A stretch of 40,929 nt of DNA, taken from Nitrospirota bacterium (GTDB taxonomy: Bacteria; Nitrospirota; Thermodesulfovibrionia; Thermodesulfovibrionales; UBA1546). Below the pieces are notes generated by a model. That model worked only from the letters and a program-made list of their open reading frames with translations, did no database searches and was not told where the DNA came from. Each line of letters starts with the position of its first letter. Within the stretch, counting starts at the first letter, position 1. Location of the stretch: assembly GCA_009773185.1 (NCBI GenBank), contig WPIF01000024.1, positions 1 to 40,929 of the forward strand. The letters are read 5' to 3'. A program made the translations under genes and the position numbers. This document shows, piece by piece, positions 1 to 40,929 of the stretch.

Positions 1-40
1 TCTCCTTTTACGCGCATGTTTTTCCGGTAACATGCATTAT

Positions 41-99
41 GAGTCAACGATTCCTTTTTATCCTTTACTTCGGTAACATTTATTGTGAGGCAATTCGAG
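41..99. repeat. Edge repeat, left copy (two partial units)
   Basis: Two related units occur here: one beginning CGGTAACATGCATTATGAG near position 25, and one beginning CTTCGGTAACATTTATTG near 69. A GAGTCAACGA block starts at 41. The same blocks (GAGTCAACGA, CTTCGGTAACAT, TGAGGCAA) recur in inverted orientation at 40834-40875. The block could be the 3' end of a gene: frame 2 reads through to a TAA at 71-73 after Leu-Arg, as the right copy does after Leu-Arg. No protein family was recognised. Confidence 0.5.
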
Positions 100-112
100 T
101 GTATAAAAAAGC

Positions 113-141
113 TTGACAATATATCCGTTTTGGCATATCAT
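113..141 (+). promoter_or_regulatory. Sigma70-type promoter for the formate dehydrogenase operon
   Basis: TTGACA at 113-118 and TATCAT at 136-141 are separated by 17 bases, a near-consensus sigma70 promoter. It lies about 100 bases upstream of the formate dehydrogenase start, leaving an AT-rich leader of roughly 90 bases. No clear operator was seen in the leader. Confidence 0.65.
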
Positions 142-239
142 TTTTTTAATTTATTTAAACAATAAATTGACCTATAAAAAAATCAAAGAGGTTATATTAA
201 CGAAAATGTCCTAAAAAATTAAAAAGCTGGAGGTGCCCT

Positions 240-3200
240 ATGAGTTTATCAAGGAGAGACTTCTTAAAGCTTTCAGGAGGAACAGCGGTTGCCGGAGCAA
301 TCGGCGCCAGCCTTTCTCCTGAAGAGGCCTTGGCAAAAGAACAGGAACTAAAAATAAAAGGGGCAACCGTTACAAATTCAATATGCCCTTACTGTTCTGT
401 TGGCTGCGGGATTATCGTCCACACAAAGGACGGGAAGGTCATTAATACAGAGGGCGACCCCGAGCATCCCACCAATGAAGGTACCCTCTGCTCCAAAGGC
501 GCATCATTATATCAGGTAATAAACAATCCCCTCAGGCTGACAAAACCAAAATATCGTGCTCCCGGCGCAACAGAATGGAAAGACGTTGAATGGGACTGGG
601 CGCTTGATGAGATTTCAAAGAGGATAAAAGATACACGGGACAGGACATTCAAGATAAATTCCAAATCAAAGATAAAAGAAAAACAGCCTGACGGCACTGA
701 AAAAGAAGTTGAAAAAGAATTTGTCGTCAACAGGACAGACAGCATTGCCCATGTAGGAAGCGCAGCGCTTGATAATGAGGAATGTTACATGCTTCAAAAA
801 CTTCTGCGCTCATGGGGGCTTGTCTATCTAGAGCATCAGGCCCGAATATGACACTCCGCAACTGTAGCGGCTCTGGCAGAGTCGTTTGGTCGCGGTGCAA
901 TGACAAATCACTGGATTGACGTTAAAAATGCAGACGTAATTCTTGTAATGGGCGCAAACCCCGCTGAAAACCATCCCATCTCGATGAAATGGGTTTTAAG
1001 GGCAAAAGAAAAAGGCGCAAAACTCATAGTCGTTGACCCGCGTTTTACAAGGACAGCTGCAAAAGCGGACATATATGCGCCAATGCGTTCAGGCACAGAC
1101 ATAGCTTTCCTGGGCGGAATGGTCAAATACATTTTAGACAACCACCTCTACTTCAAGGATTATGTGGTCAATTACACCAATGCTGCTTTCCTTGTAAATC
1201 CGGAATACAAAGGCCCGGGTGAACTCAAAGGCCTTTTCTCGGGATATGATGATAAAACAAGAAAATACGATAAGAAAACATGGTCATATCAAATGGATGA
1301 AAAAGGTATCCCCCAAAAAGACCTTTCATTAAAAGACAAAAACTGTGTATTCCAGCTTCTCAAAAAACATTACTCCAGATATAAACTCGATACAGTATCC
1401 AGCATAACAGGAACGCCAAAGGAGAAACTCCTTGAGGTATATAAGACATATGCCTCTACGGGAAAACCGAACCGGGCAGGCACAGAGCTTTACGCAATGG
1501 GCTGGACACAGCATACGGTAGGCACTCAGAATATCAGGGCGATGTCCGTAATTCAGCTTCTCCTCGGCAATATTGGTATTGCAGGCGGAGGCATCAATGC
1601 TCTTAGAGGCGAGTCTAATGTCCAGGGTTCAACAGACCACGGACTCCTGTTCCATATTCTCCCGGGCTATCTTCCTGTTCCAACAGCCTCAGTCGTTGAC
1701 CTTAAAACATATACCGAAAAACTTACGCCAAAGACAAAAGACCCGAAAAGCGTTAACTGGTGGGGAAACAGACCTAAATATATAACAAGCTATCTGAAGG
1801 CAATTTATGGGAACAATGCCACCAAGGATAATGACTTCGGTTATGCATGGCTTCCAAAACTTGATGAAGGAATGAACGCCTCATGGCTCATGCTTTTTGA
1901 CCAGATGTTCAAAGGCAAGTTCGAAGGTTTCTTTGCATGGGGACAGAACCCTGCCTGTTCCGGAGCCAATGCCGGAAAAGTAAGAAAGGCTCTTGCAAAA
2001 CTTAAATGGATGGTGAATGTAAACCTGTTTGACAACGAGACAGGCTCTTTCTGGAGAGCGCCCGGCACAAACCCCGCTGAAATCCAGACAGAGGTTTTTA
2101 TGCTCCCTGCAGCGTCCTCAGTTGAAAAAGAAGGAAGTATAACAAACAGCAGCCGCCTTGCGCAGTGGAGAACCAGGGCCATCCCTCCCATAGGAGAATC
2201 AAAACCTGATTCGGAAATAATGAATGAACTGTATTTCAGGGTAAAAAAACTGTACAAGACAAAAGGCAGCAAGTTCACTGCTCCGATAATGAACCTGACA
2301 TGGAACTATGGCAAAAAAGGTGATGACGGCAAGGTTAAAGAGATTAACATTCACCAGGTTGCAAAAGAGATTAATGGCTATTATCTTGAAGACCTTTTTG
2401 ACAATAAGGTCACGCCTCCGAAGCAGCTCGGGAAAAAAGGAGAACTCTGCGCGTCATTTGTTACGCTTCAGGCAGACGGGACAACATCCTGCGGAAACTG
2501 GATATACAGCCAGAGCTATACTCAAAAAGAAGATAAAGTGATTAATATGATGGCACGGAGGAAAAAAACAGATACGACCGGCCTTGGCCTCTATCCTGAA
2601 TGGGCCTGGGCCTGGCCTGTAAACAGGAGAATAATCTACAACCGCGCGTCTGTTGACCCTCAGGGAAGGCCGTGGGACCCAAAGAGAGCAGTTATAAAAT
2701 GGAATCCCGATAAACTGGATCCGAAGACAAAAAAGCCCGCTCCGGGATGGGACGGTGATGTGCCTGACGGGCCTGCGCCTCCTATGGCGGATGAGAAGGG
2801 CAAATACCCGTTTATCATGAGGGCTGACGGAATGGGCGCTATATTCGGTCCCGGCCTTGCAGACGGCCCGTTCCCTGAACACTATGAGGCCCTGGAATGT
2901 CCTTTGCAGGAAAATGTTATGTCCAAACAGAGGATCAATCCTACAATAAAACTCTTTTATGACAAGGATAAGGGGTCGCCTGAAGATATATTTATATCCT
3001 GCGATATAAGATTCCCGTATGTGGCGACAACTTACCGCGTATCAGAGCATTGGCAGACAGGCGTAATGACAAGACATCAACCATGGCTGCTTGAGATGAT
3101 GCCGCAGCAGTTTGTTGAAATCAGCGAGGAGCTTGCAAATGAGAAAAAAATAAAATCAGGCGATAAGGTCCGCGTCAAATCCGCCCGCGGCGAGGTATGG

Positions 3201-3410
3201 GCAATTGCAGTAGTAACAAAAAGATTTAAACCCTTTAAGGTCGCTGGAAGCACAGTTCACCAGGTAGGCCTTCCATGGTGTTTTGGATGGCAGTACCCTG
3301 AGGACAAAAGCGGAGGGGACAGCGCCAATCTTCTGACCCCAACCATAGGCGATGCAAACACAATGATACCAGAGACAAAGGCCTTTATGGTCAATGTCGA
3401 AAAGATATAG
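240..3410 (+). CDS. fdnG: Selenocysteine formate dehydrogenase, catalytic (alpha) subunit
   Basis: Oxidises formate to CO2 at a molybdenum or tungsten bis-MGD centre. An in-frame TGA at 849-851 is residue 204, in the context Q-A-R-I-U-H, which matches E. coli FdnG (QARVU-H); the reading frame continues without break to 3410, giving 1056 residues. The N-terminus carries a Tat motif (SRRDFLKL) and a hydrophobic stretch, so the protein is exported. Cys49, Cys52, Cys56 and Cys84 bind a [4Fe-4S] cluster. Downstream FGRGAMTNHW and the C-terminal MopB-type domain are typical of the family. GGAGG at about 230 supports the ATG. It is the first gene of an operon with Fe-S and NrfD-type subunits. Incorporation requires selABCD elsewhere in the genome; none is in the window. 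Automatic gene callers would split this gene at the TGA. Confidence 0.95.
852..895 (+). promoter_or_regulatory. Putative SECIS hairpin for the FDH selenocysteine
   Basis: Immediately 3' of the TGA, bases 866-886 form a 9-bp stem (CGGCTCT paired with AGAGTCG plus two outer pairs) closing a 3-base GGC loop. A basal CCGC (856-859) / GCGG (892-895) pairing brackets it. Position and size suit a bacterial SelB-binding element lying inside the coding sequence. The fold was made by eye. Confidence 0.6.
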
Positions 3411-3418
3411 GAGGAGAT

Positions 3419-4192
3419 ATGGCAAAATCAGTATTGATAGATTTAACTCACTGTATCGGATGCAGGGGCTGCCAGATCGCCTGTAAAGAATGGAACGAAC
3501 GCTCCGTGAAAAAGACCACAATGAACGGAAACTTCACTAACCCCAAGGAACTGAATTCGGAATGTTTTACCCACATACGATATGTTGAGCAGGAACTAAA
3601 TGGTGCGCCGGTCTGGAGCTTTGTAAAGAACCAGTGCCTTCACTGCAAAAACCCGGCATGCGCATCTGTCTGTCCTGTTGCTGCATTAAAAAAGACAAAG
3701 GAAGGCCCTGTGACCTATGACTTCAGCCGTTGCATCGGCTGCCGTTACTGCATGCTCGCCTGTCCGTTCTATATCCCGAAGTACGAGTGGGAAAAGGCCT
3801 TGCCCTGGATTAGAAAATGCACATTCTGTTCCGACAGGGTCAGTGCTGACATTGTTCCGGCATGCGTAAAGGTCTGCCCTACAAATACTATGTTCTATGG
3901 CGAATATAATGATGTAGTGAAAGAGGCGAACAACCGCATCACTAAAAATCCCGGCAAATATGTTAATCACATCTACGGAAAAGATGAGGCAGGGGGAACT
4001 TCCTGGATGTATATATCCGGAGTGCCGTTTGAAACCCTCGGATTCAACATGGATATTCCAAAGCAAGAGCTTCCTGACCTGACATGGGCGTACATCAGAA
4101 AAATTCCTGCTGTGATTGGCGTTGTCCTGGCTGCAGGAGCAGTTGCCTGGGCCATTACCCGGCGCAACAAAAATATGGATAAGGAGGAATAG
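3419..4192 (+). CDS. fdnH: Formate dehydrogenase iron-sulfur (beta) subunit
   Basis: A 257-residue ferredoxin-type electron transfer subunit. Four cysteine clusters are visible: CIGCRGCQIAC, CLHCKNPACASVC, CIGCRYCMLAC and CTFC...CVKVC. This is the four-[4Fe-4S] pattern of FdnH/HybA/NrfC proteins. A hydrophobic helix near residues 228-247 followed by basic residues would anchor it in the membrane with the Fe-S domain exported together with the Tat-bearing alpha subunit. AGGAGG lies just before the ATG, 8 bases after the alpha subunit stop. It should carry electrons from the catalytic subunit to the membrane subunit. Confidence 0.93.
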   Translation: MAKSVLIDLTHCIGCRGCQIACKEWNERSVKKTTMNGNFTNPKELNSECFTHIRYVEQELNGAPVWSFVKNQCLHCKNPACASVCPVAALKKTKEGPVTYDFSRCIGCRYCMLACPFYIPKYEWEKALPWIRKCTFCSDRVSADIVPACVKVCPTNTMFYGEYNDVVKEANNRITKNPGKYVNHIYGKDEAGGTSWMYISGVPFETLGFNMDIPKQELPDLTWAYIRKIPAVIGVVLAAGAVAWAITRRNKNMDKEE

Positions 4193-4194
4193 GC

Positions 4195-5334
4195 ATGAAA
4201 TCACAACATGAAATAAAAATGTGGACGCCGACAACCCTGCTTTTGCTTCTTTTTATGGCAGCGGGACTTGTGATTATAATCTACCGGCTTATGGCAGGAC
4301 TTGGCGCTGTAACCAACCTGAATGACCGGTTCCCGTGGGGCCTCTGGATAGGCCTTGACGTGCTTGGCGGCGTAGCCATGGCTGCCGGAGGATTTCTTGT
4401 CGCAGGCGCAGTGTACATATTAAACATGAAGAAATACAAACCAATTGCAAGGGCTGCTATCCTGAATGCTTTTTTCGGGTATCTGCTGGCCGCTATAGCC
4501 ATATCGCTTGACATCGGCGTTCCTTACCGCATCTGGCACCCGATTATCATGTGGCAGATACATTCAATCATGTGGGTTGTGGCAATACATGTCGTTCTCT
4601 ATACCTCAACTCTCGCAACTGAGTCCAGTCCAATGTTTTTTGAAAAACTCAGGATGGAATGGGCTGCAAATGTCGTTCATAAAATCCTGGTGCCTGTTGT
4701 GCTTTTCGGCGTGCTGCTTTCACTGCTGCATCAGTCATCACTTGGGGCAGTCTATCTTATCGTGCCGAAAAAATTATCATCGTTCTGGTATAACTCTCAA
4801 CTGCCGACTCTTTTCCTTGCATCTGCGATTATGATGGGGCTCTCCATGGTCAGCCTTGAAACCATTATAAGCGGTAAGGCCTTCAAGCATAATATTGATA
4901 TTGGCATACTTTCAGGACTGGCAAGAGGCACGATGATTGCCGCAATAGTTTATCTGGCCATGAAACTGTGGTTTTTAGCAAAGGGGCCCGGCATAAGCGC
5001 CTTATTTAACGGGACCATGGAAGCCAACATGTATCTCCTGGAGATGATAATTGGTGTTATTATCCCGCTTTTCCTGCTATTGATGAAAAATGCACGGGAA
5101 AATATCACAAGCATTTTTTTAATCAATATACTGGTAATTTCAGGGATCCTGCTGAACCGGCTTAATGTCGCCATCTTTGGCCTATACAGAGACGCCAGCG
5201 CCAGAGGGGCAAGTTATTTCCCTACATGGATGGAATTTGTGGTAACACTTGCCTTTATATCTTTTGCTATCTTCGGGTTTAAACTTTCAGCTAAATATTT
5301 GCGGGTTTTCCCTGAGGCAGAAGCCCAGCATTAG
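4195..5334 (+). CDS. NrfD/HybB-type quinone-interacting membrane subunit
   Basis: A 379-residue polytopic membrane protein with roughly nine to ten hydrophobic helices, beginning two bases after the Fe-S subunit stop with its own AAGGAGGAA. Segments such as DRFPWGLWIGLDVLGGVAMAAGG and the HPIIMWQIHSIMWVV region resemble HybB/NrfD quinol:Fe-S oxidoreductase anchors rather than the di-heme cytochrome b (FdnI) of E. coli FDH-N. It should pass electrons from formate to the membrane quinone pool. NrfD proteins carry no heme, and none of the expected cytochrome b features is seen. Confidence 0.9.
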   Translation: MKSQHEIKMWTPTTLLLLLFMAAGLVIIIYRLMAGLGAVTNLNDRFPWGLWIGLDVLGGVAMAAGGFLVAGAVYILNMKKYKPIARAAILNAFFGYLLAAIAISLDIGVPYRIWHPIIMWQIHSIMWVVAIHVVLYTSTLATESSPMFFEKLRMEWAANVVHKILVPVVLFGVLLSLLHQSSLGAVYLIVPKKLSSFWYNSQLPTLFLASAIMMGLSMVSLETIISGKAFKHNIDIGILSGLARGTMIAAIVYLAMKLWFLAKGPGISALFNGTMEANMYLLEMIIGVIIPLFLLLMKNARENITSIFLINILVISGILLNRLNVAIFGLYRDASARGASYFPTWMEFVVTLAFISFAIFGFKLSAKYLRVFPEAEAQH

Positions 5335-5353
5335 TCATTTTTAAACTTTCCTG

Positions 5354-5388
5354 AGAGGGCGGGATATTAACCGGATATCCCGCCCTCT
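5354..5388. terminator. Strong 14-bp hairpin after the FDH operon
   Basis: AGAGGGCGGGATAT (5354-5367) is perfectly complementary to ATATCCCGCCCTCT (5375-5388) across a 7-base loop. No U-tract follows, so it may be a processing or mRNA-stabilising hairpin, or an attenuator between the FDH genes and the selenoprotein gene, rather than a standard intrinsic terminator. Confidence 0.6.
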
Positions 5389-5407
5389 TATAAAGCAAGG
5401 AGAATAT

Positions 5408-6001
5408 ATGAAGAAAAAAATAGGCCTGGCAATTTTTTTCCTGCTATTATCTTCTCCGGCATTTACAGACGAGAACCTTTTCAATGTCCCTATCGGAGAT
5501 TCCCCGCAGCTTGGGCCCAACAATGCCCCTGTCACCATTATAGAGTTTCTTGATTTTCAATGACCGCACTGCGTGGCGGCCGGTCCGACCGTCAAAAAGC
5601 TGATGAATAACTACAAGGGCAGGATAAGGCTCATCATTAAAAATTATCCTTACAAATACAGGGACTACTCGCATATAGCAGCTGAGGCAGCGCTTGCTGC
5701 CAAAGACCAGGGCAAATACTGGGAGATGCACGACATGCTCATAAAAAAATCCCCTCAGCTTGACAGAAATAGCCTTATAAAATACGCAAAAGAGCTTGGG
5801 CTGGATGCCAGGGCATTCACTGATTCTATTGATAAGATGAAACACTCTGACCTTATAGAAAGAGACAAGAGGCTTGCAGTTGACCTTGACCTGTACAATA
5901 CACCTACATATTTCATTAACGGCAGAAAGGTCATAGGCAACAGGCCGTATGAATATTTGAAGAAGATTATAGAGGAGGAACTTAAAAATGTTAAGAAATA
6001 A
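5408..6001 (+). CDS. Exported DsbA/thioredoxin-fold selenoprotein with a U-x-x-C active site
   Basis: The ATG at 5408 follows AAGGAG. Frame analysis from it gives a signal peptide (residues 1 to about 20), then F-L-D-F-Q-U-P-H-C where the codon for residue 52 is TGA (5561-5563). The frame continues unbroken to 6001 (197 residues). DsbA-like Thioredoxin_4 proteins carry C-P-x-C at this place after DFQ, so selenocysteine replaces the nucleophilic cysteine. The C-terminal half has the expected helical insert and the cis-proline segment TPTYFINGR. Likely role: thiol/selenol redox or peroxide chemistry in the periplasm. It overlaps the downstream cytochrome c peroxidase gene by 14 bases, suggesting coupling. 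A plain nonsense mutation is unlikely because the TGA lies exactly at the catalytic Cys and everything after it is conserved. Confidence 0.88.
5564..5600 (+). promoter_or_regulatory. Putative SECIS hairpin of the DsbA-like selenoprotein
   Basis: Downstream of the TGA (5561-5563), CGGT (5581-5584) pairs with ACCG (5588-5591) around a CCG loop, giving an apical GGUC like that of known bacterial SECIS loops. Distance from the TGA (about 17 bases) is appropriate. The stem is short by eye, so the fold is tentative. Confidence 0.4.
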
Positions 6002-7112
6002 TACTTGTAGAATTCAGAATTCAGGAGTCAGAAGTCAGAATAAAAAAAATCGCTATTCTGGATTCTGGATTCTGATTTCTGTATTCCTTATCTTGGCGGT
6101 ATTTCCAGCCTATTCGTACGCCGGCCATCTGGAGCCTTTCAAATCCGCTCCTGTTCCTAACCAAAATCCGCAGACACCTGAAAAAATAGAACTCGGCAAA
6201 AAACTATTTTTTGACAGAAGGCTTTCAGGCGACAGCACCATGAGCTGTGCTACCTGTCATATGCCTGAACTTGCATTCACAGACGGGCAGGACATCTCTC
6301 TCAGTTATCCGACAACAAAAAACTGGAGGAACTCACCTACCCTCATAAATGTTGCCTTCCAGAAATACCTCTTCCATGACGGCAGAGCAACAACACTTGA
6401 AGACCAGGCGCTCTTTCCATTGATGTCAGCATTTGAGATGAACAAGAATCTTGATTATGTTGAAGAACAGATAAGGGTTGTGCCTGAATATGTTGAGGCC
6501 TTCAAAAAAGTTTTTGGAGGCGAGGTTACAAGGCAGAGGATTGCAATGGCAATCGCTGCATTCGAAAGAACCCTCATTTCCGTAAATTCCCCATTGGATA
6601 GATACCTGAAGGGAGACAAAAACGCTCTATCGGAAGATGCAAAAAAAGGGCTTCGGATATTCGAGGACAAAGGGTGTCTTGACTGCCATCACGGAGTGAA
6701 TCTCTCTGACGATAAATTTTATGCGCTGAATGTGCCTGAAAATCCTGACTTGATGGATGAACCGAGAGTTACTGCAACTATGAGATTCGTAGCAAAGGTC
6801 TATCACTATAAAGATTACAGAAATCTCAAAGAAGACCCCGGCAGATATCTTATTACAAAAAACAAAAAAGACTGGAAGGCATTCAGGACGCCGACAGTCA
6901 GGGAAATTGCAAAAACAGGGCCATACATGCATAACGGCATATTTGCAACGCTTGATGAGGTAATTGATTTCTTAGACGAAGGCGGCGGAAAAGGGAACAA
7001 GGCATTAAAGCCGCTGGGGTTAACAGCTGATGAGAAGAAATACCTCAAAACATTTATGGTTGAGGCATTGACAGGAGAGGAGATAAAGATAAAGTATCCC
7101 GAGTTGCCATAA
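5988..7112 (+). CDS. Di-heme cytochrome c peroxidase (CCP/MauG family)
   Basis: A 374-residue periplasmic protein with two c-type heme sites: C87-A-T-C90-H91 and C230-L-D-C233-H234. That is the layout of bacterial di-heme peroxidases (about 330 residues), which reduce H2O2 using cytochrome c. The start overlaps the preceding selenoprotein gene by 14 bases. The N-terminal 40 residues are unusual: bases 6010-6041 and 6055-6089 are arrays of 7-mers that form inverted arms, and they encode much of the leader and signal-peptide hydrophobic core. The true start could be downstream of the first array, but the hydrophobic segment (FWILISVFLILAVFPA) is still needed for export. Placement next to a thiol/selenol oxidoreductase suggests a periplasmic oxidant-defence role. 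Confidence 0.9.
   Translation: MLRNNTCRIQNSGVRSQNKKNRYSGFWILISVFLILAVFPAYSYAGHLEPFKSAPVPNQNPQTPEKIELGKKLFFDRRLSGDSTMSCATCHMPELAFTDGQDISLSYPTTKNWRNSPTLINVAFQKYLFHDGRATTLEDQALFPLMSAFEMNKNLDYVEEQIRVVPEYVEAFKKVFGGEVTRQRIAMAIAAFERTLISVNSPLDRYLKGDKNALSEDAKKGLRIFEDKGCLDCHHGVNLSDDKFYALNVPENPDLMDEPRVTATMRFVAKVYHYKDYRNLKEDPGRYLITKNKKDWKAFRTPTVREIAKTGPYMHNGIFATLDEVIDFLDEGGGKGNKALKPLGLTADEKKYLKTFMVEALTGEEIKIKYPELP
6010..6089. repeat. Paired heptamer arrays in the ccp leader
   Basis: Positions 6010-6041 hold GAATTCA, GAATTCA, GGAGTCA, GAAGTCA. Positions 6055-6089 hold ATTCTGG, ATTCTGG, ATTCTGA, TTTCTGT. The second array is nearly the reverse complement of the first, so the two form inverted arms around an A-rich centre. 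Confidence 0.8.
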
Positions 7113-7113
7113 G

Positions 7114-7201
7114 GCCTTTTCCGTCCTATTGGTTTTATTGCCTTTTTATCTTTTTTAATTCTTTGCTTTGTGCTACATTATTCCAAATTATCGGAAAAGG
7201 C
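7114..7201. repeat. Inverted repeat bracketing a spacer at the island's left edge
   Basis: GCCTTTTCCG (7114-7123) is the exact reverse complement of CGGAAAAGGC (7192-7201), separated by 68 bases rich in T. It begins two bases after the ccp stop. It could be an extended terminator fold or the left boundary of the accessory island. Confidence 0.4.
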
Positions 7202-7232
7202 GTCGGATATTAATTGTTAAATGCACAAATAA

Positions 7233-7952
7233 ATGACTACTGAACAAGAAATACTGAACTTAATCGGCAAAATTGTGGCCTATGGAGGTGGAGCCATAGT
7301 TATCGCATATGGCATTTTCAGGTTCCTTGGTCAAAAATGGATAGAGAACAAATTTGCCGAGAAATTAGAGTCATACAAACATAAACAGCAACAGGAACTC
7401 GAAGAGACTCGGTACAGAATAAATGCTCTTTTTAGCAGAGTCTCGAAAATTCACGAAAAAGAATTCCAAGTCTTGCCAGCAGCTTGGGGAAAATTGCACC
7501 ATGCTCTTTCCTCACTATCACGTTTTACGACTGTCGTAAAACGTTATCCTAATTTTGATGTAATGACGGAATCACAATTAGAAGAAGTCCTTAAGCAATC
7601 AGTTCTTTCCGATTTTCAAAAAAAAGAGATCAAGGATACAAACACTAAGCTGGACTACTTTCGCGATTGTATGTTCTATCATGAATTGAATAAAATAAAA
7701 AATGCCTGCGGCGATTTTCACGACTATATACAGAAGAATAGTATTTTTCTTAAATCGGACCTCAAAATGTATTTCACAAAGATTGATGCCCTAATGTGGG
7801 ATACCATGATTGACAAAGAAATTGGTTATGAAGTCAAAGATCATAAAATGAAAGTAGAGGCTTGGAAGAGAGTAAAGGATGAGGTCGTCCCGCTTAGAGA
7901 TCAAATAGAACAATTAGTTCAAGACAGGCTGCGCTATGACAAGGCAGAATAG
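7233..7952 (+). CDS. Unrecognised membrane-anchored coiled-coil protein
   Basis: A 239-residue protein I do not recognise. Residues about 10-28 (IGKIVAYGGGAIVIAYGIF) form one transmembrane helix. A charged, Gln/Glu/Lys-rich stretch (residues about 38-62) looks like a coiled coil, and the rest is predicted soluble and helical. No catalytic motif is evident. No good ribosome binding site precedes the ATG. It is the first ORF of the accessory island next to restriction-modification genes, and its codon use is more AT-rich than the FDH operon. A role in phage defence is possible by context only. Confidence 0.6.
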   Translation: MTTEQEILNLIGKIVAYGGGAIVIAYGIFRFLGQKWIENKFAEKLESYKHKQQQELEETRYRINALFSRVSKIHEKEFQVLPAAWGKLHHALSSLSRFTTVVKRYPNFDVMTESQLEEVLKQSVLSDFQKKEIKDTNTKLDYFRDCMFYHELNKIKNACGDFHDYIQKNSIFLKSDLKMYFTKIDALMWDTMIDKEIGYEVKDHKMKVEAWKRVKDEVVPLRDQIEQLVQDRLRYDKAE

Positions 7953-7990
7953 ACAAACAAAGCGGCTCTTTTTTTATGGTAAGATTCCTC

Positions 7991-8159
7991 ATGCCTGAAG
8001 TGATAATTATTTTATTTGGTATAATGATCGCGGAGTATTATTTTGTCAGGCGGTCTCAAGGGAAAAAAACAAAGCCCGCGCGTTGATGATCCTTTGTACA
8101 GAAAATATGGGAATATAAGACAAATAAAGAGTAAATTTATTGAATGGAACAAACGATAA
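7991..8159 (+). pseudogene. Small membrane-peptide gene with a probable A7 frameshift
   Basis: From ATG 7991 the zero frame gives a hydrophobic N-terminus (VIIILFGIMIAEYYFV) then basic residues, and stops at 8084-8086 (31 residues). Skipping one base in the run of seven A at 8063-8069 opens a further 25 codons rich in charged residues (RVDDPLYRKYGNIRQIKSKF) to the TAA at 8157-8159, giving a plausible 55-residue single-pass membrane protein. The run could be a sequencing indel, a true mutation, or a slippage site. It sits 14 bases before the next ORF. Confidence 0.4.
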
Positions 8160-8172
8160 AAAGGAATTAACG

Positions 8173-8865
8173 ATGAAAAAATCCATTGAGAAGGAACTTC
8201 AGTCACTTTCAGGCCAGTTTCCCGACTGGGACAATGTTATGCGGCGGTATCATATACAGATACACGAAAATGATGGTGATATATCAGACAAGCATGTTCA
8301 GACATCCATAGAACTCCATAATATTTTTGAAAAGATTCTAATGCTATGTTCGACATATGGCGATTTTAAAGATACATGGAATTTCCCGGCAAAAATTAAA
8401 GTGTACCCTTTTGGCCAAGAGACAATAATCGAATCTCAGAAGATGGGCATCATGTTTTTTTTCGGACTATACCACAGCGATATGCTTCTTCATTCCTATT
8501 TGCAGCATCCTCTGTATATTAAAAACATGCCTGATGAATTTTGGTCACATTTTATTGAACTACAATCGCTGGGCGACTTTCATTTTTTGGAAAATGCCGT
8601 GCCATCATCAGTAGAGGCACACAAAATCATGAAAGAATTAAAGAACACAAAAAGCAACATTTTTCAACTTATACGAAACTATGTTCTACTCGAAATTTAT
8701 CAAGGCGGATCTATTGACCTCGGCTCAATAGAAATAAAATGGCCTGTCACAACGCCGTGGGAGCAGATTATTAAGAATGGGGTAAAGGCTTTCAGTAGGT
8801 TTTACAAAATCAATTATATGCTTTATCGTATGAACTACTTGCACATCAACAGAAGAAAGCCCTAA
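8173..8865 (+). CDS. Unrecognised soluble protein
   Basis: A 230-residue protein of unknown function. ATG 8173 is chosen because AAAAGGA lies at about 8158-8165; a TTG at 8140 would add 11 residues that overlap the upstream small ORF. No signal peptide, membrane helix or recognised motif is visible. The middle is rich in aromatic and His residues (FFFGLYHSDMLLHSYLQHPLY). It follows the small membrane-peptide ORF and precedes the restriction-modification pair, so it may be part of the same accessory block. Confidence 0.6.
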   Translation: MKKSIEKELQSLSGQFPDWDNVMRRYHIQIHENDGDISDKHVQTSIELHNIFEKILMLCSTYGDFKDTWNFPAKIKVYPFGQETIIESQKMGIMFFFGLYHSDMLLHSYLQHPLYIKNMPDEFWSHFIELQSLGDFHFLENAVPSSVEAHKIMKELKNTKSNIFQLIRNYVLLEIYQGGSIDLGSIEIKWPVTTPWEQIIKNGVKAFSRFYKINYMLYRMNYLHINRRKP

Positions 8866-8934
8866 CAACGCCTTACCAGACACGCAGTACGCCTGCTTCG
8901 ATTACCATGCTAAATGTCTTTTCACGGGGCGGGG

Positions 8935-8963
8935 TGCAAAATTATATTGGATTCCGTTATAAT
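8935..8963 (+). promoter_or_regulatory. Candidate promoter for the restriction-modification pair
   Basis: A perfect TATAAT at 8958-8963 lies 49 bases before the endonuclease ATG. The sequence 17 bases upstream (TGCAAA, 8935-8940) is a poor -35 match, so strength would depend on an activator or on tolerance of a weak -35. Confidence 0.35.
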
Positions 8964-9011
8964 CTTTACAAGACGAGGCATTAAATATTTGATTTTAAAA
9001 GAAAGGCATTT

Positions 9012-9899
9012 ATGGCAAACGTAGGACAACCATTGGCGGAAGTATTCGGCCATTTGACAACTGACGATACAGAAAAGGCTAATAGATACCGGACGCATCG
9101 CCTATGCCCCTTTAACAACAAAGTTCCGAATTGCACGAAGGATAAAGCTAAAGCCCCTCTTGGCGTTTGCAGTATTTACCATGAAAACCATCAGGTAATC
9201 ACCTGTCCTATTAGATTCCGGGAAAATTGGCTTATTACCGATGACGCCGCTTCCTTCTTTTTCCCAAAAGACGCGAACTGGAGTTCATTGACAGAAGTTC
9301 GTTTAAATGACTCACAAGGAAAGTCTGCCGGAAATATTGATGTTGTGCTCGTTGCCTATGACGACAAAGGAAAGATTTATGATTTCGGTGCGCTGGAAGT
9401 TCAGGCGGTATATATTTCCGGAAATGTGCGTGACCCATTTGAATACTTTATGAAGGACGCAAAAGGCCGGGCATTAATGGATTGGACTAAAGAACCCAAC
9501 TATCCGCGCCCTGATTACCTTTCATCTTCTCGAAAGAGACTTGCGCCTCAACTTCTTTTCAAGGGTGGAATTCTGCACAGCTGGCAAAAGAAAATCGCCG
9601 TTGCATTGAATAAGAGTTTCTTTGCCACTCTGCCCAAATTAAAGAAAGTGTCTAAATCCAAGGCAGACATTGCATGGCTGATTTACGACTTGGAACTGAT
9701 TAAAGAAAAAGGGCATGGGGCGGGAAGCTATTCACTGAAGAAGGTGGACGAAGTCTTCACCGAGTTTGAGCCTGCACTTCTTTCAATAACTACGGCATCA
9801 CCTGGAAAAGTTCAAGATTTTATAAAGTTGCTTCAGGAGAAACTCGACGATCAAATTGAGACTCCGCCGATTAACAAGACAATTGAGAAACCATTCTGA
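9012..9899 (+). CDS. NotI-family type II restriction endonuclease
   Basis: A 295-residue protein that matches the NotI fold features I know. Four cysteines (Cys32 in CPF, Cys41 in NCTK, Cys53 in GVCS, Cys65 in TCPIRF) correspond to the Cys4 iron-binding module. Asp110 (GNIDVV) with Glu129-x-Gln131 (ALEVQAV) corresponds to the D...ExQ catalytic centre of NotI. The start FGH motif near residue 12 is also shared. The AAAGAAAGG stretch before the ATG acts as the ribosome site. It would cut a rare palindromic site. The partner methyltransferase follows after one base. Confidence 0.87.
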   Translation: MANVGQPLAEVFGHLTTDDTEKANRYRTHRLCPFNNKVPNCTKDKAKAPLGVCSIYHENHQVITCPIRFRENWLITDDAASFFFPKDANWSSLTEVRLNDSQGKSAGNIDVVLVAYDDKGKIYDFGALEVQAVYISGNVRDPFEYFMKDAKGRALMDWTKEPNYPRPDYLSSSRKRLAPQLLFKGGILHSWQKKIAVALNKSFFATLPKLKKVSKSKADIAWLIYDLELIKEKGHGAGSYSLKKVDEVFTEFEPALLSITTASPGKVQDFIKLLQEKLDDQIETPPINKTIEKPF

Positions 9900-9900
9900 A

Positions 9901-10872
9901 ATGACTACTCACAGCCAATCCCTGCTATTCCCTGACTTACTCGAAATAATAGCAAGCCCTAAACCGGTGAACGTAGCTTCTGTTCCTCAACGAAGCCCTT
10001 TTCGTTATCCCGGAGGCAAGACATGGTTCGTGCCTACATTCAGACATTGGACTGCTACCATGTTTCCAAAGCCAAAAATCCTTGTTGAACCTTTTGCGGG
10101 AGGCGGAATTATCAGCTTAACTGCTCTTTTCGAGAATTTAGTTCAAAAGGCGGTTATGGTTGAACTTGACGATGACATTGCAGCAGTATGGAAATCCGTA
10201 ATCAATGGCGACGCTGAATGGCTGGCGAACCGCATCCTTACTTTTGAATTATCCAGGGAAGCAGTCATAAATGAAATCAAAAGACTGCCGCGCACACAAA
10301 AAGAAAAAGCATTTCAGACAATTTTGAAGAATCGAACATTTCATGGTGGTATTCTTGCAGAAGGTTCAGGGTTCCTCAAATACGGTGAGAATGGGAAAGG
10401 CATTCATTCCCGCTGGTATCCTGCAACAATCGCTAAAAGAATTCTAAATTTAACTACTATTGCTGATAGGATAGACTTCCGTTGTTATGACGGCTTGAAG
10501 GTAATGCAGGAATTCTCTTACAGGCGAGATGTTATTTATTTTATAGACCCTCCATATACTGCCGGCGGGAAAAAAGCCGGCAAGCGTTTATATAAACATT
10601 ATGAACTCAATCATAAACAATTACTTTGTGCCTGTGAGACATTGAAGGGCGATTTTTTAATGACATATGATAATGCAGACGAAGTAAAAAAAATGGCTCG
10701 AAGCCATGGTTTCCAAATGCGCTTAATACCAATGACCAACACTCATCACGCAACCATGGAGGAGTTGGTAATCGGCAGAGATTTATCATGGATGGACGCT
10801 TTCCCCGCAGTGCATGAACCTCAAGCTGAATATACAACACGGACGATAAAAAAAAGACGGTGTAATACTTAG
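9901..10872 (+). CDS. D12-class (Dam-type) N6-adenine DNA methyltransferase
   Basis: A 323-residue methyltransferase of the MethyltransfD12 family. SAM-binding motif E-P-F-A-G-G-G (63-69), an N-terminal FRYPGGK (34-40) and catalytic DPPY (216-219) are all present in the alpha-class order. ATG 9901 is chosen because it lies one base after the endonuclease stop (TGAAATG), implying translational coupling; an in-frame start 45 bases upstream would overlap the endonuclease. It should protect the host from the adjacent NotI-like enzyme. That implies an adenine in the recognition site, unlike the all-G/C NotI site. Confidence 0.9.
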   Translation: MTTHSQSLLFPDLLEIIASPKPVNVASVPQRSPFRYPGGKTWFVPTFRHWTATMFPKPKILVEPFAGGGIISLTALFENLVQKAVMVELDDDIAAVWKSVINGDAEWLANRILTFELSREAVINEIKRLPRTQKEKAFQTILKNRTFHGGILAEGSGFLKYGENGKGIHSRWYPATIAKRILNLTTIADRIDFRCYDGLKVMQEFSYRRDVIYFIDPPYTAGGKKAGKRLYKHYELNHKQLLCACETLKGDFLMTYDNADEVKKMARSHGFQMRLIPMTNTHHATMEELVIGRDLSWMDAFPAVHEPQAEYTTRTIKKRRCNT

Positions 10873-10957
10873 AGCAGGAAAACCGTTCCTTTGCCCTTGG
10901 CCAAACCGATATTGAAGAAGAACTTGATGCATACTCTAAGGCCTAACAGTTTAGCCG

Positions 10958-11677
10958 TTACTTCCTCTCAGGCAGGTATGCAGCAAACAGAAGCTCTATA
11001 TCCTCCAGCATCTCTTTTGTGATAGAGAAGGTTACGGAATCGGCAAAACAATTGAGGATGACAAGGGCGTTGACGTTTGCGTCTTCCAGCTTGATGTTTG
11101 AAAGCCTCTTAGGAAAGGTCTTATTAACTATCCGGACATCTTCGTAAATCCTGACGAGATTTTTCAGGGCCATGTCGGGTTCTATCCCTCTTTTGTATAA
11201 GAAATACTGCGCGAGAAGATACATTGACAGGGCGCGATACGTTGTCTCTTCTTCAGATGCAAACGGCAGGTGATGCCGTACCATAGGCCTCAGCTTATCC
11301 ATGACCGGGCAGCCGCTTGTGACCATATAAATCCCTGTTAAAGAACTCAGCGCTTTCTGCAATGTTGTGTGTTTAAAATATTCCCTTTCTTCTGTAATGA
11401 CCGATACATCCGCTTCTTCATAGGATATGGAACTCCCGAAGGACTCAACAATATCTATAAAATTTTTTGCTATCGGGCAAAACTTATGCAAGTCTTCGCT
11501 AAGCGGGCAATTAGGGCACTTGAAGAACTTCAATGCCGCCCATTCAGGACAGGCGTCCCTTTCGCTGCGCAAAAGGCCCAGGGTTTTTCTGTCGAGCTTT
11601 ACCTCGAGTTCTTTTTCTGTCCCGTCATTAAACCTGAATTTGTAATGGTATGTTATTGCCTTATTGTTTGCAGCCAT
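10958..11677 (-). CDS. Unrecognised cysteine-containing protein, last gene of the signalling operon
   Basis: A 239-residue soluble protein. The N-terminal half begins with a beta-rich stretch (ITYHYKFRFNDGTEKELEVKL) and carries a cysteine group (Cys43, Cys54-x-x-Cys57, Cys67) that could bind metal. The C-terminal half is helical. No enzyme motif was recognised. It lies 40 bases after the REC protein of the operon and on the same strand, so a role in that signal pathway, possibly as an output or adaptor, is inferred from context. Confidence 0.65.
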   Translation of the reverse strand: MAANNKAITYHYKFRFNDGTEKELEVKLDRKTLGLLRSERDACPEWAALKFFKCPNCPLSEDLHKFCPIAKNFIDIVESFGSSISYEEADVSVITEEREYFKHTTLQKALSSLTGIYMVTSGCPVMDKLRPMVRHHLPFASEEETTYRALSMYLLAQYFLYKRGIEPDMALKNLVRIYEDVRIVNKTFPKRLSNIKLEDANVNALVILNCFADSVTFSITKEMLEDIELLFAAYLPERK

Positions 11678-11717
11678 TATTCAGATTTTATGACTGAAAT
11701 TTTTGAAGCCTGATTTT

Positions 11718-12275
11718 CTAGCTGTATTCTTTTTCAATCTGCGCCACGATAGAGTCAAACTCTTTCTGTGATATTTCAGGCAATGTAATAAAGCCATCCT
11801 TATCCTTTTCCAGATCCGTAATGCTCGGATATTTCTTTTCTATCATTTTTAAATCCACAGCCTGGCGTTTTACAATCTTCAGCAGCCTTTTGTTTTCCGC
11901 CTCAAGATTATATTTCTCCAGCGCCATACGGATTGCAATCTTAAGTTCAATTTCATCCCACGGCTTGGTGAAAAACCTGTATATCTCTCCTTTGTTTATG
12001 GCCTTCATGGCAGCGCCAATGCTTGCGTGGCCGGTCAATATAATCCTGATGGCATCGGGAAATTCCTTTTTTGCAAGCGATAAAAAGTCTGAACCCGCCA
12101 TGCCGGGCATCCTTTCGTCGGATATTATCAACTTTATCTTATGCTGCTTCAGGAGCTTCAGCCCGTCCTCGCCGCTGTTTACCGAGTATATCGCATAAGG
12201 CTCATCAACCAGCGCTCTCTTCAGTGACGAAATTACATTCGGCTCATCATCTACTATAAGTATCGTATCCTGCAT
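11718..12275 (-). CDS. Response regulator with receiver domain and short C-terminal tail
   Basis: A 185-residue protein with a CheY-like receiver: acidic pair DD (9-10), phosphoacceptor Asp53 (LIISDERMPG), T/S switch region (LTGHAS) and Lys in FTKPWDE. The C-terminal 60 residues form a helical segment without a DNA-binding domain. The FxKPW signature is shared with every receiver of the operon. It starts 3 bases after the REC-ATPase gene stop. Confidence 0.9.
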   Translation of the reverse strand: MQDTILIVDDEPNVISSLKRALVDEPYAIYSVNSGEDGLKLLKQHKIKLIISDERMPGMAGSDFLSLAKKEFPDAIRIILTGHASIGAAMKAINKGEIYRFFTKPWDEIELKIAIRMALEKYNLEAENKRLLKIVKRQAVDLKMIEKKYPSITDLEKDKDGFITLPEISQKEFDSIVAQIEKEYS

Positions 12276-12278
12276 AGC

Positions 12279-14729
12279 TTATCCCCCTGTCTCTGAAATA
12301 TCTTCTTTATTTGTTGACTTTGCTCTGCCGCAATGAGGACAGATAACCCAATCCTTTTCCATGGGCATCTTACAATGTTTGCAGACATTCTGCTTGAATG
12401 AGCCGCAGAACGGACAGAACAAAAAATTAGCATCAATAATATTCTGGCATATTTCACATTTCCTTTCATATTTTGTCTGAGGTCCGATAACCCTTATGAG
12501 TTCTTCAAGTGTGGTCTCTCCGGTTCTGACCTTTTCTATGCCGACTTCAATAAGTGTCTTCATTCCGCTCGAGCATGCAATATCAATGAGTTCGGATTCT
12601 TTGTAGCTGGCGCTGATTAAATGCCTGAAATCATCATTCATCACAAAGAGCTCAAAGATGCCGGTCCTGCCCATATATCCCGTATTATTGCACTTCTCGC
12701 ATCCCTTGCCTTTAAAGACATTCCCATTGAACGAATCAACCGGTATCTTCAGCAGGTCCATGAGGTTCTTATCAGGCTGTTCCCGAACCTTGCAGTATTT
12801 ACATATCTTCCTGACCAGTCTCTGTGCAATAATGCTTTCAAGGGCCGATGCAATAATATATGGCTTGATGCCCATATCAATCAATCTTGTTATGGATGCA
12901 ACAGAGTTGTTTGTATGAAGCGATGTTAAAACCATATGGCCTGTTAGGGCAGCCTTAAACGCAACATCTGCTGTCTCAAAGTCTCTGACCTCCCCAACAA
13001 GTATCACATCAGGGTCCTGCCTGAGAGTGGAACGCAGGACAGAAGGGAATGACAGTCCTATCTTTTCCCTGATATATACCTGGCTTGCGTCTTCAAGGTA
13101 ATACTCAACAGGGTCTTCAATGGTCTCGAAGTTTTTTGTGGTCTGAATCATCTCGTTTAACAGCGAGTAGAGCAACGTTGTCTTCCCGCTGCCTGTAGGG
13201 CCTGTTGATATGATTATCCCCTGTGGTTTTTTAACAAGTTTATAGATTTTTTGCAGATCATCCGGACTTACTCCCAGCTCATCCAGCTTTTTTACAGATG
13301 CATTTTTGTCAAGTATGCGCATAACAACTTTTTCACCATTGATAGTAGGCATTGTTGACACCCTCATATCCACCATCCTTGTGCCTGCCTTTACAGTGAT
13401 CCTCCCATCCTGAGGCCTTCGCCTTTCAGATATGTCCATCTTGGCAAGAATCTTGATCCTTGATATGGTTGCGGAGTGAAGGTCCAATGGTATTTTTATC
13501 TTCCCGTGAAGCATGCCGTCAATCCTGTATCTTACAAGCGAATATTTTGACTTTGGTTCGATATGTATATCGCTTGCCAAATAACGTATGGCCTCTGAAA
13601 TTATTGCATTTACTATCCTTATGATAGGGGGAATCTCTGAAGAACTCAGGAGTTCCTGGACATTAATATCCTTATCTTCTTCGTCAATAACAATATCAAT
13701 TTCATCAAGCGGTTCAATGTCAGTGAATTCTTCCATCTCGGTGCTTTCACCCTGAACGTCGCCGTAGATCTTTTTTAACTGAAACATGATGTCCGAACTG
13801 CTTGCTATAACGGGCACTACTTTCAGGCCGGTCATTATTGCGATATTGTCGTATTTGAATATATCCGAGGGGTCAGCCATTGCAAGTGTAATCTGCCTGC
13901 CGTCAAATTTTATAGGGATCAGCCTGTTCTTTTCACAGAGTCCTTTCGGTAAAATTCTGACAACTGAATGATTCAGGTTCATCTCTTTAAGGTCTATATA
14001 TTCTATTTTCAGGTGGCTCTGAAGCGCCCGTATAATCTTCGATTCGGATGTAATTCCGAGCCTCATGAGGGTATCGCTCAAGAACTCATCTTCATGTTTT
14101 TCATTAAGCGCCCTCTCAAGGTCAGTCTTGGTGATTACACCTGCCTTTACAAGAATATTCCCCAATATACCCCTGTTTTCATCAAACAGGATAGAGTAAT
14201 TCTTGATCTTTATCTGCTGCTTTTTGGCGATATCCTTTAATTTCTTGTTTTCCTGTATAAGGACATACTGCTGAAGTGCAAGGCTTACTGTAAGCCTGAG
14301 GTCTTCGTCATTCCAGGGCTTTGTTATGAATTTATATACAGCGCCTTCGTTTACCGCCCCCATGATAGACTGAACATCAGAATATCCTGTAAGCATTATC
14401 CTTATGGTGTCAGGCCACTTTTGTTTTATTTCTTTCAGCAGCTGGGCGCCTGTAATCACAGGCATCCTGTGGTCCGAAATAACAAGGTGAATCTTTTCTT
14501 GTTCCATTATCTGAAGTGCGTCAGCTGCAGAGGCAGCAGTAAATATCCCGTAATTCTCTTCGAGAAAAATCCGCCTGAGAGCATTAAGGACATTCTCCTC
14601 GTCATCCACAAAAAGGATAGAAAATCTTTCCTCTTTTTCAGGGTTGAGATCATAGGCAACATCCTCCTGAGAAGGCACAGTATCCTCGCCTTTTGTCACA
14701 TCCTTGAAAAGTTTTGAATATTTTGACAT
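12279..14729 (-). CDS. Receiver-MshEN-PilB/GspE secretion-type ATPase fusion with C-terminal zinc ribbons
   Basis: An 816-residue fusion. The receiver domain (residues about 36-155) has Asp86 and Lys137. Residues about 185-320 resemble an MshEN/T2SSE N-terminal domain (GNILVKAGVITKTDLERAL), a module known to bind c-di-GMP in relatives. Residues about 360-760 form the PilB/GspE ATPase: Walker A GPTGSGKTT (510-518), the Asp box (ETIEDPVE), Walker B region VILVGEVRD, and the zinc tetracysteine C643-x-x-C646...C677-x-x-C680. The tail holds two further zinc ribbons (C758/C761/C772/C775 and C783/C786/C797/C800). PilB/GspE normally lack both the receiver and the ribbons. It could power a pilus/secretion motor under phosphorelay control; no other pilus gene is in the window. 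Confidence 0.9.
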   Translation of the reverse strand: MSKYSKLFKDVTKGEDTVPSQEDVAYDLNPEKEERFSILFVDDEENVLNALRRIFLEENYGIFTAASAADALQIMEQEKIHLVISDHRMPVITGAQLLKEIKQKWPDTIRIMLTGYSDVQSIMGAVNEGAVYKFITKPWNDEDLRLTVSLALQQYVLIQENKKLKDIAKKQQIKIKNYSILFDENRGILGNILVKAGVITKTDLERALNEKHEDEFLSDTLMRLGITSESKIIRALQSHLKIEYIDLKEMNLNHSVVRILPKGLCEKNRLIPIKFDGRQITLAMADPSDIFKYDNIAIMTGLKVVPVIASSSDIMFQLKKIYGDVQGESTEMEEFTDIEPLDEIDIVIDEEDKDINVQELLSSSEIPPIIRIVNAIISEAIRYLASDIHIEPKSKYSLVRYRIDGMLHGKIKIPLDLHSATISRIKILAKMDISERRRPQDGRITVKAGTRMVDMRVSTMPTINGEKVVMRILDKNASVKKLDELGVSPDDLQKIYKLVKKPQGIIISTGPTGSGKTTLLYSLLNEMIQTTKNFETIEDPVEYYLEDASQVYIREKIGLSFPSVLRSTLRQDPDVILVGEVRDFETADVAFKAALTGHMVLTSLHTNNSVASITRLIDMGIKPYIIASALESIIAQRLVRKICKYCKVREQPDKNLMDLLKIPVDSFNGNVFKGKGCEKCNNTGYMGRTGIFELFVMNDDFRHLISASYKESELIDIACSSGMKTLIEVGIEKVRTGETTLEELIRVIGPQTKYERKCEICQNIIDANFLFCPFCGSFKQNVCKHCKMPMEKDWVICPHCGRAKSTNKEDISETGG

Positions 14730-14730
14730 C

Positions 14731-16032
14731 TTATTCCCTCTTTACAGGCAGAGTTATGGTAAAGGTTGCCCCTTCTTCAGTCCGGCTTTCGACCTCAATA
14801 GTCCCGCCGTAACCAGTGATTGTTTCATAAGCTGCTGTAAGCCCCATGCCCGTGCCTTTACCCACATCTTTGGTTGTATAAAACGGCTCAAAGATTCTGC
14901 TCCTTATCTCTTCGGGTATTCCCCTGCCATTATCTGAAAACCTTATGACTATCCTGCTATTATTATAGCCCGTGCTTATGAAAAGTTTAAGGGTAAGTTT
15001 TTTTGCCTGTATTGCGTTAAGTATAATATTGAGGAATACCTGGCAGAGCAGGGCCGGGTTGCATTTGAATCCCGGCAAGGGATGATAATCTTTTATGATT
15101 TCAGTTCCTTCCGGTATTTCATGGGTAAGGACATTCAGGGTTCTGTCTATTTCTGTATTAATGTCAATAACAGCCTCTGTGCCCTCGTCAATATGTGAAA
15201 AACCCTTCAGGTCAGAAACTATCTTTTTTACCCTTTCAGCGCCTTCGAGGCTCTGTTTTATCAGTTCTTCTATGTCTGAAGATATAAAATCAAGCTTCAG
15301 TGCATCCCATTTCTGACGTGAGGATTTTCTAACGCTCTCGGGAACTCTGCTATCTCCGAGTGAGGCATTATAAAAGGCCACCATGTCCTTAAGTCTTGAT
15401 ACATATTTACTGAAGGTATTAATATTGCTGGATATAAAACCAAGCGGATTATTTATCTCGTGGGCCACGCCTGCAGCAAGCTGGCCGATGGCTGCCATTT
15501 TTTCCTGCTGCAGCATTCCTGCATGCGCCCGCCTCAGTTCCTCTGTCCGTTCCTGAACTTTCTTTTCCAGGTTTTCGGCAAGTTCACGGTACCTGGATTC
15601 TGATATGCTCAACTTTCTGTTTATCTCAAGAAGTTCCTCATAGGACTTATTGACCACTGTTGTATGCGTCTCAGTGGTCAGCATCCTCTTGAGGTTTGTA
15701 TGCAGAATCATGTGTATGGTATCTATAAGCAGTCCGGAGAGCCCCCTGAGATATTCCCTGTCTTTGCTGTCGCCGGCAACCTCAAGCTTCCCTACAGCCT
15801 CGCCTTCAAGATAGACAGGCAGTGTTTCTGTAAAAAAGGAACCTTCAGGATGACTGCCGCATGTCCACAGGTTCTTGTTTTGGGCGTCTGCTATTATTGC
15901 TGAAGAGGCCCCTGCCTTAACAGCCCCTTTAAGAATCGGCATCACCTCCGCATCTGTGATGATATCCTGAATTTTCTTCTCAGCGCCTACTATGTATTCA
16001 ATATTTTCGGCTCTCTTCTGTTTTTTCTCCAT
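14731..16032 (-). CDS. Soluble sensor histidine kinase with GAF-like N-terminus
   Basis: A 433-residue kinase without membrane helices. Residues about 25-105 look like a small GAF-type sensor. A coiled-coil (about 130-175) leads to the HisKA H box with His191 (AAGVAHEINNPLGF). The HATPase domain shows the N box (ILNAIQ), G1 (SDNGRGIP) and G2 (GKGTGMGL). It should phosphorylate one or more of the adjacent receivers. It ends two bases before the REC-ATPase gene, which has AGAGGGAA overlapping this stop region as its ribosome site. Confidence 0.9.
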   Translation of the reverse strand: MEKKQKRAENIEYIVGAEKKIQDIITDAEVMPILKGAVKAGASSAIIADAQNKNLWTCGSHPEGSFFTETLPVYLEGEAVGKLEVAGDSKDREYLRGLSGLLIDTIHMILHTNLKRMLTTETHTTVVNKSYEELLEINRKLSISESRYRELAENLEKKVQERTEELRRAHAGMLQQEKMAAIGQLAAGVAHEINNPLGFISSNINTFSKYVSRLKDMVAFYNASLGDSRVPESVRKSSRQKWDALKLDFISSDIEELIKQSLEGAERVKKIVSDLKGFSHIDEGTEAVIDINTEIDRTLNVLTHEIPEGTEIIKDYHPLPGFKCNPALLCQVFLNIILNAIQAKKLTLKLFISTGYNNSRIVIRFSDNGRGIPEEIRSRIFEPFYTTKDVGKGTGMGLTAAYETITGYGGTIEVESRTEEGATFTITLPVKRE

Positions 16033-16048
16033 ATCTTATATCACGTCA

Positions 16049-16741
16049 TTACGTTCTAATGCTGTTTTTCACAGTATTATTACCGGCCTCATCCGGCCTT
16101 CTTGTTAATTTCAGGACAAAGGTTTCCTTGTCAAGACCGTGATTTTCCTTAAGTTCATACCTCTTATCAATATGCTGATATGCGAGTTCAGCCAGATTCC
16201 GGAATGTTTCTATGACACCCCACCCTTCAAGCGCCGAGGCCATCAAGACAGGCATCCCCGAAGGCCCCCAGACACGTTTTATATCTTCCTCAGGAATGAT
16301 ATCCGGCAAGTCTCTTTTATTAAACTGTATGACCAATGGTATTTCTTCTATATCAAGCCCCACAATAGCAAGATTTTTCTCAAGATTGCTGAAGCTCTCA
16401 AAATTGTTGGACGCCTCGGATAACTGGGAGTCGGCAATAAAAGCAACCCCGTCAGCCCTTTGAAGCACAGCCTTTCTGGTAGAGTCATGCCTGACCTGCC
16501 CCGGAACAGTATATACCTTTAGTTTTATTTTCAATCCGCTTGGCGCTACCAGAAAAAATGGAAGGAGGTCAAAAAATATTGTCCTGTCGTCTTTGGTGTC
16601 CAGTACCATCAGGTCTCCTCTTCCCTTGCGTTCCAGGAGGTCGTGCAACCGCAGAAGGTTAGTTGTCTTGCCGGAAAGCGCAGGGCCGTAATACACCAGC
16701 TTCAATACCATCCTTTTTTCGAGTTCATCATACTCGATCAT
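16049..16741 (-). CDS. mglA: MglA-like Ras-family GTPase
   Basis: A 230-residue small GTPase. The P-loop is GPALSGKTT (19-27). The switch II region reads TVPGQVRH in place of the eukaryotic DTAGQ, as in MglA. NKRD (QFNKRDLPD) gives guanine specificity. In Myxococcus MglA is a polarity switch for motility. The ATG overlaps the stop of the HD-GYP gene by 4 bases (ATGA), so the two are translationally coupled. The C-terminus is about 35 residues longer than minimal MglA and contains basic residues. No MglB partner is seen in the window. Confidence 0.88.
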   Translation of the reverse strand: MIEYDELEKRMVLKLVYYGPALSGKTTNLLRLHDLLERKGRGDLMVLDTKDDRTIFFDLLPFFLVAPSGLKIKLKVYTVPGQVRHDSTRKAVLQRADGVAFIADSQLSEASNNFESFSNLEKNLAIVGLDIEEIPLVIQFNKRDLPDIIPEEDIKRVWGPSGMPVLMASALEGWGVIETFRNLAELAYQHIDKRYELKENHGLDKETFVLKLTRRPDEAGNNTVKNSIRT

Positions 16742-17739
16742 TTTTTTGCCTGCCTGCTCTCATCAAAAAAATTGTCTCCTGATTTAAGTTTTTCCTGGAT
16801 AATAGACAGAAATATGTCCACCACCTCTGGATCAAGACTCTTACCTTTCAATGATGATATTATCCCGAGGGCCTCATGGGTATCACGCTGCTTCCGGTAT
16901 GGCCTGTCGGTTGTCATGGCATCAAAAGCATCAGCAACCGATACTATTCTTGCCTCAAGAGGTATGTTTTTGCCGCCTATTCCTGATGGATAACCCCGGC
17001 CATCATATCTTTCATGGTGATAAAGTATGACATTCACAACACCCGCAGATAACTGTGCCTGCCTTGCAACGTCAGCTCCCCACAAAGGATGCTTCTTCAT
17101 GATATCTGTCTCAGCTTCACCAAGGGGTCCGTTATAGTTTAATATCCTCTCGGGAACGCCTATCTTTCCGCAGTCATGCAGCCAGCTTCCATATTTGATT
17201 TCATTTTTTTTGCCTTCATCGAGCTTTAAGGCTTCGGCTATCATAAGCGCATATCCTGCAACCCTGTCACAGTGCCCCCTTGTATACGGATCTTTCAGTT
17301 CCACTGTCTGGGCCAGCGACAGCAGCATCGGCTCATCTGCTTTTCTTAAAGACTGCACGATCTTAAAACGGTTTATCCCTTCCTGCACGATTTCGATAAG
17401 GATGCTGTTCTCCCATGGCTTAACAATAAACCGGTATACTTCTCCCTTATTTATCGCATCAATGGCAGTCGGCAGGTCAGCATAGGCTGTCATTAGTATC
17501 CTGACCGTATCAGGTGAAATCTCCTTTACCTTCGAGAGGAGTTCTATGCCTTTCATGTCCGGCATGAGATTGTCAGATACAAGGACTGCGATATTTTCCT
17601 TTTCAAGGAACTGCAAGGCCTCCTGTGCACCTTTTGCCTTCAGTATCCTTACGTCTTTTACATTATCGCCTAAAAAAATACGTTCAACTGAACGCAGGAT
17701 ATTCTCTTCATCATCAACAAATAAAATATTTTCAGGCAA
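16738..17739 (-). CDS. Receiver-HD-GYP cyclic-di-GMP phosphodiesterase
   Basis: A 333-residue response regulator. The receiver carries Asp56 and the KPW signature (107-109). The HD-GYP domain has HD at 188-189, HH at 241-242 and R-G-Y-P at 248-251, all complete, so activity against c-di-GMP is expected. I take TTG 17739 as the start: GGGAGG lies 6 bases upstream, it removes 26 residues that have no receiver homology and overlap the upstream gene, and it leaves an 8-base overlap with the upstream stop. It resembles RpfG. Confidence 0.9.
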   Translation of the reverse strand: MPENILFVDDEENILRSVERIFLGDNVKDVRILKAKGAQEALQFLEKENIAVLVSDNLMPDMKGIELLSKVKEISPDTVRILMTAYADLPTAIDAINKGEVYRFIVKPWENSILIEIVQEGINRFKIVQSLRKADEPMLLSLAQTVELKDPYTRGHCDRVAGYALMIAEALKLDEGKKNEIKYGSWLHDCGKIGVPERILNYNGPLGEAETDIMKKHPLWGADVARQAQLSAGVVNVILYHHERYDGRGYPSGIGGKNIPLEARIVSVADAFDAMTTDRPYRKQRDTHEALGIISSLKGKSLDPEVVDIFLSIIQEKLKSGDNFFDESRQAKK

Positions 17740-18466
17740 CTCTGCCCTCCCGCTCAAAAAGCAATATAGTTCCTCTGCGCTCGTCAGGGAATAAAAGGCT
17801 GGAAGCTTTAAAGCCAAACCTGCGGTTATTTATCAGTACAGCCCCTGATATCTCTGGCTTGTCTTTAGCTGCTTCATCAATGCCGGGCTGTATCTCTGCC
17901 GGAAGCGCATACCTGTTGCTTGTTCCGGGTATAAGCCCGCCCTCTTTCTGAAAGAGCTCATTGCCCTTTTGGTTGATAAAAACTATCAAACCATCCGGAT
18001 CAATACAGAGTACCGCAGCAGGCAATCCATCAAGCATATCCTTTAATCTTTTCAGTTCCCCGATAAGCTGAAGGTTTTTCTTATACAGAAAGTACCTGTC
18101 AATGGAATTGGATATTGCTACCCTCAATTCATTTTCATCCCATGGTTTCGGGATAAACTTGTATATCTGGCCTTCGTTGATAGCAGAAACAACTGCTGAT
18201 GTGTCAGCATATCCTGAAAGGACGAGCCTCACAGTGTCAGGCCAGCGGCTGCAGACCTCCTTAAGAAACTCCACGCCGTTCATCCCCGGCATCCTATAGT
18301 CAGATATTACAATCTGTACAGGTGCGGCCTTCTGCATTATCTCAAGCCCTTCTTCTCCGGAGGCTGCACAAAGTATTTCATAATTGTCGTCTATAAAAAA
18401 TCTTTCCAGAGATTTCAGGACGTTCTGTTCATCATCAACGCAGAGGATTCTTATATGTTCGCCCAT
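17732..18466 (-). CDS. Receiver-PAS protein
   Basis: A 244-residue protein: receiver (phosphoacceptor Asp56, Lys107 in IPKPWD) followed by a coiled linker and a PAS-like domain (LDGLPAAVLCIDPDGLIVFINQKG onward) without a kinase core or DNA-binding domain. ATG 18466 is chosen because TAAGGA precedes it directly; an upstream TTG at 18484 would overlap the kinase gene. The stop overlaps the HD-GYP start. It is probably an intermediate or sensor-modulated regulator in the operon. Confidence 0.85.
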   Translation of the reverse strand: MGEHIRILCVDDEQNVLKSLERFFIDDNYEILCAASGEEGLEIMQKAAPVQIVISDYRMPGMNGVEFLKEVCSRWPDTVRLVLSGYADTSAVVSAINEGQIYKFIPKPWDENELRVAISNSIDRYFLYKKNLQLIGELKRLKDMLDGLPAAVLCIDPDGLIVFINQKGNELFQKEGGLIPGTSNRYALPAEIQPGIDEAAKDKPEISGAVLINNRRFGFKASSLLFPDERRGTILLFEREGRVA

Positions 18467-18473
18467 TTCATCC

Positions 18474-20198
18474 TTAATCCACAACCGGTATTCTTAAGGT
18501 AAATGTTGTGCCTTCGCCCAGCTTGCTGTCCACTTTTATATCTCCATTATGTTTTTTTATTATATTGTAAGCAATGCTTAACCCGAGCCCGGTACCTTTA
18601 CCGAGTTCTTTAGTTGTAAAAAAAGGCTCGAATATATCGTTTAACTTATCCTGTGGTATTCCGCATCCGGTGTCTGATATGGATATATATATTGAATCAC
18701 CGTTATCCCAGGTCTTTACAGTGATTTCCCCCTGTTTTTCAATGGCATGGGCTGCGTTGACAAGCATGTTCATAAAAACCTGGTTAAGCTGGCCGAGATT
18801 GCATCTGGTCAATGGGATATTGCCGTACTCTTTCTTGAGAACAGCCTTATATTTAATCTCATTCCATACAATGTTTATGGTGCTGTCAAGGCCTGAGTTT
18901 ATATCAGCTAATCTGTGTTCTGTCTCATCCATTCTTGAAAAGCTTTTGAGGTCATTAACTATGCTCTTTACCCTTTGAGTGCCATCAAGAGATTCCGCTA
19001 TGAGCTGTTTAATATCCGGAATTATGTAATCAAGCTTAAGCTGCCTTTTCTTTTCATCTATCTCTTCGATAAGATTTTTTGTCCTGTCAAACTGTTCTAT
19101 TGCTTTTGACTGTGCGCCTATAAAATCAGTGAGCCTTGAAATATATTTATCGAGAGTCCCAAGATTGCTTGATATAAAACCTATCGGGTTGTTGATCTCA
19201 TGCGCAACGCCGGCAGCAAGCTGGCCTATGGATGCCATCTTTTCCTGCTGAAGAATCCTGGATTGAGCAGCCTTAAGCTCTGAATATGCGTCCTCCAGTT
19301 CTCTGTTCTTCTTTTCAAGCTCACTTGTCATCATTTTTATTTCAGTAGAATCATGTATCATTATCGCAGTGCCTGCGATTTCATTTTTAGACGAATCAAC
19401 AAAAGGATATGATGTGATTACGTACCACCTGTTGTTTGGCTTATGCAGATATTCGGTCCTCTGCCCATAAAATGCTCCTGCTTCAACCTCGCCAATGAAC
19501 AACAATTCTTTCCAGTCTTTGCCTAGGATATCTTCGTATGATTTTCCTATAAACTCCTTAAATGTTTTGTTGCACCTTTTTATTCTGCCATTATTGTCGG
19601 CAAGGATGACTATGTCGCCCACGCAGTCCATAGTCTTTTCCCATTCCTTTTTTATTGATTCAATTTTTTTAAAAAACAAGCTTAATTCTTCATGCTTGCG
19701 TGATAATTCCTCGTTGCTTCTCACCAGTTCTTCCATTGCCATTTTCCGGCCTGTTATGTCGCTGATCAAATAGGTGAAATATCTCCTGCCGTCCAACAGC
19801 CATGTTGAAAGAGAAAGCTCGGCAGGGAACTCTGTCCTGTCTTTTTTCAGTCCCGTAAATTCAACATATTCCCATATAATCTTAAAATTGTCCGCGGCAT
19901 AGGTTGTCTCGAGTGCTTCGAGATGGGTTTTTTGGTATTGCTCAGGCATAATGGAAGATATGGATACACCCTGCAGCTCATCAGGGGTATAACCGAATAT
20001 TTTCTGTACAGAACCGTTGCAAAAAATAATTACTTTTTCTGAATTGACCGTAATAATAGTGTCATGGACTGTTCTTATCATATTCGAAAAGATTTCAATT
20101 GCTGTATGAGGATTATCCTGCTTATGGCTGCCGCTGTTAGATTGCGGGGTATTGCCTGATTTAGCATTTTGCTGATTACCCATGTCTTTATTGTACAT
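18474..20198 (-). CDS. PAS-PAS sensor histidine kinase
   Basis: A 574-residue kinase and first gene of the signalling operon. No transmembrane helix or signal peptide is visible. PAS domain 1 spans about 38-150 and PAS domain 2 about 185-288, followed by a coiled coil (291-320), the H box with His333 (AAGVAHEINNPIGF), and a HATPase domain (N box NMLVNAAHAI, SDTGCGIP, GKGTGLGLSI). The core is closely similar to the operon's second kinase, suggesting duplication. Start either of two ATGs (20198 or 20183); neither has a good ribosome site. Confidence 0.9.
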   Translation of the reverse strand: MYNKDMGNQQNAKSGNTPQSNSGSHKQDNPHTAIEIFSNMIRTVHDTIITVNSEKVIIFCNGSVQKIFGYTPDELQGVSISSIMPEQYQKTHLEALETTYAADNFKIIWEYVEFTGLKKDRTEFPAELSLSTWLLDGRRYFTYLISDITGRKMAMEELVRSNEELSRKHEELSLFFKKIESIKKEWEKTMDCVGDIVILADNNGRIKRCNKTFKEFIGKSYEDILGKDWKELLFIGEVEAGAFYGQRTEYLHKPNNRWYVITSYPFVDSSKNEIAGTAIMIHDSTEIKMMTSELEKKNRELEDAYSELKAAQSRILQQEKMASIGQLAAGVAHEINNPIGFISSNLGTLDKYISRLTDFIGAQSKAIEQFDRTKNLIEEIDEKKRQLKLDYIIPDIKQLIAESLDGTQRVKSIVNDLKSFSRMDETEHRLADINSGLDSTINIVWNEIKYKAVLKKEYGNIPLTRCNLGQLNQVFMNMLVNAAHAIEKQGEITVKTWDNGDSIYISISDTGCGIPQDKLNDIFEPFFTTKELGKGTGLGLSIAYNIIKKHNGDIKVDSKLGEGTTFTLRIPVVD

Positions 20199-20291
20199 CT
20201 ATTTTGAAAAACAATGAATAGGCAGCTCAAAATTTACTTATGAAAAATGTTTCAGGCACTGAAAGGACTTCTGCTGCGGATGGAACAAAGG

Positions 20292-21071
20292 TTATACCCT
20301 CCTGATAATTACAGGTATTCTTTCGAGATATCGTATGACTCCGGCAATGTCTGCGTTCTCTTTTATAAAAAATACCCTTCCCCCGTGCATTTCTCCTGGT
20401 TCCTTGATATTAACCAACCTCAGATATCCCTTTTTCCCGGAGGCAAAATAGCCTGTCGTATAATCAGGGTCGTCAGAGACACAGGCCTCTGCAATAATAT
20501 CCGGGCACGATGCAACTTTTGATGCAAGGATTAATGCCTCTTTCACAGTCGCGGTGTTTATTCCCATCTTTGACAGTTTTTGAGCAAGCATCCTCCCTGC
20601 AGTTTTCCCTATTCCCATTCTTGATGCTCTTACCCCGCGATTTTTATCAGGTTCAACACGCCTGCCTGATTCCGCAAGTATCAAAGATGCACCCCGCATT
20701 GCCCTTTGAGCCTTCAAGACCTTAAACCCATTATTTACAGCCTTTTTTGAAACACCGGAAGATGCCAGCTTTTGAATAATAATTCCTTTTGCCTCATCAG
20801 GAGATTTGCATTTGACTGTTTTTACAGATAATAAAGGGATAGTTTTTATTTTTTGTTTTATTGTTTCAATTGTGATTACAATCTCATCAGGCTTGCCCCG
20901 CGGATGATTCACCGCCCTTTTGAGATATTCATTGCAGATTTGCAGCACATCTTTCTCTTCATATATCCCTTCAGCGCCGGAGATGTGTGTTTCCCTGAGT
21001 TTTCGTCTAACCCCTAACCCCTGACCCCTAACCCCGGTCTTTTTCGCCGCCCTCATCCGGATGCTGAACAT
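20292..21071 (-). CDS. bioW: 6-carboxyhexanoate-CoA ligase (pimeloyl-CoA synthetase)
   Basis: Activates pimelate to pimeloyl-CoA, the first committed intermediate of biotin synthesis. The 259-residue protein has the BioW landmarks SIRMRA, HISGAE, RGKPDEI, RASRMG and GRMLAQ. Between SIRMRA and HISGAE there is a segment (TGVRGQGLGVRRK) coded by an array of TTAGGGG-type 7-mers at 21008-21035, an in-frame expansion relative to known BioW proteins. bioB lies 2 kb away, on the same strand but separated by an opposite-strand gene, so the two are not in one operon here. Confidence 0.9.
   Translation of the reverse strand: MFSIRMRAAKKTGVRGQGLGVRRKLRETHISGAEGIYEEKDVLQICNEYLKRAVNHPRGKPDEIVITIETIKQKIKTIPLLSVKTVKCKSPDEAKGIIIQKLASSGVSKKAVNNGFKVLKAQRAMRGASLILAESGRRVEPDKNRGVRASRMGIGKTAGRMLAQKLSKMGINTATVKEALILASKVASCPDIIAEACVSDDPDYTTGYFASGKKGYLRLVNIKEPGEMHGGRVFFIKENADIAGVIRYLERIPVIIRRV
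21008..21035. repeat. Heptamer array in bioW
   Basis: Four units TAACCCC, TAACCCC, TGACCCC, TAACCCC on the + strand, in frame inside the bioW coding sequence between its first two conserved motifs. Confidence 0.85.
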
Positions 21072-21152
21072 GATTGAGATTATACACTACATTGCCGTTA
21101 CAGACACATATATAATATAATTATTTATTGTCTACAGAAAAAGGAGATGTTT

Positions 21153-23024
21153 GTGATAGCAAGCAGCAAAAACCTGGTTATCTTAAGCTTCATATTCCTT
21201 GTGGTTTTTATATCAATCACCAAATATGCTGACTACGATTTATGGTGGCATCTTAAGCTGGGCGAAACGATTTATAACACGGGAAATGTATATAAAGCTG
21301 ATGAATTCTCATATACGTTTAATGGACAACCTCAGTTTAATGCAGAATGGCTTGCAGACCTCATAATATATATTTCATATAAGGCAGGCGGACTTATATG
21401 TGTCAATATATTAAAGGCATCCATTTTGCTTCTTACATTTCTATTCCTTTTCATGACAATGAAAAATCTGCATCAGGATGAAAACGCCGGATTCTATGCA
21501 ACCATTATAACTCTTGTATTAGTGCTTCTTTCCATAAGATTTAGACTATTCGTTAGGCCTTACCTTTTCTCTTATTTGTTTCTCCCCATCTTCCTTTTTA
21601 TTATCAGCCATTATGAAAAAAAGAGAAATATTAAGATTCTCTATTTTTTACCTTTAATAGAAATTGTCTGGGCAAATATGAGCGCCGGTGCAGTTTTCGG
21701 TCCTCTCATTTTTTCCCTTTTTGTAATAGGGGAATTCATCGAGAAAAGAACAAATTCCATGCTGCTGATTGTATTGGCAGCTGTCATAGCGTCCTCCCTA
21801 TTTAATCCTGAAATGGAGAACATATATTCACTGGTTTTAAAGTTAGCAAGCGACCCGTACAGTAAAACCGTGGGAGAATATCAACCCGTCTCATTGCAAC
21901 TCCTTTGGGGATATGGATTTGGATATACATTTGGGTATCAAATACTTGCAATCGGCTCTATTATATATTTTGTTTTTATGCGGGGATGGAAAAATATTTA
22001 TCACCTTCTCTTATTTATAGTTTTTTTTATAGAATCTCTTTTACAGGTCAGAATAATAGAATTTTTTTCATTTGTTTCGGTAATATTTTTCGCCAATCCG
22101 ATAGAAAAACTATTAAAGAGTTTCTCCCCTGTTTTAGCAAAAAAAACTATAACGAATCTTGTAATATCTATTTTAATATTAGCAATCGCTGCACTTTCGC
22201 TGAAAAGTAAAATCTATTCCTTTGGAATTGGTATAAAAGAACGTGCCTTTCCAGATAGCGCAATAGCTTTTCTTGAAAAAGAAAATATAAAAGGGAAAAT
22301 GTTCAACAGCTATTCCTTGGGAGGTTACATAATATGGAGTTCACCGTCTGATAGAAAAGTTTTTATTGATGGGCGTTATAGGCGACTCTACAGTCCGGAT
22401 TTTTACAATAACTATCTCAAGATGCTTAGTAATACTGATGAGTGGAAATCTGCCGAGCAGAAATGGGGATTTGATTATGCTCTGCTAGAGTACGATCTGA
22501 AAGACAGCCGCTATCCCAAACACATAAACGAAAATGCCGACTGGGCTCTTGTTTACTGGGATGACCACTCCGCAGTTTATCTTAAGCGAATAGAGAAAAA
22601 CCTAGGGATAATCGAAAAATATGAATACAAAATAACAAAGCCGAGCTTTAATGATTTCTCTTACCTTCAGCAATATCTGCATTCCGGGAACGCTCATGCT
22701 GCCGTAGAACAGATTAACAAAGAAATATCTCTGAATCCTGAAAATCAAGAACCGAGGCTCGCAAAGGCATTTCTCCTTTACAATATGGGAAGTTTCTATC
22801 ATGATGAGGTGCTTAGGGAACTTGAAATCTGCCTGAAGCTCAAACCCGATCTATCTGCAGAGCACTCGGCTATAGCATTTATCCTTATAAACAAGGGCTT
22901 AATAGATAAGGCAAAGGATGAAATAAAAAAGGCCTCAAGGATAAACCCCGATGATCCCGGAGCCGTTTATCTTAAAGAAAGGCTTAATCCCAAACGGATT
23001 ACCGGCCATTCAGGCCAACCGTAA
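21153..23024 (+). CDS. Polytopic membrane protein with C-terminal TPR repeats
   Basis: A 623-residue protein. About ten to eleven hydrophobic helices fill residues 1-370. A soluble region follows with the conserved-looking block SLGGYIIWSSPSDRKVFIDGR, common in bacterial membrane proteins with a glycosyltransferase-C-like topology, and residues about 515-610 contain TPR-type helices (NPENQEPRLAKAFLLYNMG). GTG 21153 is taken as the start: AAGGAG ends 6 bases upstream, whereas the in-frame ATG at 21147 touches the AAGGAG. Substrate and function are unknown; a cell-surface polysaccharide or lipid role is a guess. The 3' end overlaps bioB convergently by 15 bases. Confidence 0.75.
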   Translation: MIASSKNLVILSFIFLVVFISITKYADYDLWWHLKLGETIYNTGNVYKADEFSYTFNGQPQFNAEWLADLIIYISYKAGGLICVNILKASILLLTFLFLFMTMKNLHQDENAGFYATIITLVLVLLSIRFRLFVRPYLFSYLFLPIFLFIISHYEKKRNIKILYFLPLIEIVWANMSAGAVFGPLIFSLFVIGEFIEKRTNSMLLIVLAAVIASSLFNPEMENIYSLVLKLASDPYSKTVGEYQPVSLQLLWGYGFGYTFGYQILAIGSIIYFVFMRGWKNIYHLLLFIVFFIESLLQVRIIEFFSFVSVIFFANPIEKLLKSFSPVLAKKTITNLVISILILAIAALSLKSKIYSFGIGIKERAFPDSAIAFLEKENIKGKMFNSYSLGGYIIWSSPSDRKVFIDGRYRRLYSPDFYNNYLKMLSNTDEWKSAEQKWGFDYALLEYDLKDSRYPKHINENADWALVYWDDHSAVYLKRIEKNLGIIEKYEYKITKPSFNDFSYLQQYLHSGNAHAAVEQINKEISLNPENQEPRLAKAFLLYNMGSFYHDEVLRELEICLKLKPDLSAEHSAIAFILINKGLIDKAKDEIKKASRINPDDPGAVYLKERLNPKRITGHSGQP

Positions 23025-23972
23025 TCCATAGTCTTTTATCAGTCGCAGATCGTCCTTAAACGTCCTGCCGGTCGTAGTAAGATAGTTTCCTGTAAGCAAT
23101 GAATCGGCTCCCGCAATAAAAACCATTGAGTTGAACTCGCCCAGAACCTGCATCCTGCCGCCGCAAATGCGAATCTCTTTCCCGGGGAGCAGGAACCGGT
23201 AAAGGCTGATAATCTTCAGCGCTTCAAATGGATAAAGCATATCCATATCACCAAGTGATGTCCCTTTAACCGGAATTAAGAAATTTACAGGGATAGAATT
23301 AACATCCAGCTCTTTCAAGGCAAACGCCATGTCTATCCTGTCCTCCCATGTCTCGCCAAGTCCGAATATCCCCCCTGAACATACAGAAAGGCCTGCTGAT
23401 TTAGCTGCCTCTATGGTTTTCAATTTGTCATTATACGTGTGTGTCCTGCATATCGCAGGGAAAAATCTTTCTGAGGTTTCGAGATTGTGATGATAACGCT
23501 CAAGCCCGCTTTCCTTGAGAAATAATAGTTCACCCTTGCTGAGAAGCCCTAATGTCGCGCATGGCAACAGCCCTATACGCCTTATTTTTTTTACCATGGT
23601 AACGATTTCAAACAATTCAGCCTTGCCAATCCTTCTTCCGCTTGTGACAATGCAGAATCTCTTTACGCCGGCCTCTTTTGCCTCTTTTGCCTTTTCAAGC
23701 ACAACCTCTTTTCTGATAAGAGGATAGACTTCAATGCCGGCCTTGCTCTTTGAAGACTGGGCACAGTATGAGCAGTCTTCAGGGCATGCGCCTGACTTTG
23801 CATTTACAATCGCGCAGAGGTCAACAGAATCTGTCCTGAACTTCTCTCTTATTTTATTGGCAAAAGAAAAGAGATTGAACAGGTTTTTCCGTTGAACCCC
23901 GGCAACCTGAAAGGCCTCTTCGTTTGTTAGCAGGCCTCCGTTAAGTACCTTATCTGCCAAAATATCAATCAC
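23010..23972 (-). CDS. bioB: Biotin synthase
   Basis: A 320-residue radical SAM enzyme that inserts sulfur into dethiobiotin. The SAM cluster motif C63-P-E-D-C67-S-Y-C70 is intact. Conserved downstream elements include YHHNLETS and GGIFGLGET, and the Arg ligand region of the auxiliary [2Fe-2S] cluster is plausible in RICGGR. Length is typical. No bioA, bioD or bioF occurs in the window. Confidence 0.95.
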   Translation of the reverse strand: MIDILADKVLNGGLLTNEEAFQVAGVQRKNLFNLFSFANKIREKFRTDSVDLCAIVNAKSGACPEDCSYCAQSSKSKAGIEVYPLIRKEVVLEKAKEAKEAGVKRFCIVTSGRRIGKAELFEIVTMVKKIRRIGLLPCATLGLLSKGELLFLKESGLERYHHNLETSERFFPAICRTHTYNDKLKTIEAAKSAGLSVCSGGIFGLGETWEDRIDMAFALKELDVNSIPVNFLIPVKGTSLGDMDMLYPFEALKIISLYRFLLPGKEIRICGGRMQVLGEFNSMVFIAGADSLLTGNYLTTTGRTFKDDLRLIKDYGLRLA

Positions 23973-24106
23973 AGGTTATTCTCCCGAAAAACCGCAGTGA
24001 TTGTCAACTGAAGAATTGAATTGGTTTACATCTTACCTCACCCTGAGTTTCGTCTAAAACATCCAAATGAGTTATACTATAAAAAAACAAAAAGGGAGAC
24101 CTAATT

Positions 24107-24565
24107 ATGGATATTTTAAAAAAGATAAATGAAGACCTGATTACAAGCATGAAATCTAAAGATGAACTCAAGACAACAACCCTGAGAATGATAAAATCAG
24201 CTGTCAAAAATGCTGAGATTGCAAAACGCGGCAAAGGCGATTTAACGGAAGATGATATCATGGGGGTTTTGTCCACAATGGTAAAACAGCGAAAAGAATC
24301 TGCTGAACAGTATGAAAAGGCAAATAGAAAAGACCTTGCAGATAAAGAAAACACAGAGATAAGCATCATTCAGGAATATCTCCCAAAACAGTTGACGCCG
24401 GAAGAACTCTGTGAGATAATCAAAGCAACGATTCAGGAAACAGGGGTTGTTGGCATGAAGGAAATAGGGAAACTCATGAAAGAGCTCATGCCAAAGGTCA
24501 AAGGCAAAGCAGACGGCAAGCTGGTAAACCAGATGATAAAGGAGATACTTGAAAAAGCAGGATGA
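24107..24565 (+). CDS. GatB/YqeY domain protein
   Basis: A 152-residue helical protein of the YqeY family (related to the tail domain of GatB of the amidotransferase). Features include LRMIKSAVKNAEI near the N-terminus, IIQEYLPKQLTPEEL in the middle and MKELMPKVKGKADGKLVN at the end. AGGGAGACC precedes the ATG. Its molecular role is not well defined; a link to tRNA-dependent amidation has been proposed from domain similarity. Confidence 0.93.
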   Translation: MDILKKINEDLITSMKSKDELKTTTLRMIKSAVKNAEIAKRGKGDLTEDDIMGVLSTMVKQRKESAEQYEKANRKDLADKENTEISIIQEYLPKQLTPEELCEIIKATIQETGVVGMKEIGKLMKELMPKVKGKADGKLVNQMIKEILEKAG

Positions 24566-24604
24566 GCGCATAAAACAGAAAATTACCCAACAGGAGGTGT
24601 AAAT

Positions 24605-25141
24605 ATGAAAAATATTTTCAAGGTCGCAGCTGCAGTTATGTTCTTATGTTTTCTTGTCCTTCCCGTTTACGTTGAGGGCAGCGATTTGGATAGCTTCATT
24701 CATACGCTAAACGTGCAGGCCGAGGCAGATTTACCGGGATTCAAGGCAAACTTGAGCGCCCAGTTCGGAGTTCCAATGCCGCAGGTAGACGTACTCATAA
24801 AATCTGTTGACAGGCCTGGAGACGCTTATATGTGCCTCAGGGTCGGCCAGATTGCAAAGCAGCCGACAGAAATGGTTGTTAAGGAATACAGAACCCATAA
24901 AGGAAAAGGATGGGGAGTCATCGCAAAAAATCTCGGGATCAAGCCCGGCTCCAGGGAATTCCATGAACTCAAAAGAGGAGATTTAGGCCCGGGTTCAAAA
25001 TCTGATGATGGCAAGGGGAAGGGAAAAGGAAAAGATAAGAAAGCAAAGTCAGATTTTAGAGAAGGCAAAGGCAAAGACACAGATACAGAAAGAAGCACGG
25101 GTACCGGGGATGGCGGCAAAGGAAGGGGGCGCAAAAAATAA
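24605..25141 (+). CDS. Secreted protein with a Lys/Gly-rich tail
   Basis: A 178-residue protein I do not assign to a family. Residues 1-25 form a signal peptide (VAAAVMFLCFLVLPVYVEG). Residues about 30-125 make a compact domain with one Cys (MCLRVGQIAK) and a motif HKGKGWGVIAKNLGIKPGS. The last 45 residues are low-complexity, rich in Lys, Gly and Asp. A strong AGGAGG precedes the ATG. The tail could bind nucleic acid, polyanions or cell wall. Confidence 0.7.
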   Translation: MKNIFKVAAAVMFLCFLVLPVYVEGSDLDSFIHTLNVQAEADLPGFKANLSAQFGVPMPQVDVLIKSVDRPGDAYMCLRVGQIAKQPTEMVVKEYRTHKGKGWGVIAKNLGIKPGSREFHELKRGDLGPGSKSDDGKGKGKGKDKKAKSDFREGKGKDTDTERSTGTGDGGKGRGRKK

Positions 25142-25194
25142 TCCCATTTTTTTGCGTCATTCAAACAAAGAATGAGGAAATACAGCAAAACATA

Positions 25195-25224
25195 TTGACA
25201 ATTAAATATTATTTGTGATATGCT
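25195..25224 (+). promoter_or_regulatory. Promoter of the riboswitch-PilZ transcript
   Basis: TTGACA (25195-25200) and TATGCT (25219-25224) are separated by 18 bases, ending about 10 bases upstream of the riboswitch aptamer. This placement suggests a short leader that begins at or near the aptamer. Confidence 0.6.
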
Positions 25225-25227
25225 TTA

Positions 25228-25314
25228 AAAGACGATAAAGGCAAACTATCTGTAAGGGTAGGGCGCAAAGTCACCGGTCCTTGAGTAGGGATAGCGGGAC
25301 TGCCGAAATAAAGT
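25228..25314 (+). ncRNA. GEMM-I cyclic-di-GMP riboswitch
   Basis: The stretch carries the hallmarks of the GEMM-I aptamer: GGCAAAC, a P2 stem (CTATC / GGTAG) capped by a GTAA GNRA loop, GGGCGCAAAGTC, the P3 CCGGTCC, and the conserved 3' half ATAGCGGGACTGCCGA. The base aligned with Vc2 G20 appears to be G (AAAGGCAAAC), which favours c-di-GMP over the 3',3'-cGAMP (A20) variant, though this alignment is by eye. A terminator follows directly. Confidence 0.9.
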
Positions 25315-25326
25315 TTAAATTCGACA

Positions 25327-25359
25327 AAAAGCTCAACCTTACAGAGGTTGGGCTTTTTT
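25327..25359 (+). terminator. Riboswitch expression-platform terminator
   Basis: AGCTCAACCT (25330-25339) pairs with AGGTTGGGCT (25345-25354, one G-U pair) around a TACAG loop, followed by a T6 run (25354-25359). It sits between the aptamer and the PilZ-like gene, so ligand binding likely controls read-through. Confidence 0.9.
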
Positions 25360-25386
25360 ATTGTAAATATAGATTCAGGAGATAAA

Positions 25387-25674
25387 ATGCAGGATTCTGG
25401 AGAAAAAAGGGAATCTGAAAGAACACCTTATAATGATACCATTACATTTTCAGTCTTGTTTACGGAATCAGAGGACTTAAAAAAAATAGAAATTGAAGGT
25501 AAAATAATAAATACCACCCAGGCCGGAATAGGAATTGTCACAAATTTTCCGCTTGAGGCAGGCCATGTCCTGCAATGGGCTGATGAGCATCAAAAAGGCA
25601 AACTGCATATGGCATCGGTAAGATGGTCTCAGGAACTTGAAGACTATTTCAGGGCCGGAGCTATGTTCATATAG
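25387..25674 (+). CDS. PilZ-domain-like protein under riboswitch control
   Basis: A 95-residue single-domain protein. The N-terminal K-R-E-S-E-R is a plausible RxxxR c-di-GMP motif, and N-T-T-Q-A-G-I-G fits the (D/N)xSxxG position with Thr for Ser. Beta-strand-rich length is right for PilZ. ATG 25387 is chosen because AGGAG lies 5 bases upstream; earlier in-frame starts fall within the terminator hairpin. The upstream c-di-GMP riboswitch supports a role in c-di-GMP output. It is a single domain with no enzymatic partner attached. Confidence 0.75.
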   Translation: MQDSGEKRESERTPYNDTITFSVLFTESEDLKKIEIEGKIINTTQAGIGIVTNFPLEAGHVLQWADEHQKGKLHMASVRWSQELEDYFRAGAMFI

Positions 25675-25723
25675 GCTCCATTATATATTTGCAAATACCT
25701 GTCTGATTAAAGCTAATAAAAAA

Positions 25724-26443
25724 TTATTCTCCTAAATATGCCTTTTTCACCTGCTCGTCATTAAGAAGTCCTTTTCCCAAACCATGCATTGTTATCTTGC
25801 CGCTTTCAAGTACATACCCCCTGTTAGAAAGATTTAAGGCTGCATGAGCATTCTGCTCCACAAGAAGAACAGTGATGCCGTCATGGTTTATCTCTTTTAT
25901 TGCCCTGAATATCCTGGTTACAATCAGTGGCGCAAGCCCCAGAGAAGGTTCATCAAGGAGAAGGAGCTTAGGGTCTGACATCAGGGCCCTTGATATAGCG
26001 AGCATCTGCTGCTCTCCTCCGCTCAATGTCCCTCCCATCTGTTTCCCCCTCTCTTTAAGAACAGGAAATAATTCATAAACCTTGTCAAATTGATTCTTAA
26101 ACTTTGAATTTTGAACTTTGAACTTTGTATTTTTAGTATATGCTCCCATCTCAAGGTTTTCCTTTACGGTCAGCCTCGGAAATATCCTTCTGCCTTCAGG
26201 CACATGGCTTATTCCCATCTCAACAATCCTGTGGGGAGGCACATCAGTAATATCTTCTCCGGTAAAAGATATGCTTCCGCTTCCGGGTCTCAGTATCCCT
26301 GATATTGTCATCAACGTTGTTGATTTGCCGGCTCCATTGTTTCCAATGAGGCAGACTATCTCACCCTGATCGATCTTCAGGGTAACCCCCTTTAACGCCT
26401 CTACAGGCCCGTAAAATGTATGTATGTTATTCAGTTCAAGCAT
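25724..26443 (-). CDS. livF: Branched-chain amino-acid ABC transporter ATPase LivF
   Basis: A 239-residue ABC ATPase with Walker A GNNGAGKST (34-42), signature LSGGEQQ, Walker B LLLLDEPS and the H-loop region. ATG 26443 is chosen since GGGAGAG precedes it and the protein then aligns with LivF; an upstream frame of 52 residues is encoded by the structured repeat and is not homologous. Between GAY and VYELFP it has 19 residues rather than about 12; the extra 7 correspond to three 7-mers of the array at 26101-26135. It partners LivG. Confidence 0.93.
   Translation of the reverse strand: MLELNNIHTFYGPVEALKGVTLKIDQGEIVCLIGNNGAGKSTTLMTISGILRPGSGSISFTGEDITDVPPHRIVEMGISHVPEGRRIFPRLTVKENLEMGAYTKNTKFKVQNSKFKNQFDKVYELFPVLKERGKQMGGTLSGGEQQMLAISRALMSDPKLLLLDEPSLGLAPLIVTRIFRAIKEINHDGITVLLVEQNAHAALNLSNRGYVLESGKITMHGLGKGLLNDEQVKKAYLGE
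26101..26135. repeat. Heptamer array in livF
   Basis: ACTTTGA, ATTTTGA, ACTTTGA, ACTTTGT, ATTTTTA in tandem inside the livF coding region. The encoded segment is Lys/Asn-rich (KNTKFKVQNSKFKNQ) and looks like a loop between conserved helices. Confidence 0.85.
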
Positions 26444-26457
26444 TTCCGCTCTCCCAT

Positions 26458-26594
26458 ATGCGGGAAGGGAATTGTCTTCGAGCGGTTTTATTTCCCCGAT
26501 ATTCCATAAAGTAAAGTAATCTGAAAAATAAGAGAGGGGAAATGCCTCGGAGCGCAGCGAGAAAGAGCGAGAAGATTGTTCCCTTCCACCGCAT
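26458..26594. repeat. Structured dispersed element, copy A (livG-livF spacer)
   Basis: The spacer holds an outer stem: ATGCG (26458-26462) with CGCAT (26590-26594), then GGAAGGGAA through CTTC (26463-26479) with GAAG through TTCCCTTCC (26571-26587), one mismatch. An inner stem pairs ATTTCCCC (26490-26497) with GGGGAAAT (26536-26543). Conserved single-strand blocks GAGCGGTTTT and CCTCGGAGCG-AGCGAGAA-GAGCGAGAA are shared with copy B. It starts immediately after the livG stop and ends just before the livF ribosome site. Confidence 0.8.
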
Positions 26595-26595
26595 G

Positions 26596-27357
26596 TCAAT
26601 GTTCTTTTCCAAGATATGCCTCGATTACCAGCGGATTTTTTCTTATCTCTCCCGGAGTCCCCTCTGCAATCCTGACACCATGGTCCAGTACAACTATATT
26701 TTCCGAAATACCCATGACAACTTTCATGTCATGCTCTATCAGAATGATTGTCTTTCCGAGTTCCTGAAGCTTCTTTATAAGTTCCATCATCTCTGATGTC
26801 TCCTGAGGGTTCATGCCTGCTGTTGGTTCGTCAAGCAGCATAAGCCGCGGCTCCGTTGCAATTGCCCTTGCAATCTCAAGCCTTTTCTGGCTTCCATAAG
26901 GGAGATTCCAGGAAAGCGTTTCAGCAAAGTCCTCCAGCCCTACGAGTTCGAGATATTCCAGGGCCTTTTCCTCTATTATTTTCTCCTCTTTCTTAAATGC
27001 ATTCCCCCTTAATATCGAGGCGAAAAGTCCGGCTCCTGTTCTGCAGTGCTGGGACACCATTATATTCTCAAAAACGCTCATCTCTTTAAAAAGCCTGATA
27101 TTCTGGAAGGTCCTTGCAATGCCAAGTTTTACAATACTGCTTGGCCGGAAACCTGTAATCTCTGTGTCGAGGAAACTTACCCTGCCCTTTGTAGGTTGTG
27201 TTATTCCGGTAAGGCAGTTAAAGAGTGTGGTCTTTCCTGCGCCATTCGGCCCTATAATGCTCGTTATAGAACCTTCCATGACCCTGAACCTGACCTCTTC
27301 GATCGCCCTGATGCCGCCAAAATGTTTGGTAAGGTCTCTAACTTCTAAAAGATACAC
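26596..27357 (-). CDS. livG: Branched-chain amino-acid ABC transporter ATPase LivG
   Basis: A 253-residue ABC ATPase: Walker A GPNGAGKTT (36-44), a signature region LPYGSQKRLEIARA, Walker B LMLLDEPTAG, and the long C-terminal extension typical of LivG. GTG 27357 is preceded by GGGAGGG and overlaps the livM stop by 20 bases, consistent with coupled translation. It forms the heterodimer with LivF. Confidence 0.95.
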   Translation of the reverse strand: MYLLEVRDLTKHFGGIRAIEEVRFRVMEGSITSIIGPNGAGKTTLFNCLTGITQPTKGRVSFLDTEITGFRPSSIVKLGIARTFQNIRLFKEMSVFENIMVSQHCRTGAGLFASILRGNAFKKEEKIIEEKALEYLELVGLEDFAETLSWNLPYGSQKRLEIARAIATEPRLMLLDEPTAGMNPQETSEMMELIKKLQELGKTIILIEHDMKVVMGISENIVVLDHGVRIAEGTPGEIRKNPLVIEAYLGKEH

Positions 27358-28588
27358 CCTTCCCTCCCATCAGATATCTGCTCTCCCCGGCGAGCCGACT
27401 GAGGCGCCCGGGACGGAAAAGGCCCTGAGGCCTGAATATCATAAGCAGAACAAGGCCGCTCCCAAGTGCAAGCATCCTGTAAAGCTGTATCTCTCTTAAC
27501 ATCTCCGGCAGTATCACAAGTATGACTGCACCCAGGATAACGCCCGGTATGCTTCCCAGGCCGCCCAGAATCACCATGCTGAGTATCAGCACGGATTCCA
27601 TAAATGTAAAGCTCTCAGGAGATACAAACTGCATCTTGGCTGCAAATAAAGCGCCGGCAGCCCCGGCCCAGAAAGCGCCAAATGCAAATGCATATAATTT
27701 ATACGCGGTCGTGTTTATGCCTATTGAAGAAGATGCAATCTCGTCTTCCCTTATTGCAACCCATGCTCTTCCGGTTCTCGATTTATAAACCCTTCTGACC
27801 ATAAATACTGTCAGCGCCACAAATGCCAGGATAAAATAATAATAGTAACTTAATCCTCCGAGGGGCGTAGCAAATAAATAAGGGGGTTCTATACCTCCTA
27901 TTCCATTAGGGCCCTTTGTCACAGAATCCCAGTTGTTAAGCACAAGGCGCACTATCTCTCCAAACCCGAGGGTGACTATGGCAAGATAATCTCCTTTAAG
28001 CCTTAACGCCGGGACTGCAAGCAGGAACCCTGAAAAACTGGCAAGCACGACTGACAGAGGAAGGGCTGACCAGAACCCCAAGCCCATTTTTGTATTAAGC
28101 AACGCATAAGAATAAGCGCCTATTGCATAAAAGGCAACAAACCCGAGATTTAATAATCCTGCAAAGCCGACAACAACATTAAGCCCCTGCGCCAATATTA
28201 CATAGATGCCCGCAAGTATCAGCACGTCAATAAAATAATCTTTGGCAAAAAAGGGGACAGAAAGAATAAAACCAAGTAAAAGCAAATAAGCAACAAACCG
28301 GGGAGTTTTAGGCCTTGCATACACGGTTTCCAGGCCGCTGCTTACAGATTGTCTTATGACATTGAACTTTTCCGTCAGTGTTTTTGCATAACCAGACAGC
28401 GCTCTAAAAATGAATAGTAATATTGAGAGCGTTACAAAAAGGATTAATGCATCCTTAATTCCCCTGAAAGGTAGAAACAGCAGGGCAAGCCATAATGCAA
28501 TTATTACCGGCCTTAAGACAAACCCCAATCTTTTTTTATCCGTATCCTTTGCTCTCTGCTCTTTGCTCTCTGCTCTTTGTTCTCTCAT
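27338..28588 (-). CDS. livM: Branched-chain amino-acid ABC transporter permease LivM
   Basis: A 416-residue permease with about ten helices, including the conserved GLNVVVGFAGLLNLGFVAFYAIG segment and GADG-type cytoplasmic loop. The first 18 residues (MREQRAESKEQRAKDTDK) are coded by a CAGAGAG/CAAAGAG heptamer array (28548-28586) directly after the ATG, giving a hydrophilic leader unlike usual LivM N-termini. The gene lies 3 bases after livH. Confidence 0.94.
   Translation of the reverse strand: MREQRAESKEQRAKDTDKKRLGFVLRPVIIALWLALLFLPFRGIKDALILFVTLSILLFIFRALSGYAKTLTEKFNVIRQSVSSGLETVYARPKTPRFVAYLLLLGFILSVPFFAKDYFIDVLILAGIYVILAQGLNVVVGFAGLLNLGFVAFYAIGAYSYALLNTKMGLGFWSALPLSVVLASFSGFLLAVPALRLKGDYLAIVTLGFGEIVRLVLNNWDSVTKGPNGIGGIEPPYLFATPLGGLSYYYYFILAFVALTVFMVRRVYKSRTGRAWVAIREDEIASSSIGINTTAYKLYAFAFGAFWAGAAGALFAAKMQFVSPESFTFMESVLILSMVILGGLGSIPGVILGAVILVILPEMLREIQLYRMLALGSGLVLLMIFRPQGLFRPGRLSRLAGESRYLMGGKGVSFRS
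28548..28586. repeat. Heptamer array at the 5' end of livM
   Basis: TTTGCTC, TCTGCTC, TTTGCTC, TCTGCTC, TTTGTTC on the + strand, covering almost the first 12 codons of livM. The same unit (CAGAGAG/CAAAGAG on the coding strand) recurs in larC at 39804-39838. Confidence 0.85.
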
Positions 28589-28591
28589 TTC

Positions 28592-29494
28592 CTATACCTT
28601 TTCCTCATGAGCCTTTCCAAAAAGGCCGGACGGCTTGATGAACAGAATGATAATCAGGATGATAAATGCGTATGCGTCCTTGTATTCAGGGGATATATAA
28701 CTCGAGCTTAGACTCTCAACCAGGCCGAGGAGTATTCCACCGAACATCGCGCCGGGGATACTCCCTATACCGCCAAGCACTGCTGCGGTAAATGCCTTTA
28801 TGCCGGCGATATACCCTATGGAATAATTCACAAGCCCGTAGTACATCGCAACCATCAGGCCTGCAACCGCAGCAAGCCCGGAGCCTATGACAAAGGTAAC
28901 GGATATAACAGTGTCAATGTTGATACCGACCAGAGAAGCCATTGTCTTATCCTGCGCCACTGCCCTCATGGCCTTACCCATCCTTGTTTTTGTTATAAAG
29001 AGATTAAGGAGCATCATCAAAACAGCCGAAACAACGATTATAAAAATCTGTATATATGTAAAAGTCATGCCCTGCATCTCAAAGCCTGTTTCCTCAAACA
29101 GATGCGGAAAGACCTTATCGGTTGCGCCCTGCGTGAGCATTACATAATTCTGAAGAAAGATCGAAACACCGATGGCGCTTATCAATGGGCTGAGCCTTGA
29201 TGCATTTCTCAAAGGCTTATAAGCTGTTTTTTCTATTGTAAAACCATACGCTGAACAAAAAACTATGGAAAGTACAAATGTCAGCGCCAGGGCTAACGGA
29301 AGGCTGTATGATGTAAGTCCGATGGCTGTAAAAAAACCGAGGAATATAATCCCGAGATATGCGCCGAGCATGTAAATTTCTCCATGCGCAAAATTTATAA
29401 GCTCGAGTATCCCGTAGACCATTGTATAGCCCAGGGCTATGAGCGCATAGACGCCTCCGACCGTAAGACCGTTGATTACCTGTTGGACGAACAC
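28592..29494 (-). CDS. livH: Branched-chain amino-acid ABC transporter permease LivH
   Basis: A 300-residue permease with about eight helices. Conserved stretches include VGGVYALIALGYTMVYGIL near the N-terminus, NFAHGEIYMLGAY, and AGIKAFTAAVLGGIGSIPGAM near the C-terminus. It is the first gene of the operon livH-livM-livG-livF. The periplasmic binding protein (LivJ/LivK) is not in the window, so it must be encoded elsewhere. Substrate could be branched-chain amino acids, urea or another small amide. Confidence 0.94.
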   Translation of the reverse strand: MFVQQVINGLTVGGVYALIALGYTMVYGILELINFAHGEIYMLGAYLGIIFLGFFTAIGLTSYSLPLALALTFVLSIVFCSAYGFTIEKTAYKPLRNASRLSPLISAIGVSIFLQNYVMLTQGATDKVFPHLFEETGFEMQGMTFTYIQIFIIVVSAVLMMLLNLFITKTRMGKAMRAVAQDKTMASLVGINIDTVISVTFVIGSGLAAVAGLMVAMYYGLVNYSIGYIAGIKAFTAAVLGGIGSIPGAMFGGILLGLVESLSSSYISPEYKDAYAFIILIIILFIKPSGLFGKAHEEKV

Positions 29495-29549
29495 AGAAGA
29501 TTCTAACAGAAAAAGGCAGTGTTTTTAAATCTCTTATGAGGTAAAAACG

Positions 29550-31358
29550 TCAAACCTGCAAAGCCTTCTTTGAATCAATCTCCTTAATCATCGCGTCTAT
29601 CTCCACTGCATCCATTGTCTCTTTCTCAAGCAATGTCTTTGCAAAGACATCAAGCGTATCAAAGTTATTCGCAAGAAGCGTCTTCGCCCTTTCGTATGCC
29701 TCGATGACTATGCGTTTCACTTCCTCGTCTATGTCCTCTGCTGTTTTTTCGCTGTAATCCTTATGCTTGGCTATATCCCTTCCAAGGAATACCTGTTCCT
29801 CTTTTTTGCCGAAGGTCAATGGCCCGAGTTTTTCACTCATCCCCCATTCCGTAACCATTCTCCTTGCAAGGTCTGTTGCCCTCTCAAGGTCATTGCCCGC
29901 GCCTGTTGTCATATGTTTTAACGCAAGCTCCTCAGCAGCCCGCCCGCCGAGAAATACTGCAAGTGTCTGCAATAAATAATCCTTTGAATAAGTATATTTG
30001 TCATCAATAGGAAGCTGCTGTGTTACACCAAGCGCCCTTCCCCTCGGGATGATGCTTACCTTATGAATAGGGTCTGTTCCGGGCGTAAGCTTTGCCACAA
30101 GGGCATGCCCTGCCTCATGATAGGCGGTATTCTTCTTTTCTGATTCGCTTATTATCATGCTCTTACGCTCAACGCCCATCAGAACTTTATCCTTTGCAAA
30201 CTCAAAGTCAGACATGTCAACCTTGCTCTTTGATTTTCTTGCAGCAAGGAGCGCTGCTTCATTTACAAGATTGGCCAGGTCAGCCCCTGAAAATCCAGGC
30301 ACTCCCCGCGCAATAAGCTCAAGATTTACATTTTCATCAAGTGGAATACTTTTCGTATGCACCTTTAATATCTCGTGCCTGCCGTTTACATCAGGCACCG
30401 GCACAACGACCTGTCTGTCAAACCTTCCCGGCCTTAGCAACGCAGGGTCAAGCACATCAGGCCTGTTAGTAGCTGCAAGAATTATCACTCCTTCGTTTCC
30501 CTCAAACCCGTCCATCTCTACCAGCAGCTGGTTTAAAGTCTGCTCCCTCTCGTCGTGGCCTCCGCCGAGTCCTGCTCCCCTGTGGCGGCCCACAGCATCT
30601 ATTTCATCAATAAAAATTATGCACGGCGCATTTTTCTTTGACTGTTCAAATAAATCTCTTACACGCGATGCCCCGACGCCGACAAACATCTCGACAAAAT
30701 CAGAGCCTGATATCGAAAAAAACGGAACGCCGGCCTCTCCTGCAATTGCCTTTGCCAGAAGGGTCTTGCCCGTGCCCGGAGCGCCGACAAGGAGCACACC
30801 CTTTGGTATCTTGCCTCCGAGTTTTGAAAATTTCTGGGGGGCCTTGAGAAAATCTATTATCTCCTGAACCTCATACTTTGCCTCTTCTATTCCCGCTACA
30901 TCAGCAAAGGTTATCTTTACAGCCTTATCAGACACAAGCTTTGCCTTGCTCTTTCCGAATGATAATGCCTTGTTCCCCCCTGTCTGCATCTGGCGCATAA
31001 AGAATATCCAGACCAGCACGAGAAATATTATGGGGCCCCAGGAAAAAAAGAAATTCACATACCATGGGTTCTGTTCAGGCGGCTTTGCCGTAATCTTCAC
31101 TCCCTTTGCCTTTAACTCCTTGACAAGGTCAGGGTATTCCGCCAGATAGGTCTTGAATTTTTTACCATCATTTAAGCGGCCCATGACATAATTTTCTTTT
31201 ATGACAACCTCCTCGACATTGCCTGCATCAAGCTTTGCTATGAATTCTGAGAATATCATTTCCTCCTCAGCCTTCTTTGGCGTGTTCAGGAGATTAATCA
31301 GGAGTATTGTCATTACTGCCATCAAGACCCAGATAAACAGATTCCTGTATTTATTCAA
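29550..31358 (-). CDS. ftsH: ATP-dependent zinc metalloprotease FtsH
   Basis: A 602-residue membrane AAA+ protease. Two N-terminal helices (about 8-25 and 103-122) flank a periplasmic domain. Walker A is GAPGTGKT (192-199), with Walker B IIFIDEID, the second-region-of-homology [12 protein letters not shown] and zinc motif HEAGH (414-418). TTG 31358 is the start, preceded by AGGAGG. It degrades short-lived and misassembled membrane and cytosolic proteins. Length is slightly shorter than E. coli FtsH at the C-terminus. Confidence 0.97.
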
Positions 31359-31404
31359 GATTGCCTCCTAATGATATATTGTATAGTTTACTATTTTACC
31401 ACAT

Positions 31405-32142
31405 TTAAAAGCTCAGGACATTACCTTCTATCCTTATAGTCTTTTTCTGGATATCCACCAGTCTCTTTATCCCATCTGATGCAAGTTCTATAAGACTGTC
31501 CAGCGTATCTTTTGAAAACGGCAGCCCCTCTGCAGTGCCCTGCACTTCGACAAGGTTCCCGCTGCCTGTCATCACTACATTCATATCAACCTCTGCCGAC
31601 GAATCCTCGGCATAGGTAAGGTCAAGGACCGGCTCGCCATTTACAACCCCGACACTTACTGCTGCAAGGTAATCTTTTAATGGCATCCTTTCTATTAACC
31701 CGTTCCTCAAGGCATAGTTCAGTACATCTGCAAGACAGATAAAGGCACCTGTTACACTGACTGTCCTCGTACTGCCGTCTGCCTGAATAACATCACAATC
31801 TATCCAGATCGTCCTTTCGCCAATCATAGTCAGGTCAACAACAGACCTCAGTGCCCTTCCAATAAGCCTCTGGATCTCATGAGTCCTGCCTCCGATCCTC
31901 CCTGCACTGGACTCACGCATTATCCTCGTCCTGGATGATTTAGGCAGCATAGAATACTCTGCAGTTACCCATCCCTTCTTCTGGTCTTTCAGAAACTGGG
32001 GGACTTTCTCTTCTATTGATGCAGTGCAGATAACCCTTGTGTCTCCCATCTCGATAAGCACAGAACCTTCTGCAGTGCCTATAAAATTTCTGGTTATTTT
32101 CAGTTCTCTCATGTCAGTGTTCTTCCTCTTGTCAGGCCTCAT
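31405..32142 (-). CDS. rph: Ribonuclease PH
   Basis: A 245-residue phosphorolytic 3'-5' exoribonuclease that trims tRNA 3' ends. Family landmarks [34 protein letters not shown] and [15 protein letters not shown] are present, and the phosphate-binding region [12 protein letters not shown] is intact. GGAGG precedes the ATG. It is next to murI and the GerMN gene, an order common in several phyla. The nearby tRNA genes encode their own CCA ends. Confidence 0.96.
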
Positions 32143-32170
32143 CTATCCTCCATTCTTAAAGCTATGCCTT

Positions 32171-32198
32171 CAGCAATCAGCTAACAGCTGACAGCTAT
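32171..32198. repeat. Heptamer array at the murI stop codon
   Basis: CAGCAAT, CAGCTAA, CAGCTGA, CAGCTAT in tandem. The last murI codons (Ala-Val-Ser-Cys) and its TAG stop lie within the array, so the array has defined the end of the protein. Confidence 0.7.
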
Positions 32199-32993
32199 TT
32201 TTTCTATATATTTTATCTTCTGTTCGAGAAACCTCTCGCCAACCTTTATAAACCTTTCAGGAGAATCAGTGACATAAAATTCCCTTGAGGGCTTTCCCTT
32301 TAATTTTCTCTCCCCGCTGTCTTTTTTCAGAATATCTTTTATCTTTTTTGCGGTCTCGACAGCAGAATCTATAAGTCTTACATCCGGGCCCATAACCATT
32401 GAAATAACATTTTTCAGCAAAGGATAATGCGTACAACCCAGGACAAGGGTGTCTATGCCCTTATCCTTTATGCCGCTGAGATATTTTTCTGCCACCACCC
32501 TTGCAACCTCGCCCTCGGTCCACCCTTCTTCAACCAATGGTACAAAGAGCGGGCATGGAAGGCTGAATATCTCTGCGCTCTTGTCAAGCGCCTTTATTGT
32601 CTTTTTATATGCGCTGCTTCTGACTGTTGCCTCTGTCCCTATTATTCCGATTTTCTTATTCCCCGTGCTTTTAAGTGCTGCTTCTGCACCGGGCTCTATA
32701 ACACCGATAACCGGGATAGACACGCTCTTCCTGATTGCAGCCAGACTGACAGAAGATGCCGTATTGCATGCAATAACCAATAGTTTTATGCCCTTTGATA
32801 CAAGAAACCGGGTGTTCTCAAAAGAATATCTCATAACAGTTTCAGAAGACCTTATGCCATAAGGGACCCTCGCTGTATCACCGAGATAGATAGTGCTTTC
32901 AGCAGGCAACACCCTGAATATCTCCTTCAGGACTGTAAGCCCGCCTATTCCGGAATCAAAAACCCCTATGGGGCTGTTATTCTCAGAGGCCAC
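32181..32993 (-). CDS. murI: Glutamate racemase
   Basis: A 270-residue enzyme making D-glutamate for peptidoglycan. The two catalytic cysteines are seen: Cys76 in VIACNTAS and Cys187 in LGCTHYP. GVFDSGIGGLTV at the N-terminus is conserved. GTG 32993 is the start and overlaps the end of the GerMN gene by 11 bases. The C-terminus is formed by a heptamer array. The neighbouring amidase and GerMN genes fit a cell-wall cluster. Confidence 0.95.
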   Translation of the reverse strand: MASENNSPIGVFDSGIGGLTVLKEIFRVLPAESTIYLGDTARVPYGIRSSETVMRYSFENTRFLVSKGIKLLVIACNTASSVSLAAIRKSVSIPVIGVIEPGAEAALKSTGNKKIGIIGTEATVRSSAYKKTIKALDKSAEIFSLPCPLFVPLVEEGWTEGEVARVVAEKYLSGIKDKGIDTLVLGCTHYPLLKNVISMVMGPDVRLIDSAVETAKKIKDILKKDSGERKLKGKPSREFYVTDSPERFIKVGERFLEQKIKYIEKIAVSC

Positions 32994-33573
32994 TTTTGCC
33001 AGCCGCTCCGGTTTCCTGTGAAACTGTATCTTTTAACGGATAGAGCAGATATATATGCCCTCCGAGACTTTCCATCTCCCTGCCCTCTATCAATATTTTT
33101 ACATCAGTTATGTCCTGCACATTTGAAATAAGACTTTCAAAGATACCTTTCAATAGCAAAAATTCTGCCGCTATGTCCCCGCTGAAGTTCCTTCTGAATT
33201 CATCCGACAAGTCAACGTACAGGATGCTGTCACTGCCCCTGTATAAACCAAGAAGTTTTGTGTCCCTGGGCACCTCCGAACCTTTTGAATTAACAGGCCC
33301 TTTAAAAAATTCACCGAGCACCGCCTCTGCAACAGCCATCTGTGCCATTTTCCTCTGCACTTTCCTTTCTTCCATCTGGAGCCGGCCTTCCACCGGATAA
33401 TAGACTCTCAGCGTAAACAGGTCTCCTGTCGGCATGATGCCTGTCTCTTCTGCCTCTTTTTCAGGAGAGGGTTGTGAGGGAAATTTTTTTGAAAAATAAA
33501 AAAAACCCCCTGCCAGGCCGCCCGCAAACAACAAAACAAGGATTATTGCCCACCGATATTTTTTATTGCCCAT
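32983..33573 (-). CDS. GerMN-domain membrane-anchored protein
   Basis: A 196-residue protein with an N-terminal membrane anchor (residues about 8-28, WAIILVLLFAGGLAGGFFYF) and a GerMN domain (about 50-185): TLRVYYPVEGRL, AEAVLGEFFKGP, ILYVDLSDEF and DVKILIEGREMESLGGH are typical. GerMN domains occur in spore GerM and in many non-sporulating bacteria beside amidases, where they are thought to act at the cell wall. It overlaps the amidase gene end by 11 bases. Confidence 0.87.
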   Translation of the reverse strand: MGNKKYRWAIILVLLFAGGLAGGFFYFSKKFPSQPSPEKEAEETGIMPTGDLFTLRVYYPVEGRLQMEERKVQRKMAQMAVAEAVLGEFFKGPVNSKGSEVPRDTKLLGLYRGSDSILYVDLSDEFRRNFSGDIAAEFLLLKGIFESLISNVQDITDVKILIEGREMESLGGHIYLLYPLKDTVSQETGAAGKSGL

Positions 33574-34525
33574 AATAAGAAATTCCTTTTATGATTGCCT
33601 CTGCAAGCCTTGCACGTGTCTTCTGGTCATAACTCATAATCTTAAATGAAGGCGCCTCAACTAAAACAGCAGGCGCGCCAACAGAATTAAGCACAGGCAA
33701 TGACATCTCCCTCTGGACAACATTAAGATTAAACTCCTCCTTAACAGCCTTTCCAAGAGCCTCCGCAAGCTTCATGCTCTTCTGGGCATATTTTCTCTGC
33801 CTTGAACTTAGGCCATACGCATCTGATGCCGGCTGCTCAGAACCCGTTTCAGCAATCATGGGCACGTACAAGACAAAGCTCTCAGATGCTGCGGTATGTA
33901 TGCTTATAAATATCTCCGGCATTTTCTGGTTAGCAAACATGGCCCTGTCCCTGAGCTGCACAGACTGGTCACTCTTCCTCGTGAGAAAAACCGCTTTACC
34001 CCTCTTTATCAATATAGCTTCTATATCCTTTGCAATCGCAAGGGCAACGTCCTTCTCTTTCAATTCACTGCCCATAATTCCAAAATCATACCCCCCGTGG
34101 CCCGGGTCAATAACAAAAACCTTCTGCGATAACATAACCTCTGCCTGCGCTTTTATGTCTGCAGGCCCTTTTGCGTTTACTGCCGATATGTCTACCACAA
34201 GCCGTGGCGGAGAAGAAAGCCTCAAGACCTTCATCTCAAAAGGTTCCTTAAGATTTATTGTCAGGATCCTTTCCTTTGCTGATATTTCAAGGTTAAAATC
34301 CTTTTGTGGCTTAAGATTAAAAACAAACGGAAACTCAACATTTATCTGCATGCCTGACAAAGAAACATTTGTCTTTTTCAGAAAAGATTCCTCAGCCTCA
34401 AATACTAACCGGAGAATTCCTTCCTGCCTCCCTGCCCTGACAGTGACGTCGGTCTTTTCCAGTGCAAAAACAGGAATAACCAATACCGCTAAAAAAATTA
34501 CAGCTGTTAACGCTGCCTTTTTCAT
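33563..34525 (-). CDS. N-acetylmuramoyl-L-alanine amidase (Amidase_3)
   Basis: Cleaves the amide bond between MurNAc and L-alanine. The 320-residue product from ATG 34525 begins with a signal peptide (AALTAVIFLAVLVIPVFA), then an AMIN-like beta domain (about 25-140), then the catalytic domain: DPGHGG, Glu in ELKEKD, and SIHTA (zinc ligands His, Glu, His) plus the late VLVEA. The upstream in-frame extension runs through the tRNA-Glu gene and is rejected; ATG 34543 (6 residues longer) is the alternative. The site SIHTA replaces the usual SIHAN, which is tolerated in the family. Confidence 0.92.
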   Translation of the reverse strand: MKKAALTAVIFLAVLVIPVFALEKTDVTVRAGRQEGILRLVFEAEESFLKKTNVSLSGMQINVEFPFVFNLKPQKDFNLEISAKERILTINLKEPFEMKVLRLSSPPRLVVDISAVNAKGPADIKAQAEVMLSQKVFVIDPGHGGYDFGIMGSELKEKDVALAIAKDIEAILIKRGKAVFLTRKSDQSVQLRDRAMFANQKMPEIFISIHTAASESFVLYVPMIAETGSEQPASDAYGLSSRQRKYAQKSMKLAEALGKAVKEEFNLNVVQREMSLPVLNSVGAPAVLVEAPSFKIMSYDQKTRARLAEAIIKGISYYGQ

Positions 34526-34606
34526 GACATATACATTTTCCATATATAAGGGATGTTTTGCAACTAAAGTTTTAAAAAGTTCAATGCAGAACAGATGCAA
34601 ATGCTT

Positions 34607-34682
34607 TGGCGGTCCCAACGGGATTCGAACCCGTGTTTTAGCCTTGAGAGGGCCACGTCCTAGGCCTCTAGACGATGGGACC
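34607..34682 (-). tRNA. tRNA-Glu (anticodon CTC)
   Basis: 76 bases including an encoded CCA. Acceptor GGTCCCA pairs with TGGGACC, discriminator G. The anticodon loop is CTCTCAA, giving CTC. T-arm TTCGAATCC is standard. It lies between the amidase and tRNA-Gln, separated from the latter by a heptamer-rich spacer. Confidence 0.97.
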
Positions 34683-34686
34683 AACT

Positions 34687-34762
34687 TAAAAAAAGAGTTA
34701 AAAGTTGAGAGTTAAGAATTTTAAAACTTTTCACTTTTAACTTTAAACTTCTAACTTTGAAT
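34687..34762. repeat. Inverted heptamer arrays between two tRNA genes
   Basis: The tRNA spacer is filled by AT-rich 7-mers (TTAAAAG, TTGAGAG, TTAAGAA on one side; TTTTCAC, TTTTAAC, TTTAAAC, TTCTAAC on the other). The two halves are near reverse complements and could fold as one long hairpin. Confidence 0.7.
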
Positions 34763-34763
34763 A

Positions 34764-34837
34764 TGGCTGGGGAGAGAGGATTCGAACCCCTGTAAGCAGA
34801 TCCAGAGTCTGCCGTCCTGCCACTGGACGACTCCCCA
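34764..34837 (-). tRNA. tRNA-Gln (anticodon CTG)
   Basis: 74 bases including CCA. Acceptor TGGGGAG pairs with CTCCCCA, discriminator G. Anticodon stem GCAGA/TCTGC encloses CTCTGGA, giving anticodon CTG. TTCGAATCC in the T-arm. Confidence 0.97.
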
Positions 34838-34872
34838 AAAAATAATGTTTTCCGCCGCTTAAAGCGAGTAAC

Positions 34873-34902
34873 ATTATATCCCAAACTATCAAAAACTGTC
34901 AA
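34873..34902 (-). promoter_or_regulatory. Promoter of the tRNA-Gln/tRNA-Glu transcript
   Basis: On the minus strand TTGACA (34902-34897) and TATAAT (34878-34873) are both perfect, with an 18-base spacer. They sit about 35 bases before tRNA-Gln. Confidence 0.85.
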
Positions 34903-34976
34903 AAATAACCGGGGCTGTCTGCATACAAAATACTGACACTCTGAAAGCAGGGCAAGTGCTGGTTGTAAAATATTGT

Positions 34977-36071
34977 TCAGTCCCCGAAAGATATTCCTAT
35001 TTCCCTGGCTGTTTTTATTGAATCGCTTTCTATTGGGACATGTTTTATGTTTCCAATAACATCCTCAAGCGGAACAGCCTTCATTTCAGGAGGCTCAAGA
35101 GAGACCATTGTGCCAAAATTTTTTGCTTCCACCATGCGTACGGCAGCAGCGCCAAAACGAAGGGATATCAGCCTGTCAAATGTTGTCGGAGACCCGCCCC
35201 TCTGGAGATGGCCCAGGACCAGTGACCTTGTGTCCTTACCTGTTTTTTCAGCTATTTTTTTGGCCACAAATTCTCCGACCCCGCCAAGAACAACTTCCTG
35301 GCGGCCTATCTCCCCCATGCCTTTATCAATAAAGGTTCCGCCGGCAGGAACAGCTCCCTCTGCCACAACTACAATAGCGTAACGCTGCCCGCGCAGTTCT
35401 CCGGCCATGATATGCTCACAGACCCGGTTAATATCAAAAGGAATCTCAGGAATAAGAATAACATCCGCTGCTCCGGACAGGCCGCTGTTAAGGGCAATCC
35501 AGCCGGCGCTCCTTCCCATGACCTCAACCACCATCACCCGGTCATGCGACTTGGCAGTGGAATGAAGCCGGTCTATGGCTTCGGTGGCAATGCTCACGGC
35601 AGTGTCAAACCCAAAGGTGATTACAGTTGCACCGAGGTCATTATCAATGGTTTTAGGCACACAGATAACAGGGATTCCTTTTTTATAAAAATCATAGGCT
35701 ATCTTGATACTCCCGTCGCCTCCGACTGCGATGAGGCAGTCAAAACAAAGCCTCTTGAAATTTTCCACAACCTTATCCGAGACATCACGGATCCCGGTTT
35801 CCCCTGCCATGTTTGTAACCGGCATCTTAAACGGGTTACCCTTATTCGTAGTCCCTATGATCGTCCCCCCGAGATTTGATATATGCCTGACCTTGTCCGG
35901 TGTTAAATGAATGATTTCGTCAGTATCAAGAAGGCCGGCATACCCGTTTTTGATTCCATACACCTCCCAGTGCCTGTTATATGCCGCCATGACCACCGCC
36001 TCAATAACTGCATTCAGGCCCGGGGCGTCTCCGCCGCCGGTATTTATGGCAATCTTCATTCCTTTGTCCAT
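34977..36071 (-). CDS. pfkA: 6-phosphofructokinase
   Basis: A 364-residue PFK. The motifs are GGGDAPGLN (12-20), GTTNKGNPF (73-81), GGDGS (117-121) and PKTIDND (139-145), with EVMGRSAGW. GGDG (Gly at the E. coli 104 position) points to ATP use, whereas PKTIDND has the Lys usual in PPi-type enzymes; this G/K mix is known from an ATP-using subgroup. ATG 36071 follows a strong AAGGAGG; the 29 upstream codons overlap the next gene and are rejected. Confidence 0.93.
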   Translation of the reverse strand: MDKGMKIAINTGGGDAPGLNAVIEAVVMAAYNRHWEVYGIKNGYAGLLDTDEIIHLTPDKVRHISNLGGTIIGTTNKGNPFKMPVTNMAGETGIRDVSDKVVENFKRLCFDCLIAVGGDGSIKIAYDFYKKGIPVICVPKTIDNDLGATVITFGFDTAVSIATEAIDRLHSTAKSHDRVMVVEVMGRSAGWIALNSGLSGAADVILIPEIPFDINRVCEHIMAGELRGQRYAIVVVAEGAVPAGGTFIDKGMGEIGRQEVVLGGVGEFVAKKIAEKTGKDTRSLVLGHLQRGGSPTTFDRLISLRFGAAAVRMVEAKNFGTMVSLEPPEMKAVPLEDVIGNIKHVPIESDSIKTAREIGISFGD

Positions 36072-36073
36072 GG

Positions 36074-36346
36074 TTACCTCCTTGCTGACAACATCCTGTT
36101 GCGGACATATAAAAGTATATCTATGGATACCATTACAGCATTCATTACGTATAACCATATCACAAAATCAAGGCTGTTGAAAACCTTGTGAAGGATACCG
36201 GCAATATATCCGATTAAAACTATGATTAAAAAAATTACACTCTTCCCGGCAGTGGTTCCGGAGGTATAAGACTTATAGATAGACACCGGCCAGGCAGCGC
36301 CGAAACAGAGCAGCATTACAACCTCAAAAACGCCGTTTGAGTTCAT
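36074..36346 (-). CDS. Small PQ-loop/SemiSWEET-like membrane protein
   Basis: A 90-residue protein with three hydrophobic helices. The stretch FGAAWPVSIYKSYTSGTTAGKS followed by IGYIAGILHK resembles the PQ-loop/SWEET half-transporter pattern (proline in helix 1, GKS then a glycine-rich helix 2). ATG 36346 is preferred; an in-frame TTG at 36391 would add 15 residues. It lies between metF and pfkA, with pfkA's ribosome site overlapping its end. Substrate unknown; sugar transport would be only a guess. Confidence 0.65.
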   Translation of the reverse strand: MNSNGVFEVVMLLCFGAAWPVSIYKSYTSGTTAGKSVIFLIIVLIGYIAGILHKVFNSLDFVIWLYVMNAVMVSIDILLYVRNRMLSARR

Positions 36347-36403
36347 AAATAAATCCGGAATGAGCGGAAATACCTTATCCTCATGCAGCAAAAAAACTCG
36401 AAT

Positions 36404-37285
36404 TTATAACAGCCCTGCCCTCTCCATAATCATGGGCACCTTGTCTTCCATGCCGATTGCCATTATATGAACGCCATCGCAGATCTTTTCGTCTTTTAAC
36501 TGTTTTATATGCCTTGCAGTAATGTTCATCCCTGTATCAAGGGCCTTTTCCTTGCCGGCAGCCTTGAGTTCGTCAATCAAGGCCTGCGGGACCCTGATGC
36601 CAGGCACATTGTTATTAAGGAAGTTGGCCATACCAACGGATTTCAAAACAACAAAACCGGCGAGTATTTTCACGGGAAATTTCCTTGCATGCTTCATAAA
36701 TTCCCTGAATTTTTCTATATCATATATTGCCTGCGTCTGAAAAAAGTTTGCGCCTGCCCTCACTTTTTTATCAAACTTCATAAGCTGCGGTTCCAGGGGG
36801 TTTGCCTCAGGAGTCACAACCGCGCCCTGAAAAAAATCAGTAGAACCCTTAAGGTCATTGCCTGATATATCTTTGCCTTTATTAAGGCCGTCAACAGCCT
36901 TAAGAAGCTGGACTGACTCTATATCATAAACAGGCTTTGCGCCTTTATGGTCGCCTGCAGAGACATGGTCTCCTGTCATGCATAAAACATTTTTAATTCC
37001 CAGAATACTTGCGCCAAGCAGGTCTGACTGAAGGCCTATCCTGTTCCTGTCGCGGCATGTCATCTGGAGTATCGGCTCAAGCCCGTGCTCCATTGCAACC
37101 TTGCACACAGCCAGGGAACATATACGCATCACAGCAGACTGGTTGTCTGTTACATTCACGGCATCCAGCTTGCCCTTAAGAAGCTCCATGTGGTGAATCA
37201 TTTCTTTGATATCAGTGCCCTTTGGCGGCCCGACCTCAGCAGTTACAGCAAACTTGCCTGAATTCAATATATCCTTAAAGCTCAT
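36404..37285 (-). CDS. metF: Methylenetetrahydrofolate reductase
   Basis: A 293-residue flavoprotein that reduces 5,10-methylene-THF to 5-methyl-THF. The Glu in TAEVGPPKG and the VTDNQSAVMR and GANFFQTQ motifs are characteristic. The start overlaps the metV stop by 4 bases. With metV and the divergent methyltransferase it forms the methyl branch of a Wood-Ljungdahl-type pathway, which fits the formate dehydrogenase at the other end of the window. Confidence 0.94.
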   Translation of the reverse strand: MSFKDILNSGKFAVTAEVGPPKGTDIKEMIHHMELLKGKLDAVNVTDNQSAVMRICSLAVCKVAMEHGLEPILQMTCRDRNRIGLQSDLLGASILGIKNVLCMTGDHVSAGDHKGAKPVYDIESVQLLKAVDGLNKGKDISGNDLKGSTDFFQGAVVTPEANPLEPQLMKFDKKVRAGANFFQTQAIYDIEKFREFMKHARKFPVKILAGFVVLKSVGMANFLNNNVPGIRVPQALIDELKAAGKEKALDTGMNITARHIKQLKDEKICDGVHIMAIGMEDKVPMIMERAGLL

Positions 37286-37947
37286 TTCTTCTTTTCCTCC
37301 CTTGCCACAAGTGTTCTCGGCTTCTGCGAAGCTGACCAGTCTTTTGCCTCCAGTGTCACCTCACAGAGTTCCTGAAGCCTGTCGAGTTTTTTCATCCTCT
37401 CATATATCCTTACCCATGCGCATTTAATATCCGGGCTTATCTCGCAGTGCCCGTCCTTGCATCCTCCGCAGGGCCCGTTCAAAAGACCTTTGGGACATGC
37501 TGTTATAGGGCAAATGCCCCCGGTCTTATCGAGAATGCACTTCCCGCACAAGGAACATCTTTCATCAAAGAACTGAAGCCTTGTCATGTTCCCGAGGAAC
37601 ATACTGTCATTTGCAGGATAAACAGGCTTGTCCTCATAAAGCTCTACCGCAGACTGAGTTCCTGCGCCGCAGGACATTACAATTATGCACTCTGCCTTGT
37701 CCAGCGCTTCTTTAAAAGGCTTTAATTCCACCTTTGTCCCGAGGACCTGACAGCCTGTCTTTGCAACAAAAGTACCGGTGACAGTTTTTCCTTCTGCCTC
37801 CAGAGTTTCTTTCATTGCCTTAAGCTCAGGCTCTCCGCCTGTGCCGCACAGTGTTGCGCATTCAGAGCACCCGAGCAAAAAGAAACTCTTGTAGGTTTTT
37901 ATGTTTTCCATCAATTCCTTAAATTCCCGCTTTTTAGTTATTATCAT
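37282..37947 (-). CDS. metV: MetV, zinc/Fe-S partner of MetF
   Basis: A 221-residue cysteine-rich protein of the MTHFR C-terminal-domain family. N-terminal CSECATLCGTGG and Cys in AKTGC and MSCGAG, followed by a cluster group CSLCGKC...CPITACPKG...GPCGGCKDGHCE, would bind zinc and a [4Fe-4S] centre. In acetogens MetV forms a complex with MetF and is needed for MetF activity. It is the first gene of the metVF unit. Confidence 0.92.
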   Translation of the reverse strand: MIITKKREFKELMENIKTYKSFFLLGCSECATLCGTGGEPELKAMKETLEAEGKTVTGTFVAKTGCQVLGTKVELKPFKEALDKAECIIVMSCGAGTQSAVELYEDKPVYPANDSMFLGNMTRLQFFDERCSLCGKCILDKTGGICPITACPKGLLNGPCGGCKDGHCEISPDIKCAWVRIYERMKKLDRLQELCEVTLEAKDWSASQKPRTLVAREEKKK

Positions 37948-38029
37948 GCTTTCTCCTCTCCAGTAAACTTAATAAGAAGTAAGGTTGTTATTATAACGAT
38001 AAATACCGCCAAAAATAAATACTATTTTC

Positions 38030-38053
38030 TTGAAAGCAAATGGGTGCTATAAT
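38030..38053 (+). promoter_or_regulatory. Extended -10 promoter of the pterin methyltransferase gene
   Basis: TGCTATAAT at 38045-38053 is a consensus extended -10; no good -35 lies 17 bases upstream. It is 39 bases before the ATG in the divergent metV/methyltransferase spacer (144 bases). Confidence 0.55.
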
Positions 38054-38091
38054 CGAGTTAAAAGCACAGAGTCAAATGCAAGGAGGGCAAG

Positions 38092-38877
38092 ATGATAGTA
38101 ATAGCAGAGAATCTTCATACAAGAAACAAGAAATACATGGAGGCTGTAAAGAAAAAGGACTCTAAGGCCATATCCCGGCTTTCCAAAGAGCTTGCTGATG
38201 CAGGCGCAGAGGTTATTAATGTGCAGTGCTCTCTTGACGGAAGCGGCGATGCAGAAGCGCTGCCCATGGTTGTAGAGGCTATAGTGAAGGCAACAGGGCT
38301 TACTATATCGCTTGATTCAAGAAATATCGAGGCCTTAAAAAAGGCTATTCCATTGTGTAATAAACCGCCGCTGATAAATTATCTTTCTGCCACTGAGCCT
38401 TCTGACCGCAAAAAATTGCTGTCTTTAGTTGCGGATAAAAAAACAAACCTTGTTCTCAGGGCTTCAAAAAATGTGGTCCCTTCATCCCTCGAGGCAAAAC
38501 TGCAGATACTCGGAGACTTGCTGGAAGAAGCCAATGCCGCTGATATCCCGAATGAAAGGCTGTTCGCTGACCCTTCTGTTGTTCATATCGGGAAAGGCAT
38601 GGGGCAGGACCATCTGATAAACTCTCACGATTGTATTCGCGCCTTGACAGAAATGGTTGAACCGCCGATAAATACAATTGCATGGATATCTAACGTCTCA
38701 GCAGGCATGCCCGGGAAATTACAGCCGGGGATGAATTCTGTATTCCTGAGTTATCTTGCAGGAGCAGGCCTTGATGCTGCCATGGTTGATGTGCTGAACC
38801 CTGAGATAAGAAAAACCATATATATGATAAAATCATTCAGGGATGAGGTTGTGTTTTCACCGGCAGATATATCTTAA
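38092..38877 (+). CDS. Pterin-binding methyltransferase (AcsE/MtrH-like, DHPS fold)
   Basis: A 261-residue TIM-barrel protein. IAENLHTRNKKYMEAV at the start, LADAGAEVINVQCSL, SLDSRNIEALKKA and NERLFADPSV match the pterin-binding fold used by methyl-THF:corrinoid protein methyltransferases. A strong AAGGAGGG precedes the ATG. The metVF genes are transcribed divergently across 144 bases, so it most likely transfers the methyl of 5-methyl-THF to a corrinoid protein as in the acetyl-CoA pathway. It is divergent in sequence from well-studied AcsE, and dihydropteroate synthase is excluded by lack of the pABA-binding features. Confidence 0.85.
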   Translation: MIVIAENLHTRNKKYMEAVKKKDSKAISRLSKELADAGAEVINVQCSLDGSGDAEALPMVVEAIVKATGLTISLDSRNIEALKKAIPLCNKPPLINYLSATEPSDRKKLLSLVADKKTNLVLRASKNVVPSSLEAKLQILGDLLEEANAADIPNERLFADPSVVHIGKGMGQDHLINSHDCIRALTEMVEPPINTIAWISNVSAGMPGKLQPGMNSVFLSYLAGAGLDAAMVDVLNPEIRKTIYMIKSFRDEVVFSPADIS

Positions 38878-38891
38878 TTATGATTATAACA

Positions 38892-39014
38892 GGAGATAGG
38901 ATATGGTATTTGAGCGGTTTTTTTTGCCGATAGTCAATAACGTTTATTTAAAAATAAAGAGGCAAAATCCTCGGAGCGGAGCGAGAATGAGCGAGAATAT
39001 TATATCCTATCTCT
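38892..39014. repeat. Structured dispersed element, copy B (upstream of larC)
   Basis: A 20-bp arm at 38892-38911 pairs with 38995-39014 with only G-U wobbles (core GAGATAGGATAT / ATATCCTATCTC). The inner stem TTTTGCC (38922-38928) pairs with GGCAAAA (38961-38967). Blocks GAGCGGTTTT (38912 on) and CCTCGGAGCG-AGCGAGAA-GAGCGAGAA are the same as in copy A, but both stems differ in sequence and are still complementary. It fills nearly all the spacer before larC. Confidence 0.8.
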
Positions 39015-39038
39015 CTCTGTTTCAAAGGAAACTTTAAT

Positions 39039-40277
39039 TTGAAAACAGCCTACTTTGACTGCTCGTCAGGAATTAGCGGCGACATGTGCCTCGGCGCGCT
39101 CGTTGATGCAGGCGTCCCTGTAAAAAAATTAGAGCAGGAACTCGGAAAGATTCCAATAAAGGGCTATAAGCTCAGAGCCAGAAAGGTCAAACGCGCAGGC
39201 TTCAGGGCGACAAAGGTGGATGTTTTACAGCTCTCAGCTCTCAGCTCTCAGCTCTCAGCTAAAAAATGGAAAGACATTGAAAAGATAATCAAAACATCCA
39301 GACTCTCCGACAATATCAAACAAAAAGGCCTCAAAATCTTCAGAAAGCTTTTCGAGGCAGAGGCAAAGGTGCATGGCGAGCGCTTTGATAAGATCCATCT
39401 GCATGAACTTGGCGCTGTTGACTGCATCGTTGATATCATGGGCACTCTCATCTGTCTCAATATCCTCGCCATAGAGAAAGTCTATTCATCTCCTGTAAAC
39501 CTCGGCAGCGGCTTTGTTAAAACAGAGCATGGCGTCCTGCCTGTGCCCGCGCCTGCAACAGCGGAAGTCCTCAGAAGTCAGAAGTCAGTCTCCTTCGGCG
39601 ACTCGCTGGGGCGAGAAGTCAGAAGTCAGATTTATTCTGACGGAACAAATTTTGAGCTGACAACCCCAACAGGCGCTGTGATAATAAGAGAGACAGCATC
39701 CGGTTTTGGAAATATGCCGGGTATGTCTGTCAAAAAGATTGGCATAGGAGCCGGAGGCAGGGATTTTAAGGGCAAGGCAAATGTGCTGAGAATTTTTGTC
39801 GGAGAGAGCAGAGAGCAGAGAGCAGAGAGCAAAGAGCAAACAATCACAGTCATCGAGACAAATATTGATGACATGAACCCGCAGGTCTATGAATATGTGA
39901 TGGAGAGGTTATTCAGAGCAGGCGCGCTTGATGTTTTTCTCACACAGGTGATAATGAAAAAAGGAAGGCCGGGGATAAAACTTTCAGTGCTCTGCAATGA
40001 TTCAGATAAAGAGAACCTGATGAATATCATCTTTGAGGAAACAACAACAATAGGGCTCAGGTTTTATTCTGCTGGCAGAAAGACATTGGACAGAGAGATA
40101 AAAAACCTCAATACAAAATTCGGAAAAATAAACCTCAAGCTCTCAAAACTCGGGGACAAGACAGTAAGGATAACGCCTGAATATGAAGACTGTAAAAGAC
40201 TTGCCAAAAAACTTAACTTGCCGCTGCTTGAAGTAATAAAAAGCGTATCATCGGCGTACAGTAAACCCAGTTTATAA
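39039..40277 (+). CDS. larC: Nickel-pincer cofactor biosynthesis protein LarC
   Basis: A 412-residue single-chain LarC that inserts nickel into the pincer cofactor of lactate racemase-type enzymes. Family elements: DCSSGISGDMCLGALVDAG, HLHELGAVDCIVDIMG, PVPAPATAEVLR, ELTTPTGA and NIDDMNPQVYEYVMERLF. It starts at TTG 39039 after AAGGAAA. In Lactiplantibacillus larC1/larC2 are joined by frameshift; here one frame covers both. Three heptamer arrays lie in frame within the gene. No larA, larB or larE is in the window. Confidence 0.93.
   Translation: MKTAYFDCSSGISGDMCLGALVDAGVPVKKLEQELGKIPIKGYKLRARKVKRAGFRATKVDVLQLSALSSQLSAKKWKDIEKIIKTSRLSDNIKQKGLKIFRKLFEAEAKVHGERFDKIHLHELGAVDCIVDIMGTLICLNILAIEKVYSSPVNLGSGFVKTEHGVLPVPAPATAEVLRSQKSVSFGDSLGREVRSQIYSDGTNFELTTPTGAVIIRETASGFGNMPGMSVKKIGIGAGGRDFKGKANVLRIFVGESREQRAESKEQTITVIETNIDDMNPQVYEYVMERLFRAGALDVFLTQVIMKKGRPGIKLSVLCNDSDKENLMNIIFEETTTIGLRFYSAGRKTLDREIKNLNTKFGKINLKLSKLGDKTVRITPEYEDCKRLAKKLNLPLLEVIKSVSSAYSKPSL
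39228..39260. repeat. Heptamer array 1 in larC
   Basis: Four and a half copies of CAGCTCT, coding QLSALSSQLSA between two conserved LarC segments. Confidence 0.9.
39564..39637. repeat. Heptamer array 2 in larC, with an embedded palindrome
   Basis: CAGAAGT repeats at 39572-39585 and again at about 39614-39630, separated by a block with CTCGCTGGGGCGAG, a short hairpin. Encodes a Ser/Arg/Gln-rich insertion immediately after PVPAPATAEVLR. Confidence 0.8.
39804..39838. repeat. Heptamer array 3 in larC
   Basis: Four GAGAGCA units and one AAGAGCA; encodes a Glu/Arg/Gln-rich linker (SREQRAESKEQ) between the N-terminal and C-terminal domains. The unit equals that at the livM start. Confidence 0.9.
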
Positions 40278-40300
40278 TCCATCAAATTGTATGATATAAT
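40272..40300 (+). promoter_or_regulatory. Promoter of the hicBA pair
   Basis: TGATATAAT (40292-40300) is a perfect extended -10 with TTATAA (40272-40277) 17 bases upstream, located 29 bases before the hicB start. An autoregulatory operator would be expected here but no clear palindrome was identified. Confidence 0.6.
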
Positions 40301-40328
40301 TAACCATTCACGGAAAAGGAGGCATAGC

Positions 40329-40529
40329 TTGAAACTACATGTAATCATAGAACAAGACGAAGCAGGTTACTATGTCGCTGAAGTTCCTGCATTGCCCGGG
40401 TGTTTTTCTCAAGGTAAAACCCATGATGCAGCCCTTGCAAACATCAAAGAGGCAATTGAGGGATGGCTTGAGGTCATGGAATCAAAAACCGTCTCTAAGC
40501 CTTCTCATCTTATAGAAGTAACTGTATAA
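40329..40529 (+). CDS. hicB: HicB-family antitoxin
   Basis: A 66-residue protein with the HicB core (HVIIEQDEAGYYVAEVPALP, then a GCFSQGKT turn and helix ALANIKEAIEGWLEVME). It lacks the usual C-terminal DNA-binding domain, as do many short HicB proteins. TTG 40329 is chosen since AAAGGAGG ends 6 bases upstream. It neutralises the adjacent HicA; the stop TAA shares its last base with the hicA ATG (TAATG). Confidence 0.87.
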   Translation: MKLHVIIEQDEAGYYVAEVPALPGCFSQGKTHDAALANIKEAIEGWLEVMESKTVSKPSHLIEVTV

Positions 40530-40750
40530 TGAGTCCCGGCCTTAAGCTTGTTTCAGGTGAAGAGGCCGTAAAAAAATTTAAACGCGCAGGTTGGACTGCT
40601 GTCCGTCAAAAAGGCTCCCATGTAATGCTCACCAAGCCCGGCTTTCAATGGACTTTATCCGTTCCCCAGCATGATGAGCTTGGCCCGGGGTTGTTAAGGA
40701 AACTGCTAAAGCAGGCAGGGCTGACAATAGAAGAATTCAATGAACTGTAA
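40529..40750 (+). CDS. hicA: HicA-family mRNA interferase toxin
   Basis: A 73-residue double-stranded-RNA-binding-like protein: FKRAGWTAVRQKGSHVMLTKPG contains the catalytic His in G-S-H, followed by VPQHDELGPGLLRKLLKQAGL. HicA cleaves mRNA when free. The one-base overlap with hicB ensures coupled translation. Gene order (antitoxin first) is the less usual one but seen in several phyla. Confidence 0.93.
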   Translation: MSPGLKLVSGEEAVKKFKRAGWTAVRQKGSHVMLTKPGFQWTLSVPQHDELGPGLLRKLLKQAGLTIEEFNEL

Positions 40751-40807
40751 ACTGCTTTTCTGCATCTTCAAGAAGCGATAGCGCATAGCCGCAGTTTTCA
40801 GGAGCTA

Positions 40808-40832
40808 TGAACCCTTGAACCCTTGACACCTG
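40808..40832. repeat. Octamer variant array
   Basis: GAACCCTT, GAACCCTT, GACACCT in tandem, 8-base period, next to the right-edge repeat. Confidence 0.55.
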
Positions 40833-40833
40833 C

Positions 40834-40875
40834 CAGTTGCCTCATAATAAAATGTTACCGAAGGCTCGTTGACTC
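40834..40875. repeat. Edge repeat, right copy
   Basis: On the minus strand: GAGTCAACGA, then CTTCGGTAACATT, then TATTATGAGGCAA, the same blocks as near 41-95 of the window but closer together and in opposite orientation. A 13-base palindrome CGTTGACTCAACG lies at 40867-40879. Confidence 0.6.
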
Positions 40876-40929
40876 AACGTGTTTTTTATAATACAGAGAG
40901 AAGATTTTTTTCAGCTTCTCTTCCATGCC
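40855..40929 (-). CDS. C-terminal fragment of a gene running off the window
   Basis: An open frame enters from the window end and stops with TAA at 40857-40855; the last residues are KIFSLYYKKHVESTSLR. An ATG at 40926 is in frame, but the upstream part is outside the window, so family and true start cannot be judged. Confidence 0.35.
   Translation of the reverse strand, partial: GMEEKLKKIFSLYYKKHVESTSLR

Follow-up and report, generated by a model that had tools for sequence, protein, structure and literature searches.

Do the two copies of a palindromic element in this stretch of DNA share a fold that is kept while the letters of its stems change, and if so, on which strand and in which molecule would that fold act? 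By the window we mean the whole stretch analysed, 40,929 nt of contig WPIF01000024.1 from the Nitrospirota bacterium assembly GCA_009773185.1, in which copies A and B each lie between two neighboring genes (Table 1). Bacteria commonly carry small palindromic repeats, and most of those known are near-fixed in sequence and confined to one genus or family.

A three-way junction with conserved junction letters

The element is ~120–150 bp long (the patch at copy B is 125 bases) and folds as a three-way junction on one defined strand, with P1 formed by the two outer arms and P2 and P3 as hairpins. Its parts follow in the order P1 left arm, GAGCGG, a short T-rich linker, P2 hairpin, CCTCGGAG, P3 hairpin, CGAGAATGAGCGA, and P1 right arm. 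Conservation is limited to the junction letters; the P1 arms and the P2 and P3 hairpins are variable. The arms are terminal inverted repeats of 18–22 bp that vary by site and fall into two subfamilies (consensuses AGACAGGRYATAGTATTT and ACAGGAGGGAATTGTCTTT), both of them variable, with A and B one ordinary member of each rather than exceptions to an invariant arm. Tips of the form GC-GNA-GC would fit stable DNA hairpins.

The predicted RNA fold of the + strand has z = −4.1 for copy B and z = −4.9 for copy A, with 0/200 shuffles as good in either case, and a stable RNA fold is predicted for both strands. The inner stem is ATTTCCCC/GGGGAAAT in copy A and TTTTGCC/GGCAAAA in copy B. A preliminary description of the locus had the loops kept between the two copies; the P2 loop is not, and what they have in common instead is the junction strands GAGCGG, CCTCGGAG, and CGAGAA(T/A)GAGCGA.

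Table 1. Positions of the element copies, their parts, and the adjoining genes in the window
Feature	Position	Strand	Evidence
Copy B, whole element	38890..39018	+	Covariance model R1 match, 131.4 bits
Copy B P1 left arm GAGATAGGATATGGTATTT, arm subfamily I	38893..38911	+	Sequence, pair counts, subfamilies
Copy B junction strand GAGCGG	38912..38917	+	Conserved in 31-copy alignment
Copy B P2 hairpin TTTTGCC/GGCAAAA, variable loop	38922..38967	+	31-copy alignment pair counts
Copy B inner stem, TTTTGCC paired with GGCAAAA	38922–38928 with 38961–38967
Copy B conserved strand CCTCGGAG, base of P3	38969..38976	+	31-copy alignment, other phyla
Copy B P3 tip GC-GGA-GC	38976..38982	+	Other copies have longer, exchangeable hairpins there
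Copy B conserved strand CGAGAATGAGCGA	38982..38994	+	31-copy alignment, contig scan, other phyla
Copy B P1 right arm GAATATTATATCCTATCTC, pairs with GAGATAGGATATGGTATTT	38995..39013	+	Sequence, pair counts
Copy A, whole element, arm subfamily II	26458..26594	+	Covariance model match, 105.9 bits
Copy A P1, GCGGGAAGGGAATTGTCTTC paired with GAAGATTGTTCCCTTCCACCGC	26460–26479 with 26571–26592
Gene upstream of copy B: pterin-binding methyltransferase (AcsE-like)	38092..38877	+	Pfam Pterin_bind 1.8e-10
Gene downstream of copy B: LarC nickel insertion protein	39039..40277	+	Pfam Ni_insertion 5.4e-145
Gene upstream of copy A: LivG-like ABC ATPase	26596..27357	−	Pfam ABC_tran, BCA_ABC_TP_C
Gene downstream of copy A: LivF-like ABC ATPase	25724..26443	−	Pfam ABC_tran

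Copy number and taxonomic spread

We used 31 copies to build a covariance model (R1), which matches at least 112 copies in the source genome (2.79 Mb, 44 contigs), where plain BLAST gave at least 40, and covariance model searches of three other genomes of the genus gave 56, 91, and 21 copies. The element was found in all 16 genomes searched of the taxonomic family, each with two or more copies. In a sample of the phylum searched with stricter filters, 19 of 148 genomes carry it; all belong to the same order, within which its occurrence is patchy.

A scan of genome contigs for CCTCGGAG-gap-CGAGAATGAGCGA returned at least 113 stretches. The taxa among the listed matches were Nitrospirota, Latescibacterota, Gemmatimonadetes, Desulfobacterales, Desulfobulbaceae, Desulfurivibrio, and Parcubacteria records, so that the spread outside Nitrospirota takes in Latescibacterota, Gemmatimonadota, Desulfobacterota, and Patescibacteria records. 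Carriers are mostly metagenome-assembled genomes (MAGs), for which single taxon assignments may be wrong, but they include a RefSeq record of Desulfurivibrio sp. (L174). Of the listed scan matches that were tested, nearly all are matched by model R1. In copies from other phyla the three stems differ in sequence yet pair, and the junction letters are kept, GAGCGG appearing as N-N-GCGG. Collections of viral contigs, plasmids, and phages, tested as carriers, had no match to the element. At two loci of a Desulfobacterales MAG (MNYK01; L135 and L188) the element is embedded in a larger repeat with GTAACTATCCAGC/GCTGGATAGTTAC at its flanks; at L188 the left side repeats the right side in inverted form, possibly because of template switching or as an artefact of assembly.

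Compensatory change in the stems

The preliminary description saw both strands of two stems change between A and B with pairing kept, and called this proof of a selected fold. Two copies by themselves are insufficient to establish covariation; the 31-copy alignment does so. In it, 22/22 P1 pairs have changed on both sides, 25 of 33 pairs vary on both sides, and 99.5% of P2 cells are paired. Two-sided cells number 127, against 38.8 in shuffles, and 90.8% of cells are paired (79.6% in shuffles), a signal that collapses when the partners are slid by 1–3 columns.

Orthologous copies, matched by their flanks, gave 52 same-orientation pairs, 49 of them usable. Changes were two-sided at 48 of 735 P1 positions, where independent change would yield ~12, and 44 of these 48 led from one Watson–Crick pair to another; since the ortholog pairs overlap and some P1 wobbles are subfamily features, these counts overstate independence. 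Similar cores also occur with new but matching arms (L048/L045 and L293/L140). The element retains its shape and not its sequence, and compensated stem change is visible directly at orthologous sites. The two-sided change of the A and B stems is confirmed, and sequence comparison supports a fold kept by compensatory change; the word proof was too strong, because conversion between the arms also yields two-sided changes.

Mismatches are distributed unevenly. One-sided changes between orthologs, from Watson–Crick to another pair or back, involve G.T in 63 cases, A.C in 12, and other mismatches in 12. On the top strand of the element the G.T:A.C ratio is 61:10 in the 31-copy alignment, and within the family it is 22:2 for sense, 100:11 for antisense, and 23:3 for convergent copies, and 27:11 for P2; the copy parser favored wobble over A.C, a slight bias in these four within-family ratios, and was not used for the alignment counts (127 against 38.8, and 61:10). 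As some wobble positions in P1 are features of a subfamily, the G.T excess reflects few independent events.

Exchange and inversion of cores

The arms are mostly retained at a locus, and P2 loops and P3 tips are exchanged. Copy A and its ortholog in genome G002 (L314) have arms and P2 stem in common and differ in the P2 loop, and P2 loops were likewise exchanged at L003, L005, and L006. At one orthologous pair (L274/L212; 131 bp, 97.7%) the core lies in inverse orientation between collinear flanks, an inversion in place. In the eight other inverted ortholog pairs the cores differ, and separate insertions may account for them.

Such exchange bears on a reading without any selection on the fold, in which the arms correct each other by template switching or inverted-repeat recombination and two-sided changes arise by conversion. 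The inversion at L274/L212 implies arm exchange, exchange of cores and tips is common, and indels in the arms are compensated too (L017 and L276), all as this reading would have it. It gives no reason, however, for a G.T preference on one strand, as found in both orthologs (63:12) and alignment (61:10). The junction letters, conserved across phyla although every stem differs, also speak against it. Arm-to-arm conversion could account for part of the compensation; as the only cause it is unlikely, because the excess of G.T over A.C lies on one strand, and we consider the reading without fold selection quite improbable.

The P2 loop often holds a nested palindrome (ACAACCCCCTNAGTCCCCCTTTGTTAAGGGGGATTAAGGGGGTTGTG or CCACCCCTCTNTGTCCCCCCTTACCAAGGGGGGAATT and following letters; L072, L065, L087, L314, and L285). 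CCCCCTTTGTTAAGGGGGATT has 14 exact sites in genome G001, ~5 of them within the element, so that one repeat nests in the hairpin loop of the other.

Insertion polymorphism and the origin of the arms

Insertions are polymorphic, with copies present at sites that are empty in the orthologous loci of sister species. The empty sites (L004, L010, L011, L014, L018, L021, L025, and others) contain neither arm, evident deletion remnants aside. The best-bounded insertion is at L025, where GATA[GACAGG...CCTGTC]TAAAAT faces the empty site GAATATAAAAAT in G001. By eye, target overlap at several filled/empty pairs is 1–8 nt and not constant in length, and short target repeats flank several insertions (CATTAA, CTCCTCC, TATTTCC, GCT, and CTGC); many filled sites have extra flanking bases that the insertion reading leaves unexplained. 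The second and third flank searches covered 4,389 of 4,840 and 2,887 of 4,760 letters, respectively, with the last listed sites left out. The element had been described as unlike a recently moved miniature inverted-repeat transposable element (MITE), a view that fails on its polymorphic sites, shared arm subfamily consensuses, and high copy number.

Partial copies occur as well: The L263 site in G001 has the P1 hairpin only, the L271 site in G002 the right arm only, and the L008 site in G001 half an element. We take these as decay products. The first two, together with an arm that continues into flanking AAACAG at G002 locus L342 and with identical 83-nt cores between different arms at L011 and L023, could also be read in favor of a core that brings no arms and takes those of the target, or inserts into ready-made hairpins, as the earlier suggestion of target-templated arms would have it. 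This idea was not supported and we regard it as very improbable: The empty sites listed above are armless, the arms fall into two subfamilies, and arms without a core match the family arm consensus, so that a deletion remnant is the simpler explanation. L011 and L023 are separated by 1.4 kb and have inverse order; core conversion accounts for them better, and we dropped them as proof of new arms upon insertion.

In G001 the copy B site is occupied by the element, with arms that are almost unchanged. In G002 (L287, 589–799), unrelated palindromic repeats (CCCCTCCTATTTTAGGAGGGG and CCCCTCCTTAACTAAGGAGGGG) replace it; the intergenic gap at this site attracts or tolerates several kinds of repeat.

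Gene context and the folded strand

Copies A and B differ in orientation relative to their genes, as had been noted: Copy B lies sense between two + strand genes, and copy A antisense between two − strand ABC-ATPase genes. The stop codon of the LivG-like gene directly adjoins the arm of copy A. We placed the start of the LivF-like gene, from its sequence, at an ATG just outside copy A; a longer open reading frame (ORF), to 26599, would cross the element. Upstream of the copy A operon region there is a c-di-GMP-I-GGC riboswitch (25231–25308, + strand, 66.1 bits).

Among Nitrospirota copies between co-directional genes, 82 are antisense and 14 sense, and a further 20 lie between convergent and 7 between divergent genes; these counts cover loci with callable close neighbors, use simple ORF choices as gene calls, and are partly dependent, as some loci overlap or are orthologs. 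The core lies at a median of 31 nt after the stop codon and 40 nt ahead of the following start, a tight spacing that follows if insertion is tolerated only between a stop codon and a ribosome-binding site. Replication direction is probably not the cause of the orientation bias, as both orientations are found within single contigs. For this bias to arise, either sense copies must be selected against or insertion must itself favor one orientation, and selection is the likelier of the two, we infer, because the core can flip in place.

The bias of pairing toward one strand offers a handle on whether a fold acts in DNA or in RNA, a matter rarely testable from sequence. One reading is an mRNA element of the type of the enterobacterial repeat ERIC, co-transcribed in operons, whose RNA fold would govern how the messages of neighboring genes are processed or how stable they are, with host-level selection keeping the stems. 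It draws on the position of most copies between co-directional genes at the spacing given above, on the stable RNA fold of both strands, and on the orientation-dependent effect of ERIC on mRNA stability in Yersinia (PMC2229807). It is at odds with the strand that tolerates G.U, which runs antisense to the message in 82 of the 96 operonic copies, with a wobble bias that is the same in sense copies, and with the free loss of sites in sister species; we think it unlikely. We favor a role of the folded top strand at the level of DNA, because in most operonic copies the G.T strand is not that of the mRNA and the bias is independent of orientation, although the choice of DNA over RNA draws on strand bias and orientation only.

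We therefore give roughly even chances to a nonautonomous palindromic repeat, similar to MITEs, ERIC, and the Yersinia palindrome YPAL, in which a folded single strand is selected, probably as single-stranded DNA. Selection would act on the folded DNA strand while it is single-stranded during replication or transfer, and a trans-acting recombinase or transposase may recognize the fold by its shape and junction letters. Most insertions that persist would be those in the short gap separating a stop codon from the ribosome-binding site that follows, where the sense orientation would be selected against. A bolder version, which we put forward only tentatively, has cross-phylum mobile palindromes whose single folded DNA strand is recognized and moved by an enzyme not yet described, which would read the letters of the three-way junction, with stems free to change and tips serving as swappable cassettes. 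As to a partner protein, no element lay within 1.5 kb of 30 Y1 (RAYT) transposase genes in these genomes, and a search for a protein gene shared beside the element across the contigs of many genomes linked no cluster to it, with Y1 loci mixed in. The patchy distribution among the sampled genomes of the phylum offers a route to the enzyme through co-occurrence.

Comparison with known repeats

At curated thresholds, no Rfam family matched the element in the window or at 16 loci of other lineages, and under relaxed settings copy B had a single match, at chance level and well short of its threshold. The text of the motif turned up in no relevant paper, and no description of the element for Nitrospirota was found.

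REP elements are palindromic, intergenic, high-copy repeats of 20–40 bp that carry a GTAG or CGTC tag, and their RAYTs act on folded single-stranded DNA. The element shares the first three properties, but its length of 120–150 bp and the lack of copies near the 30 Y1 loci set it apart from this class. Integron attC sites are imperfect palindromes of variable sequence that are thought to be read on one folded DNA strand; they conserve the outer ends and vary inside, whereas the element conserves the inner junction and varies in its outer arms.

Like MITEs, the element is short, lacks a transposase gene, has many dispersed copies, and ends in terminal inverted repeats (P1). Correia/NEMIS and QMITE2 of Coxiella are gene-free, high-copy repeats with terminal inverted repeats of ~20–29 bp, and bacterial MITEs that form stem-loops are often found in 3′ untranslated regions (PMC10969869). 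The arms of the element differ from theirs in having no fixed sequence, and a check that covered Y1 transposases gave no parent insertion sequence.

Likeness to ERIC (IRU/RU-1) lies in an imperfect, non-coding palindrome of ~127 bp, dispersed, found in operons, and at sites variable among species, and an E. coli ERIC copy has TGAGCGA beside a hairpin. ERIC arms, however, are short 7-bp terminal inverted repeats with TA ends (PMC2229807), whereas those of the element measure 18–22 bp and covary from site to site. On the E. coli ERIC locus with filters off, the best score of model R1 was 7.2 bits, for a simple hairpin only; with no match beyond chance level, we set a relationship aside. The ERIC locus itself (L326, 190–320) consists of small hairpins in series, their tips resembling CATGGATG, and includes GGGGTGAGCGA. 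Copies of the element from other phyla have similar hairpin tips (CAGGATG and CCAGGGATGG), which may reflect convergence or a distant link.

YPAL (RU-2) is given in PMC2229807 as an intergenic palindrome of ~168 bp without TA ends, with known empty and filled sites and uneven target duplications of 3–26 bp. By description rather than by sequence, the element resembles it in being palindromic and intergenic, in its empty and filled sites, and in putative target duplications of uneven length. YPAL is reported from Yersinia and Erwinia, and covarying arms, a flip in place, and cross-phylum spread are not among the features described for it in the material consulted. The element works like ERIC, YPAL, and other bacterial repeats similar to MITEs, and differs from them in its covarying arms, exchangeable hairpins, inversion in place, and range of several phyla.

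Other features of the window

Short tandem runs of the CTCTGCTCTTTG and CAGCTCTCAG type occur at 28547–28586, 39235–39260, and 39802–39840, in or beside coding sequence, including the interior of larC. Finally, a direct repeat of 125 nt, 79% identical, is found at 15392–15516 and 19132–19256, 3.7 kb apart.
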